Part shown: positions 1 through 64,000 of the stretch, in pieces | How the letters are laid out: every line of letters begins with the position of its first letter | Position numbering within the stretch: position 1 is the first letter of the stretch | NCBI GenBank assembly: GCA_024707145.1 | Contig: JANQAI010000008.1 | Coordinates: 124,001 to 188,000, forward strand | Length of the DNA stretch: 64,000 nt | Reading direction: 5' to 3' | Source: Magnetospirillum sp. | GTDB lineage: Bacteria > Pseudomonadota > Alphaproteobacteria > Rhodospirillales > Magnetospirillaceae | The notes under the pieces: generated by a model | Databases searched by the model: none | Told to the model about the DNA's origin: nothing | What the model saw: only the letters and a program-made list of their open reading frames with translations | Translations under genes and position numbers: made by a program

Positions 1-142
1 GCACGGACCAGGGGGATGGCGGGTTCCATGACGATCATGGTGAGACCATAGCGGCATTGGGTGTCAACTTTGGTCACGTTCTGTTCCAAAGCTGAGTGGT
101 GCGGTTCAATGCAACCATCAGGCTTCCTCGAAGCCTCACGCC

Positions 143-1171
143 ATGCCAAAATCGGTCACATCGCGAGAAAGGGGCAAGCCGATGCGTTACGAAAAGGCCG
201 ACAACCTGTTGCAACTTGCCCTTGAGATGCAGGCGGCACGCGGCGGACTGTCCTTGGCCGAGATCGAGGCCAAGTTCGCCGTCGGCCGCCGCACCGCCAT
301 GCGCATGCGGGACGCCGTGCTGCGCAACTTCCCCCAGGCCGAGGAGGTGGCGACCGACGAGCGCGTCAAGCGCTGGCGCCTTCCACCCGGCACCTTGGAC
401 CGGCTGGTGAACTTCACCGCCGAGGAACTGGCGGCGCTGGAAAGCGCCGCGCGGCTGATGGAGCACGACAACCGCGCCGACGAGGCGGCGACCATCGCCA
501 CCGTGCTGGCCAAGGTGCGCGCGCTGATGAAGCCCGAGGTGGCGCGCAGGGTGGAACCCGATCTGGAGGCGCTGCTGGAGGCCGAGGGCCTGGCCATGCG
601 CCCCGGCCCCAAACCGCGCATCAAGGTGCTGGTGCTGGAGGAATTGCGCGAGGCCATCAAGGCCTGCCGCAAGGTGCGCATCCAATACCGCAACCGCCGC
701 ACCCGGCAGGTCAAGGAACGCCTCGTCCACCCCTATGGTTTCCTGCACGGCCACCGGCACTATCTGGTCGGCTGGCACGAGAACCCCAAGGCCAACAACG
801 TGGCGCTGTTCAGCCTGCCCAACATCGAAGCAGTAGAACTGGCCGATGAAACCTTCGTCCGCGATCCCGGCTTCGACCTGAAAACCTTCGCCGTCCGCTC
901 GTTCGGCCTGTTCCAGGGCGAGGAGCCGTTCGAGACCGTGTGGCGCTTTGCCCCCGAGGCCGCCGCCGATGCCGCCGACTTCGTCTTCCACCCCACCCAG
1001 ACGCTGGAAACCCAGCCCGACGGCGGTCTGATCGTCCGCCTCACCGCCGCAGGCGATCTGGAGATGGCCTGGCACCTTTATGCCTGGGGCGACAAGGTGG
1101 AGGTTCTGGAGCCCCAGCGGCTGGTCGACATGGTGCACGGGCAGCGGATGGCGTGGCCGGCATTGCCTTGA
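143..1171 (+). CDS. WYL-domain transcriptional regulator (true start may be 182)
   Basis: 342-aa ORF; N-terminal HTH-like region, C-terminal WYL-type segment (ACRKVRIQYRNRRTRQVKERLVHPYGFLHGHRHYLVGWHE). Confidence 0.85.
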   Translation: MPKSVTSRERGKPMRYEKADNLLQLALEMQAARGGLSLAEIEAKFAVGRRTAMRMRDAVLRNFPQAEEVATDERVKRWRLPPGTLDRLVNFTAEELAALESAARLMEHDNRADEAATIATVLAKVRALMKPEVARRVEPDLEALLEAEGLAMRPGPKPRIKVLVLEELREAIKACRKVRIQYRNRRTRQVKERLVHPYGFLHGHRHYLVGWHENPKANNVALFSLPNIEAVELADETFVRDPGFDLKTFAVRSFGLFQGEEPFETVWRFAPEAAADAADFVFHPTQTLETQPDGGLIVRLTAAGDLEMAWHLYAWGDKVEVLEPQRLVDMVHGQRMAWPALP

Positions 1172-1447
1172 TCAGGGCGCTTGCACCTTTGGCCTGTTGC
1201 GCGATCCGATCCGGCGGCCGCGGCGTGGGCCGGTCCAAGGCTGGGGAGTGGTAGTGCAGGCCCGCCAGCGATCGAGTTCGGCAATCATGTACAGCGCAGT
1301 GCCTGATGTCCCACCCTTGCCCCTGGTCGGGTTGGTGTATTTGGGGCCGACGCCGCGCTTGGCCCACGACTCCATCGTTCCCACGCAAACGCCAAGATAT
1401 TCCGCCGCTTCGCGCCGCTTGAGACTCTTCCCATCGCCATTCGACAT
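1172..1447 (-). CDS. AlpA/excisionase-like helix-turn-helix protein
   Basis: Short ORF with KRREAAEYLGVCVGTMESWAKRGVGPKYTN, typical MerR/AlpA-type HTH; abuts the WYL stop codon. Confidence 0.65.
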   Translation of the reverse strand: MSNGDGKSLKRREAAEYLGVCVGTMESWAKRGVGPKYTNPTRGKGGTSGTALYMIAELDRWRACTTTPQPWTGPRRGRRIGSRNRPKVQAP

Positions 1448-1681
1448 ATCACCCTCGCAATAACATCGAACTCCAGCGTCAAAAATTACAACGGAACACT
1501 ATATTTATATTTACGCTTCATCAAAAGAATAACCGCTTTTACCACACCTATTCTCTTGGCGTGGCAACGGCGTGACACCGGGGGCAGCAACCTGAAGGAG
1601 AAATTTAGGTTTTACAGGCGAATAGCCAGAACTTTGCTGGTTCTGTCGAAGAATTGGGCGCTCAGCCACAGCCTCCCAGAA

Positions 1682-1717
1682 AAACAGCCGCAGGACCTTG
1701 CGGTCCTGCGGCTGTTT
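1682..1717 (-). terminator. Rho-independent terminator downstream of sseA
   Basis: Perfect 16-bp inverted repeat AAACAGCCGCAGGACC-ttgc-GGTCCTGCGGCTGTTT followed by a T-run on the minus strand. Confidence 0.85.
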
Positions 1718-1744
1718 GTGGTCCTCTTCAAGAACGGCGGGGGT

Positions 1745-2602
1745 CTAGCCGACCACTGCCACCGCCTCGGGATGGTTGCCCCATTCGGCCCAGGACCCGT
1801 CATAGACGGCCACGTCCTCGCGGCCCAGCAGGTAGAGCGCCAGCGCCAGCACGCAGGCGGTGATGCCCGACCCGCAGCTGGCCACCACCGGCCGGGAAAA
1901 ATCCAGACCGGCGGCCTCGAAGCGCGCCCGCAACTCGGCGGCCGGCTTCATGGTGTGGGTGGCGGCGTCGATCAGGTCGGCGAAGGGCACGTTCAGCGCC
2001 CCAGGCATATGGCCCACATGCTTGACCGGCCAGGGTTCGGGTGCGGTGCCGGCGAAACGAGCGGCGGCACGGGCATCCACCACCTGCTCGCGCTTGCTCT
2101 CCAGATTGGCCTTCACGTCGGCGAAGCCGCGCACCAGGGTGGCGTTGACCTGGGGCAGGAAGTGGCGGTCGCGCGGCATGGGCGGCAAATCCTCCAACGG
2201 CCGCCGCTCGGCTATCCATTTGGGCAGGCCGCCGTCCAGCACCGCCACGTCGCGGTGGCCGAACACCCGGAACATCCACCACACCCGGGCGGCGGCGGTG
2301 GCGAAGCCCTGGCTGTCGTACACCACCACCTTGTTGCCGTTGCCCAGCCCGAGCCTGCGCACCTTGCTGGCGAACTTCTCCGGCGGCGGCAGCATGTGCG
2401 GCAGCGGATTGTTCGTATCGGCGATCTCGTCCACGTCGAAGAAGACCGCGCCGGGAATATGCGCGGACTCGTATTCCTCGCGGCCGTTGCGACCGGCCGC
2501 GGGCATGAACCAGCTGGCATCGACGACACGGACGTCAGGCGCGGACAGGTGTGCCGCCAGCCACTCGGTGCTGACGAGGGCATCCGGATTGGGATAGGTC
2601 AT
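1745..2602 (-). CDS. sseA: 3-mercaptopyruvate sulfurtransferase (tandem rhodanese)
   Basis: Two rhodanese domains, catalytic loop CGSGITA; start at MTYPNPDALVS. Confidence 0.92.
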   Translation of the reverse strand: MTYPNPDALVSTEWLAAHLSAPDVRVVDASWFMPAAGRNGREEYESAHIPGAVFFDVDEIADTNNPLPHMLPPPEKFASKVRRLGLGNGNKVVVYDSQGFATAAARVWWMFRVFGHRDVAVLDGGLPKWIAERRPLEDLPPMPRDRHFLPQVNATLVRGFADVKANLESKREQVVDARAAARFAGTAPEPWPVKHVGHMPGALNVPFADLIDAATHTMKPAAELRARFEAAGLDFSRPVVASCGSGITACVLALALYLLGREDVAVYDGSWAEWGNHPEAVAVVG

Positions 2603-2634
2603 GCTTCCCTCGGAATTTGCTTGGTTGGCGCCGC

Positions 2635-3642
2635 CTACTCCAGCCAATCCGGGACGGGAAGGTTCCGCTCCTTCAGGAAGGCCGGGTTGAACAGCTTGCT
2701 CTGATAGCGGGTACCATAATCACACAGCACTGTCACCACCGTATGGCCCGGCCCCAACTTCCGTGCCACCTTCATGGCGGCGACCACGTTGATGCCGGAC
2801 GAACCGCCCAGGACCAGCCCCTCCTGTTTGAGCAGATTGAAGATCAGCGGCAGGGCTTCCTCGTCGGTGACCCGCACCTGGTCGTCGATGGGGGCGCCCA
2901 CCAGGTTCTTGGTGATGCGGCCCTGGCCGATGCCCTCGGTGATGGAGCTGCCTTCGGCCTTCAGCTCGCCATGGGCATAATGATTGTAGAGGGCCGAACC
3001 CATGGGGTCCGCCAGCACGATCCGGATGTCCTTGTTGTGCTCCTTCAGCGCCATGCCGGTGCCGGCCAGCGTGCCACCGGTGCCCACGGCGCAGGTGAAG
3101 GCGTCGACGCGGCCGCCGGTCTGGCGCCAGATCTCCTGGCCGGTGGTGCGATAATGGCCCAGGCGGTTGGCCACGTTGTCGAACTGGTTGGCCCACAGCA
3201 CGCCGTTGGGCTCGGTCTTGGCCAGCTCGCCGGCCAGGGTTTCGGAATAGCGGACGTAGTTGCCCGGGTCGGAATAGGGCACGGCCGGCACCAGGCGCAG
3301 GTCGGCGCCGATCAGGCACAGCATGTCCTTCTTTTCCTGGCTCTGGGTCTCGGGCATGACGATGACGCTGCGGTAGCCCAGCGCGTTGCCCACCAGGGTC
3401 AGGCCGATGCCGGTGTTGCCGGCGGTACCCTCGACGATGACGCCACCCGGCTTCAGCAGTCCCTTCTCCTCGGCATCCTGGATGATGGCCAGGGCGGCGC
3501 GGTCCTTCACCGAACCTCCGGGATTGAGGAATTCCGCCTTGCCCAGGATGGTGCAGCCGGTCGCCTCGGACGGGCCGTGCAGCTTGATCAGCGGGGTACG
3601 GCCGATGGTGTCGAGGAAACCGTCGCGAACGTCCGTCATCAT
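2635..3642 (-). CDS. cysK: cysteine synthase A
   Basis: PLP site NPGGSVKDRAA, EGTAGNTGIGL and GTGGTLAGTG motifs. Confidence 0.93.
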   Translation of the reverse strand: MMTDVRDGFLDTIGRTPLIKLHGPSEATGCTILGKAEFLNPGGSVKDRAALAIIQDAEEKGLLKPGGVIVEGTAGNTGIGLTLVGNALGYRSVIVMPETQSQEKKDMLCLIGADLRLVPAVPYSDPGNYVRYSETLAGELAKTEPNGVLWANQFDNVANRLGHYRTTGQEIWRQTGGRVDAFTCAVGTGGTLAGTGMALKEHNKDIRIVLADPMGSALYNHYAHGELKAEGSSITEGIGQGRITKNLVGAPIDDQVRVTDEEALPLIFNLLKQEGLVLGGSSGINVVAAMKVARKLGPGHTVVTVLCDYGTRYQSKLFNPAFLKERNLPVPDWLE

Positions 3643-4002
3643 TAGTGTTCTTTCACGTTAAATTACACTTTAGTTAAGCATAACAGAGCATCCGGTCAGC
3701 GATCAAGCCGATTGGAAATGTACAATCTGAAAATGGAGAAGCCCCTGCCCACGGATGGCAACACCGCGTGCCAACGGTGTGGGAGGAGCGTAGGCATAAG
3801 CGCAAACAATACCCGGTCGCGCCCGAGGTATGCCAAAAGCCAGCGAGCTTCGGTCAAGGTTTTCGGCGGCAGGCTTCTTATCTAGCATATAAGAATGCCA
3901 GGTGGTCCGGTGCATCGGTAATGAGTCTCCCCGCCAATACCCCCTCCCCCTGACACAAGGGCTGGGACCGGCACCGAAGAACAAGGGTGTGCCGAGACAG
4001 GT

Positions 4003-5850
4003 TTGCATGACCGCGAGCAGATATTTCGCGCCTTGCTGGGCACCATGGACCAGGGGTTCTGCATCGTCGAGGTCATCTTCGATGAGCTGGACCAGCCGGT
4101 CGACTACCGTTTCGTCGAGGTGAACGGGGCATTCGAGAGGGACACGGGACTGCAGGGTGCGGTCGGCCGGCGCATGCGGGAGATGCGCCCCGATCATGAG
4201 GAATCCTGGTTCCAAACCTATGGTCGCATCGCCCGCACCGGAGTGTCCGAGCGTTTCGAAAGCTACGCCGCGGCGCTGCGGCGCTGGTACGACGTCCATG
4301 CCATTCGCGTGGGCGCGCCCGAGTTGCACAGGGTCGCCATCGTGTTCGACGACGTCACCAGCCGCAAGGCGGCGGAAACCGCATTGCGGCAGAGCGAGGC
4401 GCGGTTCCGCATGCTGTTCGACAGCATGAGCGAGGGTTTCGTCATCGCCGATCTGCTGCGCGACGCAACGGGGCAGGTTTACGACCTGCGCTATGTCGAG
4501 GTGTCCCCGTCGTTCCAACGGCTGACCGGCCGCACCCCGCAGCAGGTGGTCGGACACACCACGCGCGAAGTGTTCGGAGAGGTGGAGGACCACTGGGTGG
4601 AAACCTGGCGCCAAGCCGGCCGAGGCATCCACTCGCGGACCGAGGGGTATTCCGGGGCACTCGGCCAGTGGTTCCAGGCCTCCACGACACCGCTGAGCGA
4701 GAACCGGATCGCCGTCCTGTTCACCGACATCAGCGAACAGCACCGCCGGGAACTCGGCCTGAAGGACGCACGCACCAAGGCCGAAGCCGCCAGCGCCTCG
4801 AAGAGCAAGTTCCTGGCCGCCGCCAGTCACGATCTGCGCCAACCGGTCCAGTCGCTGATCCTGTTCGCCCAGGTGCTTGCCTCGCGCCTGGCCGGCCATC
4901 CGGCCGAGCCGGTGGTGGCGAAGATGTCGGGAGCGCTGGACACCTTCACGGACTTGCTGGACAGCCTGCTCGACATCTCCAAGCTGGACGCCGGGCTGGT
5001 CGTCCCGGATGTGCGGGCGCATCCCGTCACCGCCATTCTGCAGGAACTGGCCGACGCCTACCAACCGCGCATGGCCGCCAAGGGCCTGCGCCTCAAACGG
5101 CATCTGACCGACGCCTGGGCGATGGTGGACGCCACCCTGCTGCGGCGCATCGTCAGCAATTTGCTGGACAACGCGCTCAAATACACACCGCAAGGCGGCG
5201 TCCTGCTGGCCTGCCATCGCGTCGGCGAAATGGTGCGCATCGAGGTGGTGGATACCGGCGTGGGCATTCCCGCCGAACACTTGGATGCCATTTTCGAGGA
5301 ATTCGTCCAGGTCGGCGAGATCGGGCGGGAACACAAACAGGGCATGGGATTGGGATTGGCGACGGTGAAACGGCTGGCCAATCTGTTGAATTACTCGCTC
5401 TCGGTGCGCTCGTGCCCCGGCCATGGCTCCCGCTTCACCGTCGACATCCCGCCCACCGCCGCCCGGGCGAACCCGGAGGCAGCACCCGCGGCCGACACCA
5501 TCGCCCGGCGCGTCCTGGTGGTCGACGACGACAGCACAATCGTCGAGGGGATGAAGGCGCTGCTGGAAGCCGCCGGCTACGAGGTGCTGACCGCCTCGCA
5601 GGCGGAGGAGGCCCTGACCCTGCTGCAGGGGGAGCGGGCACCCGACGCGGTGGTGACCGATTTCCGCCTAGGCGGAGCGTTTACCGGCATCCGGCTGATC
5701 GAAGAGGCCCGCCGCCGCACCGGCAGGAAGTTGCCTGGGCTGGTCATCACCGGCGACACCACGGTGCGGCCCGGCGCGGAAATCTCGGTCCTCCACAAGC
5801 CTGTACCGCCCGAACTGCTGACCAAGGCGCTGGCGGACATCTGCCATTAG
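4003..5850 (+). CDS. PAS-PAS hybrid histidine kinase with C-terminal receiver
   Basis: HisKA motif AASHDLRQPVQSL, N/G boxes (NLLDNALKYT, DTGVGIP, GMGLGLA), REC domain VLVVDDDSTI...VVTDFRLGG. Confidence 0.92.
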   Translation: MHDREQIFRALLGTMDQGFCIVEVIFDELDQPVDYRFVEVNGAFERDTGLQGAVGRRMREMRPDHEESWFQTYGRIARTGVSERFESYAAALRRWYDVHAIRVGAPELHRVAIVFDDVTSRKAAETALRQSEARFRMLFDSMSEGFVIADLLRDATGQVYDLRYVEVSPSFQRLTGRTPQQVVGHTTREVFGEVEDHWVETWRQAGRGIHSRTEGYSGALGQWFQASTTPLSENRIAVLFTDISEQHRRELGLKDARTKAEAASASKSKFLAAASHDLRQPVQSLILFAQVLASRLAGHPAEPVVAKMSGALDTFTDLLDSLLDISKLDAGLVVPDVRAHPVTAILQELADAYQPRMAAKGLRLKRHLTDAWAMVDATLLRRIVSNLLDNALKYTPQGGVLLACHRVGEMVRIEVVDTGVGIPAEHLDAIFEEFVQVGEIGREHKQGMGLGLATVKRLANLLNYSLSVRSCPGHGSRFTVDIPPTAARANPEAAPAADTIARRVLVVDDDSTIVEGMKALLEAAGYEVLTASQAEEALTLLQGERAPDAVVTDFRLGGAFTGIRLIEEARRRTGRKLPGLVITGDTTVRPGAEISVLHKPVPPELLTKALADICH

Positions 5851-5875
5851 AACCGGATGCTTTCAGGTTGAATCC
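5847..5875 (+). repeat. AGARCCGGATGCT dispersed repeat, copy 1
   Basis: TTAGAACCGGATGCTTTCAGGTTGAATCC directly after a stop codon. Confidence 0.6.
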
Positions 5876-5901
5876 GGCTCTTATCAATAAGTTATCGTAC
5901 T

Positions 5902-6522
5902 CTAGACGCCCCAGCGCGCCTTCAGCCCCTGACGTTCCAGCATCAGCCACTGCACGGCGATCACCGCCATGGAATTGGCGATGCGGCCGTCCTTGACCAT
6001 GGCATAGGCTTCGTCCACGGGGACGGTGAACACCCGGATGTCCTCGCCTTCGTGCTCCAGGCCGTGCAGGCCGTCGATCCTGCTGGCGTCGATGCGGGCG
6101 CAAAACAGCTGCACGGTTTCCGACGAACCACCGGGGGTGATGATGTACTTGCCGATATGGACCATGTCGGCGGCGGTGGCGCCGGCCTCCTCCTCGGCCT
6201 CGCGCAGCGCCACCCGTTCCGGCGTCTCGCCGTCCTCGATGATGCCGGCCACGCATTCCACCAGCCACGGATAGTCGCCCGCCGCCAGGGCGCCCACGCG
6301 GAACTGCTCGATCAGGGCGATCTGGTCGCGCACCGGATCGTAGAGAATGACCACCACCGCATGGCCGCGCTCGAACACCTCGCGCACGATGTCGCCGGTC
6401 CAGCCGCCGGCGAAGGTGCGGTGGCGCACGCGATAGACGTCGATGGCGAAATAGCCCTGGAACCTGCGTTCCCTGGCGATGATCTGGACGTCTTCGGCAA
6501 CGGAAAAGCGGGTTTCGGCCAT
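5902..6522 (-). CDS. NUDIX hydrolase (ADP-ribose pyrophosphatase-like)
   Basis: Nudix box GIIEDGETPERVALREAEEEAGA; start at MAETRFSVAEDV. Confidence 0.9.
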   Translation of the reverse strand: MAETRFSVAEDVQIIARERRFQGYFAIDVYRVRHRTFAGGWTGDIVREVFERGHAVVVILYDPVRDQIALIEQFRVGALAAGDYPWLVECVAGIIEDGETPERVALREAEEEAGATAADMVHIGKYIITPGGSSETVQLFCARIDASRIDGLHGLEHEGEDIRVFTVPVDEAYAMVKDGRIANSMAVIAVQWLMLERQGLKARWGV

Positions 6523-6596
6523 CAGGGGCTCCCATGGGAACGGGCGACGCACCACCTGTACTTCGCAACCGCATCCGAAGCAAGGAAGGAGGGCCC

Positions 6597-7058
6597 ATGA
6601 AGACCAGCGCAGCACCCCCCGGCGGCACCGTCGTCGTCGCCTCCAGCGGCGAGGGAAAGCTGTCCCAGGCGGTCATGGTCGGGCGCCACGTGCTGCGCGC
6701 CGACGAGCCGATCGCGGCGGGCGGCGATGACCTGGGACCGACGCCCCATGAATTGCTGCTGGCGGCCCTGGGAAGCTGCACCGCCATGACCGTGCAGATG
6801 GTGGCCAACCGCAAGGGCTGGCCGCTGGAGCATGTGGAGGTGCACCTGCGCCACGGCGCCCTGCCGCCGGAGAATGGCGGGCCGGGAACGCTGATCCTGC
6901 GCGACATCATCCTGGACGGCCCGCTGGACGAGGAGCAGCGGCGCAAGCTGCTGGAGATCGCGGAAAAGTGCCCCATCCACAAGACCTTGACCGGCGAGAT
7001 CAAGATCATCACCGGCCTGGTGGGACGGGGCAGCGTGGTCAGCGGCGGCGAGGAGTAG
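6597..7058 (+). CDS. OsmC family protein
   Basis: PTPHELLLAALGSCTAMTVQM and CPIHKTLTGEI motifs. Confidence 0.88.
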   Translation: MKTSAAPPGGTVVVASSGEGKLSQAVMVGRHVLRADEPIAAGGDDLGPTPHELLLAALGSCTAMTVQMVANRKGWPLEHVEVHLRHGALPPENGGPGTLILRDIILDGPLDEEQRRKLLEIAEKCPIHKTLTGEIKIITGLVGRGSVVSGGEE

Positions 7059-7956
7059 CCCCGCAGATGAAGTCGCAGCATTCCGCCCAGGCGGCCTCGG
7101 CCTCGGGGAACAGGGGCGCGCAGGCCGGATAGCAATGGAACAGCCCCTTGCCGACGCGCAGGGTCACGTCCACCCCGGCCGCCTCGGCCCGCTGGGCGAA
7201 GACGCGGGAATCGTCCAGCAGCACCTCGTTGCCGCCCACGTGGATGAGCACAGGCGGCAGCCCCTCCAGCCGCCCGTGCAGGGGCGAGATCAGCGGGTGG
7301 ACGGCGTCGACCCCGCCCGCGTAATGGGCGCTGAACACCAGCCAGCAATCCCGGGGCGCCAACGCCTCCACCCCCAGGTTGGCCGTATAGCTGGCGCCGC
7401 CGCAGGTCAGGTCCGTCCATGGCGAGAGCGTCACCGCCCGTGCCGGCATCGGCCCACCCCGGTCGCGCAAGGCCAGCAGGGTGGCCAGGCTCAGCCCGCC
7501 CCCCGCCGAATCGCCCATGAAGACCACGTCGTCGCCCGCATGTCCCTGGGCCAGCAGCCAGCCATAGGCAGCCAGGGCGTCCTCCAGGGCGGCGGGAAAT
7601 GGGTGCTCGGGCGCCAGGCGGTAGCCGAACAGCAAGGCCGCCGTCCGGCTGCCGGTGGCGAACTTGGCGACGATGGCGCGATGCGAGGGGCAGTCGCCCA
7701 TGACATAGCCGCCGCCGTGGAAATACAGCAGGATCCGCCCCGGCTCGGCATCGGCGGGACGAATCCACTCGGCGGCGAGCCCGCCGATGGAAACGGGTTC
7801 CACCGTCACCCCGTCGGGCAGCCTGCCCAGCAGGCGCGCCCCCTTCTCCACCCGCCGGCGCCATTCGGTGATCGGGGTGGTGTGGTCAAGCGGCCGGCGG
7901 AGCAGATGGCGGTGCTTCAGCGCGAACAGGAACAGGCGGCTGCGCAGGCTGGGCAT
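7039..7956 (-). CDS. alpha/beta hydrolase, hormone-sensitive-lipase family
   Basis: HGGGYVMGD oxyanion-hole motif and GDSAGG nucleophile elbow. Confidence 0.9.
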   Translation of the reverse strand: MPSLRSRLFLFALKHRHLLRRPLDHTTPITEWRRRVEKGARLLGRLPDGVTVEPVSIGGLAAEWIRPADAEPGRILLYFHGGGYVMGDCPSHRAIVAKFATGSRTAALLFGYRLAPEHPFPAALEDALAAYGWLLAQGHAGDDVVFMGDSAGGGLSLATLLALRDRGGPMPARAVTLSPWTDLTCGGASYTANLGVEALAPRDCWLVFSAHYAGGVDAVHPLISPLHGRLEGLPPVLIHVGGNEVLLDDSRVFAQRAEAAGVDVTLRVGKGLFHCYPACAPLFPEAEAAWAECCDFICGATPRRR

Positions 7957-7966
7957 GGCCGCCCCC

Positions 7967-8500
7967 TCAGGCCAGATGGCCGATGAGGGCGAGCGCGTCG
8001 GCCGGCGGCCGGCGTTCCACCCGCCGGTACTCGGCGCCATCACGGGTACGGTCGAGCCAACCGCCGTCCACCAGCTCGCGCCGGATCAGGACGTGGTCGC
8101 CGAAGCCGTGACGGGCCACCAGCAGCTCGTTGACCTGCTTCTCGCTCAGCACCCGGCGCGCCGGCAGGTGCGACCACATCACCCACAGGCACAACTGCCG
8201 CTCGCTGAACTTGGATGGCCAGCGGACCAGCCCGCCGGCGGGATCGAAATGGCGGGTGACGCGGCGGATACGGGTATAATCCACCGGCTGGGGCGGCGGT
8301 GCGGGCGGCTGGGCCAGCGCCTCGCGGGCAGCCGCCTGGGCGCGGAAATGCTGGAAATTGCGGCAGCCGGCCGAACGGGCCAGCATGTTCAGCAATTCCA
8401 CGTGGCCGGGCTGGTGGTCGCAACGGGCCAGCTCACCCTTGAGGGCGCGGGCCAGGGCCGAGATGTCCTCGGCATGAAACGGCAAGGGGATTCGGGACAT
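7967..8500 (-). CDS. DUF2087-type protein
   Basis: C-terminal region RHFDPAGGLVRWPSKFSERQLCLWVMWSHLPARRVLSEKQVNELL... resembles DUF2087. Confidence 0.7.
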   Translation of the reverse strand: MSRIPLPFHAEDISALARALKGELARCDHQPGHVELLNMLARSAGCRNFQHFRAQAAAREALAQPPAPPPQPVDYTRIRRVTRHFDPAGGLVRWPSKFSERQLCLWVMWSHLPARRVLSEKQVNELLVARHGFGDHVLIRRELVDGGWLDRTRDGAEYRRVERRPPADALALIGHLA

Positions 8501-8742
8501 CGCTCATCCTCACGACGTGCCAAGGTCCGCTGAAGGGATCGTCGGTGGTCGCCGGCTTCCGACACGGCACGAGGACAAGGTGTCGGGTCGAAGAGGATGC
8601 AAGCGGCAGGTTTAGCTCCCCTCGCGGGGCGGCGACGCCTGGGTGAACTGCCGACCAAGGCTGCTTATACGCCCGGTCGGGGTCCGGACGCAAGACGGGC
8701 GCGGCTGTCCGGAAGGAGGGACGCCGGGTTGGCCGCCCCTTT

Positions 8743-9216
8743 TCAGTATCCCACGAAGGTGCCGGCGGCGCCGATGAAGGTGGTGAACAGGCCCAGCACC
8801 AAGTTGACCACCACGATGGCGCGGATGCGGCCCTGCCAGCGGGCGGCGGCCACCAGATCGTTGGTGGCGAGCGCCCGCTTGAAGGCCAGGAAGGGGCCGA
8901 GCACCATGACGATGAACAGCAGGATCATCACCGCGCCGGTGATCTGCATGACGTCGATATGCAGATTGCCGCCCGAAATGCCGCCGCGATAGCCGGTCAG
9001 CAGCACGCCATAGCCGGTCGCCAGCAGGACGACGATGGACGCCGCCACCCAGGCGAAGAAGCGCGGCAGCACCCGGCGCCACAGGGCCAGACGCAGGGAC
9101 GCGGTCATCTCGGTCACCGACGGGCGCAGCACCATATGGGCGAAGAACATGCCGCCGACCCAGATGACGGCGGCCAGGGTGTGCAACCCGATGGCGGCAG
9201 CGAACGAGTAATCCAT
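8743..9216 (-). CDS. CopD-like copper resistance/membrane protein
   Basis: Small multi-TM ORF IGLHTLAAVIWVGGMFFAHMVLRPSV, typical of the CopD family. Confidence 0.75.
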   Translation of the reverse strand: MDYSFAAAIGLHTLAAVIWVGGMFFAHMVLRPSVTEMTASLRLALWRRVLPRFFAWVAASIVVLLATGYGVLLTGYRGGISGGNLHIDVMQITGAVMILLFIVMVLGPFLAFKRALATNDLVAAARWQGRIRAIVVVNLVLGLFTTFIGAAGTFVGY

Positions 9217-9225
9217 CTTCTTCCC

Positions 9226-9867
9226 TTACAGTCCCAGCTTGCCGGCGATCTCGTCGGCCAACGCCTTGATTTCCTTGGTGGCGGTATGGCGGGGATTGCT
9301 CTCCACCACGCCCTTGCCTTCCATGATGCTGGCGGCGAAGGCGACGCGGTTGCCCAGCACGGCGACCGCCACCGGCAGTTCCGCCTGGTCGATCTTCTTG
9401 CGCACCGCATCCACCAGCTTGCCCTTGGCCGGGGTGCGGTTGAACACCACCAGCGCCGCCGACTTCTCCTTCCTGGCCATGTCGAGCGTCGGCTGGGTGG
9501 CCCACAGGTCCATGGGCGACGGCTGCATGGGCACCATGATCAGGTCGGCGGCACGCACGGCGATGCGCACGTCGGTTTCGGCATGGGGCGGGCTGTCCAC
9601 CAGAATGATGTCCACGTCGCGCTTCATGCGGTCCAGTTCGGTGGACAGGCGCCAACCCGACGCCTGGAGAAAGGTAATGCCGGCACCGTCGGAATCCACC
9701 AGCGCCTTGCGCACCTCGTACCAGGTGGCGAGCGACCCCTGCGGATCGATGTCGATCAGTCCCACACGCTTGCCCGCGCGGGCATAGGCCACCGCCAACT
9801 GGGCGGCCATGGTGGTCTTTCCCGCGCCGCCCTTCTGCTGGGCGATGGTGACGATCTTGGCCGGCAT
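9226..9867 (-). CDS. ParA/MinD-family ATPase
   Basis: Deviant Walker A QQKGGAGKTTMA, DIDPQGSLATW, ILVDSPPH. Confidence 0.9.
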   Translation of the reverse strand: MPAKIVTIAQQKGGAGKTTMAAQLAVAYARAGKRVGLIDIDPQGSLATWYEVRKALVDSDGAGITFLQASGWRLSTELDRMKRDVDIILVDSPPHAETDVRIAVRAADLIMVPMQPSPMDLWATQPTLDMARKEKSAALVVFNRTPAKGKLVDAVRKKIDQAELPVAVAVLGNRVAFAASIMEGKGVVESNPRHTATKEIKALADEIAGKLGL

Positions 9868-9896
9868 GGCTCCCCCTGGGTGCGCTAGGTTTCCCC

Positions 9897-10935
9897 CTAG
9901 CGCGAAAGGCTAGCCGGTTCGCTCACTTTTGCAAGTGCGAATGGCCCGGGCTTGAGCGATGTCACCGCTCTGGAACCGCCGGGGAAGCGGACTCCCAGGT
10001 CCACCGTCAGCTGCGGCAGATGAAGCAGCGCCAGCACGGCAAGGACGCCGCCCCACAGGCGCCGGTGGTTGCGCTCCGCCATCAGCGGCCGGCTCAGACT
10101 CCACAGGGCAGTCAAGGCGGGGCCGCTCAGCATCAGCGCGGGCGCCATGTAAAAGGCGGCGGGCTGCCCGAAAAGCACCGGCACCTGGGCGACGAGAATG
10201 CACGCCAGCAGGCGGGCGAACTTGTCCTGTGGCACCAGCCCGCGCCGGCGCAGGCGGAAATAGGCCGCCAGCAGGGCCAGCGCGGCCAGGATGGTGGCCG
10301 AGAGGATCAGCTTGGCCCCGGTGGCGCTGCGGGGCGCTGCGAGTTCCCAGGACGGAATGGCGGGGACGGCGAACACCACCCACGCGACCGCCCCCCACCC
10401 CCACGTAGACGAGGAAGCGGCGGCGGTCCAGCAGCAGCAGCGGCACCACGCCCAGCACCGCGAAGTGCACCTGGCAGGCCACGCCCAGGGCCACGGCGAT
10501 GCCGGCCAATGCGGCCCGGTGATCCATGCGGGTGGGTGGCCCGGGCGGGCGGGCGTTCACCATGGGCGCGACCGCCGTCACCAACAGGGTCACGGCGACG
10601 ACCAGAAGCGGCCCGGGATCGGGCGACAGCAGCGGCACGGTCTGCGCCAGCAAGGCCGGCAGCAGGGCGCCGGTGGTCAGGAACAGCGAACGCCCCATCA
10701 GCCACAGCGACAATCCCGCCAGCACGGAGATCGCCAAAGGCATTTCCACCAGTGTGGCCTCGACGCTACGTAGCGCCAGCATGAAAGCCAGCGGCAGCAT
10801 CCACAGGGCCAGTTCTTGAAATGGGCGGGAACGGTTCACGGCGGCAAGGCCCTGCAACGGAAAGGCGACGCCAAGGCGTGTAGCCCAAGCGTCCGACCAG
10901 GGCAAGCCGCACTCGAAAGGGCTGGCGTCACACAC
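9897..10935 (-). pseudogene. polytopic membrane protein interrupted by a 1-bp frameshift near 10391-10402
   Basis: Hydrophobic ORF 9910..10935 (N-terminal part) and ORF 9897..10379 (C-terminal part) join in frame if one G is removed from the G5/G6 tracts. Confidence 0.65.
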
Positions 10936-11025
10936 CGGATGGGCGCTGCCGCTTTCCCCGGTTGCGCCCGCCGGCCAGCCGGCGCATGATCCGGCCGCGT
11001 CCCGTCATCCCTCCAAGGTTTTTCC

Positions 11026-11823
11026 ATGGATCTCCTTCTGCAAGCCCTGCTGCTCGGCATCGTCGAGGGCGTGACCGAGTTCCTGCCCATTTCCTCCACT
11101 GCGCACCTGATCCTGGTGGGCGAGCTACTGGGCTTCCACGGGCCAGCCGGCAAGACGTTCGAGATCGTCATCCAGCTTGGCGCCATCCTGGCGGTCTGCG
11201 TGGTCTATTGGCGCCGCCTGTGGGGCGCCGCCATCCACGTCACCACCCAGCCGAGCGCCCGGCACTTCGTGCGCAACGTCATCGTCGGCGTGCTGCCGGC
11301 GCTGGTCATCGGCGCCGTCGCCTACAAGTACATCAAGGTGATGCTGGACCATCCGGCGGTGTCGGCGGTCTCGTTGATCGTCGGCGGCTTCCTTATCCTG
11401 GCCATCGAGCGGCTGGTGAAGAAGGGCCGTTTCTTCGCCGTCGAGGATTTCCCCCTGCCGCTGGCGGTCAAGATCGGCTTCTGCCAGTGCCTGGCCATGA
11501 TCCCCGGCGTGTCGCGCGCCGGCGCCACCATCATGGGCGCCATGGTGCTGGGCGTGGACCGCAAGGCGGCGGCGGAATACTCGTTCTTCCTGGCCATCCC
11601 CACCATGCTGGCGGCCACCGTCTACTCGCTGTGGAAGGCCCGCGCCGAGCTGTCCTTCGATGGTTTCGCGCTGATCGCCGGCGGCTTCATCGTCGCCTTC
11701 CTGTCGGCGCTGATCGTGGTCAAGGGCTTCATCGCCTTCATCAGCCGCCACGGCTTCGCCCCCTTCGCCTGGTACCGCATCGTCTTCGGCGCCGTCATGC
11801 TGGCGGTGCTGTTCGTCAAGTAG
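11026..11823 (+). CDS. uppP: undecaprenyl-diphosphatase
   Basis: LLGIVEGVTEFLPISSTAHL and PGVSRAGATIMGA motifs of BacA/UppP. Confidence 0.95.
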   Translation: MDLLLQALLLGIVEGVTEFLPISSTAHLILVGELLGFHGPAGKTFEIVIQLGAILAVCVVYWRRLWGAAIHVTTQPSARHFVRNVIVGVLPALVIGAVAYKYIKVMLDHPAVSAVSLIVGGFLILAIERLVKKGRFFAVEDFPLPLAVKIGFCQCLAMIPGVSRAGATIMGAMVLGVDRKAAAEYSFFLAIPTMLAATVYSLWKARAELSFDGFALIAGGFIVAFLSALIVVKGFIAFISRHGFAPFAWYRIVFGAVMLAVLFVK

Positions 11824-11971
11824 CATCGCGGGGGCACCGGGCGGCTGCCCGTCTTCGTGCCTCCACCCTCGTGTTGATGGTTTGATGCATACCCCCTAAG
11901 CCCACCTGCCTCTCGGTTGATGCACCCTTCCGGCCTCCCCACCTCAGGCCCGAGGAAAGCCCGAACACGAG

Positions 11972-12226
11972 GTGGCATCCATGCTTTCGACCAAAGCGCC
12001 TTTCCTGGCCCGCGCCCTGCCTTCGCCGCTGGCGGCCGTCTTCCTGACACTGCTGCTGGCGGTGCTGGCGCTGTCGGGCTGCAATACCATGTCGGGCTTC
12101 GGCGAGGATGTCTCCGCCGCCGGGCGCGGCATCGACCAGAGCTCCGAGGCGACCCAGGAAAAGATGACCGGCAAGGAACACACGGAACCGCCGCGAACGA
12201 CGACAAATCCTGGCGGCGGTTACTAA
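11972..12226 (+). CDS. entericidin A/B-like small lipoprotein
   Basis: Lipobox LALSGC followed by NTMSGFGEDVSAAGRGIDQSSE. Confidence 0.75.
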   Translation: MASMLSTKAPFLARALPSPLAAVFLTLLLAVLALSGCNTMSGFGEDVSAAGRGIDQSSEATQEKMTGKEHTEPPRTTTNPGGGY

Positions 12227-12295
12227 AACCCTTGGCAGCGGGCAAAGGCCGGTGCCACCATCGACACCGGTCATCCGCCCGGATCCCAGGGAGCC

Positions 12296-13465
12296 ATGAA
12301 GAAAGACAGCCTTCTCGTCCACGCCGGCCGCCATCCCGAGCGCTATCACGGCGCCGTGAATCCCCCGGTCTACCACGCCTCGACCATCCTCCACCCCTCG
12401 GTGGCGGCCATGGAGGCCAGCGGCAAGAAACCCTTCGACGGCGTGCGCTACGGCCGCTACGGCACCCCCACCACCTTCGCCTTCGAGGAAGCCGTGGCGG
12501 CGGTGGAAGGCGGCGCCAAGGCCATTGCCATGCCGTCGGGGCTGGCCGCCATCACCGGCACGCTGATGGCCCTGCTGAAGACGGGCGACCATCTGCTGAT
12601 GGTGGACAGCGCCTATTTCCCCACCCGCAAGTTCTGCGACGCGGTGCTGGCCGGCCTGGGCGTCGAGACCACCTATTACGATCCCGCCATCGGCGCCGGC
12701 ATCGAGGTGCTGCTGCGCCCCAACACCCGGCTGGTGTTCACCGAATCGCCCGGTTCGCTGACCTTCGAGGTGCAGGACATCCCCGCCATCGCCGCCGCCG
12801 CCCATGCCCACGGCGCCCTGGTGGCCATGGACAACACCTGGGGCATCCAGAGTTTCCAGCCCTTCGTCCACGGCGTCGACGTCTCCATCCAGGCCTGCAC
12901 CAAATACGTGGTCGGCCACGCCGATGCCATGCTGGGCTCCATCACCGTGGCCGACGAAGCGCTGTGGCTGCGCCTGAAGACCTCGGTGGCGGCGTTCGGC
13001 CATTCCCCCGGGGCCGAGGAAATGTTCCTGGGCCTGCGCGGCCTGCGCACCCTGGGCGTGCGCCTGCGCCATCACGCCGAAACGGCTCTCAAGCTGGCCT
13101 CGTGGCTGAAGGACCGGCCCGAGGTGGCAAGCGTGCTCTACCCCCCCCTGCCCGGCGATGCCGGCCATGAGCTGTGGAAGCGCGACTTCACCGGCGCCTG
13201 CGGCCTGTTCGGCGTGATCCTCAAGCCGGCGCCGAAGGCGGCGGTGGACGCCATGCTGGATGGCTTCACCCACTTCAACCTGGGCTATTCCTGGGGCGGC
13301 TTTGAAAGCCTGGTGATCCCCACCACCGGCCATTCCATCATCCGCACCGCCACCAAGTGGGACCCGCCGGGCCCGTCCCTGCGCTTCCACGCCGGGCTGG
13401 AGGACGCCGACGACCTGCTGGCCGACCTGGAGGCCGGGCTGGCCCGGCTGAAGGCGGCGGGCTGA
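12296..13465 (+). CDS. metC: cystathionine beta-lyase (Cys/Met metabolism PLP enzyme)
   Basis: NPPVYHASTI, RYGRYGTPTTFAFE, PLP lysine region QACTKYVVGHADAMLG. Confidence 0.9.
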   Translation: MKKDSLLVHAGRHPERYHGAVNPPVYHASTILHPSVAAMEASGKKPFDGVRYGRYGTPTTFAFEEAVAAVEGGAKAIAMPSGLAAITGTLMALLKTGDHLLMVDSAYFPTRKFCDAVLAGLGVETTYYDPAIGAGIEVLLRPNTRLVFTESPGSLTFEVQDIPAIAAAAHAHGALVAMDNTWGIQSFQPFVHGVDVSIQACTKYVVGHADAMLGSITVADEALWLRLKTSVAAFGHSPGAEEMFLGLRGLRTLGVRLRHHAETALKLASWLKDRPEVASVLYPPLPGDAGHELWKRDFTGACGLFGVILKPAPKAAVDAMLDGFTHFNLGYSWGGFESLVIPTTGHSIIRTATKWDPPGPSLRFHAGLEDADDLLADLEAGLARLKAAG

Positions 13466-13466
13466 G

Positions 13467-14054
13467 GTGAGGCGCCTTGCCGCCTGGACGCTGGCGCTGC
13501 TGCTGGCGCCCGCCGCCGCGTCGGCCCATCCCCACGTGCTGATCGATTCCCACGCCATCATCCAGTTCGACAAGGGCAAGGTGGTGGCGCTGCTGATGGG
13601 CTGGAAGTTCGACCCGGTCTATTCCAGTTCGCTGGTGCAGGATTACGACGCGGACAAGAGCGGCGGGCTGTCGCCCCAGGAAATCGCCAGCCTGGAGCGC
13701 GAGGCGTTCCAGGACACCGCCCAGTACAGCTATTTCACCTATGCCCAGGTGGACGGCAAGGCGGTTTCCTGGCCCAAGGCCGCCGACTTCAAAGTGCTGA
13801 CCTACAAGGACACCCTGGTCTACAGCTTCCGCCTCGGCCTGCCCCAACCGGTGGACCCGCGCAAGCAGGCGTTCCGTTTCTCCACCTACGAGGAAACCTA
13901 CTACATCGACATCGATTTTCCCGACGACGGCGCCGTCAAGTTGATCGGCGACGGCTCGGCCGGCTGCCATGCCAAGATTTCGCCCGATTTGGACAACAAG
14001 CTGTATGGCGGAGTGGTTGTGCCGAAGAAGGTGGAGATCACATGCGACCCGTGA
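13467..14054 (+). CDS. DUF1007 family periplasmic protein
   Basis: Signal peptide then HPHVLIDSHAIIQFDKGKV...; precedes a NicO-type transporter, the usual DUF1007 context. Confidence 0.8.
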   Translation: MRRLAAWTLALLLAPAAASAHPHVLIDSHAIIQFDKGKVVALLMGWKFDPVYSSSLVQDYDADKSGGLSPQEIASLEREAFQDTAQYSYFTYAQVDGKAVSWPKAADFKVLTYKDTLVYSFRLGLPQPVDPRKQAFRFSTYEETYYIDIDFPDDGAVKLIGDGSAGCHAKISPDLDNKLYGGVVVPKKVEITCDP

Positions 14055-14995
14055 CCAAAGGTGCGCTGCTGGCGCTGGCATTGGCGACCCTGCCGGCGCT
14101 CGCCCATGCCGGCCTGCTGCCGCCCCCCGCCCCGGTGCCCGGCGGCGAGTTGCCCGAGCCCCTGCGCTCGCTCGCCGCCTGGGGATTCGGCCTGCAGCGC
14201 CAGCTCAACGGCGAGATGCGCGCCCATCTGGCGGCGCTGAAGGAAGGCGGTTCCATCCAGCCGGCGCTGGCGCTGATGACCGCCGCCTTCCTGTACGGCG
14301 TCTTCCACGCCGTCGGGCCGGGCCATGGCAAGGTGGTGATCGGCTCGTGGCTGGTCAGCCGCCGGGCGCGGGTCACCTGGGGATTGGCCGCCTGCGGCCT
14401 GTCCGCCCTGGCCCAGGCGGTGGTGGCCATCGCCGTGGTCGCCGTCCTGGCCGGGCTGGCGGCGCTGGCGCCCAAGGACATCCTGGCCCAGGCGGCTTGG
14501 CTGGAGGTAGGCTCCTACGGTCTGATTGCCGCCATGGGGCTGGCCATGGGCTGGAACACCCTGCGCGGCCGCCACGCCTGCGGCCATGACCATAGCCATG
14601 ACCACGGTCATGCCTGCTGCGGCCATGATCATCACCATCATCACCACGACGAGGCCGAGGACCGCCGCACCCTGTGGGCCATGGCCGCAGCCATCGGCTT
14701 CCGCCCGTGTTCGGGCGCCATCCTGGTGCTGCTGTTCACCCTGGCCAACGGCCTGTTCGCCGTGGGCATCGCCGCCACCTTCGCCATGGCGGCCGGCGTC
14801 GGCCTGACCGTCTCCGGCATCGGCCTGTCGGCCCTGGGGCTCAACCGCCTGCTGGACCGGGGTGCCGGGCGCTCCCGCCACGCCGACACCCTGCGCAAGG
14901 CCCTGTCCCTGGCCGGCGCCGGCGCCATCACCCTGATGGGCGTGGTGCTGCTGCTGGGCGCGGTGCAAGGCGGGGCGCCAGTGTTGACGGGTTGA
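14042..14995 (+). CDS. nickel/cobalt transporter, NicO/RcnA family, His-rich loop
   Basis: FHAVGPGHGKVVIGSW motif; cytoplasmic loop HACGHDHSHDHGHACCGHDHHHHHHDE; FRPCSGAILVL. Confidence 0.9.
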   Translation: MRPVTKGALLALALATLPALAHAGLLPPPAPVPGGELPEPLRSLAAWGFGLQRQLNGEMRAHLAALKEGGSIQPALALMTAAFLYGVFHAVGPGHGKVVIGSWLVSRRARVTWGLAACGLSALAQAVVAIAVVAVLAGLAALAPKDILAQAAWLEVGSYGLIAAMGLAMGWNTLRGRHACGHDHSHDHGHACCGHDHHHHHHDEAEDRRTLWAMAAAIGFRPCSGAILVLLFTLANGLFAVGIAATFAMAAGVGLTVSGIGLSALGLNRLLDRGAGRSRHADTLRKALSLAGAGAITLMGVVLLLGAVQGGAPVLTG

Positions 14996-15013
14996 ACCGG
15001 AAGCACATTCCTA

Positions 15014-15126
15014 CCGTCATGCCCGCGCTTGACGCGGGCATCCACGTGGCCCCGCCGGCCCTATTGTTACCTATGGATTTTCCGCGGTGACGTGTGGATC
15101 GCCGGGTCAAGCCCGGCGATGACGAC
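15014..15126. repeat. GTCAT-type palindromic intergenic repeat, copy a
   Basis: CGTCATGCCCGCGCTTGACGCGGGCATCCACG ... GTGGATCGCCGGGTCAAGCCCGGCGATGACG. Confidence 0.8.
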
Positions 15127-15160
15127 AAGAAAGGGAACGTTCCGTTAATCGGCCACCCCC

Positions 15161-16183
15161 CTACCGAGCGTCCAGCCTGATCTCGATGCGGCGGTTCTTG
15201 GCTAAGGCATCCTCGGTGTCGGCCTTGTCCAGCGGCTGGAATTCGCCAAAGCCGGCGGCGGCGAGATGGCTGGCGGGGACGCCGTTGGCGGCCAGGGTCT
15301 TGACCACGGTGATGGCGCGCGCCGTCGACAGTTCCCAGTTGGAGGGGAAGCGGCCCGAGGCGATGGGACGCTTGTCAGTATGGCCGTCCACCCGCAGCAC
15401 CCAGTTCACGTCCTTGGGAATCTGGGTGGAAAGCTCGTTGAGCGTCTTGGCCAGGGCGCGCACCTGCTCGATACCGTCCAGGCCCATCTCGGCCGAGGCG
15501 GTGTCGAACAGTACCTCGGACTGGAAGACGAAGCGGTCGCCCTCGACCCGGATGCCGGGGCGGTTGCCCAGCACCTGACGCAGCTTGCCGAAGAATTCCG
15601 AGCGGTAGCGCTGCAATTCCTCCACCTTGCTGGCCAGGGCCACGTTCAGGCGCTGGCCCAGATCGGCGATCTGCACCTTCTGGTCGGCGGCCACCTTCTC
15701 GGAAGCCTCCAAGGCGGCGGCGACGCGGGCCAGTTCGTTCTGAATCGCGGTGAGCTGCTGGTTGAGCAGGGCCGCCTCGGCGCGGGCGGCCAGGCTGGCG
15801 GTCTTCTCGCCGGCCAGGGCGTCGCCCTGCTCGGCCAACTGGGCCTCCAGCTCGGCCTTCAGCGCCGACAGCGCGGCCACGTCGTGCTCCAGCTTCTCGC
15901 GCTCGGCGTCGGAACTGGTGAGTTGGCCCGACAACTTGGAAACGTCGCCGCGCAGGGATTCGTTGGCCTTCTTCTCCAGGGACAATTGCTCCACCAGGGC
16001 GGCCATCTCGCGGCCCAGGCGGTCCAGCGCCCGCTCGCTGCCCGACAGGGCGTTGCCCAGGAAATACTGGGCCAGCACGAAGACTAGCAGCACGAAGATG
16101 ATCACCATCAACAGGCCGGACAGAGCGTCGACGAAGCCCGGCCAGATGTCGACGGTGCGGCGGGCGCGGCGGCCGCCGATCAT
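15161..16183 (-). CDS. MotB/OmpA-domain peptidoglycan-binding protein
   Basis: N-terminal TM (DALSGLLMVIIFVLLVFVLAQY), coiled coil, OmpA C-domain VDGHTDKRPIAS...NRRIEIRLDAR; start overlaps the upstream gene stop (ATGA) once a frameshift is corrected. Confidence 0.85.
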   Translation of the reverse strand: MIGGRRARRTVDIWPGFVDALSGLLMVIIFVLLVFVLAQYFLGNALSGSERALDRLGREMAALVEQLSLEKKANESLRGDVSKLSGQLTSSDAEREKLEHDVAALSALKAELEAQLAEQGDALAGEKTASLAARAEAALLNQQLTAIQNELARVAAALEASEKVAADQKVQIADLGQRLNVALASKVEELQRYRSEFFGKLRQVLGNRPGIRVEGDRFVFQSEVLFDTASAEMGLDGIEQVRALAKTLNELSTQIPKDVNWVLRVDGHTDKRPIASGRFPSNWELSTARAITVVKTLAANGVPASHLAAAGFGEFQPLDKADTEDALAKNRRIEIRLDAR

Positions 16184-17317
16184 GCCCCGCCCTCCACGTC
16201 CTCGGCCACGGCGGCGATGGTGCGGGCCAGCAGCTTGAACTCGGAGCGCAGGCTCGGCGATCAGCTCGTCATGGCCGTGCGCGGTTTCATCCACCAGCCG
16301 CGCCAGGGCCACGTCCATGTTGCGGATATGGGTGCGGGTGGTTTCGTCCATGCCACCCTGAGCCCCGTCCGCCAGCTTGGCCAGCAGCGGCCGCATGTCC
16401 ATCTGGGCCTCGCCCAGTTTGATCATCAGCGCCTGCTCGGCCCGCATGTGGTCGGTCAGGGTGGACAGCTTGTCGGTGAGCGAGCGGATGTTGGCATTGG
16501 TGGAGATGCGGCTTTCCTCGCCGCGCGCCATGATGCGCTGCAACTCGTCCAGGCTGTCGGCAGTCTGCTCCAGCAGCGCCTGGATGTAGGCGGGCACCGG
16601 CTGGTCGCCCTCGGCCGACAGGGTGCCGCCGCCCAGCTTGGTCTGGCCGGCCAGCCAGTCCTCCAGCTCGTTGTAGAAGGCGTTCTGCGCCTGTCCGGCC
16701 TGGAGGTCGAGGAAGCCCAGCACCAGCGAGCCGGCGAGGCCGAACAGCGAAGTGGAGAAGGCGGTGCCCATGCCGCCCAGCGGCGCCTCCAGCCCGGTCT
16801 TCAGCCGCTCGAAGGCGGCGGCTGCGTCGGAGCCCGACACCGACAGCGAGTTGATGACCTCGCCCACCGAACCGATGGTGCGCGACAGCCCCCAGAAGGT
16901 GCCCAGCAGACCCAGGAAGATCAGCAGGCCGACGAAATAGCGCGCCAGGTCGCGCCCCTCGTCCAGGCGGGCGGCGATGGAATCCAGCAGCGAACGCAGC
17001 GTCATGGCCGACAGGCTCATGCGGCCCTGGCGCTCGCCCAGCATGGAGGCCATGGGCGCCAGCAGGCGCAGCTTGCCGCCCGACAGCGCCGGCTGGCCGC
17101 GCCGCCAGCTTTCCAGCCAGTCCACCTCGGGCTTGAGCAGCAGCACCTGGCGGAAATTCATGACGATGCCCACCAGGAACACGCCGATGATCAGGCCGTT
17201 GAGGCCCGGATTGGCCATGAAGGCGTGGGACAGGCCCGGCGCCAGCACACCGGCCACGGCGGCGACGGCAGCCAGGAAGACGGCCATGCGCAGGAGATAG
17301 CGGTTGGGTCGGGTCAT
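16180..17317 (-). CDS. MotA/TolQ/ExbB-like proton-channel protein (1-bp frameshift at ~16251)
   Basis: LGLLGTFWGLSRTIGSV and GMGTAFSTSLFGLAGSL motifs; single-base insertion fuses it to the next ORF in the ORF track. Confidence 0.82.
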
Positions 17318-17527
17318 GAATGTGCTCCGGAAGTGGTCCGGTCATTGTTGGGATGGAATGTGTCCATTCCAGGGCGCAAACGGGCCATGAGCGAAGGACA
17401 TAAGGATAGAAGGCGGGACGCGCCAGGGTAGACACCATGAACGTTGCTTGAACCAGCCGTTCAGAACCGGTTGCCGTGGCTTTTGCCATCCTGTGGTCAG
17501 CGATTGTTACCACGCAGGAGACATGCC

Positions 17528-17968
17528 ATGAAACTTCCCGTCGCGCTGCTCGGCTTCGCCCTCGGGCTAGCCACCACCGCTGCCGCCCAAGCCGCCGAGC
17601 CCCCGCTGCCGGTCACCCACATCGTCTACAAGCTGGCCCAGGACGGCATCGCGGTGCGCTCGCTGGAGGCGGAGGACGGCGCCTACGAGGCGCGGGTCGA
17701 AGCCACCGACGGCACCATCGTCAAGGTGGGAATCGATCCGCAGACCGCCGAACTGACCGACGCCTACAGCCATGCGCGGGCCCGCAGGGCCCACGGCCCG
17801 GCGCCCAAGGTCAGCGCCGCCGAGGCCATCCAGGCGGTGGCCGCCACCGGTCACTGGGACGTGCGCGCCATCGAGTTCGAACGAGGTGCATGGGAGGTCA
17901 AGGCCGGCGACGACCAGGGCCGAATGGACAAGTTCCGGGTGGACGGCACCACCGGCAGCGTGCGCTGA
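17528..17968 (+). CDS. PepSY-domain secreted protein
   Basis: Signal peptide; two PepSY-like segments (AQDGIAVRSLEAEDGAYEARVEATDGTIVKVGIDPQTAEL). Confidence 0.75.
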   Translation: MKLPVALLGFALGLATTAAAQAAEPPLPVTHIVYKLAQDGIAVRSLEAEDGAYEARVEATDGTIVKVGIDPQTAELTDAYSHARARRAHGPAPKVSAAEAIQAVAATGHWDVRAIEFERGAWEVKAGDDQGRMDKFRVDGTTGSVR

Positions 17969-17972
17969 AAAG

Positions 17973-18006
17973 AAAAGCCGCATGGTCGAAGGGCCATGCG
18001 GCTTTT
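17973..18006. terminator. bidirectional terminator between convergent genes
   Basis: AAAAGCCGCATGG-tcgaaggg-CCATGCGGCTTTT. Confidence 0.85.
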
Positions 18007-18028
18007 CATGAGGCGCTTCCGATTCCGG

Positions 18029-19174
18029 TCAGCGGGCGACCAGCACCGCGTCGACACGATCGGCCGGGCCGGAACCTTCCATCTTGTTACCCAGGGCGCG
18101 CACTTCGATGCGGGTGGAGCGCACCCCTTGCTCCATCAGGTACTTGCGCACTTCCAGGGCACGCGACAGCGACAACCGGCGCGCCTTGGAGGCATTGGCG
18201 TCGTCCCCCTCGGCATAGGCCAGCAGTTGCAGGCCCAGCCCGTCATCCTTCTGCATGCGCTTGACCAGGCGGTCCAACTCGGCGTGAACGGCATCGGGCA
18301 GGCGCGAGCTGTCGGTGGCGAACAGCACCGACAAGGTGTCGTTCTTGGCCGAAAGCGGCTGGGCGGGGGCGGAAACCGGAGCGGACGGCAGTGAGGCCAG
18401 CTGCGCCGGCTCGGGCGTCTTGATCACCGCCGGTGCGGGCGGCGGGGTCAGCGCCGTGGCGGGCAATTCCACCTTCGGCGGCGGGGGCGGCGTCAGCGCG
18501 GCGGGGGGCAACTCGGCCTTGGGCGCCGGGGCGGGTTCAGCCTTGGCGGGTGTCGGAACCGGAGCGGGAGCCGGGGCTGCCGGCGGCTCCGCCTTGGCGG
18601 TCTGGACCGGCGCCGGGGCGGCGGGCTTGGGCACCTCGGGCAGAGCGACCTGCGGGCCGGTGCTGGCCGGCACCGGCGCGGTGGCGGCCTTGGGCGCCTC
18701 CACCGGGGCGACCTGCGGTTTGGGCGGCACCGGCGGCTGGGACGAGCCGTGGGGAACGTCCACCGGCTTCACCTCGGCCGAGGCTTCCTGCACGGGCTTG
18801 CCGGAGGACTGCACCAGATCGGCCATGGGCGCGGCCTTGGCGGAAGCCTGCTGCACCGGACTCTTCTTCGGCTTGGCGGCAGCCACCGCCTTGCCCTTGG
18901 CGGCCACCTTGCCGCCCGGTTGGTAGGGGCGAAATTGGACGCCCTTGGTCTTGCCGGCACCCGGCTGGGCCAGGGCGACGCGGTTCTCGGGCGGCAGTTC
19001 GCCCTTCAGCAGGTCGGCCAGGGTGGGCTGGCGGCCCAGGCTGTCAAGCACTGCCCAGTTGACCTCGACGCTGGGGGCGCCGGAACCGCCGATCACCACC
19101 TGCGCGGAAGCCGGCAGGGCCATCACGCCGAACAATGCGCCAAACGCCAGAACTCGCCAATTTGCCCGCATCAT
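18029..19174 (-). CDS. OmpA-family protein with Pro/Ala-rich linker
   Basis: Signal peptide, long PAPAPVPTPAKAEPAPAPK region, C-terminal OmpA-like domain. Confidence 0.8.
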   Translation of the reverse strand: MMRANWRVLAFGALFGVMALPASAQVVIGGSGAPSVEVNWAVLDSLGRQPTLADLLKGELPPENRVALAQPGAGKTKGVQFRPYQPGGKVAAKGKAVAAAKPKKSPVQQASAKAAPMADLVQSSGKPVQEASAEVKPVDVPHGSSQPPVPPKPQVAPVEAPKAATAPVPASTGPQVALPEVPKPAAPAPVQTAKAEPPAAPAPAPVPTPAKAEPAPAPKAELPPAALTPPPPPKVELPATALTPPPAPAVIKTPEPAQLASLPSAPVSAPAQPLSAKNDTLSVLFATDSSRLPDAVHAELDRLVKRMQKDDGLGLQLLAYAEGDDANASKARRLSLSRALEVRKYLMEQGVRSTRIEVRALGNKMEGSGPADRVDAVLVAR

Positions 19175-19324
19175 GGGACGGAATCCCCTGCCACTATCAA
19201 TTCTTGCGCAAGACTAACCGATGCGGAGTCGCGCCACAACAACGCGTTGCCGAAAACGACACAGGCGTTGCACAGATGTCACAGGCTGAGCCAAGAAAAG
19301 GCGGATGAGGGGACGACAAAAGCA

Positions 19325-19353
19325 ACGGGCGGGATACTTTCGCTCCCGCCCGT
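19325..19353 (-). terminator. terminator downstream of suhB
   Basis: ACGGGCGGGA-N9-TCCCGCCCGT. Confidence 0.7.
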
Positions 19354-19394
19354 GACATTCTTTCAGCAAATGAAGCCGCGTCGCGGCAGGGTGA

Positions 19395-20192
19395 TCAGTC
19401 GCGCGCCTTCTTGAGCAGCGAGACCAGTTTGGCTTGCAGTTGGTCGTTGGCGGCGACCAGACCGCCGGTGGACAGCATGTCGTTCTTGCCGTCCACGTCG
19501 GTGACGTAGCCGCCCGCCTCGCGCACCAGCACGATGCCGGCGGCGATGTCCCACGGCTTCAGGCCGTGTTCCCAATAGCCGTCGCAACGGCCGGCGGCCA
19601 CATAGGCCAGGTCGAGGGCGGCCGAGCCGAAGCGGCGCACGCCGGCTGTGGCTTCCATCACCGCCACCAGCTCCTTGATGAAGACCTCCTGGCCGGGGCG
19701 TCCGCGATGGGGGATGCCGGTGGTCAGCACCGCATCCTCCAGCTTGCGCCGGGCCGAGACGCGCAGGCGCCAGTCGTTCAGATAGGCGCCACCGCCCTTC
19801 TCGCCATGAAACATGGAATCCGAGATGGGCTCGTAGACCACGCCGGCGATCAGCTCGCCGTCACGCTCCAGGCCGATGGAGATGGCGAAATGGGGAATGC
19901 CGTGGATGAAGTTGGTGGTGCCGTCGATGGGGTCGATGATCCAGCGGTGGCTCTTGTCCTCGCCAGCCACCTCGCCGCCCTCCTCCAGCAGGAAGCCGAA
20001 GCCGGGACGGGCCTTCTTCAGCTCCTGGCGCAGCACCTTCTCCGCCTGCAGGTCGGCCGAGGTGACGAAATCCGAGGTGCCCTTCATGGACACCTGCAGC
20101 TTCTCGACCTCGCCGAAGTCGCGCACCATGCCACGGCCGGCCTTGCGCGCGGCCCCCATCATCACGTTGAGAATGGCGGAACGGACGATCAC
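19395..20192 (-). CDS. suhB: inositol-1-monophosphatase family protein
   Basis: WIIDPIDGTTNFIHGIPHFAISI motif and KPWDIAAGIVLVREAGG. Confidence 0.92.
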   Translation of the reverse strand: MIVRSAILNVMMGAARKAGRGMVRDFGEVEKLQVSMKGTSDFVTSADLQAEKVLRQELKKARPGFGFLLEEGGEVAGEDKSHRWIIDPIDGTTNFIHGIPHFAISIGLERDGELIAGVVYEPISDSMFHGEKGGGAYLNDWRLRVSARRKLEDAVLTTGIPHRGRPGQEVFIKELVAVMEATAGVRRFGSAALDLAYVAAGRCDGYWEHGLKPWDIAAGIVLVREAGGYVTDVDGKNDMLSTGGLVAANDQLQAKLVSLLKKARD

Positions 20193-20222
20193 GGCGGAAA
20201 CTCCTTGGCTTCAAAAAGACGA

Positions 20223-20257
20223 GGCCGCTCCCCGAGCACGACGCCCCGGGAGCGGCC
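20223..20257 (-). terminator. terminator downstream of efp
   Basis: GGCCGCTCCC-N15-GGGAGCGGCC with T-run on the minus strand. Confidence 0.75.
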
Positions 20258-20275
20258 ATTTCACCACAAAGCGGC

Positions 20276-20839
20276 TTACTTGGCGCGCTCGACGTAGGAA
20301 CAGTCGCCGGTGTTGACGATGATCTTCTCGCCCTCGGCGATGAACGGCGGCACCAGGATCTTCAGGCCGTTCTCCAGTTTGGCGGGCTTGTACGAGGACG
20401 ACGCGGTCTGGCCCTTGACCACCGGATCGGCCTCGACCACCAGCATGGTCACCTTTTCCGGCAGGGACACCGACACCGGCGAGCCCTCGATGAAGTCCAC
20501 GGCGACCTGCATGCCGTCCTGCAGGAAGGCGGCGGAATCGCCCAGCACATCCTTGGCCAGGCTGAACTGCTCGAACGATTCCTGGTCCATGAAGGTCAGA
20601 TTGTCGCCGTCGACGAAGAGGAAGGTGCAATCCTTCTCTTCCACGTTGCACTTCTCGACGGTGTCGGCGGTGCGCCAGCGCTCGTTGGTCTTGGTGCCGG
20701 TACGGATGTCGCGCATTTCGACGGTGATGAAGGCGCCGCCCTTGCCGGGCTGGACGATGGCGGTCTTCAGCACGGCCCACTGGCGGCCGTTGTGCTCGAT
20801 GATGTTGCCGACGCGAATCAGGTTGGCATTGATCTTCAT
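20276..20839 (-). CDS. efp: elongation factor P
   Basis: MKINANLIRVGNIIEHNGRQWAVLKTAIVQPGKGGAF...; the ORF-track N-terminal extension to 21643 overlaps epmB and is not real. Confidence 0.95.
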   Translation of the reverse strand: MKINANLIRVGNIIEHNGRQWAVLKTAIVQPGKGGAFITVEMRDIRTGTKTNERWRTADTVEKCNVEEKDCTFLFVDGDNLTFMDQESFEQFSLAKDVLGDSAAFLQDGMQVAVDFIEGSPVSVSLPEKVTMLVVEADPVVKGQTASSSYKPAKLENGLKILVPPFIAEGEKIIVNTGDCSYVERAK

Positions 20840-20916
20840 GGGATTAAATCTCTGAGGGCTGACGGAAATTGGCGCGGAACCTAGCAGGTTGGGTGCCGGA
20901 TGGCAACCGCAAGCCC

Positions 20917-21981
20917 TCATCGGGGCGGATATGCGTGCTTGCCGCCTCGCCAATCCGTCACCTCGCCGTTCTCGCCGTCCCAGAATTGCGGGGTCAGCGG
21001 CACCTTGCCGGCGCCGCCGGGAATATCGAGCACATAGGTGGGCTGGGCGATGCCGGTCAGGCGGCCGCGCAACTGCCGCACGATCTCCTGCCCCTCGGCG
21101 ATGGACAGGCGGAAATGGGCGGTGCCGCGGGCGAGGTCGGGGTGGTGCAGGTAATAGGGCCGCACCCGGTTGCGCACCAGGGCGCGGAACAGTTCCTCCA
21201 GCACCTCGGCGCTGTCGTTGACGCCCTTGAGCAGCACCGTCTGCGACAGCAGCGGCAGACCGGCCTCGGCCAAACGGCGCAGGCCCTTGCGGGCGGCAGG
21301 CGACAGCTCGCGGGGATGGTTGGCGTGCACCGACACCCACACCGCCAGGTCGGAATCCGGGGCCGGCTTCAGCGCGCCGGCCAGCGCCGGGGTGATGCGC
21401 TCGGGCTCGGCCACCGGGATGCGGGAATGGAAGCGCAGCACCTCCACGTGGCGCAGGCGGCCGACACGGGCCACCAGATCGGCCAGACGGTTGGGCGGCA
21501 GCATCAGCGGATCGCCCCCGGTCACCACGATCTCGCGCACCTCGGGGCGGCCGGAGACATAGGCCAGCGCCTCGTCCATCTCGGCCGCCGACAGGGTGCC
21601 GTCGGCATCGCCCACCGCCTCGCGGCGGAAGCAGAAGCGGCAATAGACCGGGCAGACCATGATGGGTTTCAGCAGCACCCGGTCCGGGTAGCGGTGGACG
21701 ACGCCCTTCACCGGGCTGTAGGCTTCGTCGCCGATGGGGTCGGCCCGTTCCTCGGGCACGGTCGCCAACTCGGCGATGCTGGGGACGAACTGGCGCGCCA
21801 CCGGGTCATGGGGATCGGCCGGGTCGATCAGGTCGACCACGGCGGGGGTCAGGGCGATGGCGGTACGCTCCGCCACCCGCTCAAGTGCGGGGCGGCTGTC
21901 GGCGGCGACCAGCCCGGCAGCGACCAGTTCGGCGGGCGTGCGCAGGGAACGGCGACGGATGGGATCGGGTTCGGAAGACAT
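20917..21981 (-). CDS. epmB: EF-P beta-lysylation protein / lysine 2,3-aminomutase family radical SAM enzyme
   Basis: CPVYCRFCFRRE radical-SAM cluster motif; TGGDPLMLP; adjacent to efp and epmA. Confidence 0.9.
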   Translation of the reverse strand: MSSEPDPIRRRSLRTPAELVAAGLVAADSRPALERVAERTAIALTPAVVDLIDPADPHDPVARQFVPSIAELATVPEERADPIGDEAYSPVKGVVHRYPDRVLLKPIMVCPVYCRFCFRREAVGDADGTLSAAEMDEALAYVSGRPEVREIVVTGGDPLMLPPNRLADLVARVGRLRHVEVLRFHSRIPVAEPERITPALAGALKPAPDSDLAVWVSVHANHPRELSPAARKGLRRLAEAGLPLLSQTVLLKGVNDSAEVLEELFRALVRNRVRPYYLHHPDLARGTAHFRLSIAEGQEIVRQLRGRLTGIAQPTYVLDIPGGAGKVPLTPQFWDGENGEVTDWRGGKHAYPPR

Positions 21982-21997
21982 CTCGGAAATCTCGCGC

Positions 21998-22088
21998 GTC
22001 ATCCCGGCCGCAGCGTAGCGAAGAGCCGGGATCCATGGTAGTGCACCGCCATGGACCCCGGCTCGCGCTTCGCTTGGCCGGGGTGACG
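21998..22088. repeat. GTCAT-type palindromic intergenic repeat, copy b
   Basis: CGTCATCCCGGCC...GCCGGGATCCATGG...CCATGGACCCCGGC...GGCCGGGGTGACG. Confidence 0.7.
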
Positions 22089-22123
22089 AATCCAGAAAAG
22101 CAGCGGAGCATACGGAAAACTCG

Positions 22124-23179
22124 ATGACAGGCAAAGAGTGGTGGCGGCCGGAAGTCTTCGCAAGCCGCCGGGACAATCTGGTCAGGCGCCAGCGCGTGCT
22201 GGCGGCGGTGCGCGGTTTCTTCGCCGAGCGGGACTTCGCCGAGGTGGAGACCCCCTGCCTGCAGGTCAGCCCCGGCTTGGAGCCGCACCTGAAAGCCTTC
22301 GCCACCCAATTGGAAGACGCCTGGGGCAACCCGCCCGCGACCCTGTACCTGCACACCAGCCCGGAATTCACCATGAAGAAGCTGCTGGTGGCGGGCGTCG
22401 AGCGGCTGTACCAGATCGCCCGGGTGTTCCGCAACGGCGAGCGTTCCGCCACCCACCATCCCGAGTTCACCATGCTGGAATGGTATCGGGCCGGCGGCAC
22501 CATCGGCCAACTCATGGACGACACCGAGGAACTGGTGCGCGCCTGCGCCCGCGCGGCCGGCGCCAGCCATCTGGTCTTCCAGGGCCGGGTGTGCGACCCG
22601 TTCCTGCCGTGGCGGCGCCTATCGGTGGCCGAGGCGTTCTTCGACTATTGCGACATGGACGTGCTGGCCACCGCCCCCGATCCGTGGAACCCCGACCGCA
22701 CCCTGATCGCCGCCGAGGCCCGCCGCCTGGGCATCTCGGTGTCCGAGGGCGACCGCTGGGACGACATCTTTTTCAAGATCATGCTGGACCGCATCGAACC
22801 CCATCTGGGCTTCGGCGTGCCGGTCATCCTGCATTCCTATCCGGTGTCCATGGCGGCGCTGGCCCGCCCCTCGACCGCCGATCCCCGGGTGGCCGAGCGC
22901 TTCGAAGCCTATGGTTGCGGCGTGGAATTGTGCAACGCCTTCGGCGAGCTGACCGACGCCGCCGAGCAGCGCCGCCGCTTCCAGGCGGACATGGATTTGA
23001 AGCAGGCGCTGTACGGCGAGCGCTACCCCATCGACGAGGACTTCCTGGCCGCCCTGGCCGCCGGTATGCCCGATTCGGCGGGCATCGCCCTGGGGCTGGA
23101 CCGGCTGGTGCTGCTGCTGTGCGGCGCCGACAGCCTGGACGAGGTGCTGTGGGCGCCGGTGGCGAACCCTACGGGCTGA
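22124..23179 (+). CDS. epmA: EF-P lysine aminoacylase
   Basis: Class II LysRS catalytic domain without anticodon-binding domain ([37 protein letters not shown]). Confidence 0.92.
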
Positions 23180-23262
23180 CCACCACCGCCCATCGCGTCC
23201 GGTATTGGCTTAAATCAGGGGCATGTCAGCAGGAGCTGTGGGTAATCCACCCGTTTGGTTTA

Positions 23263-23359
23263 CGTCATGGCCGGGCCTGACCCGGCCATCCACGCGCGTC
23301 CATCGGCAACGTGCCGGACGGCACCGCGTGGATGCGCGGATCAAGTCCGCGCATGACGG
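23263..23359. repeat. GTCAT-type palindromic intergenic repeat, copy c
   Basis: CGTCATGGCCGGGCCTGACCCGGCCATCCACG ... CGTGGATGCGCGGATCAAGTCCGCGCATGACG. Confidence 0.8.
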
Positions 23360-23443
23360 CTGTTGTTGGTGGTGAAAAGCCCTCATGCTGCCATGCATGG
23401 CCGAGTCCGAGTGCCCCCCCCCAACAGCCCGCGCATACATACC

Positions 23444-23830
23444 CTAAATCAAATCCGCCAGGGTCTTGCGGTCGAGCACGCCGAGGAAGGCGTCCAGGGC
23501 TTCATCGACAATGCCGGCCAGCTTGCACGCCGGGACCGGGCAGGTGCATCCCGGCTCGCTGCAGGGCAGCAGCGCCAGGTTCTCTTCCTGCCGCATCAGG
23601 CGTCCCAGGTTGATGGCCTGGGGATCGCAGGCCAGCAGCAAGCCGCCGTTCTTGCCCCGCACGGTGGACAGGTAGCCCAGTTCGGCCAGGCGGCGGACGA
23701 TCTTCTTCAGGTGTTCGGAGGAGATGCCGTAGAAATCCGCCACCTCGCGCACGGTGACGACGCGCTCCCGGTTCCCCGCCAGGTAAAGCATCAGGCGCAG
23801 GGAGTAGTCGGTGAACTGGGTGATCTTCAT
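23444..23830 (-). CDS. Rrf2 family (NsrR-like) transcriptional regulator
   Basis: MKITQFTDYSLRLMLYLA, GISSEHLKKIVRRL, Cys cluster CSEPGCTCPVPAC. Confidence 0.88.
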   Translation of the reverse strand: MKITQFTDYSLRLMLYLAGNRERVVTVREVADFYGISSEHLKKIVRRLAELGYLSTVRGKNGGLLLACDPQAINLGRLMRQEENLALLPCSEPGCTCPVPACKLAGIVDEALDAFLGVLDRKTLADLI

Positions 23831-26523
23831 GATGGCTCCGCAGTGGAGATGCGACCATACACCCCAAGTTGGGATGATCGCTCAAGAACTTGCATCACCA
23901 GCGCCGGCAGCGGCTGGCGGTCGCCGGCGACCGCCAGTTCCTCGATGCGCGACAGCAAGGTGAACAAGGTGGTTTCGCCGAACATGGCGGCCTTGCCGCG
24001 CATGGCATGGGCGTGTTCGGCCAGGATGGCGACATCGCCTTCGGCGAGCTCGCGCAGGCGGGCGGCGTCCTTTTCCATCTCGGCCACGAACAGGGGCAGC
24101 ATGTGCTCCAGCCCCTCGGGGATGTCCGGCGGCGGCGGCAAAGAGGCCATGGATGCGTCTCCGGGCAGCAACGCCGCCAGGGCGGCGATGAGCGCCGGGC
24201 GGTCGATGGGTTTGGCGAGAAAGACGGTGAACCCCGCCTCGGCCGCGGCCTGGCGGTCGGCGGGGGCGGCTCCGGCCGACAGCGCGGCCAGCGGCAAGGC
24301 CGGCAGCCCCAGTTCAGCCTCGCGGCGGCGGATGGCCCGCGCCACTTCGAAACCATCCAGTCCGGGCATGCGCAGGTCCAGTACCGCCAGGCCGTAGCCG
24401 CCGGCCGCGACCTTGGTCACCGCCTCCAGCCCGTCGCCCGCCTCCACCACCACCGCCCCAGTGCCGGCCAGGAATTCGCGCAGCACCAGCCGGTTCAACT
24501 CCACGTCGTCGGCCACCAAAACCCGGGTCCCGGGCGGCAGCGAGTGAAGAGGCGCCGACGGCGCCGACGACGGCTCGCAGGGGGCGAGGGGCAGTTCGCA
24601 CCAGACGGTGGTGCCCTCTCCCAGTTGGGACACGGCTCCCACCGAGCCACCCATCAGTTCGGCCAGACGGCGGCAGATGGCCAGACCGAGCCCCGAGCCG
24701 CCATGGCGGCGGCGGATGGAGCTGTCCACCTGGGTAAAGGTCTCGAAGATGTCGCCCAGCCGGTCGGCCGGGATGCCGCAGCCGGTGTCGGCGACGGTGA
24801 AACGCAGCCCCTGGTCGCCCGGTGCGATGGACAGGGCGATGTGGCCGGCGCGGGTGAACTTGGCGGCGTTGCCGAGGAAATTGAGCACGATCTGGCGAAT
24901 GGCCCCCACGTCGCCGCGTACGGCCTCCGGCAGGCCTGGCGCCACCTCCAGCCGGAACTCCAGTCCCTTGTCGGCCGCCTGCGCCCGCGCCAGGGCCGCC
25001 AACTCCTCGGCCAGATCGCGCGGGCGGAACGGCTCGGGGTTGAGTTCCAACCGCCCCGCCTCAATGCGGGACATGTCCAGGATGTCGCCGATCAGGCGGG
25101 TGAGATGCTCGGCGGTCCGCCGCAGCAGGCCGACATAATGACGCTGCCGCTCGTCCAGCCCGGTGGATTCCAGCAATTCGGTCAGCCCGGCCCAGCCGTG
25201 CAGCGGCGTGCGGATTTCATGGCTCATCACCGCCAGGAATTCGGACTTGGCGGAGGAAGCCTGCTCGGCCTCGGCCTTGGCCCGCTCCAGCGAGGCGGTG
25301 CGCTCGAGCACCTTGTCCTCCAACGCGCGGTTCAGCGCCGCCAGCCGCTCCGACGCCTGCCGCTCGGAGCGGAACAGGCGCAGCGCCAGGGCGGCGCAAT
25401 AGGCGACGGCGAAGGAGGCGAAGCCCAGCGGCGTCAGGTCGGTGGTGTTGATCACCCGAAGATAGTGCAGCGAATCGTTGATGACGCTGGCGGCGAACAG
25501 CAGGCTGCCGGCCAGTACCCAGCCGGCACCGAAGCGGCGGCGGTGCCACGCCGCCACCAGCACCACCGTCCCCAGCAGCGGGGTCAGCAGGACCAGCGCC
25601 TGGAAGGGATCACGCCAGCGCGTATAGGTTTCCGGCCCGGTAGCCAACACCACCGCCACCATCACCCCCGACACCGCATAGGCCGGCCAGGCCAGCTTGC
25701 GCGGCGCCTCGACGGGGAACAGGGCCCGCAGGAAGCTGAAGTAGATGCCGGGGAAGCCGTACATGGAGATGTAGGCGGCCGGCAGATACCATATGTCGGC
25801 CCGCACGTCCTGGCCGGTCAGCGTGTATAGCTGGCCGACGGCAAAGGTGCGCCAGGCCACCAGCGCGGTAAAGAGCGCGAACACCAGGAACACCGTTTCA
25901 CGCTTGCCGCCCAGCCAGAAGGCGGGTAGCAGCAGCATGACCATGCCCAGCGCGCCGAAGGCCAGCAGCGGCACCGCCTTCAGCCGCATCTGCTCGGCCT
26001 GGAACGCCACGGCGGAGCCCACGCGCACCGCCCGCACCACACCGCCTTCGAAATGATGGAAGTTGGAGACGTCCAGGGCCAGTTCCACCTGCCGCGCCCC
26101 CGCCGGCAGCAGCACCAGCAGGCGCTGGAGAACGGGCACCTCGCCGGCACGGTCATCGGCCGGGCGGCCACTGCCCCCCACCTCCCTTCCGTCGATCAGG
26201 ACGCGGACGGCGCTGGTGATATCGGGAGCGCTGAGCGCCAGCGGCGGCCCACCCGGCGGCAGCTTGAGGGTCAGCGAGAGGGTGTGGCGGCCAAGAGCGG
26301 AGAGTCCGACCCGGTTCCACGGCGCGGGCTGGACCACCAGACGGTCCCCGTCCACGCGCCATTCGCCGACCAGGTCCACCGCCCCCAGACGGTCGAAGTC
26401 CCAGCCGCTGAGGTCGGCCACGCCGGCAACCGCGCGCGGTACGGTCTGAGCGTGCCCGGCCGGAACACCCGCGAACGGCAGGAATGCGACGAGAACCGTC
26501 AGGAGCATTAGGAAGCGGCGCAT
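23827..26523 (-). CDS. 7TMR-DISM-type hybrid histidine kinase (HisKA-HATPase-REC-Hpt)
   Basis: Multi-TM N-terminus, [16 protein letters not shown]-box, GSGLGLAICRRL, REC LVADDVELN...VLDLRMPGLDGFE, C-terminal Hpt-like AHAMRGKAAMFG. Confidence 0.9.
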   Translation of the reverse strand: MRRFLMLLTVLVAFLPFAGVPAGHAQTVPRAVAGVADLSGWDFDRLGAVDLVGEWRVDGDRLVVQPAPWNRVGLSALGRHTLSLTLKLPPGGPPLALSAPDITSAVRVLIDGREVGGSGRPADDRAGEVPVLQRLLVLLPAGARQVELALDVSNFHHFEGGVVRAVRVGSAVAFQAEQMRLKAVPLLAFGALGMVMLLLPAFWLGGKRETVFLVFALFTALVAWRTFAVGQLYTLTGQDVRADIWYLPAAYISMYGFPGIYFSFLRALFPVEAPRKLAWPAYAVSGVMVAVVLATGPETYTRWRDPFQALVLLTPLLGTVVLVAAWHRRRFGAGWVLAGSLLFAASVINDSLHYLRVINTTDLTPLGFASFAVAYCAALALRLFRSERQASERLAALNRALEDKVLERTASLERAKAEAEQASSAKSEFLAVMSHEIRTPLHGWAGLTELLESTGLDERQRHYVGLLRRTAEHLTRLIGDILDMSRIEAGRLELNPEPFRPRDLAEELAALARAQAADKGLEFRLEVAPGLPEAVRGDVGAIRQIVLNFLGNAAKFTRAGHIALSIAPGDQGLRFTVADTGCGIPADRLGDIFETFTQVDSSIRRRHGGSGLGLAICRRLAELMGGSVGAVSQLGEGTTVWCELPLAPCEPSSAPSAPLHSLPPGTRVLVADDVELNRLVLREFLAGTGAVVVEAGDGLEAVTKVAAGGYGLAVLDLRMPGLDGFEVARAIRRREAELGLPALPLAALSAGAAPADRQAAAEAGFTVFLAKPIDRPALIAALAALLPGDASMASLPPPPDIPEGLEHMLPLFVAEMEKDAARLRELAEGDVAILAEHAHAMRGKAAMFGETTLFTLLSRIEELAVAGDRQPLPALVMQVLERSSQLGVYGRISTAEPS

Positions 26524-26572
26524 CGCCCGTTTTCGCAGGCGACAAGCACGGCTGTCAAATCGGGTGTAGACC

Positions 26573-27250
26573 CTATCCGCGGGACAGACGCTCCGCCGCC
26601 GCCTCCACCAAAAGCCGGCGCTTGTCGTACAAGACGGCGGTTCGCGCGGTTTCCCTATCGACCACGTCCCCGCGCGCCGTGGAAGGCGAACCGCCGTAAG
26701 GCGGGGCAGGATCATATTCCAGACCCAGCTGAACGGCTTCGGCCCAACCGCTGCCGGCCATCAGCCCACCCAAGGTCAACGCGAAGTCGATGCCGGCGGT
26801 AACGCCGCCGCCGGTGACGATGTTGCCGTCCACCTCCACCCGCCGGCCCGAAGGTTGCGCACCGAACCGGGTCAGCAGATCCCGGTAGCGCCAGTGACAG
26901 GCGGCCCGCCGGCCGCCCAGCAAGCCAGCGGCACCGAGCAAAAGCGAACCGGTGCATACCGAGGTGACGTAGCGGACGGCCGGGGCCACGTGGCGCAGGA
27001 AGCCCAGGACGTGTTCATCCGCCAGCAAGGCGTCCACGCCGGCTCCGCCGGGAACACAGAGCAGGTCCAACGGCGGACAGGCATCGAAGGTGTCGGTGGG
27101 CGAGAACCGCAGGCCGCATTCGGCGGCGACCGGGTCCAAATCCTTCCACAGCAAATGAGAGGAAGCACCCGGCAGGTAGGACAGCACCTGCAGCGGCCCC
27201 GCGAGATCCAGCAGGTTCAGCCGGGGAAAGACCAGGAATCCCATATGCAT
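26573..27250 (-). CDS. DJ-1/PfpI-family protein (isonitrile hydratase/GlxA-like)
   Basis: [40 protein letters not shown] nucleophile elbow. Confidence 0.85.
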
Positions 27251-27312
27251 GGCGGCCTCTGCCTTCCTGTGCGGCTGCATCGTAGCACAGCCCGCCGACG
27301 TTCAGAATGCCG

Positions 27313-28991
27313 TTACGCCGCCTTAACCCGACAGAGGAAGTCGCCGACGATCCGTCTGGCTCCTCCGTGCGGGTCGTCAGCTGCCGCGCCGCCGTAAGCA
27401 CCGTCGAGGCGGCGGCATCCGTCGCCACCGCCGCCGTCTCCACCTCGGCGATGGTTTCCGTCACCGCCTGCACGCCGGCTGCCGCCTGGTTGACATTGCT
27501 GGAAATCTCAGCGGTGGCGGCGCCCTGTTCTTCCACGGCGCTGGCGATGGTGGAGGAAATCTGATTGATCTGCGCGATGGTACCGGAAATGCCGCCGATA
27601 CTGTCCACCGCCTCGCCGGTAGCCGCCTGCACCGCGGCAACCTGGGCGACGATGTCCTCGGTGGCGCGCGCGGTCTGATTGGCCAGCCCCTTGACCTCGT
27701 TGGCGACCACGGCGAAGCCCTTGCCGGCCTCGCCGGCGCGCGCCGCCTCGATGGTGGCGTTCAGCGCCAGCAGGTTGGTCTGCTCGGCGATGGCGGTGAT
27801 CATGTCCACCACCTCGCCGATGCGTTGGGCGGCCTCGGCCAGGCCGCGCACCTTGGCGTTGGCCCGCGCACTGTCATCGGCTGCCGTGCGCACCACGTCG
27901 GACGCCTCGTGGGTACGCCGGGCGATCTCCGAGATGGAGGCGCTCAGTTCCTCGGTAGCCGAAGCCACCGTCTGCACGTTGGCCGAAGTCTGCTGGGCCG
28001 CCGCCGCCCCGCTGGTAGCCTGCGCCTGGGCACGGCCGGCGGTATCGGTCAGCGTGGTGGCGGTATCGGACAGGGATTGGGCCGCCGTGCCGAGGTCGCC
28101 GACCACGTGGGAAATTTCGGCCTCGAAGTCGCGGGCCATGGTCTCGATGGCGGCGGCACGGGCCTGCCGCCTGGCCTGTTCCGCCGCCTCGCGCGCAGCC
28201 AACTCGTCGGCCTGAACCATGCTGTCGCGGAAGACCTCCACCGCCCGGGCCATGGCGCCGATCTCGTCGTGGCGGCGGGTATCGGGAACCGCCACCGTCA
28301 ACTCGTGCGCCCGCAGGCGGTCCATCACATCGGTCATGGCCCGGATGGGGCCGGCGATGAACCGGCTGGCGATCCGCCATGACACCAGGGTCCCCACCAG
28401 CACGCCGCCCAGCAGCACCGACAGACTGACCGCCCGCGCCCAGCCATAGCTCGTCACCAATCCGTCGGTATGCTCCTGGATGCCGTCGGCGTTGACCGTG
28501 GCGAAGCGCTCGATCTGGGCGTTCAGGGCCTGGCGGCTCTTGCGATTGGCGTCGTTGTCGCCGAATTCCCGCGCGGCCTCCGCCCCTTGGCCGCGGCCCA
28601 GGCGGATCATCTCGCGGCGAAAGGCGATGAATTGCCGTGCCGCCTCGTTCAGCTTGGCGAAATCATCGCGGTGCCCTGGCAGGATCAGCGGCTCCCATTC
28701 CCGCAATCGCTCCTCCAGCCGGTCCAGGCTGGCGAGCATGGGCTTGGCGTATTTCTCCACCTCGTCCCCGGAGCGGGCCATGTAGATGCCCCGCGAATCC
28801 ATCACCACCGACAGAACCAGGGCATTGACGCGCTCGCCCAGCAGGGCGCGGTTGGCGGCATCGCGCATCTCTTCCGCCTCGTGCATGAAGCTTCCGAGCA
28901 TGGTCAGGCCGATGATCCCAACGGTCCCGGCGACCACCGCCATCAAGGCGACGATGAGGTAGATCTTGGCGGCAATTCCGAAGCGAGGCAT
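27313..28991 (-). CDS. methyl-accepting chemotaxis protein (frameshift near its 3' end at ~27360)
   Basis: HAMP and MCP signalling hairpin ([40 protein letters not shown]); natural C-terminus ..FLCRVKAA* is in another frame. Confidence 0.9.
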
Positions 28992-29101
28992 GGCCGGCCC
29001 CCCTTTGGTAAGACCGATAATACTAGCGCTTAATTAGCCACCACTAAAGATGTCGAAAAGATGGAGAAAGGCTGACTCCGTCGCAGGAACAATTATATCT
29101 G

Positions 29102-30889
29102 CTACGCGTATCCATCCCGCACGAAATCACGGAACCGGTCGGCCGCCAGCGGCGGGCTGAAGCGATAGCCCTGGACCTGGTCGCACCCGCGCTCGGCCAG
29201 GAACGTCATCTGCTCGGCCGTCTCGACGCCTTCGCCGACGATCTGCATGCCGAGGGAATGCCCGAGCGCGATGATGGCCTCGATCAGGCGGGCATCGTCG
29301 CCGTCGTTGAGCGCACCGGCGACGAACGAGCGATCCACCTTGAGGATGTCCACCGGGAAATGCTTCAGATAGCTGAGCGAGGCATAGCCGGTGCCGAAAT
29401 CGTCCACCGCGATCTTGGCGCCCAGGTCGCGGATGCGGCGGATCTTGCCCAGAACCTCCTCACCCGAGGCCAACAGCAGGCTTTCGGTGATCTCGACGGT
29501 GACCAGGCCGGCGGGCAGGCCGGTGACCTGCAACGCCCGCTCCAGCGCTCCGGCGATGTCGCCCTGCTGCACCTGGCGCGGCGACACGTTGATGGCGATG
29601 CGCAAGGGGTGGTCCGCCAGGGCGCGCCACCCGGCCGCCTCGCGGCAGGCGGCGGTCAGCAGCCAGTCGCCGATGGGCAGGATCAGGCCCATTTCCTCGG
29701 CCAGGGGGACGAACTGCTCAGGGCTGATGGCGCCCAGATAACGGTTGTGCCAGCGCAGCAGCGCCTCGGCGCCGGCGACCCGGCCCGAGGGCACGTCGAT
29801 CACCGGCTGGTAAACCAGGGTGAACTCGTCGTGCTCCAGCGAATCCGACAATTCGCTGGCCAACCGCGAGCGGGCCTGGGCTCGGGCGTCCATGCTGGGG
29901 GTGAAGAAGCGGAAGGTGTTGCGCCCGGCATCCTTGGCCTTGCGCAACGCACTGGTGGAGTTGCGCATCAGCGCTTCCACGTCCTCGCCGTCGCCCGGCC
30001 AAAGGCTGATGCCGATGGAACACGAGATAAGGATCTGGTGGGCCTCCACCAGGAAGGGCTCGGCCAGGCATTCCAGCAGGGCGCGCACCACCTGCTCCAC
30101 CTCCTCCACCGTCTCGATGGCGGTCAGCACGGCGGTGAACTCGTCGCCGCTGAAGCGAGCCAGGGTATCGCCCTTGCGCAAGGCGCTCTGGAAACGGCGC
30201 GCCGCCTCCTCCAGCACCTTGTCGCCGATGGTATGGCCCAGCGTGTCGTTGATGTTCTTGAACCCGTCCAGGCCCAGGAACAGCAGCGCCGCCCGCTTGT
30301 TGCCCCGCCCGGCCTGCACCAGCCCCTGCAGCAGGCGGTCGAGGAACAGCGACCGGTTGGGCAGCTTGGTCAGCGGATCGAAATTGGTCTGCTGCCACAG
30401 CTTCTCGGCGGTGTCGCGCGCCTCCGAGATATCCCGGAAGATGCCGATGTGGCGGCGGATGCGGCCGTGGCCGTCCCGCTCGGTGGCGATGGACAGCCAG
30501 GCCCGGTAGATCTCGCCGTTCTTGCGGCGATTGTACAATTCGCCTTCCCAGCGGCCCTGGCGGGACACGTCGCCCCACATCTTCTCGAAGAAGGTCTGGT
30601 CGTGCAGGCCCGAACGCAGGCAGCGCGGTGTCTGGCCCATCACTTCGGACGGTGCGTAGCCGGTCACCACGGTGAAGGCGGGATTGACGGCCAGGATACG
30701 GTTGTCGGCATCGGTAACCATGATGCCTTCCGCCGCCATGTCGAAAACCGCCCGAAACAGGCGCAGTTCCGCGTTCTCACGCTCCAATTCGGCTGTCCGC
30801 CCCAACCCGTCGCAGTCACTCTGCGCCAACACAGCCTCACCCGAAAGTCGTAAACATTCACAGGATAGCGGCAGCGGACGGCGATGCAA
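29102..30889 (-). CDS. PAS-GGDEF-EAL cyclic-di-GMP protein
   Basis: PAS region; GGDEF-position sequence RFSGDEF; EAL-domain motifs EALLRWHN, NVSPRQ, DDFGTGYASLSYLKHFPVDILKVD. Confidence 0.93.
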   Translation of the reverse strand: MHRRPLPLSCECLRLSGEAVLAQSDCDGLGRTAELERENAELRLFRAVFDMAAEGIMVTDADNRILAVNPAFTVVTGYAPSEVMGQTPRCLRSGLHDQTFFEKMWGDVSRQGRWEGELYNRRKNGEIYRAWLSIATERDGHGRIRRHIGIFRDISEARDTAEKLWQQTNFDPLTKLPNRSLFLDRLLQGLVQAGRGNKRAALLFLGLDGFKNINDTLGHTIGDKVLEEAARRFQSALRKGDTLARFSGDEFTAVLTAIETVEEVEQVVRALLECLAEPFLVEAHQILISCSIGISLWPGDGEDVEALMRNSTSALRKAKDAGRNTFRFFTPSMDARAQARSRLASELSDSLEHDEFTLVYQPVIDVPSGRVAGAEALLRWHNRYLGAISPEQFVPLAEEMGLILPIGDWLLTAACREAAGWRALADHPLRIAINVSPRQVQQGDIAGALERALQVTGLPAGLVTVEITESLLLASGEEVLGKIRRIRDLGAKIAVDDFGTGYASLSYLKHFPVDILKVDRSFVAGALNDGDDARLIEAIIALGHSLGMQIVGEGVETAEQMTFLAERGCDQVQGYRFSPPLAADRFRDFVRDGYA

Positions 30890-31077
30890 TACCGGATCGT
30901 GCGTATCCTCACCGCCATGCCGAAGGTCGCCCGACTTCCGTGCAGATGACGCCCATGCTTAAGAAATAGGCGGACACACCTTGCTCCGGAAAGGGTTCGG
31001 CCCCATCATGAAAGAGTGAACGGGGGCGGACGGCACGCCGCCTCGGACGGACAGCCTTCACTCTCCTCTTGGAACAA

Positions 31078-31102
31078 CCGCGCGGTTCTCTGAACCGCGC
31101 GG
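31078..31102 (-). terminator. terminator downstream of the AspT/YidE-like transporter
   Basis: Perfect CCGCGCGGTTC-tct-GAACCGCGCGG hairpin. Confidence 0.75.
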
Positions 31103-31116
31103 CTTCCATTTGGGCC

Positions 31117-32766
31117 TCAGGCGGCCCATAGCAGTAGCGCCACCAACTGGGGCGCCACCACGCGCATCACCATCACCAGCGGATAGACGGTGGCGTAGGC
31201 CAGGATGGGCGCTTCCGACGAGGACAGCCCCTGGGCGAAGGCCAGGGCCGGCGGATCGGTCATGGAACCGGCCAGCACGCCGCACAGCGACAGATAATTG
31301 GTGCGGGTCAGCAGATAGCCGCCGATGCCCACCACCAGCAGCGGCACCAGGGTGACCAGGGCGCCGAAGGCCATCCAGCGCAGGCCATCGCCGTGCAGCA
31401 GCGTGTCGACGAAGCCGGTGCCCGACTTGACGCCCACCGCCGCCAGGAACAGGGCGATACCGAAATCGCGCATCATGTGGTTGGCCGGCGGCGGCATGAA
31501 CCATACCAACGGTCCGACATGGCCCAGGCGGGACAGCACGATGGCCACCACCAGCGGGCCGCCCGCCAGACCCAGTTGGACCGGCGCCGGCAGACCCGGC
31601 AGGACGATGGGCAGCGAACCCAGCAGCATGCCCAGCGCGATGCCGATGAAGATGGGGATCATCTGGGTTTCCAGCAGCGCCTTGGACCGGTTGCCCACCA
31701 GGGCCGCCACCGCCGCGAAGCTCTGCGGGTCGCCCACCGCCGTCAGGATGTCGCCGAACTGCAGCTTGAGATGGGCACCGGGCACCAGGTCCAGGCCACC
31801 GCGGCTGACGCGGCTGATCACCACGTTGTGGTTGGCACGGAAGTTCAGTTCGCCCAGCGACTTGCCCAGCACGGCCGAATGGGTCACCACCATGCGTTCC
31901 CACGCCACGTCGGTGGTTTCCATGGCCTTGAGGTCGATGTCGGCAATGGGACCGATCAGGCGCTTCAGCCGCTCCAGCTTGTTGCGCGGTCCCACCGCCA
32001 GCACCACGTCGCCCTCGGCCAGCACGTCCTCGGCGCTGACCACGTGCTGGGTGCCGTCATGCAGCACCCGCGACAGCACCACGCCCATCTCCTTGAGCTC
32101 TTCCAGCTCGCGCAGCTGGCAGCCCACGACGGCCGGGTTGCGCACCACCACGTTGACGGTTTCGACGGCGGTGTAGCCGGCGGCGCGGGCGGCCTCGAAC
32201 TCCTTGGCGGCGGTCTTGGCGTTCAGCCCGAACGCCACCCGCACCAGCAGCATGCTCAGCAGGATGCCGACGATGCCGAACGGATAGGCGACCGCGTAGG
32301 CTTGGCCCAGCACCGCCCCGGCGCCGCTGACGTTCAGATCGGACAGCACCTGCTGCGCCGCCGCCAGAGACGGGGTGTTGGTCACCGCCCCCGACAGGAT
32401 ACCCAGCGCCGCCGGCAGTTCGATGCCCCCCAGCACGTGCACCGCCACCGCAGTCAGGGTGCCGGTGAGCACGATGGCGACGGCCATCAGGTTGAGCGCC
32501 AGCCCGTCCTTCTTGAAAGCCTCGAAGAAGCCGGGACCGACCGAGACGCCGATGGCATAGACGAACAGCACCAGGCCGAACTCGCGGGCAAAGCCCAGCA
32601 TGGTGGCATCCATCCCGATGCCAAAATGGCCGAAGGCGAGGCCGGCAAACAAAGCGCCGCCCACACCCAGTTTAACCCCACCGATCTTGATCTGGCCGAG
32701 GCCCAATCCCAACGCCGCGACTGCCGACAACACCAGCAGCGCCTGCGCCACACCGTGCAAATGCAT
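31117..32766 (-). CDS. aspartate:alanine exchanger/YidE-type transporter with RCK_C domains
   Basis: Duplicated membrane halves, GILSGAVTNTPSLAAAQQ motif, central TrkA_C-like segments. Confidence 0.85.
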   Translation of the reverse strand: MHLHGVAQALLVLSAVAALGLGLGQIKIGGVKLGVGGALFAGLAFGHFGIGMDATMLGFAREFGLVLFVYAIGVSVGPGFFEAFKKDGLALNLMAVAIVLTGTLTAVAVHVLGGIELPAALGILSGAVTNTPSLAAAQQVLSDLNVSGAGAVLGQAYAVAYPFGIVGILLSMLLVRVAFGLNAKTAAKEFEAARAAGYTAVETVNVVVRNPAVVGCQLRELEELKEMGVVLSRVLHDGTQHVVSAEDVLAEGDVVLAVGPRNKLERLKRLIGPIADIDLKAMETTDVAWERMVVTHSAVLGKSLGELNFRANHNVVISRVSRGGLDLVPGAHLKLQFGDILTAVGDPQSFAAVAALVGNRSKALLETQMIPIFIGIALGMLLGSLPIVLPGLPAPVQLGLAGGPLVVAIVLSRLGHVGPLVWFMPPPANHMMRDFGIALFLAAVGVKSGTGFVDTLLHGDGLRWMAFGALVTLVPLLVVGIGGYLLTRTNYLSLCGVLAGSMTDPPALAFAQGLSSSEAPILAYATVYPLVMVMRVVAPQLVALLLWAA

Positions 32767-32844
32767 GCCTTACCCCCCTTTGCATTGCGCGATGGTCGGG
32801 CAGGTCCTTTGACGGCGCAAGTTAAAACTAATGGTCGGGCGGCG

Positions 32845-33486
32845 TCAGCGCGCCGCCGGGAATTGCGCTCCGGCCCTGCAGCGGGGGCGCACCTCATGGG
32901 CGCAGGGGCGGAAATTCAGGTCCTTGTCCAGGCACACCCGCACCTCGCTGGCCTGGCGCCCCCGGCACACCACCGCCAGCCCCTTGCGGTCCAGGCCGGG
33001 ATTGGCGGCGATGAACAGCTTCTCCACCTGTTCCACGCTCATGGTCTGGGCCTGCTCGGGCGCCTGGAACGGCCTGGGGATGCGCACTCGCTCGAAGGCC
33101 TGCCGGGTCTTGCTGAAATACTCGGCCGGCGCGGCGCCGTCGCAGGTGCCGTGGCGCGACCATTCGTGCTGGATCAGCTTGCGGCTGGGCATCACCGGCA
33201 GCATGTCCTCGACCACTCGCCCCGGCAGTGGTTGGGGGGCGGCGCATTCGGCCGGATAGCCGCCCTTGGAGTATTGCGGCCATAGGCCGTGCACCACGAA
33301 GCCGTACCGGCGCTGGCCGCCGCACTGCTCGCCATCGGCCTTACCGACCTTGCCGCCGCACCAGGTGGGCGACCACGACAGCGACAGGATATAATAGTCG
33401 AACTGCCCGGCCACGGCCTTCTCGCGCGCCCAGGCGGGCGACAGGGACAGCACCAGCAGGGTCAGGGCGACGGCGAAGCGGCGCAT
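32845..33486 (-). CDS. ribonuclease T2 family protein, secreted
   Basis: Signal peptide; CAS motifs VHGLWPQ and HEWSRHGTC. Confidence 0.9.
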   Translation of the reverse strand: MRRFAVALTLLVLSLSPAWAREKAVAGQFDYYILSLSWSPTWCGGKVGKADGEQCGGQRRYGFVVHGLWPQYSKGGYPAECAAPQPLPGRVVEDMLPVMPSRKLIQHEWSRHGTCDGAAPAEYFSKTRQAFERVRIPRPFQAPEQAQTMSVEQVEKLFIAANPGLDRKGLAVVCRGRQASEVRVCLDKDLNFRPCAHEVRPRCRAGAQFPAAR

Positions 33487-33588
33487 GGCGGCGTTCCTTG
33501 GCAGCGATGAAGCGCGGCGATGGTGGCACAAGGCGGCGCGCCTGCAAAGGCAGCCCTGCGCAGGCCGGGGGTGCTCATCCGCCATGGA

Positions 33589-34459
33589 TCAGGCAACGCC
33601 CAGGTGGCGGAGCTTGTCGGGGTTGGTGATCAGGAATACCCGGCGGAGGGCGCCCTCGGCGGCGTGGAAGCAGAGCGCACCGTGGAGCCTGCCCGCCCAC
33701 CCGGGTGAGGAACCCGGGGCCGCCGTTGACGACCACGGGCTCCAGGCTGAGCGGACCGGCCATCTTGCGCTGGATGCCGATGAGGAAGCGGGCGATGCGG
33801 TCGGCACCGAAGATGGGGTTGAGCGCGCTGCGCACGCGGCCGCCGCCGTCCGAGATCAGCACCGCGTCCTCCTCCAGCAGGGCGACGATGGCGGCATAGT
33901 CGCGCGCCAGGCTGGCACGGGCGAAGGAATCGGCCAACGCCGCCAGATCGGCCGAAGGAGCGGCGAAGCGGGCGGGGCCGGCCACCGCTTCGCGGGCGCG
34001 GCGCATCATCTGGCGGCAGCCGGTGATGGTCTTGCCCAGGATGCCGGCGATCTCGGCGTAATCCAGGTCCATGGCCTCGCGCAGCACGTAAACGGCGCGC
34101 TGGTCCGGCGTCAGTCGCTCCAGCAGGTGCAGGAAGGCCAGCGACATCTCGCCGGGCAGGTCGATCTCGGCCTCGTCCAGCACCGCCGGCTCGGGCAGCC
34201 ATTGCCCCACATAGGCGTCGCGGGCGCGGCGGACGGCACGCAGCCGGTCCAGCGCCAGCCGGCTGACCAGGGTGGTCAGGAAGGCCTCGGGCACGCGCAC
34301 CGCCTGGGCGTCGATGGCGCTCCAGCGCAGCCAGGCGTCCTGCACCACGTCGTCGGCGTCGGTCAGCGAACCCAGCAGGCGATAGGCCAGCCCGCGCAGC
34401 CGCGGCCGCAGGGCGGTAAACGGGAGCAGATGGTTGTCGTTGGCGACGGCGACGGTCAT
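33589..34459 (-). CDS. ECF sigma factor, ECF41/SigJ-like with C-terminal SnoaL-like domain (frameshift at ~33693)
   Basis: Sigma region 2 LAYRLLGSLTDADDVVQDAWLRW; C-terminal SDGGGRVRSALNPI motif; natural end LRRVFLITNPDKLRHLGVA* in the alternative frame. Confidence 0.85.
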
Positions 34460-34516
34460 GGCGTCCCCAGCATGGCCTCCGGCGAGGCTGGTGGGAAGCC
34501 CCGCCGGATGGATGGG

Positions 34517-34969
34517 TCAGGCCGCCTGGGCGGATTCGCGGTGGAAGGCGATGCCGGCGCGGTTCCAGGCATTGACCACCGCCACCATCATGGTCAGCTC
34601 GCCGATGCCGGCGCGGTCGAAATGCTGGCCCAGCTGGGCATGCAGGTCGTCGATCTGGTCCTTGCGCCGCTCGGTCAGGGCCTCGGCCCAGGCCAACGCC
34701 GCCTTCTCGTCGGGGGTGAACAGCGGCGATTGCCGCCAGCCGGCCACCGCCGCCAAACGCTCGTCGGTCTCGCCGTCGCCGCGGGCCCAGCCGGTATGCA
34801 GGTCGATGCAATAGGTGCAGCCGTTCAACTGCGAGACGCGCAGGTCGATCAGGTGCTTGAGCTGCTTGGACAGCGAGCCCTCGCCCAACACGTTGGTGAC
34901 GTTGTAGAGTGCCTGATAGGCCTTGGGCGCGTCCTTGGAAAGGTCGAAGCGAGCGGACATATCGGTCAT
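34517..34969 (-). CDS. carboxymuconolactone decarboxylase/AhpD family protein
   Basis: RVSQLNGCTYCIDLHTGWAR (CxxC..H) motif. Confidence 0.9.
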   Translation of the reverse strand: MTDMSARFDLSKDAPKAYQALYNVTNVLGEGSLSKQLKHLIDLRVSQLNGCTYCIDLHTGWARGDGETDERLAAVAGWRQSPLFTPDEKAALAWAEALTERRKDQIDDLHAQLGQHFDRAGIGELTMMVAVVNAWNRAGIAFHRESAQAA

Positions 34970-35022
34970 CCCGGTTGATTGTGGATACCGGCATGACGCC
35001 CCGGCCCGCCCCCGCGTGACGG

Positions 35023-35169
35023 CCTGGCGAAAATTTTTTTCGCCAGGAGCTGTTTCCGCTCACGCGGAACCACCTTTAGAGTCTGCCTGCGGCGCCCTTT
35101 CAGGGGCCGCTCAAACGCCGCGCGGGCTTGTCGCATTTTGCGCCCTGACCGTGTCAGGGCGCAAAATGC
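35023..35169. repeat. multi-hairpin intergenic element
   Basis: Perfect IR CCTGGCGAAAA-ttt-TTTTCGCCAGG (35023-35047) and perfect 17-bp IR GCATTTTGCGCCCTGAC-cgt-GTCAGGGCGCAAAATGC (35133-35169). Confidence 0.6.
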
Positions 35170-35187
35170 TTTAGCTTCGAGACTCAC

Positions 35188-35341
35188 TCAGGCCCACCAG
35201 ATGACGATTGCCGCAAGTGCGACGGCTGCGGAAAAGTTAAGGTTCAGTTCGTCGTAGCGTGTGGCGATGCGGCGAAAGTCCTTGAGCCGACAGAACAGCG
35301 CTCGATGAGGTGAGGCTTCTTGTAGGCGGCAGGATCGAAGG
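35188..35341 (-). pseudogene. C-terminal remnant of an IS5-family transposase
   Basis: Minus-strand reading ...YKKPHLIERC(fs)CRLKDFRRIATRYDELNLNFSAAVALAAIVIWWA*. Confidence 0.75.
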
Positions 35342-35525
35342 GGTGCCGGTGTTTCCGCGCATGCGCGCTCACCTGGGCGACTTCGTGATCGCCGACAACT
35401 TTGCCAAGCGGCTCAAAATCCTGAAGGGCCTCACCCCCTACGAATACATCGGCAAAATCTGAACAGCCGGACCTGAGCGCTTCAGGCGCAACCCGATCCA
35501 TCCAATGCCGGGGCTAAACACCTAA
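35342..35525 (+). pseudogene. C-terminal remnant of an IS481-like transposase
   Basis: Reading VFPRMRAHLGDFVIADNFAKRLKILKGLTPYEYIGKI*TAGPERFRRNPIHQMPGLNT*, with TGA where TGG (Trp) is expected. Confidence 0.75.
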
Positions 35526-36199
35526 ACCGCCGTTCCCGCCAGGATCTTCGCCGCCATGGCCGGGCCCAGGCCGTCGCGGCTGGCGGCATAGGCGCCCAGG
35601 GCGTCTCGCACCTCGACATACTCTCGCGCATTGGCGGCCAGGCTCCACTGCGCCGCTTCGGCCAGCACGCCGGCCATGGCGCGCTGGGCGGTGGCCTCGT
35701 CGCGGGCCGCCACCGGCAGCAGCGCCTGTAGCTGGGCCTCGGGCATCCAGCCGGCCAGCAAACTGGCGATGCGTGCCACATAGGCGCCGTCGCCGGTGGC
35801 GAAAAAGGCCGCCCACAGCATGTCCACGTGGACGGGGTGGGTGGGCACGAACGCCTTGAAGTCGGCGCCGGCCACGTCCATGGAGGCGGCCGCCACCTCG
35901 CCCACCAGGCTTTCCATCAGGCGGCGGCGCTGGGAGTGATGCGAGTAGTTGAGCGCCTGCGCCACCACCTCGACCTTGACCGCGTCGCCCCCCTTCACCG
36001 CGGCCACCAGGTCGGGGGCGGCGTCGGGCGTACCGTCCACCATCAGGGCCAGGAAGACCGGCAGGGTCAGCACGGTCTGCGCCCGCCAATGCTCGGTCAC
36101 CGGGGCGGCGGCGAACAGCGCCACCAGGGCCGCCGGGTCGGGGGCCCGGAAGTACCCCATCACCGCCCCTTCCAGGGCCTTTCCCATGTCCGCGTCCAT
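35522..36199 (-). CDS. hypothetical protein
   Basis: 225-aa ORF directly abutting the DUF4010 gene; no recognisable family. Confidence 0.6.
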   Translation of the reverse strand: MDADMGKALEGAVMGYFRAPDPAALVALFAAAPVTEHWRAQTVLTLPVFLALMVDGTPDAAPDLVAAVKGGDAVKVEVVAQALNYSHHSQRRRLMESLVGEVAAASMDVAGADFKAFVPTHPVHVDMLWAAFFATGDGAYVARIASLLAGWMPEAQLQALLPVAARDEATAQRAMAGVLAEAAQWSLAANAREYVEVRDALGAYAASRDGLGPAMAAKILAGTAV

Positions 36200-37468
36200 C
36201 TACACCCCCAGCCAGCGCGCGGTCAGCCCGGCGGCTCCGGCCAGCACCATGACGGCCATGGCCACGGCGATGCGTCGCGCCATCAGGCCGCCGCACAGCC
36301 CGGCCACCAGCGCCGCCTTGACGCCGGTATTGACGAATGCCGCGATGGTGACTGCTGTGGCCGCAACCGTCAATGCCACCGACTTGCCACCCATTTGCGC
36401 CATGGACAGCGCCACCGCGTCCACGTCGGCCAGGCCGGCCCCGGCAGCCAGCAGGTAGAGGCCGGCGGGACCGCCCCACATCTGCAACAGCTTGGACGCC
36501 ACCATCACCAGTGCCAACAGCGCGGCGAACTTGATGGCCATGCCCAGCTCGAAGGGGTTGGACAGCACCATGGCGCCGGGCTTGCCCTCTTCCTCGCGGG
36601 CGCGCCACAGCACCACGGTGCAGATGCCGCCCGCCACGGCCATGCAGCCCAGCGGCAGCACCAGTTGCTCGCCGATGCGATGGTTCAGCAGGAAGAGGAT
36701 GAACCACAGGCGCAACAGCATGGTGGCGTTGGCCAGTGCGATGCCAGCGGCCAACTGCGGCTGCATGCCCGGCCCTTCACGCCCCATGCGCGAGAACGAG
36801 ACGGTCAGCGCCGTGCTGGAAGCCAAGCCGCCGAACACGCCGGTCAGCAGGCTGCCGATGCGCGGGCCGGCGATCTTGATGGCGAAATAGCCGATAAAGG
36901 AGATGCCGGCCACCAGCACCACCAGCAGCCACAGCTTGTAGGGATTGAGCACCTGCTCGGGCCCGTAGCCCTCATTGGGCAGCACCGGCAGCAGCACCAC
37001 CGAGATGAGCAGCAGCTTGAGGGCGGCACGCAGCTCCAGCTTTTCCAGCTTGCGCAGCCAGCCGTGCAGGGTGTCCTTGGCACCCAGCAGGGCGGTGGCG
37101 ACCACGCCGCCGGCGGCGGCGGCGGCTCCCTCGCCCATGGCGGCCATGGCACCGAAGGCAAAGGCCGCCAGTTCCGCCACTTCGGTGGTGACGCCCGTAT
37201 TCTGCTCGCCGCTGATGGCCCGGCGCACGTGCGAGGCCACCACCACGGCGGCCAGGGCGAGGAAGCCGGCGGCCAGGGCAATCGGCCCGGCGCTCTGGCC
37301 GAACCAGCCGACCACGCCGCCCAGCAGGCCGATCAGGGCGAAGGTGCGGATGCCGGCGATGCTGCCGCCATGCTCCACCTCGCGCGCCTGCCAGCCGCGT
37401 TCGACGCCCATGAGCAAACCGATGGCGAGGGCCAAGCCCAGCCGTTGGAAGAGTTCGAGATGTTCCAT
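36200..37468 (-). CDS. MgtC/SapB-like N-domain with DUF4010 membrane protein
   Basis: LALAIGLLMGVERGWQAR...GIRTFALIGLLGGV N-terminus plus polytopic DUF4010-like region. Confidence 0.85.
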   Translation of the reverse strand: MEHLELFQRLGLALAIGLLMGVERGWQAREVEHGGSIAGIRTFALIGLLGGVVGWFGQSAGPIALAAGFLALAAVVVASHVRRAISGEQNTGVTTEVAELAAFAFGAMAAMGEGAAAAAGGVVATALLGAKDTLHGWLRKLEKLELRAALKLLLISVVLLPVLPNEGYGPEQVLNPYKLWLLVVLVAGISFIGYFAIKIAGPRIGSLLTGVFGGLASSTALTVSFSRMGREGPGMQPQLAAGIALANATMLLRLWFILFLLNHRIGEQLVLPLGCMAVAGGICTVVLWRAREEEGKPGAMVLSNPFELGMAIKFAALLALVMVASKLLQMWGGPAGLYLLAAGAGLADVDAVALSMAQMGGKSVALTVAATAVTIAAFVNTGVKAALVAGLCGGLMARRIAVAMAVMVLAGAAGLTARWLGV

Positions 37469-37652
37469 CGTCCCCTCCCCCTTCTCTATCGATCGTTAGG
37501 GGCCATTTTCGCATGCCAAGGACGGAAATGCACCTGCGCGCTGAATGACCACAAATTATGAAGGGCTATGGCCTGCCTCGGCCAGTTGGGGCATACTGGC
37601 CTCGACCCAGCCGCCGGTCCGCCACCCGGCGCCAGTGAAGGAGGATGCACCG

Positions 37653-38163
37653 ATGACCAGCAAGGTTGCCCTGTTCCTGGCCCATTCCATCGCATTGGAG
37701 GTGGAAGCCGGCGACCGCTACGAAGAGCTGGCGGACGTGATGGAGGTCCACAACAATCCGGAAGTGGCCGCCCTGTTCCGCCAGATGAGCGAATTCTCGC
37801 GCAAGCATGCCGCCTCGGTGCAGGAGCGCGCCAAGTCGTTCGAGCCCCCGCCCAAGCTGAAGAGCTGGGAATATCGCTGGAACGCCCCCGAGCCGCCGGA
37901 AGTGGGCGACTTCACCGGCACCCATTACCTGATGACGCCGTTCCATGCCCTGCAATTCGCGCTGGCCAACGAACGGCGCGGCTGGGAATTCTACAACAAC
38001 AGCGCCGCCGATTTGCCGGATGCCGACGTCCGTTCCCTCGCCCGCACCTTCGCCGAGGAGGAGGCCGAGCACGTCAAGGAACTGGAGGACTGGCTGACCA
38101 AGGTCCCCCCGTCCGACCATCGACTGGGCCGACGATCCCGATCCCGCCGCGGTGATCGACTGA
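37653..38163 (+). CDS. ferritin-like (rubrerythrin-type) protein, frameshift in the C6 tract at 38105-38110
   Basis: ALEVEAGDRYEELADVM and FAEEEAEHVKELEDWL helices; corrected end ...KVPRPTIDWADDPDPAAVID*. Confidence 0.8.
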
Positions 38164-38202
38164 GTCCTGGGGCTGTCCGCTTCGAATCGAAGCAACCCCT
38201 CA

Positions 38203-38264
38203 TCGTCATGGCCGGGCCTGACCCGGCCATCCATGGACCCTCGGGTCGAGCCCGAGGGTGACGG
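38203..38264. repeat. GTCAT-type palindromic intergenic repeat, copy d
   Basis: CGTCATGGCCGGGCCTGACCCGGCCATCCATGGACCCTCGGGTCGAGCCCGAGGGTGACGG. Confidence 0.8.
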
Positions 38265-38289
38265 TCAGGCGAAAGCTCTTCAACGAACC

Positions 38290-38559
38290 TTATTCCTTCT
38301 CCCGGTTTCCCACCTTCACCGTCAGCACGATGGCGGCCAGGACCAGGGTGGCGGCGTTGGCCAGGATGACCGGCCACGCCGCCAGCAGCATGCCGTAGAC
38401 CAGCCACAGCGCCACCCCGGCGCAGAACAGCGCCCACATGGACAGGGATATGTCGCGCGTATGACGCGTCCTCAGGGTCTTCACCACCTGGGGAACGAAG
38501 GCTAAGGTGGTCAGGATGGCGGCGGCCGACCCCACCGTTTCGGTCATATCCCATGCCAT
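38290..38559 (-). CDS. SemiSWEET/MtN3-like small transporter
   Basis: 89 aa; TVGSAAAILTTLAFVPQVVKTLRTRHTRDISLSMWALFCAGVALWLVYG. Confidence 0.85.
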   Translation of the reverse strand: MAWDMTETVGSAAAILTTLAFVPQVVKTLRTRHTRDISLSMWALFCAGVALWLVYGMLLAAWPVILANAATLVLAAIVLTVKVGNREKE

Positions 38560-38586
38560 CGTCGGGTCCCTGCGGGAGAAGGTTGG

Positions 38587-38937
38587 GTGCTGTCCTATAT
38601 CACGGTTTTGTTGGTGTGCCAGCTTGCCGGCGAGGTGATCGCGCGACTGGCCGGGCTGCCGGTGCCCGGCCCGGTGGTGGGCATGCTGCTGCTGTTCGCC
38701 GGGCTGGTCGTCAAGGGCGGCGTCCCCGAGGGGCTGGAGAAAGTGGGAACCTTCCTGCTGTCGCACCTGTCCTTGCTGTTCATCCCGGCCGGCGTCGGCA
38801 TCATGGTGCATCTGCGCCTGATCGCCCATGAATGGCTGCCCATCACGGTGGCGCTGGTGATCAGCACCGCGCTGACCATCGCCGTCACCGGCGTGGTCAT
38901 GCAATGGCTGGCGGGCCGGCGGAAGCGGCCGTCATGA
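38587..38937 (+). CDS. lrgA: LrgA/CidA family holin-like protein
   Basis: AGLPVPGPVVGMLLLFAGL...LLFIPAGVGIM. Confidence 0.85.
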   Translation: MLSYITVLLVCQLAGEVIARLAGLPVPGPVVGMLLLFAGLVVKGGVPEGLEKVGTFLLSHLSLLFIPAGVGIMVHLRLIAHEWLPITVALVISTALTIAVTGVVMQWLAGRRKRPS

Positions 38938-39656
38938 GCGGCGACCTGCAATCCATCTGGATCTACCTGGAGACCTCTCCCCTGCTGGGCCTGACCGCCA
39001 CCCTGCTGGCCTATCAGGCCGCCCACTGGCTGTGGCGCAGGGCCGGCATGACGCCGCTGCTCAACCCGGTGCTGATCTCCATCACCCTGATCGCCGGCTT
39101 CCTGATGCTGACCGGCGTGGAGTACCGCACCTATTTCGACGGCGCCCAGTTCGTCCATTTCCTGCTGGGTCCGGCCACGGTGGCTCTGGCCATTCCACTC
39201 TACCGTCAGCTTCGCCTGCTGCTGCGCTCGGCCGCCGCCGTGGTGGTGGGATTGCTGGCCGGCGCGGTCACCGCCGCCACCACGGCCATGGCCGTGGCCT
39301 GGGCGCTGGGCGCGTCGGACCAGACCATCCGCTCGCTGGCGCCCAAATCGGCCACCTCGCCCATCGCCATGGCGGTGTCGGAAGGCATCGGCGGCCTGCC
39401 CTCGCTGACCGCCGTGCTGGCCATCCTGACCGGCATCACCGGCTCGGTCATGGCGGTGTGGGTGCTGGACCGGCTCAAGGTCACCAACGAGGCGGCGCGC
39501 GGCCTGGCCATGGGCACCGCAGCCCACGGCATCGGCACCGCGCGGGCCATCCAGCTGGGCGAGGTCACCGGCGCCTTCTCCGGCCTCGCCATGGGGCTGA
39601 CCGCCATCGCCACCACCATCGTGGTGCCGCTGCTGGTCCGGCTGGTGTACGGCTGA
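38934..39656 (+). CDS. lrgB: LrgB family protein
   Basis: LGPATVALAIPLYRQ...PKSATSPIAMAVSEGIGG; ATGA overlap with lrgA. Confidence 0.88.
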   Translation: MSGDLQSIWIYLETSPLLGLTATLLAYQAAHWLWRRAGMTPLLNPVLISITLIAGFLMLTGVEYRTYFDGAQFVHFLLGPATVALAIPLYRQLRLLLRSAAAVVVGLLAGAVTAATTAMAVAWALGASDQTIRSLAPKSATSPIAMAVSEGIGGLPSLTAVLAILTGITGSVMAVWVLDRLKVTNEAARGLAMGTAAHGIGTARAIQLGEVTGAFSGLAMGLTAIATTIVVPLLVRLVYG

Positions 39657-39660
39657 ACTC

Positions 39661-40263
39661 CTATAACCCGGACAGCGCCTTGATCCTGGCGAGGTTCCAG
39701 CCCTTGGCCGCCTCGGTCAGGGGATCGGCCGAGGCGATGTTGTCGCCCTCGATGGACAGCAGCACGCGGTTGCCCAGCACCAGGGTGATCTCGCCCGCCT
39801 TGGTGGAGGAATCATAGCGCAGCAGCGCATCCTCGCTGCCCACCTTGACCCGCTTCATGTTGGGCTGGGCGGCGGTGGCGGCGGGATTGCCGAACAGCGC
39901 CTGGGCGGCGTCCACCGCCGGGCTGTCCAGGAACAGCGAGGCGTTGAGCGAAGCCTCGCCCTTGCCGTAGGCGCGCGTCACCGCCAAGCCGCCGCCCACC
40001 TGCCCCAGGCCCTGGATCTCGGGCGGCTCGGCCTGCCAGCCCGAGGCGGCCGGCGGCATGGTTTCGGCCAACGCCTTGCCCAGACGGTCGTGGATGTCGG
40101 CCAGGGCCGTTTCCAGCGCCTTGGCGGTGCGCGGCAGGTCGTTCTTCTGATAGGCGGCGCGGGCGGCGTCGAGCTGCGCCGGCACGATGTCGGCGGCCAT
40201 GGCCATGGGACAGAGAACCAGCGCCACCACGGCGCCCATGCTCAACTTGGCCGGCCAACCCAT
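39661..40263 (-). CDS. secreted hypothetical protein
   Basis: Signal peptide VVALVLCPMAMAADIVPAQLDAARAAYQKNDL. Confidence 0.6.
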   Translation of the reverse strand: MGWPAKLSMGAVVALVLCPMAMAADIVPAQLDAARAAYQKNDLPRTAKALETALADIHDRLGKALAETMPPAASGWQAEPPEIQGLGQVGGGLAVTRAYGKGEASLNASLFLDSPAVDAAQALFGNPAATAAQPNMKRVKVGSEDALLRYDSSTKAGEITLVLGNRVLLSIEGDNIASADPLTEAAKGWNLARIKALSGL

Positions 40264-40420
40264 TTTCGTCACCTCGATAAGCCTTCCCTGGCGGACCTTA
40301 GCAATGCCGGGGGGAAGCGGCAAGCGTGCGCGCGGATGGCGCATTTGCAAGAGCCCGTTGCCTGAATCGCCCTCTCACTTTTTGATAAGGAACGGATTCA
40401 GCTTGCAGAGCGGATCGCAA

Positions 40421-40452
40421 GGCGATTCGATCTGCAAGCATCCGGCTCTGGG
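40421..40452 (-). repeat. AGARCCGGATGCT dispersed repeat, copy 2
   Basis: Reverse complement reads CCCAGAGCCGGATGCTTGCAGATCGAATCGCC. Confidence 0.6.
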
Positions 40453-40473
40453 ATCGCGAAAAAGGGGGCCCCG

Positions 40474-41724
40474 GTGAACATCGTCTTCTTCCTGTTGACC
40501 CTGTCGGCCTTCGTCCTGGCGGCCGGGCACGAGATCACGCGCGGCCCCGGCGCCATGGCGGCGCTGGCCGAGGGCGCGCTGAAGGCGGCCGAGGGCGCGG
40601 TGCCGCTGGCCCTGGGGCTGGTGGGGGTGATGGCCCTGTTCCTCGGGCTGATGAAGGTGGCCGAGGCCGGCGGACTGGTCCGAGCGGTAGCCCGCCTGCT
40701 GGCCCCGGCGCTGGCACGGCTGTTCCCGGAAGTCCCCGCCGGCCACCCGGCCATGGGCGCCATGGTGATGAACGTGGCCGCCAACATCCTGGGCCTGGGC
40801 AATGCCGCCACGCCCTTCGGCATCCGCGCCATGGAGCAGCTGGACCGGCTGAACCCCGCCAAGGGCACCGCCACCAACGCCCAGGTGCTGTTCCTCGCCA
40901 TCAACACCGCCGGCATCACCATCCTGCCCACCAGCGTCATCGCCTTGCGCGCCAGCCTGGGGGCCGCCGACCCGGCGGCGGTGGTGGCGCCCACCCTGGC
41001 GGCGACCCTGTTCTCCACCGGCGTGGCGGTGATGGCGGCACGCCTGCTGCAGGGCAGGCCCACGCCCCCGCCGCCGGCTTGCGAGGAGTCGGCTTGCGAG
41101 GAGAACGGCGCCGAGGCGGTCGCCCCCGTCCCCGCCTGGGCTTGCTGGCTGTCCCTGGTGGCGCTGCTGGGCTTCATCCCGCTGATGGCCATGTACGGAA
41201 CGGTGCTGGGTCCGTGGATCGTGCCCAGCCTGGTGGTCGGATTGCTCGGTTTCGGACTGGCGCGCCGCGTCGCCATCTACGAGGTCTTCGTGGAGGGGGC
41301 GCGCGAAGGCTTCGCCATCGCCGTGCGCATCATCCCCTATCTGGTGGCCATCCTGGTGGCGGTGGGCATGTTCCGGGCCTCCGGAGCCATGGAGGCTGTG
41401 CTGGGCCCACTGGGCCGACTGCTGGCGCCGCTGGGCGTTCCCGCCGAGGCGCTGGCCATGGCCGGCATGCGCTCGCTGTCCGGCTCGGGATCGTTCGGAC
41501 TGCTGGCGAGCTATCTCAAGGACCCGGCCATCGGGGTGGACTCGGCCACCTCGGTGCTGCTGGGCACCATCTATGGGTCCAGCGAGACCACCTTCTATGT
41601 CATCGCCGTCTATTTCGGTGCCGTCGGCATCCGCCGCATCCGCCATGCCCTGGCGGCCGGCCTGATCGCCGACTTGGCGGGGCTGGTGGGCGCCATTGTC
41701 ATCTGCCGGCTGCTTTACCCCTGA
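40474..41724 (+). CDS. SpmA-SpmB-like fused nucleoside-recognition membrane protein
   Basis: Gate-domain motifs NILGLGNAATPFGIRAMEQL and GTIYGSSETTFYVIAVYFGAVG. Confidence 0.85.
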   Translation: MNIVFFLLTLSAFVLAAGHEITRGPGAMAALAEGALKAAEGAVPLALGLVGVMALFLGLMKVAEAGGLVRAVARLLAPALARLFPEVPAGHPAMGAMVMNVAANILGLGNAATPFGIRAMEQLDRLNPAKGTATNAQVLFLAINTAGITILPTSVIALRASLGAADPAAVVAPTLAATLFSTGVAVMAARLLQGRPTPPPPACEESACEENGAEAVAPVPAWACWLSLVALLGFIPLMAMYGTVLGPWIVPSLVVGLLGFGLARRVAIYEVFVEGAREGFAIAVRIIPYLVAILVAVGMFRASGAMEAVLGPLGRLLAPLGVPAEALAMAGMRSLSGSGSFGLLASYLKDPAIGVDSATSVLLGTIYGSSETTFYVIAVYFGAVGIRRIRHALAAGLIADLAGLVGAIVICRLLYP

Positions 41725-41749
41725 GGCCGAAACGGTTATACCCTCGCCC

Positions 41750-42376
41750 ATGTACTGGGAATCCCTTACAGCGCTGCTCCAGGTGGTCGCCATCGACGTG
41801 GCCCTGGCCGGCGACAACGCCATCGTCGTCGGCATGGCCGCCGCCGGCCTGCCCGTCCTCATGCGCAAGCGCGCCATCCTGATCGGCATCCTGGCCGCAG
41901 CGGCGCTGCGCATCGCCTTCGCCAGCTTCACCATGCAATTGCTGCAGATCGTCGGCCTGCTGCTGGCCGGCGGATTGCTGCTGCTGTGGGTGGCGTGGAA
42001 GCTGTGGCGGGAACTATCGGGCGCCGCCGAGGAGGAACGCGCCGAAGCCGAACAGGAAGCCGAGGCGGCCGAGGCCGCAGGCCAAGGCAAGACGTTCTCG
42101 CAGGCGGTCAGCCAGATCGTCATCGCCGACGTGTCCATGTCGCTGGACAACGTGCTGGCGGTGGCCGGCGCCTCGCGCGACCACGAATGGGTGCTGGTGA
42201 TCGGCCTGGCGCTGTCCGTGGCGCTCATGGGCCTGGCCGCCAACCTGGTGGCGCGACTGCTGAACCGCTTCCGCTGGATCGCCTATGTGGGCCTGGTGAT
42301 CATCCTGTACGTGGCCGTACGCATGATCTGGGACGGCGCCCATGAGGTCATGGCCTACGCGGCCGCGCTGAACTGA
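41750..42376 (+). CDS. TerC/YjbE family membrane protein
   Basis: VVAIDVALAGDNAIVVGMAA and VIADVSMSLDNVLAVAG. Confidence 0.88.
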   Translation: MYWESLTALLQVVAIDVALAGDNAIVVGMAAAGLPVLMRKRAILIGILAAAALRIAFASFTMQLLQIVGLLLAGGLLLLWVAWKLWRELSGAAEEERAEAEQEAEAAEAAGQGKTFSQAVSQIVIADVSMSLDNVLAVAGASRDHEWVLVIGLALSVALMGLAANLVARLLNRFRWIAYVGLVIILYVAVRMIWDGAHEVMAYAAALN

Positions 42377-42384
42377 TCTTGCCG

Positions 42385-43008
42385 TCAGCCGTTGCCGGCG
42401 GCGCGTGTCGCCGGGGCGGCGAAGGCAGCGGCGGCGGCATGGACGAACTCCTTCATGCCCGCCTCGGCCTCGTCGCGCCTGCCGCCGACGATGGCGGCGG
42501 CGATGCGGCGTCCCAGCATACGTTCCGTCTCGGGCGCCATGGGCCCACGCTGGCGCGTGGCCCCGCCCAGGATGGGCTGCCACAACGTCTCCACCAGCCC
42601 CACCAGCACCGCATTGGCACAGCCCCGATGGATGGCCGACAGCCAGTCGCCACCCTCCTCCGCCAGCCGGGCCAGTTCCTGGCGCGCCTCGTCCGCCATG
42701 CGCTCGGCCGCCAGACCGGCGCACACCGCCTCAAGCTCCGCCAAGGTCTCGAACAGGGCGGTGCCAACACCTTCCGCCACCACCACGCCCCGGTGGGGCC
42801 TGTTCTCCACCAGGCCCAGGGTCGCCAACTGCCGCACCGCCTCGCGCAGCGGAGTCCGTGACACCCCCATGCGATGGGATTGCGCAACCTCGTCCAGCCT
42901 GGTCCCGGGCCGGAAATCGCCGGCTACGATCTCGGCCGCCAGTTGCAGCCGCACCCGTTCGGCGCGTGTCATCGGAGGCCGGTTGGAAAGGGGAATTCTA
43001 CGCGACAT
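42385..43008 (-). CDS. GntR-family (FCD) transcriptional regulator
   Basis: GTRLDEVAQSHRMGVSRTPLREAVRQLATLGLVENRPHRGVVVA. Confidence 0.9.
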   Translation of the reverse strand: MSRRIPLSNRPPMTRAERVRLQLAAEIVAGDFRPGTRLDEVAQSHRMGVSRTPLREAVRQLATLGLVENRPHRGVVVAEGVGTALFETLAELEAVCAGLAAERMADEARQELARLAEEGGDWLSAIHRGCANAVLVGLVETLWQPILGGATRQRGPMAPETERMLGRRIAAAIVGGRRDEAEAGMKEFVHAAAAAFAAPATRAAGNG

Positions 43009-43295
43009 CCTGGTCCCGTCGTCAGTGGTGCCTACGAAACTTGAGAGCATCATTATCACACTTATTCCCCAAAGAGTAGTGCATTTGCGTGCAAAATCTG
43101 GACGTTCCCGTAGGAAATCCGGCATTTATACATTTCAAGATTGAATCCAACTTATGGGAGCAAAAACATCCACATACCCAACCATATGGCATATCAGGTC
43201 AATTCCCGATACGGCCAAAGACTAGGCAGCCCGCCAGGGATAGGTGTATAAGGGACGAGTGTTTGGGCGCCGGGGGGTAGCCCCATTCCAGTTCT

Positions 43296-44890
43296 GTGGG
43301 GGGACTTGCGATCTTGAAGACGAGCATGCCGCGTTTCTCGGCCCTGGCGGGCTGCACCGTTCTTGCCTTGGCAACCGCTTGGAGCGGCCCGGCGGCCGCG
43401 CAGGGTCTGGTCGAGGAATTGCGTGGACTGGTGGAGAGCCACCCGCAGATCCAGGCCAAGCAGAAGGGCGTGGCTTCGGCCGACGAGGGCATCCGCGTGG
43501 CGCGCTCGGGCTATCTGCCCGTCGTGCGGGTGACCGGCGACACCGGCCCGGAATACGTGGACAGCCCGGACCGCCGCGATACCGAGGGGCGCCGTTTCTA
43601 CAAGGGCCGCGAAGGCGCCGGCCTAGTGGTGACCCAGCGCCTGTTCGACGGCTACGGCACCGATTCCCAGGTGGACGCCGCCAAGGTGAGCCGCGAGATT
43701 TCGTCCTCCGACCTGCGGGCCACCCGCCAGAACGCCCTGCTGGAAGGCGCGCTGGCCTATATCGACGTGCTGCGCCAGGTTCGCCTGATCCAGCTGGCGC
43801 GCGACAACGAACGCAAAATCCAGGAACAGCTGAACCTGGAAGACGAACGCGTGCAGAAGGGCTCGGGCATGGCCTCAGACGTGCTGGCCGCCAAGCAGCG
43901 CCTGCAGGTGGCCAAGGAACGCCGGGTCAATTTCGAGGGCAATTTCGAAGCCGCGGTCGCCAAGTATTCCCAGGTCTTCGACCACCCCCCGAAGTGTCCC
44001 GGCTGTCCGATCCGCCAGTGCCGGCCGCGCTGATCCCGCCGGAACTGGAAGAGGCCATCCGCTCGGCCCAGACCGACAACCCGACGCTGGAAACCGCCAC
44101 CAAGGCCATCGACCTGACCAGCGAGCGCCAGCGCACCGCCGAATCCGGCTATTACCCCAACATCGATCTGGTGGGCCGCGCCAATTACGAAAACGACAAG
44201 AACGCCATCGTCGGCGTGCGCCGCGACTGGTCGCTGCTGCTGACCGCCACCTGGGAACTGTTCTCCGGCTTCCGTACCGACGCCCAGGTCGCCCAGGCCT
44301 CGTTCGACCATGCGGCATCCAAGGACAACCACCTGTACACCAGCCGCAAGGTCACCGAATCGGTCCGCATCGCCTGGTATAAGCTGAAGACCGCCCGCGA
44401 ACGCATGAGCCTGCTGGAAAACGCCGCCGTGCTGGCCGAGGAAGTGTGGGCGGCGCAGAAGAAACGCCGCGAGGCCGGCAAGGCCACCGTGCAGGACGTG
44501 CTGGACGAAGAAACCCGCATCAACGACGCGCGCATCAACTTCACCGCCGCCTATTACGACATGATCCAGCATTCCTTCGAATTGCTGGCGGCCATGGGGC
44601 GGCTGGAAGTGGACGGCATCGAACGGGTGCCGGCCGCTCCGCCGCCACGCGGCACCGGCCTGCTGCCGCCCACGCCCGCCCAGCGCGCCTCGACCCAGCC
44701 CGCTACGACGCAGCCCGCGCCGGTGGCGACCGCCGCCGTACTGGCCGAACCGCCGGCCCCGGTGCCCGCTCCGGTAGCACCGTACATCCCGGTCACCGCC
44801 ACGTCCTTCGGCGACGAGTTGCCTGACGGCTCGCCTGCCGCCATGCAGGCCCGCATGCGCCCGCTGATGAACGCATCCGGCACCAACTGA
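43296..44890 (+). CDS. TolC-family outer membrane efflux protein, frameshift in the C6 tract at 43985-43990
   Basis: Two ORF pieces join to give signal peptide + two OEP repeats (LVTQRLFDGYGTDSQV; WELFSGFRTDAQVAQASF). Confidence 0.85.
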
Positions 44891-44905
44891 GGCGGATGAA
44901 TAGAG

Positions 44906-44934
44906 AGGGCGGTCCGATAAGACCGCCCTTTTTT
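44906..44934 (+). terminator. Rho-independent terminator of tolC-like gene
   Basis: AGGGCGGTC-cgataa-GACCGCCCT followed by T-run. Confidence 0.9.
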
Positions 44935-44944
44935 CGTCCCCCGG

Positions 44945-47211
44945 CTACTTGCTGGTGGCGGTGAACACGCCGTCCCAGCCGCCCCCGGAGGATCGGCCTC
45001 GAAGGTGGCGATGCGCTCCTCCATCAGGGCGTAGAAACCTTCGATGGGCAGGCCGTGGCGCAATTCCCCGCATTTGGCCAGCCATTGCCGTGCCTCGGCC
45101 CAGCGCTGCCCGCGATAGGCGTCGATGGTGGCCTTGTGGGCGGCCTCCAGTTCCAGGAACCACGGTTCCTGCGCCAAGGCGGGACGGCCCAGCAGGGTCC
45201 AGATGCGCACCGCCTCGGTCTTGCCCTTCACCTTGATCAGGTCCAGTTCCAGGGCGGCGTAGTCGGGCGCGCGCCTGCGGGTCTCGTCGCCGATGACGAT
45301 GGTGACGCCATAGGGCTTGCTCTGGCCCTCCAGGCGGGAGGCCAAGTTAACCGTGTCGCCCAGAACCGAATAATCGAAGCGCTGGTCCGAGCCCATGTTG
45401 CCCACGCAGACCGGGCCGGAATTGAGGCCGATGCCGATCTTGATGGGCACGTGGCGACGCTGCTCCACCTTGGCCTCCTGCTCCAGTTCGCCGTTGAGCG
45501 GGCCGAGGCGTTCCATCATCACCAGGGCGGATTCGCAGGCGTGGCGGGCGTGGTCCTCGTCATCCAGCGGGGCGTTCCAGAACGCCATGATGCAGTCGCC
45601 CATGTACTTGTCGATGGTGCCGTAACGGTCGAGGATGACGTTGGTCATGGGCGTCAGGAACCGGTTGATCAGCCGGGTCAACCCTTGCGCGTCGAACAGT
45701 TCCGAGATGGTGGTGAAGCCGCGCACGTCGCAGAACAGCAGGGTCATGTCGCGCATCTCGCCGCCCAGCTTCAGGTGCGACGGGTCGTGGGCCAGCTTCT
45801 CCACCAGGGCCGGCGACAAATAGCGGCCGAAGGCGGTGCGCACCTGGCGCCGCTGCGCCTCTTCGCTGGCATAGCCCCAATAGGTCATCTGCACGAACAG
45901 CAACGCGGCGGTCAGCGACGGGAACACCGGATCGTAAAGCTCGCGGTGCCCCACGAACTGCCACCACGACCAGCCGCTCAGGCCGCCGGCCGCCGCCAGG
46001 AACACCAGCAACGTCCAGCGCGCGCCGATCATGGGCACCAGCACGATCATCAGCACCGCCGCCAGCGCGGTGGCGAGGCCCTCGATGAAATGGGCGTCCA
46101 GCGGGACGGATAATTGCATGTCGCCCAGCACCGTCTCGATGATCTGGGCGTGCACGTCGACGCCGGGGATCCAGCGGTCCAGCGCGGTGGTGCGGATGTC
46201 CAGCAGCCCCGCGGCCGAGGTGCCGACGATCACCAGCTTGCCCGCCACCTTGGCCGGGTCGAAGGTGCCGTCTTTGACGTCCTTGGCCGAGATGTAGGCC
46301 TCGCGGTCGTACGGCGCGGCGTAGAGGAAGATGCGTCCCTTGGCATCCGTCCGCATGACGCTGGGGCGGATGACGATGTCCTTGATGCCCGGCAAGTCCT
46401 CGCCCTGCTTGGGCATGCGGATGAGGATGGAGGGCTGGCCGGTGGCCACCCGCAGCATTTCCACCGACAGCGCCGGATAGATGGTGTCGCCCACCTTCAC
46501 CGCCGCCGGGATGCGGCGCACCACGCCGTCGGGCTCGGGGGTGACGTTGAAGATGCCGCGGCCGGCCGCCGCCTGGTCCAGGATGGGGATGTTGCGCAGC
46601 AGCGCCACGTGCCGTTCCAGATGGGCCGACGGATCCCCGTTCAGGGTGCCGATGGAGGTGACCGGCATCTCCTCGCCGTCGGCGGCGTTCAGGCGGTCGC
46701 TGATGGTGGTCTGCCCCAGCACCACGCGGCCGGCCTGCTGGAAGATGTCGGCCAGCACCTCGTCATTGCCCTTCATGGCCCGCAGGCGCTTGGCAGTGGC
46801 CGGGTCCAGGCCGGTCATGGACTCCGCCACCTTGGCCGGCGACAGCCGGTCGGATTCGGCGAACACCACGTCGAAGGCCACCACGGCGGCGCCGGCATTG
46901 AACAGGTTCGCCACCATCTCGGCCACGGTCAGGCGCGACCACGGCCATTGCCCCAGGGCGGCCAGGCTGGCCTCGTCGATATCCACCACCGCCACCGGCC
47001 GGTCGACCGGACGCTCGCGCGGATGGACCTGCTGATAGAAATCGAAAACCTTGGCGCGGCCGATTTCCAGGAAACCGCCGGGATCGAACTGGCGCCACAC
47101 CAGCGCCGCCACCAGCAGCGCCAGGGCCGCCGGACGCCCGCCCTTCAGGGTCCAGCGCCGTATGGCGGCGAATGAGAAATTCCATCCCCTGCGCTTGGGC
47201 TTCGCCGCCAT
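44945..47211 (-). CDS. CHASE2-domain adenylate/guanylate cyclase (frameshift in C5 at 44982-44986)
   Basis: CHASE2-like extracellular region, 3 TMs, class III cyclase motifs FCDVRGFTTISE, DKYMGDCIMAFWNAP, VLGDTVNLASRLE. Confidence 0.9.
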
Positions 47212-47338
47212 CCCGTCCCCCCGGTCTTAAGCATTGCCAATCAAAAGCGAGCTAGAATAGGCATTCCGGCCCGGACAAGGAAGCACGGCCGTCATTTTTC
47301 ATTTGCCAGCGGCACGCGACAGAGCAAATGTCTTGCCC

Positions 47339-49096
47339 ATGACCAATGAACCCGACAAGCGAGCCTGGCTGCGGACCATCGTCGACCCGTTGCGGCCGGT
47401 GGCGCGCGAGTTGTTGGCCGCCTCTCTGTTCATCAATCTGATGGCCCTGGCGGCGCCCATCTTCGTCATGCAGGTCTACGACCGCGTCATCGGCCATTCC
47501 GGCATGGAAACGCTGAAGGGTCTGGTCATCGGCATGGCGCTGGTGCTGGGCTTCGATTTCATCATGCGCCAGTCGCGCGGCCGGGTAATGCAGATGGTGG
47601 CGCTGCGCATCGACGTGGAGGTGGGAACCCGGCTGTTCGACAAGCTGATGCGCCTGCCGCTGCGCACGCTGGAAAGCCGCCCCACCGCCGTCTGGCAGCA
47701 ATTGTTCCGCGACGTGGAAACCCTGCGCAACACGCTATCGGGCGCCACCGCCATCCTGCTGGCCGACCTGCCCTTCGTCTTTGTCTTCCTGGCGGTCATC
47801 TTCGTCATCGGCCGGCCGCTGGCCCTGGTCTTCGTGGTGATGTTCGCGCTGTTCGTCCTGCTGGCCTGGCGCTCGGGCCGGGCCCTGAACAATTCCGCCC
47901 AGCGCGAGAAGAACGTCACCGCCAGCCGCGACGCCCTGGTGGCCGAAATCATCGCCGGACGCGGCGTCGTCAAGTCGGTGGGCCTGGACCGGGCCGTGCG
48001 TCCCCTGTGGGAGGAACGCCAGGCCGGCGCCATCGAGCATGCCATCCAGCGCGGCGCGGTGGCCGACGGCTACGTCAACGTGGGCGCCGAGCTGACCCAG
48101 ATGGCCAGCATCATGCTGACCACGGTGGGCGCCGTGTTCATCATCGACCACGAGCTGACCATGGGCGCCCTGATTGCCTGCAACATGCTGTCGTCGCGCC
48201 TGTACGGCCCCATCAACCAACTGGTGGGGGCGTGGCGCAGCTTCGGCGGCTTCCGCCAGTCGGTGGACCGGCTGTCCGAGCTGTTCGCCGAAACCGAGGA
48301 CCGCACCGATTCGGCCATCCGGTTCCAGCGCCCCAGCGGCCGGCTGACCCTGGAGGCCCTGTCCTTCGCCTACGAGCCCGAGGCGGCGCCCTCGCTCTCC
48401 ATCGACAGGATCGACATCCGGCCAGGCGGCATCACCGCCATCCTGGGCAAGAACGGCAGCGGCAAGACCACCCTGCTGAAGGTGCTGATGGGGCTGTACC
48501 AGCCGGCCAAGGGCCGGGTCCTGCTGGACGACGCCGACATCGCCCAGTTCTCGCGGCCGGAACTGGCCGGCTGGATCGGCTATGTGCCGCAGGATTCGGT
48601 GCTGTTCAGCGCCAGCGTGCGCGACAACGTCGCCTATGGCGCCCCCGGCTGTTCCGACGAACAGATCCTGGCCGCCGCCAAGGCGGCCGGCGTGCACGAC
48701 GTCATCGCCGACATGCCCAAGGGCTATGCCACCCCCATCGGCGAGGCCGGCTCGCGCCTGTCGGGCGGACAGCGCCAGCGCATCGCCATCGCCCGCGCCC
48801 TGGTGGGCGATCCACCGGTGCTGCTGCTGGACGAGCCGTCGGCCAGCCTGGACCGCCAGGCCGAGGAAGACCTGCGCGCCACCCTCGCCGAACTGGCGAA
48901 GACCCGCACCGTGGTGGTGGTGACCCATTCCCCCGTGCTGCTGCCGGCCTGCCGCGACGTGGTGGTGCTGGACAAGGGCCATGTGGCCGTCGCCGGCCCG
49001 GCCGGCGAGGTGCTGCCGCGCCTGTTCGGCACCCGCCCGGCCGCCGCCAGGACGGCGCCGCCGCCCCACCAGATGCAGGCGCGGGTGACGCCATGA
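47339..49096 (+). CDS. type I secretion ABC transporter (permease/ATPase)
   Basis: Walker A GKNGSGKTT, signature LSGGQRQRIAIARAL, Walker B LLLDEPSASLD; six-TM domain. Confidence 0.92.
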   Translation: MTNEPDKRAWLRTIVDPLRPVARELLAASLFINLMALAAPIFVMQVYDRVIGHSGMETLKGLVIGMALVLGFDFIMRQSRGRVMQMVALRIDVEVGTRLFDKLMRLPLRTLESRPTAVWQQLFRDVETLRNTLSGATAILLADLPFVFVFLAVIFVIGRPLALVFVVMFALFVLLAWRSGRALNNSAQREKNVTASRDALVAEIIAGRGVVKSVGLDRAVRPLWEERQAGAIEHAIQRGAVADGYVNVGAELTQMASIMLTTVGAVFIIDHELTMGALIACNMLSSRLYGPINQLVGAWRSFGGFRQSVDRLSELFAETEDRTDSAIRFQRPSGRLTLEALSFAYEPEAAPSLSIDRIDIRPGGITAILGKNGSGKTTLLKVLMGLYQPAKGRVLLDDADIAQFSRPELAGWIGYVPQDSVLFSASVRDNVAYGAPGCSDEQILAAAKAAGVHDVIADMPKGYATPIGEAGSRLSGGQRQRIAIARALVGDPPVLLLDEPSASLDRQAEEDLRATLAELAKTRTVVVVTHSPVLLPACRDVVVLDKGHVAVAGPAGEVLPRLFGTRPAAARTAPPPHQMQARVTP

Positions 49097-50646
49097 CCGA
49101 GCAGAGTCCCCTTCCGCCGCCGCTTCCCCCGGCACCGCCGCAAGGCCCGGATGCCAGGGAACAGGCGCGTGCCCTGCTGCGCTCGCTGAAGGCGGTGCTG
49201 CGCTGGCTGGGGCCGCAGCCGGATCCCCGGAGCGAGGCGCAGCCGTTGTCCCGGCGGCTGCGCGCGCTGGCGCTGGACGCCTGGCGCTGGCTGCTGCCGG
49301 GCGGCCCGGTGCTGCTGCCCGCCGCCGAAGAGCGCCATCACGCCGCCGCGCAGGGCGGCCGCCTGCTGGCCTTGTCCAATTCCTATCCGCTGCCCACCTG
49401 GCGCCCGCTGGCGCGCGCCGTCATGGTGGCGCTCGCCCTGTTCATCGTCTGGGCCCTGCTGGCCAGTCTGGACGAGGTCGCCATCGCCAGCGGCGAGGTG
49501 GTGCCCGAGGGCAAGGTCAAGGTGATCCAGCACCTGGAAGGCGGCGTGGTGCGCGAGATTTCCGTCGCCGAGGGCCAGGAGGTGAAGGAAGGCACGCCGC
49601 TGATGCAGCTGGACCTGTCGGCCACCTCCATCAACCGCGACGAATTGCAGGTGCGCCTGGACGGCCTGACCTTGCAGCGGGCCCGCCTGCGCGCCGAGGT
49701 GGCCGGTTCCGCCAACGTGGACTTCCCCGCCGACGAAGCCAAGCGCCAGCCCGTCCTGCTGGCCTCGGAGCAACGCAATTTCGACAGCCGGCGCCAGGCC
49801 CTGCGCGCCACCCTGGCGGTGTTGCAGGACCAGGCCCGCCAGAAACAGCTGGAAGTGCAGGAACTGGAAACCCGCCAGCGCGCCCTGGCCTCGAACCTGC
49901 GGCTGTCGCGCGAACGCCTGGCCATGTCCAACGAGCTGATGAAATCAGGCCTGACCGCCAAGATGGAACACGTGGCCCTGCAGGGCCAGGTGGAGGAACT
50001 GGAAGGCCAACTGGAGAGCGTGCGCGCCTCGATCCCACGCGCCCAGGCCGGCGGCGCCGAGGCCAAAAGCCGCATCGAGGAGGAGCAGGCCCGCTTCGTG
50101 CGCACCGCCCAGGGCGAGTTGTCCGAGGTGGAACTGAACGTGGCCCGCACCCGCGAGCTGCTGTCCCAGGCTTCGGACCAGCAGCGCCGCACCCAGATCA
50201 CCAGCCCCATCGACGGCATCGTCAAGAACCTGCGGGCCAACACCATCGGCGGCGTGGTCAAGGCGGGCGACCCCATCATGGAGATCGTGCCCCTGCACGA
50301 GCGCCTGCAGATCGACGCCAAGCTGAACCCGGCCGACCGCGGCTACGTGCAGGCGGGGCAGAAGGCCATGGTCAAGCTGTCGGCCTACGACTACACCACC
50401 TATGGCGGGCTGGAGGGCGACGTCATCCTGGTCGCCCCCGACACCACCATCGGCCAGGACAACCAGCCCTATTACCGGGTGGTGGTGCAGACCGGGCGGG
50501 CCTATCTGGGCGACGACACCCAGAAGCGGCCCATCACTGCCGGCATGCAGGCCACGGTGGACATCCACACCGGCACCCGCACGGTGATGGAATACCTGAT
50601 CAAGCCGGTGTTGAAGCTACGCCACGAGGCGTTCCGCGAACGCTAG
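49093..50646 (+). CDS. HlyD-family type I secretion periplasmic adaptor
   Basis: VIQHLEGGVVREISVAEGQEVKEG lipoyl-like region, coiled coil, ITSPIDGIVKNL; start overlaps the ABC gene stop. Confidence 0.92.
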   Translation: MTEQSPLPPPLPPAPPQGPDAREQARALLRSLKAVLRWLGPQPDPRSEAQPLSRRLRALALDAWRWLLPGGPVLLPAAEERHHAAAQGGRLLALSNSYPLPTWRPLARAVMVALALFIVWALLASLDEVAIASGEVVPEGKVKVIQHLEGGVVREISVAEGQEVKEGTPLMQLDLSATSINRDELQVRLDGLTLQRARLRAEVAGSANVDFPADEAKRQPVLLASEQRNFDSRRQALRATLAVLQDQARQKQLEVQELETRQRALASNLRLSRERLAMSNELMKSGLTAKMEHVALQGQVEELEGQLESVRASIPRAQAGGAEAKSRIEEEQARFVRTAQGELSEVELNVARTRELLSQASDQQRRTQITSPIDGIVKNLRANTIGGVVKAGDPIMEIVPLHERLQIDAKLNPADRGYVQAGQKAMVKLSAYDYTTYGGLEGDVILVAPDTTIGQDNQPYYRVVVQTGRAYLGDDTQKRPITAGMQATVDIHTGTRTVMEYLIKPVLKLRHEAFRER

Positions 50647-50682
50647 AGTTTGTCCGGTTCGGACGAAATCACTTTCGTCCCA

Positions 50683-50746
50683 CCGTCACCCTCGGGCTTG
50701 ACCCGAGGGTCCATGGATGGCCGGGTCGGGCCCGGCCATGACGGTG
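50683..50746. repeat. GTCAT-type palindromic intergenic repeat, copy e
   Basis: CCGTCACCCTCGGGCTTGACCCGAGGGTCCATGGATGGCCGGGTCGGGCCCGGCCATGACGG. Confidence 0.8.
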
Positions 50747-50768
50747 AGGGGGGATGCTTCCATCTACC

Positions 50769-51197
50769 TCAGAAACGCATGAACGGCTTGGCCCCGTCGG
50801 GCCCGAACGTATAGACGGTGAACGGCTCGGGCTTGCCGGACATGCCGGGGGAGCCCTGCGGCATGCCGGGCGCGGCGATGCCGGTTACCTTGGGCCGCTC
50901 GGCCAGTAGCTTGGCGATGGCTTCGGCCGGCACATGCCCTTCCACCACGTAGCCGTCGATGACGGCGGTATGGCACGACTGCATGGCCTCGGGCACCTTG
51001 AGGTGCTGCTTCATCGGCCCCACGTCGTCCAGGCTGACCACCTTGGCGGCATGGCCCTTGGCCTTCATGTACTCCACCCAACCGGCACAGCAGCCGCAGC
51101 TGTCGGCCTTGTAGACGGTCATGGATTCGGCAGCCAGGGCCGGCAGCGCCCAGGCGCCCAGCAGCAGGGCCAGCGCCCCGCGCATCATCTTGCTCAT
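50769..51197 (-). CDS. DUF411 metal-binding protein
   Basis: MTVYKADSCGCCAGWVEYMKAKGH ... PEAMQSCHTAVIDGYVVEGHVPAEAI. Confidence 0.9.
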   Translation of the reverse strand: MSKMMRGALALLLGAWALPALAAESMTVYKADSCGCCAGWVEYMKAKGHAAKVVSLDDVGPMKQHLKVPEAMQSCHTAVIDGYVVEGHVPAEAIAKLLAERPKVTGIAAPGMPQGSPGMSGKPEPFTVYTFGPDGAKPFMRF

Positions 51198-51265
51198 TCC
51201 ATCAACTCCCAGATAGGCGCCGCCGCGCGGTCGCCTCAAGCCTTCACAAATCAGCGGTCGAGGGT

Positions 51266-51586
51266 TCAGGAGCGGGGCGGCCGCAAGGGCGGCGGCCACC
51301 GGGTAGACGCCACGGAAACGTCACCGGGAACGGGGGGATGGGAGATGGCGGCGGCCAGAACGACGGGGTCGGCCGCGGCCAGCGCCGGCAGCACCACATG
51401 CGAGGCGCAAGTAACCACACAGGCATGGTCTTGGGGGGCGCCATCCACGCACGGGTGACCGCAGCCGTCTCGGCCGGCCTCGGCCGCCGGCTGGGAAGGG
51501 GCATGGGCTGCGCTGACTGCAGCTGTCCAAACGGGCGCCAGCGTCAGCGCCAGGATCGCCAGAAGGATTCGCAACCGCGCACGCAT
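51266..51586 (-). CDS. small Cys/His-containing secreted protein
   Basis: Signal peptide; DGCGHPCVDGAPQDHACVVTCASHVVLP. Confidence 0.55.
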   Translation of the reverse strand: MRARLRILLAILALTLAPVWTAAVSAAHAPSQPAAEAGRDGCGHPCVDGAPQDHACVVTCASHVVLPALAAADPVVLAAAISHPPVPGDVSVASTRWPPPLRPPRS

Positions 51587-51633
51587 GGTATGACCATACG
51601 CGGCCCACCGCCGCTCTGGAAGGCCGAAAGCGG

Positions 51634-52407
51634 TCAGGTGATGTTGAACCGCGCCAGGCTTTCGGCCAGATCGTCGCCGAATTGCGGGCCCTTGCGGATC
51701 AGGGCGGCGCGAGGCGGCAGGCCGGCCAGCTTGGGATGGCCCCAGGTATAGGAGGTGAGGACGGCGAACGGGATGCCCTGGGTCACCGGCATGGCAGCCA
51801 GGGCGCTGCCCAGGTCCACGCCGGTCAACACGCCCAGTTCCATGGAGGCGACCACCAGATCGGGCTTGGAATGAACCACCGTCTCCAGCGCCGCGAAGGG
51901 ATCGCGCACCACCGAGGTGCGATAGCCGCAGGCGGCCAGTTCCCGTTCCACGATGCGGCTCATGGCCTTTTCCGGCACCACCAGCAGCACTTCCACGTTC
52001 TTCTTTTCGATCGGGCCGAAATCCACGTCGGCCGTGCGCTTGGCCGGCAGCGAGCGCACCATGGCCGGCATGTCGGCATCGGCCGCGCCCTCGCCGTCCG
52101 CCAGCTTCTCGATGCGGTCGATGAAGACCTGGATTTCGTCCAGTTCGGCGGGACCGACGGAATGCAACTCGCCCACGTATTCGTCCAGGCGGTGGGTGAC
52201 CAGCTTGATCAGCGGCAGGCTCAGCGCCTGGGCCTGGCTGCGCAGGTTGCTGGCCTCGCGCTTGAGCGTGGCCAGCCCTTCCTCGGCCGTCACGCTGCGC
52301 GAGCGCATGTTGCCCAGCAGCACCTGAAGCGCGCTGGCGGTATCGCGCAGCTCCTCGAAAAACTCGCTGACGACCCGGCGTTCGTTTTCGTTGTCGGCCG
52401 TTTCCAT
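51634..52407 (-). CDS. protein with degenerate receiver (pseudo-REC) domain
   Basis: Helical N-terminus, then VEVLLVVPEKAMSRIVERELAACGYRTSVVRDPFAALETVVHSKPDLVVASMELGVLTGVDL, REC-like fold pattern. Confidence 0.65.
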   Translation of the reverse strand: METADNENERRVVSEFFEELRDTASALQVLLGNMRSRSVTAEEGLATLKREASNLRSQAQALSLPLIKLVTHRLDEYVGELHSVGPAELDEIQVFIDRIEKLADGEGAADADMPAMVRSLPAKRTADVDFGPIEKKNVEVLLVVPEKAMSRIVERELAACGYRTSVVRDPFAALETVVHSKPDLVVASMELGVLTGVDLGSALAAMPVTQGIPFAVLTSYTWGHPKLAGLPPRAALIRKGPQFGDDLAESLARFNIT

Positions 52408-52511
52408 CCCGCGCTGTCCTCCCCCCGTTTGGTCACAAGCCACAGGGATACACCAGTTCCGCCATCAGCGGAACCAGGGCGATGCCCGGTGCGGGCAAAT
52501 CCAGGGAAAGA

Positions 52512-52964
52512 TCAGGCGCAGGCGGCCTCGCGCCGGGCCAGGCGGCGGCCTTCGGCCGCGATCATGTCGGCCAGGGTATAGCGGTCCAGCGCGGCGAAGA
52601 AGGCCGCGAGGCCCTGGCCGAAGGCGACGCGGGCGATGCAGCCGCCCTGCATCAGACAGGTCTCGTCGTTGCAGCCGATATCGGCGCGCATGCAGCGCGC
52701 CAGGGCGAAATCCTCCTCGGTGCGGCGGACGAACTCGCCCAGGCGCACGTCTTCGGGCTGCACCAGCAGGCGCACGCCGCCATACTTGCCGCGCACGGTC
52801 TCCAGATAGCCGCCCCGGCCCAGCTGATGCACCACCTTGGTCAGATGATTCTTCGAGATGCCGTAACAATCCGCGATTTCGCTGATGGTCACCAAATCGC
52901 CGTCGCGGAGCCCGACATGGACCAAAACCCGCAACGCATAGTCCGTGTGAAGCGTCAGTCGCAT
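52512..52964 (-). CDS. Rrf2 family (NsrR-like) transcriptional regulator
   Basis: MRLTLHTDYALRVLVHVGL, GISKNHLTKVVHQLG, Cys cluster CMRADIGCNDETCLMQGGC. Confidence 0.9.
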   Translation of the reverse strand: MRLTLHTDYALRVLVHVGLRDGDLVTISEIADCYGISKNHLTKVVHQLGRGGYLETVRGKYGGVRLLVQPEDVRLGEFVRRTEEDFALARCMRADIGCNDETCLMQGGCIARVAFGQGLAAFFAALDRYTLADMIAAEGRRLARREAACA

Positions 52965-53168
52965 TGTTCCGACTTCGTGTTATCCCCCGATAGAGAGGCA
53001 TCTTCTATTGGTTGCGAATATAAGGTCAACACCCTAAGCGTCATGCCACCCATGCGGGGTTAACGGGTAATCAATTTGCGCCTTTCCTTGAGACGCCGAC
53101 AAGGCTACAAGTGATTGATCGGCCAAGAATGCCAAGCCGGATGGGCGGCCAGGAGGGGGGCCTCGAAC

Positions 53169-54143
53169 TTGACCGTGCGCGCGCTTCTCGCCGGATTCGT
53201 CCTCGTCTGTCTCGCTGCCTTTTCCAGCGCGTCCTTCTGCCGCGAATTGCGGGTCGCCGACACCCACCCCGCCGACTACCCCACCGTCCAGGCCCTCGAC
53301 CACATGGGCCGCCTGCTGGCCGAGCGCTCGCAAGGACGGCTGACGTTGAAGGTGCTGCACTCCCGCCTGATGGGCGAGGAGGACGAGACGATCCAGCACG
53401 TGCGCGTCGGCGCCCTGGACATGGCCCGGGTCAACCTGGCACCGCTGAACACCCTGGTCCCCGAGACGGCCGTGCCGTCGCTGCCCTTCCTGTTCCGCTC
53501 GCCCGACCACCTGCACCGGGTGTTCGACGGCCCCATCGGCGCCGACATCGCCAAGGCGTTCGAGCGCCATGGCTTCATCGCCCTGGCCTTCTATGATTCC
53601 GGCTCGCGCTCGTTCTACAACAGCCGCCGGCCGCTTGCCGTGCCCGCCGACCTGCGGAACCTGCGCATGCGTGTCCAGCAATCGCCGGTGGCCGAGGCCA
53701 TGGTGCGGGCGCTGGGCGCCACGCCCGCCCCGCTGCCCTACGGCCAGGTGGGCGTCGCCCTGCGCACGGGAGTCATCGACGGGGCGGAGAACAACTGGCC
53801 CTCCTACCAGGACGCCCACCATTTCGAGGCGGCGCGCTTCTATTCCCTGACCGAGCACACCATGGCGCCGGAAGTGCTGCTGATGTCGCGCAAGGTGTGG
53901 GACGGCCTGAGCGGCGCCGAGCAGGCCCTGCTGCGGCAGGCGGCCCAGGATTCGGTCCCGGTGATGCGCGCCTTGTGGCGCGAGCGCGAGCGCACTGCCC
54001 GCGACGCCCTGGCCGCTGCCGGCGTCGCGGTCAATACCGTGGACAAGGCCGCCTTCGCCGAGGCCATGCGCCCGGTGCACGAGCACTTCGCCGGCGACGC
54101 CCGCCAGAAGGACCTGCTGCGCCGCATCCAGGCGGCCGAGTAG
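53169..54143 (+). CDS. TRAP-type (DctP-like) solute-binding protein; TTG start proposed
   Basis: Signal peptide; [52 protein letters not shown]; strong RBS AGGAGGGG upstream of TTG. Confidence 0.88.
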
Positions 54144-54154
54144 GAGGGGGCGCC

Positions 54155-57113
<2,959 letters not shown>

Positions 57114-57117
<4 letters not shown>

Positions 57118-59579
57118 CGGAAACCCGGATGCCCCCCGCCCCTCTGTTCTCCACCCTCCGCGCCCGGCTGACGCCGCTGACCCGTCATCGCCTGGTGGCG
57201 GCGGTGCTCGCCCCCGTATTGGCGCTGGTGGCGTTTTCGGCCTATGTGGTCATCGAGAAGCTGGACGCCTACCGCCGCAGCGCCGACCTGCTGGTGGCCG
57301 CCCAGGTGGCGCGGGCCGCCCACGGACTGGCCCGCGAACTGGAGGACGAGCGCCGCTGGTCGGCCATGTATGTGGGCACCGACCGCGAATCCTGGCGCCA
57401 GGACATGGAGGAGCAGCGCAACGCCACCGACGACCGCGCCACGGACTTCCGCGCCCTGGCGCTGTCGCCCAAGGCCGCCAACCTGTTCGGGCGCCAGCGC
57501 AACGAACTGGGGCTGGGCGACTTGGACCGGCTGCGCGCGGTGGTGGACGGCGACGGCGACCTGCACGAGGTGCTGGAGGGCTACAACACCCTCATCTCGG
57601 TGATGATTTCCTCGGCCTCCAAACTGGCAGAGGAGGACGTGGGCAACCTGATCTCCGCCTACATGGACCTAGGCCAGGTCAAGGACCGCCTGAGCCGCCA
57701 ACGCTCCATCGGCACCGGCTGGTTGCTGCAGGGCCGCGCCGACCGCGACCTGCTGCGCCTGTTCGCCGAGGCCGAGGCGGAGCGCAAGGCGTTCCTCCAG
57801 ACCTTCCGCGCCCACGCCTCGCTGCGCCAGCAGCAGGCCTATGACGACACCGTGCGCGGTCCCATCCTGGACGAAATCGAGCGGCTGCACCAGTTGGCCA
57901 CCGCCGGCCATCTGGGGCCGGCCGACGCCGACATCTGGAACCGCGCCCACCTGACCCTGATCGACCTGGTGGGCCATGCGGAAGAGCGGCTGGCCACCGA
58001 CATGGAAAACGTCATCCACCGCAAGCTGGTTTCGGCCCAGGTGGCGTTCTATCTGGTGGTCGTAGTGGTGGTGGCGCTGGTCACGTTCTCGCTGGAGGCG
58101 TTGCGCCGCAGCGAGCGCCGCGCCGTGGTCGCCGAGGAGGAAAGCCGCAAGCTGTTCCGCGCGGTGGAGCAGAGCCCGGTTTCGGTCATGATCACCGACA
58201 CTGGCGGCCTGATCGAATACGTCAACCCGGCCTTCACCCGCATGACCGGCTACAGCCGCGAGGAGGCTCTGGGCCGCAATCCCCGCCTGCTGCGCTCGCT
58301 GGAGACGCCGCCCGAGGTCTACGCCGCCATGTGGCAGCAGATTTCCGAGGGCCATGATTGGCGCGGCGAACTGGTCAACCAGCGCCGCGACGGCACCGCC
58401 TATTGGGAACAGATGACCATCGCCCCGGTGAAGAACGCCGCTGGCGGGGTCGAGAATTTCATCGCCATCAAGGAAGACATCACCGAGGTGCGCACCCTGC
58501 GCCAGGCGCTCGAACGGGAGCACGCCAACGTGCGCCGGGTGCTGGAGGCCATCCATGACGGCATCGCCCTGACCGATGGCGAGGGCGGCTTCCAGTTCGC
58601 CAACCCCGCCTTCGTCGCCCAGTTCGGCGCCATCGAGGGGCGCGAGGCGGCCGAGGTGTTCGAGGCGCCCCTGCCCGCCCCCGCCGCCGCCGAGGCCGCT
58701 TGCCGGGCCGAATGGCGCTCGCCGCGCAGCGGCCGCATCTACGACCTCACCGCCGCCTGGGTGCACAATCCCGATGGCAGCCGGTCGCTGCTGCAGGTCT
58801 TCCACGACATCACCGTGCGCAAGCAGGCGGAAGAGGCGCTGAACAACGCCCGCGAGGCCGCCGAGCTGGCCAACCGCGCCAAGAGCGAGTTCCTGGCCAC
58901 CATGAGCCACGAGCTGCGGACGCCGCTCAACGCCATCATCGGCTTCTCCGAGATCATCGAGCAGCAATTGCTGGGGCCGGTGGGCCAGGAGCAGTACCGG
59001 GACTACGCCCACGACATCAATGATTCGGGCAAGCACCTGCTGCAGCTGATCAACGACATCCTGGACGTGGCCCGGCTGGAAGTGGGACGCGTCGTCCTGC
59101 GCGAGGAGCGGGTCAGTGCCGCCGCCATCGTCCAGTCCTGCCTGGGGATGGTGCGCGAGCGCGCCGAGGCCGGTGCCGTCACCGTGGCCTGCGACCTGCC
59201 CGAGGGGTTGCCCTTCCTGTGGGCCGACCCGCGCCGGCTGAAGCAGATCCTGGTCAACGTGCTGGGCAACGCGGTCAAGTTCACCCCGCCGGGCGGCAAG
59301 GTCTCGGTGTCGGTGCGGGCCGATCCCAAGGGGCTGGCCATCGCCATCGCCGATACCGGCATCGGCATCGCCCCCGAGGACCTGGGCAAGGTGATGGCGC
59401 CGTTCGGTCAAGCCGATTCCGGCATGGCCCGCCGCTACGAGGGCAGCGGCCTGGGCCTGCCCCTGTCGCGCAAGCTGATGGACCTGCACGGCGGCGCGCT
59501 CAGCCTGGAAAGCGCCCTGGGCGCCGGCACCACCGTCACCCTGCGCTTCCCCGCCGAACGCCTGCGCCCGGCCGCCTAG
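57114..59579 (+). CDS. NIT-domain-like sensor with PAS domains and histidine kinase
   Basis: Nitrate/nitrite-sensing-like N-terminus ([14 protein letters not shown]...), PAS ([27 protein letters not shown]), [18 protein letters not shown], HATPase. Confidence 0.9.
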
Positions 59580-59605
59580 AGCCGGATGCTCGCAGGTCGA
59601 TCGCC
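59577..59605 (+). repeat. AGARCCGGATGCT dispersed repeat, copy 3
   Basis: TAGAGCCGGATGCTCGCAGGTCGATCGCC at the stop codon of the preceding gene. Confidence 0.6.
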
Positions 59606-59611
59606 CTCTAG

Positions 59612-60073
59612 TCAACCCGCCCCGGCGGAGACCCGCCGCACCCGGCTGTCCTCCGGCTCCACCAGCACGGAGACGGCACGCCTGCGCCAGCCCACCACCA
59701 CTTGGCCGCCCGAGGACGACCCGTCGGGCCGGAACAGGATGGTGCCCAGCCCGTCGCCGTCCGGCTTGGGGCCGGCCAGGGTCACGCCGTCGGGCAACTT
59801 GCGCCAGTGACCGCCCTCCACCCACAGGCTGCGCATGCCCTCGTCCACCCGCAGCCGCACCGGCTGGCCGCGCGACTGGGCCAGGGCCCGGGCCTCCTTC
59901 ATGGCCGCCGCCACCTCATCCGAGGCCACGCCGGCCTTGATCCGCACCAGGGCGGCATCCAGGGCAGCCGGGCTGGCGCCCAAGGCGCCGCCCAGCAGTC
60001 CCACGGCGATCCAGCGGCGCACCCTCGGTGGCGACATGCCGCGCGCGCCGATCATGAGTGGGAGAAAAGCCAT
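59612..60073 (-). CDS. GspH/FimT-like pseudopilin-domain protein without classical prepilin leader
   Basis: AMKEARALAQSRGQPVRLRVDEGMRSLWVEGG...ILFRPDGSSSGGQVVVGWRRRAVSVLVEPEDSRVR resembles GspH C-domain. Confidence 0.6.
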   Translation of the reverse strand: MAFLPLMIGARGMSPPRVRRWIAVGLLGGALGASPAALDAALVRIKAGVASDEVAAAMKEARALAQSRGQPVRLRVDEGMRSLWVEGGHWRKLPDGVTLAGPKPDGDGLGTILFRPDGSSSGGQVVVGWRRRAVSVLVEPEDSRVRRVSAGAG

Positions 60074-60960
60074 ACCCGCGCGGCCTCCAGCCCCTCCTGG
60101 GTACGGTCGGGGCCGATGGACTCGGAGATCACCCGGATCTTCTCCAGGGCGCTGGTCCGCAGGGTTCCATCACCGTGGGTGGCTGCCAGGCTCAGCCACT
60201 TGACCGCGTCCACCGGGTTCCTGTCGCTCTCGCCGCCGCCCACCCTGAGCAGGCCCAGGACATATTGGGCGGGGGCGTACTTGGCCTCGGCAGCATCGTG
60301 CAGGCGGCGGACCGCCTGATCCCGATCGGCCGGCACGCCCTGCCCCTTTAGATACATCAGGCCCAGATTGTAGCTGGCCGCCGGCAGTCCCTTGTCGGCC
60401 GCGGACTGCATCAGTTGAGCCGCCTTGGCCGGGTCGGCGGGAACGCCGCTGCCCGCCAGATACAGATGCCCCAGCGCCGCCAGACCCTGGGGCGATCCCT
60501 GATCGGCCGCCTTGCGGAACCATTCCGCCGCCGCCGCCGGGTCGCGGGCGACACCCTTGCCCTCGTGCAGCAGCTCGCCCAAGCCCACCTGGGCGGCGGC
60601 GTTGCCGGACTCGGCGGCCGGGCGGAACAGCGCCGCCGCGCGCACTGGATCGGGCGCTCCCATCTTGCCCGACATGATCAGTGCCGCCAGCTTGGCCTGC
60701 GCCTGGATGTCGTTGGCGGCCGCCGCCTCCAGCGCCTTCAGCGTCGCCTGTTGCTCGGCCGTGGCCGCCTTCGCCTCCTCCGGCTTATTGGCGCGCGCCG
60801 CCGCCGGCTTGCCGTGAGCGACGGCGGCCTTGGCATGGGCCGCTGGCTTGGCAGAGGTTGACTTGCCCTGGCGTGCCTCTTCGGCCGCAGCGGGGCCGTG
60901 CCAGGCCAAGGGGACCAGCGTTAGGGCGGCGGCCAGCGTCAGGGGCAGGGGCCGTCTCAT
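60052..60960 (-). CDS. Sel1-repeat (TPR-like) secreted protein
   Basis: Repeated AAEWFRKAADQGSPQGLAALGHLYLAGSGVPADPAKAAQLMQSAADKGLPAASYNLGLMYLKGQGV units. Confidence 0.88.
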   Translation of the reverse strand: MRRPLPLTLAAALTLVPLAWHGPAAAEEARQGKSTSAKPAAHAKAAVAHGKPAAARANKPEEAKAATAEQQATLKALEAAAANDIQAQAKLAALIMSGKMGAPDPVRAAALFRPAAESGNAAAQVGLGELLHEGKGVARDPAAAAEWFRKAADQGSPQGLAALGHLYLAGSGVPADPAKAAQLMQSAADKGLPAASYNLGLMYLKGQGVPADRDQAVRRLHDAAEAKYAPAQYVLGLLRVGGGESDRNPVDAVKWLSLAATHGDGTLRTSALEKIRVISESIGPDRTQEGLEAARVWLFSHS

Positions 60961-61328
60961 TGCCCGCCCCCGGTGGGATAGGTGTTGTTGTTGCCACCAT
61001 TGCCGCCGCCGGTGGCGGTGGAAGACTGGCTGCCCGAGGTGCTCTGGCTGGAATTGGTGTTGAGGTTGGCCGTCGCCCCCTCGGAAAGAATTTGGCTGAT
61101 CTGCTCATAATTGCCGATGGTGGTCGAGTTGTTGACCACGGTGGCGCCCGCGCTGCCGGCACTGCTGGCGGCGGTGGCCGACATCTGCTTGCGAAGCAAT
61201 TGGCCCTGGGCATGGAAGCTGCGGTTGGCGGACTGGTAGCTCCAGCCGTCATTGCCCACCAGTTGGGCCTGGGCATGCGGAGCGGCGACCGCCAGCAGCA
61301 GCGCCGTGGCGATAAAAGCATACTTCAT
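60957..61328 (-). CDS. small secreted Ser/Gly/Asn-rich protein (possible fibre component)
   Basis: Signal peptide MKYAFIATALLLAVAAPHAQAQ then low-complexity NTNSSQSTSGSQSSTATGGGNGGNNN; ATGA overlap with the Sel1 gene. Confidence 0.65.
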   Translation of the reverse strand: MKYAFIATALLLAVAAPHAQAQLVGNDGWSYQSANRSFHAQGQLLRKQMSATAASSAGSAGATVVNNSTTIGNYEQISQILSEGATANLNTNSSQSTSGSQSSTATGGGNGGNNNTYPTGGGQ

Positions 61329-61359
61329 CTTCGATCTCCCCTTCCGGCGGGAAAGATAA

Positions 61360-61384
61360 GGGGGCGAGGAGGACCCTCGCCCCC
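61360..61384 (-). promoter_or_regulatory. intercistronic hairpin between repeat protein and small secreted protein
   Basis: GGGGGCGAGG-aggac-CCTCGCCCCC perfect inverted repeat. Confidence 0.65.
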
Positions 61385-61391
61385 AGGGCCT

Positions 61392-62285
61392 TTACTTGTT
61401 GATCACGTTGATCACGTTGGCCGCCGAGGTGGCGGCGTTGTTGACAGTGCCGGCCACGTTGAGGTGCGCCGACTTGGCCAGCGACGAGAAGCTGCCGACG
61501 GCGTTCTGGGTGACATCCACCAGGGCCAGGCTGGTGGCGGAGATGTTCGGGGTCTGGGGCTGGTTGTTGTGATGCGAATTATTGAAGTTGAGGGCGCCGT
61601 TCTGCACCACGGCGGGGGTGACGGTCACGCTGGCGACGTTGGCGATGGCCGAGGCGGTGTTCTCGAAATCGCCGCCGATGCCCTGCACCTGCACGCCCTT
61701 GGCGATGGCGGTGGCGTCAAGCTTGATGGGGTGATAGTAGCTGCCGGCCTCCTGGGTGGCATCCAGCAGCGCCAGGCTGGTGGAGCTGATGTTGACGACG
61801 TTGGCCGCCGAGGTGGCCGCGTTGCTGAAGTCGCCGCCCGGCGTCACCACCGCGTCGAACACGCCGGCGAAGGACTTCAGCTTGCCGTCCACGCTCTGGA
61901 CCGCGTCGACGATGGCGGGGAAGCTGGAGGCGCTGCCGTCCGTGCCGCCGACGCTGATCACGTTGGTGATGGAACTGGCGGCGTTGGTCACCCCGCCGGA
62001 AATGGAATCGGCGACGATGGCGGCCGAGTGCAGGAAGCCCGTGAAATCCTGATCGGCGCAGATATTGGTCAGAGCGGCGAATTCGAGGTCGTTGGGATCG
62101 ATCTCGATGGTGAGGTCGCCACCGGTGAAGTGCCAGTCGACGCCGCAGCAATCGGTGCTGGGGAGCTGCGGACCGCCGCCGCCACCGCCGAACCAGCCGG
62201 CGGAAGCCGGCTGGGCGGCCAGGCCGAGGACCAGGGTGAGGGCCGAGGTGGCGGCCAGCACCGACGCCTTCTTCATGGCTTTCAT
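61392..62285 (-). CDS. repeat-containing secreted protein (candidate surface fibre/adhesin subunit)
   Basis: Signal peptide; recurring N-A-[AT]-S-x-x-x-N-V units (VTNAASSITNV, FSNAATSAANV, FENTASAIANV, VNNAATSAANV); ATGA overlap with the HfaB-like gene. Confidence 0.75.
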   Translation of the reverse strand: MKAMKKASVLAATSALTLVLGLAAQPASAGWFGGGGGGPQLPSTDCCGVDWHFTGGDLTIEIDPNDLEFAALTNICADQDFTGFLHSAAIVADSISGGVTNAASSITNVISVGGTDGSASSFPAIVDAVQSVDGKLKSFAGVFDAVVTPGGDFSNAATSAANVVNISSTSLALLDATQEAGSYYHPIKLDATAIAKGVQVQGIGGDFENTASAIANVASVTVTPAVVQNGALNFNNSHHNNQPQTPNISATSLALVDVTQNAVGSFSSLAKSAHLNVAGTVNNAATSAANVINVINK

Positions 62286-63121
62286 TTGCTCTCTCCTTCT
62301 TTCAGGTAGTTGTCCATGACACTGGTCTTGACCAGGCCGCATTCCGGCGCTTTGGCAAGACCGAGGAAGTCCGTCATGATCTGGTAGACAGCCATCTCGA
62401 CGACGGAACGCACGCCAAGCTGCACGGGCTCGTTTTTCCGCATGCCCGCATCGAACTCGACGAGTTGTGTGCCGAAGAAGCGGAAGACATTGGCTTCCAC
62501 TTCGTAACCGACGATCTGCTTCTGGAGGCTGGTGACGTAGGGGACATCGAAGGTGCGCGAATTCACCACGCGCAGGTCCAGTCCCACATTGATCACCACC
62601 ATGCGGCCCCCGCCGCCGATGCCGCCGACGGCCAGGCGGCCGCCGCCCGAGGTGATGTTGTAGTTGAGCTCGGTCAGCGCCCCCATCAGCACGAAGTCCG
62701 AGCCCCGCACGGTGCCGGGGCGGATGGTGGTTTCCGGGCCGGTCAGCTTCTGCTCGGCCATCTTGGCCTGCGCCAGGGGGATGCGCAGGTCGTACCGTTC
62801 CACCAGGCGCGCCTTCTGGGTCTTGTACAGGGCGCTCATCACCATCTCGGACACACCCTGGGTCAACACCGTCGAGGTGCCGTTGCCGGTGGCCTGGAAC
62901 TGCCCCGTCTTGTCGCCCACTTCGCCCACGGCGAAGACCGGCAGGTTGCTGCCCTGCAGGCGGCCCAACGACACCAGGCAGCGCGAATACGGGGTGTCGT
63001 TGTTGGTGACGGGGGCGCTGAGGAGCGGTTCCACTCCGCCCTTGCTCATGGTTCCTGGCTGGGCGCAGCCGCCAAGGGCAAGCACCGCGAGCCCGATTGC
63101 GGGCTTGAGCAGCCGTTTCAT
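62282..63121 (-). CDS. CsgG/HfaB-family lipoprotein
   Basis: Lipobox LALGGC; CsgG-like core FAVGEVGDKTGQFQATGNGTSTVLTQGVSEMVMSAL...SDFVLMGALTELNYNI. Confidence 0.88.
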   Translation of the reverse strand: MKRLLKPAIGLAVLALGGCAQPGTMSKGGVEPLLSAPVTNNDTPYSRCLVSLGRLQGSNLPVFAVGEVGDKTGQFQATGNGTSTVLTQGVSEMVMSALYKTQKARLVERYDLRIPLAQAKMAEQKLTGPETTIRPGTVRGSDFVLMGALTELNYNITSGGGRLAVGGIGGGGRMVVINVGLDLRVVNSRTFDVPYVTSLQKQIVGYEVEANVFRFFGTQLVEFDAGMRKNEPVQLGVRSVVEMAVYQIMTDFLGLAKAPECGLVKTSVMDNYLKEGESK

Positions 63122-63535
63122 CGCGCACTCCTTTGATCAAGGCAAAGACCGGTCGGCCATCCGCCAGCGCGCATGCCGATAAGTATTGGCATGACGCTCT
63201 CGGAGGCTATTTCTGATTTGCGCGTATTGGAGGGGATACCCCTGGGTGCTCTCCGGGTTCGCTGAAATTATCCATTCGATATTCAGCGAGTGGCGATACA
63301 GAACTTAACGCCGCCGTGTCATTTTTTGTAACACCCTTATGGATTAATTTATTCGCCAGGCGGAGAATCCATTTGTCCCGCGCAAGTATCCTGCCGAAAC
63401 TTGCGCATCCCCGTTCGGGATTGCGCCCACCCCTTCGGAGAGCGGCGGCCAAGCCCCTACGCCCCGGGCTGTTGAAATCGGCCTCGTGTCGGGAGTAGGG
63501 TCGCTTTCCTTGTTCAGTTTCAGGAAAAGCCGCCG

Positions 63536-64000
63536 ATGCGCCGCGACCTTTCGGCCAAGTACGACCTTCGGGTTCCCCGCTACACCTCGTACCCGACCGC
63601 ACCGCATTTCCATCCTGGCATCGGCCCCGACACCTACGGCAACTGGCTGGGCGGCATCGACCCGGCCGAGGAGTTGTCGCTCTACCTGCACATCGCCTAT
63701 TGCGCCGAGATGTGCTGGTTCTGCGGCTGCCATACCAAGATCACCAAGCGCTACGCCCCCGTCGCCGCCTATATGGACGCGCTGCTGGGCGAGGTGGCGC
63801 TGGTGGCGAAACGCCTGCCCACCCGCATGACCGCGCGGCACATCCATTTCGGCGGCGGCAGCCCGACCATCCTGGCGGCCGAGGATTTCGTCCGCACGGT
63901 GGACACGCTGCGGCAGAAATTCTTCATCAAGCCCGATGCCGAGATCGCGGTGGAACTGGACCCGCGCACCGCCGACGAAACCTATGTGAAGGCCATGGCC
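63536..64000 (+). CDS. hemN: oxygen-independent coproporphyrinogen III oxidase, truncated by window end
   Basis: RYTSYPTAPHF, radical SAM YLHIAYCAEMCWFCGCHTKIT, HFGGGSPT. Confidence 0.92.
   Translation, partial: MRRDLSAKYDLRVPRYTSYPTAPHFHPGIGPDTYGNWLGGIDPAEELSLYLHIAYCAEMCWFCGCHTKITKRYAPVAAYMDALLGEVALVAKRLPTRMTARHIHFGGGSPTILAAEDFVRTVDTLRQKFFIKPDAEIAVELDPRTADETYVKAMA

Follow-up and report, generated by a model that had tools for sequence, protein, structure and literature searches.

Three adjacent genes, encoding a CsgG/HfaB-type outer-membrane lipoprotein (g1), a long repeat-rich exported protein (g2) and a short exported protein (g3), form a strictly co-conserved core which quite likely represents a type VIII-like (CsgG/HfaB-type) secretion-and-anchoring system. 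By analogy with related systems, it probably places adhesive proteins on the cell surface. The genes are located on the minus strand of the window, the whole stretch of 64,000 nucleotides analysed here (G000:C3:124001-188000), in whose coordinates positions are given below. The gene of the predicted export pore, g1, spans 62282..63121 (279 aa), g2 spans 61392..62285 (297 aa) and encodes an HfaD-like predicted surface adhesin or anchor, and g3 spans 60957..61328 (123 aa) and encodes an HfaA-like protein that carries the motif GWSY at its mature N-terminus and has a single curlin-like repeat. They are followed on the same strand by g4 (60052..60960, 302 aa), encoding a periplasmic Sel1-repeat protein, and by g5 (59612..60073), assigned to the GspH-like pseudopilins with Pfam. 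The original prediction presented these five reading frames as one operon, and its description of them was confirmed, including the ATGA overlaps of g1 with g2 and of g3 with g4, the 22-bp overlap of g4 with g5, and the CsgG-like, Sel1 and GspH-like assignments of g1, g4 and g5, which Pfam upheld. Homologues of all five are present in other genomes, indicating that the five genes are real, and signal-peptide-like N-termini were read from the sequences of g2, g3 and g4.

A terminator-like or attenuator-like hairpin, found by consensus scan alone, separates g2 from g3 on the minus strand (61360..61384). It consists of 11 pairs followed by TTATCTTT (61384-61360), so that transcription of the operon may be split into units 1-2 and 3-4-5. 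On the other side of g1, the divergent intergenic region shared with hemN (63122..63535, unstranded) is presumed from its sequence to be the promoter region, with a GC content of 0.56 vs 0.68 for the window. One sigma-70-like site was detected there on the minus strand by consensus scan (63296-63267), no FNR box was found between g1 and hemN, and an Rfam scan of the locus, this region included, returned no element.

A search with the g1 protein across 85,462 species genomes retrieved 41 loci, which were analysed by gene calling and HMMs, two of them (L018 and L028) ending at a contig edge. The g2 family was gathered by family HMMs and positional extraction. The order g1-g2-g3 is found in 36/36 loci with a contig long enough, the g3 HMM family in all 36 complete loci and the g2-position family in 37 of 38, the exception being a truncated contig. 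Among 61 relatives, a close g1 (E<=2e-100) is carried by six: G000, to which the window belongs, G007, G013, G021, G027 and G046. The weak g1 matches of G038 and G049 (~4e-6) correspond to pores branching with other CsgG-family proteins. G007 is a congener of G000, G013, G021 and G027 are from the same family and G046 is from the same order; G000 itself groups with Magnetospirillum-type genomes, and the G021 locus and L042 (Magnetospirillum sp.) are one and the same. In an even draw of 190 genomes of the class Alphaproteobacteria, searched with a g2 profile which included the window and for which the window's own detection is thus not independent, g2 was found in six genomes (G000, G121, G134, G145, G200 and G264). 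These are exactly the carriers of the close g1 clade, and in each of them every g1 has g2 directly downstream (Fisher 2e-11, the counts being over related, not independent, genomes). G121 harbors five g1 and six g2. The survey of g1 neighbourhoods therefore bears out the idea of a pore of the CsgG family that has two exported partners of its own, the three genes being strictly co-conserved.

Co-conservation of all five genes was not found. That they constitute a single functional unit, Sel1 and pseudopilin-like proteins included, as originally predicted, would agree with the overlapping reading frames of the window but is highly improbable; the claim stands for g1, g2 and g3 (36/36 loci), and fails for Sel1, which adjoins the core in 11/36 loci, and for g5, a recognisable homologue of which occurs only in L052 and L054. 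The g4 product matches Pfam Sel1 with 5 repeats (E=6e-36). Its nearest named NCBIfam model is AlgK (1e-15, far under the AlgK cut-off), and its likeness to periplasmic Sel1-repeat proteins of the AlgK/ExoR type is confined to the repeats. Sel1 is co-oriented with the core in 10 of the 11 loci, on the opposite strand in L056, and restricted to a single region of the tree: it is a lineage-specific accessory, added in one subclade, in which it could act as a periplasmic helper.

The g5 product belongs to the same Pfam family as the type II secretion pseudopilin GspH/XpsH (E=4e-7) but is devoid of the GFTLxE prepilin motif, and no GspG was found in G000, whose genome is ~92% complete. It is ~50% identical to the GspH copies of L052 and L054, and the GFTLLELL motif, intact in L054, is lost in both the window and L052. 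In L054 (G021), a di-haem peroxidase (CCP_MauG-like) comes after the core and Sel1, and then gspE, gspF, gspG, gspH and one more pseudopilin, GFTLLE-type motifs being intact and GspH lying inside this gspE-F-G-H cluster ~6 kb downstream of the core. L052 (G007) retains the peroxidase and gspG, along with a prepilin peptidase and a gspH that lacks the motif, and L053 (G013) has the peroxidase and GspE before the contig ends; the type II secretion gene names other than GspG and GspH were read from the sequences in these sister loci. GspG is present in 3/23 family genomes searched, G007, G013 and G021, which are three of the four operon carriers, and is not found in G000 (Fisher 0.002). Judging from these gene arrangements, the series from L054 through L052 to the window reads as a stepwise erosion of the type II secretion part, of which g5 is probably a relic, a decaying neighbour not belonging to the system. 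GspH was consequently rejected as a component after this sister-genome comparison, on its type II secretion context, the loss of its motif and the missing GspG. In ten congeners, a NIT/PAS histidine kinase gene lies next to hemN at a distance of 95-770 bp, and this gap reaches 3,959 bp in G000 and 7,659 bp in G007, where it is occupied by the operon and its appendage. The operon is thus a discrete cassette that has been acquired or lost in one piece.

The only CsgG-family gene of G000 is g1. Its product scores 100.4 bits against Pfam CsgG (PF03783; E=1e-28; gathering score 20.8), aligns over residues 64-252 with residues 52-246 of the solved CsgG (E=5.5e-16) and displays a lipobox, LALGGC, read from the sequence. 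It is related to HfaB with a probability of 100 by hhalign profile-profile comparison. Against the NCBIfam HfaB equivalog (NF037935; E=6e-52), it reaches 176.4 bits, under the cut-off of 300, which is exceeded by the Caulobacteraceae HfaB copies (342-455 bits). In the maximum-likelihood tree, a 100/99 branch separates curli-type CsgG from the g1 clade, which groups with HfaB and HfaB-like rows, and a 100/100 branch unites all HfaB rows with HfaB-like rows (Roseobacteraceae and others) and excludes the clade of the window. By its phylogeny, the g1 clade is separate both from HfaB and from curli CsgG, and it may form one sister group to the HfaB side or a grade, since either arrangement fits the tree.

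These placements bear on two alternatives to a separate secretion-and-anchoring system. In the first, g1-g2-g3 would be HfaB-HfaD-HfaA of a true holdfast anchor tethering the polar polysaccharide of hfs-like genes, an unlikely reading though one with some weight. The position of the g1 clade, sister or basal to HfaB, speaks for it, as do the Hfa-type relatives that hhalign finds for all three genes and a weak match of one g2 family member to the HfaD equivalog (E=0.0037). It is opposed by the low score of g1 relative to the Caulobacteraceae copies, by a gene order B-D-A and not A-B-D, by the LuxR regulators and the additional exported protein that accompany the core (see below), and by the five pore copies of G121, unlike a single polar anchor. 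In the second, the locus would be a curli variant with CsgA-like amyloid fibres, which appears very unlikely. A CsgG-type pore, LuxR-type regulators recalling CsgD and a weak, non-significant likeness of the g2 model to the amyloid FapC would suit it. However, the tree splits the two types of pores, no CsgE or CsgF was identified beside the core, and G027 has this operon plus a separate csgF-csgG-curlin operon elsewhere. Moreover, the curlin repeat PF07012 was detected in none of 27 g2 or 29 g3 members, although the same model hits true curlins in L128. With the HfaB cut-off missed, the order B-D-A and no curlin repeats, the expectation that this is not a standard csg or hfaABD operon held.

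The exported partners of the preferred secretion-and-anchoring system have no family in Pfam or NCBIfam, either for the window's proteins or for the wider groups, and the window's own g2 and g3 give no equivalog-level match to HfaD or HfaA. Profile-profile comparison revealed their kinship, which the original reading had overlooked: g2 matches HfaD (hhalign probability 87, score 51.6) and g3 matches HfaA (probability 93, score 47.9), with maxima of 20.1 and 16.1, respectively, in 200 column permutations, none of which (0/200) reached the observed scores. As these proteins have an A-T-A-(V/I)-G-N repeat in common, g2 also matches HfaA (hhalign probability 86.5), which supports a common repeat ancestry and not a one-to-one orthology. 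The HfaD-like N-terminal block alone scores 18.6 against g2, little over the permutation maximum of 15.6. These alignments support g2 and g3 as distant relatives of HfaD and HfaA through links that rest on low-complexity repeats. The predicted structure of g2 is beta-rich, with block pLDDT of 66-82 over residues 151-260, and a fold search of this model against the PDB gave no significant match (best FapC, E=0.055). The g3 prediction had no confidence and was uninformative. The profile and fold checks suggested earlier thus recovered CsgG for g1 and distant Hfa relatives for g2 and g3 by hhalign, and the fold search of g2 added no significant match. Identity to the sister genomes is 67-79% for g1, 36-48% for g3 and 29-34% for g2, the window's own g2 being divergent from its sisters. 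That g2 and g3 diverge fast while the pore next to them is conserved fits what would be expected of exposed adhesins.

A fourth component, c1, is a small glycine-rich secreted protein, encoded in most loci by a divergent gene upstream of g1, together with LuxR-type regulators, one of which, near c1, carries a receiver domain (RR-LuxR). Neither c1 nor these regulators appeared in the original prediction. In the window, this trio is not beside g1; it is found in G000 as RR-LuxR, c1, LuxR at ~557.6-559.6 kb of G000:C3, ~370 kb off, with c1 at G000:C3:558173-558820 and flanked by the two regulators just as in loci where it is linked to g1, and in G013 it occupies the same glnB-glnA neighbourhood. 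No Pfam family was found for c1 in a search of one member against Pfam alone. Among the 61 relatives, c1 is present in six, G000, G007, G013, G021, G027 and G046, exactly the set with a close g1 (Fisher 2e-8, again over related genomes). This co-inheritance of an unlinked gene with g1 gives strong evidence that c1 is part of the system.

The exported proteins share a further trait. After the signal peptide, g2 reads AFDxVDWxW, g3 (A)Q(M)GxxPWxF and c1 AQWNNxPFxF, and the stretch aligned by hhalign between g3 and c1 is this mature N-terminal motif alone. Near the mature N-terminus, a loose aromatic pattern is seen in 29/32 g3, 9/12 c1 and 21/37 g2 proteins vs 7/147 of the other secreted-like proteins encoded in these loci, counts which are descriptive given a crude cleavage-site finder and the kinship within each family. 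The curli subunit CsgA carries an N22 segment that binds CsgG and is enough on its own for secretion (PMC7217966). By analogy, the shared aromatic motif is a candidate pore-targeting signal; the pattern is absent from HfaA (0/22) and HfaD (0/16), and the targeting idea may for that reason be wrong.

A working model can be proposed from these features. As is strongly suggested by its family, lipidated g1 would form an oligomeric outer-membrane pore. The signal peptides read from the sequences of g2, g3 and c1 would lead them to the periplasm through Sec, where the pore could recognise each by its mature N-terminal motif, (V)DWxW in g2, PWxF/GWSY in g3 and PFxF/PYSY in c1, in the manner of the CsgA N22. 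Outside the cell, the repeat-rich g2 and the curlin-like g3 would, by homology, assemble on the surface to anchor or form an adhesive. In Caulobacter, HfaB is required for HfaA and HfaD to reach the surface, and HfaA needs HfaD to form multimers (PMC6707917); g3 could likewise form an amyloid-like multimer dependent on g2. The linkage of LuxR-type regulators to c1 suggests that they might control the system. Curli are similarly controlled by CsgD.

Among the papers searched, none was found describing a Magnetospirillum-type or rhodospirillal HfaB/CsgG system, which is apparently widespread in alphaproteobacteria and unnamed. It could form a distinct CsgG-type branch, widespread in alphaproteobacteria, with a pore clade and a controlling LuxR pair of its own and with exported proteins from three families that lack a Pfam or NCBIfam model, in which a new N-terminal aromatic code, (V)DWxW / PWxF / PFxF, would target cargo through an HfaB-type pore; this more ambitious reading is tentative and falls a little short of being probable. 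To our knowledge, cargo choice and export by HfaB-type pores have not been worked out, even in Caulobacter, and the present group provides a minimal pore-plus-cargo set outside Caulobacterales along with a concrete candidate export signal.

Compared with known systems, the closest likeness is with HfaA-HfaB-HfaD of Caulobacterales, which also combines an HfaB-type CsgG-family lipoprotein, a long repeat protein and a short curlin-like protein, related to those described here by profile comparison. The pore, HfaD-like and HfaA-like genes succeed each other in all the present loci, whereas HfaA is upstream in Caulobacterales loci; the g1 pore is outside the HfaB clade and under its equivalog cut-off, the mature N-termini of the cargo differ, c1 and the LuxR regulators are extra, and the g1-type system is mostly found outside Caulobacterales, Halomonadaceae included. 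From these comparisons, the g1-g2-g3 system is predicted to work like the holdfast anchor and share descent with it, yet it departs from the HfaB equivalog and the hfaABD order. With curli (type VIII, csgBAC-csgDEFG), it shares a CsgG-fold pore, secreted repeat proteins, a nearby LuxR-type regulator and a candidate N-terminal targeting segment, but no curlin repeats, CsgE, CsgF or CsgC are found beside the g1 operon, the pore clade is separate and both systems coexist in G027. An earlier survey of curli took surplus CsgG hits as likely paralogs (PMC3521004); among these hits is a coherent system in its own right.

In the window, a terminator-like hairpin (61360-61384) occupies the gap between the HfaD-like gene g2 and the HfaA-like gene g3, and a NIT-domain PAS histidine kinase gene (57114-59579) lies convergent with the operon. 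The same kinase gene adjoins hemN in the congeners devoid of the cassette, and this adjacency marks the empty site. The small secreted protein c1 displays a perfect co-occurrence with the operon among 61 relatives; in the window genome it is encoded outside the window, unlinked to the operon, within an RR-LuxR, c1 and LuxR trio (L123:5082-7119, i.e. G000:C3 at about 557.6-559.6 kb).

Pore-g2-g3 units form a tandem array with c1 and LuxR genes in G121 (L127:2920-17926), the five pore copies of this single genome suggesting a diversification of cargo. In three other loci, a CCP_MauG di-haem cytochrome c peroxidase gene lies immediately downstream of the operon, and genes for type II secretion come after it (L054:11190-17999, L052:5179-8977 and L053:11679-15449). 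Within the family, these genes are limited to operon carriers, and the secretion system of these loci is possibly dedicated to the haem peroxidase.

The Halomonadaceae copies (L038 and L046) are nested inside an alphaproteobacterial subclade of the tree, and were therefore likely acquired through horizontal transfer into Gammaproteobacteria. On the HfaB side, a further uncharacterised variant is constituted by an HfaB-like pore whose gene has that of a small protein on its upstream side and that of a giant one (1291-1494 aa) on its downstream side (L049:7375-13477 and L050:7169-12937).
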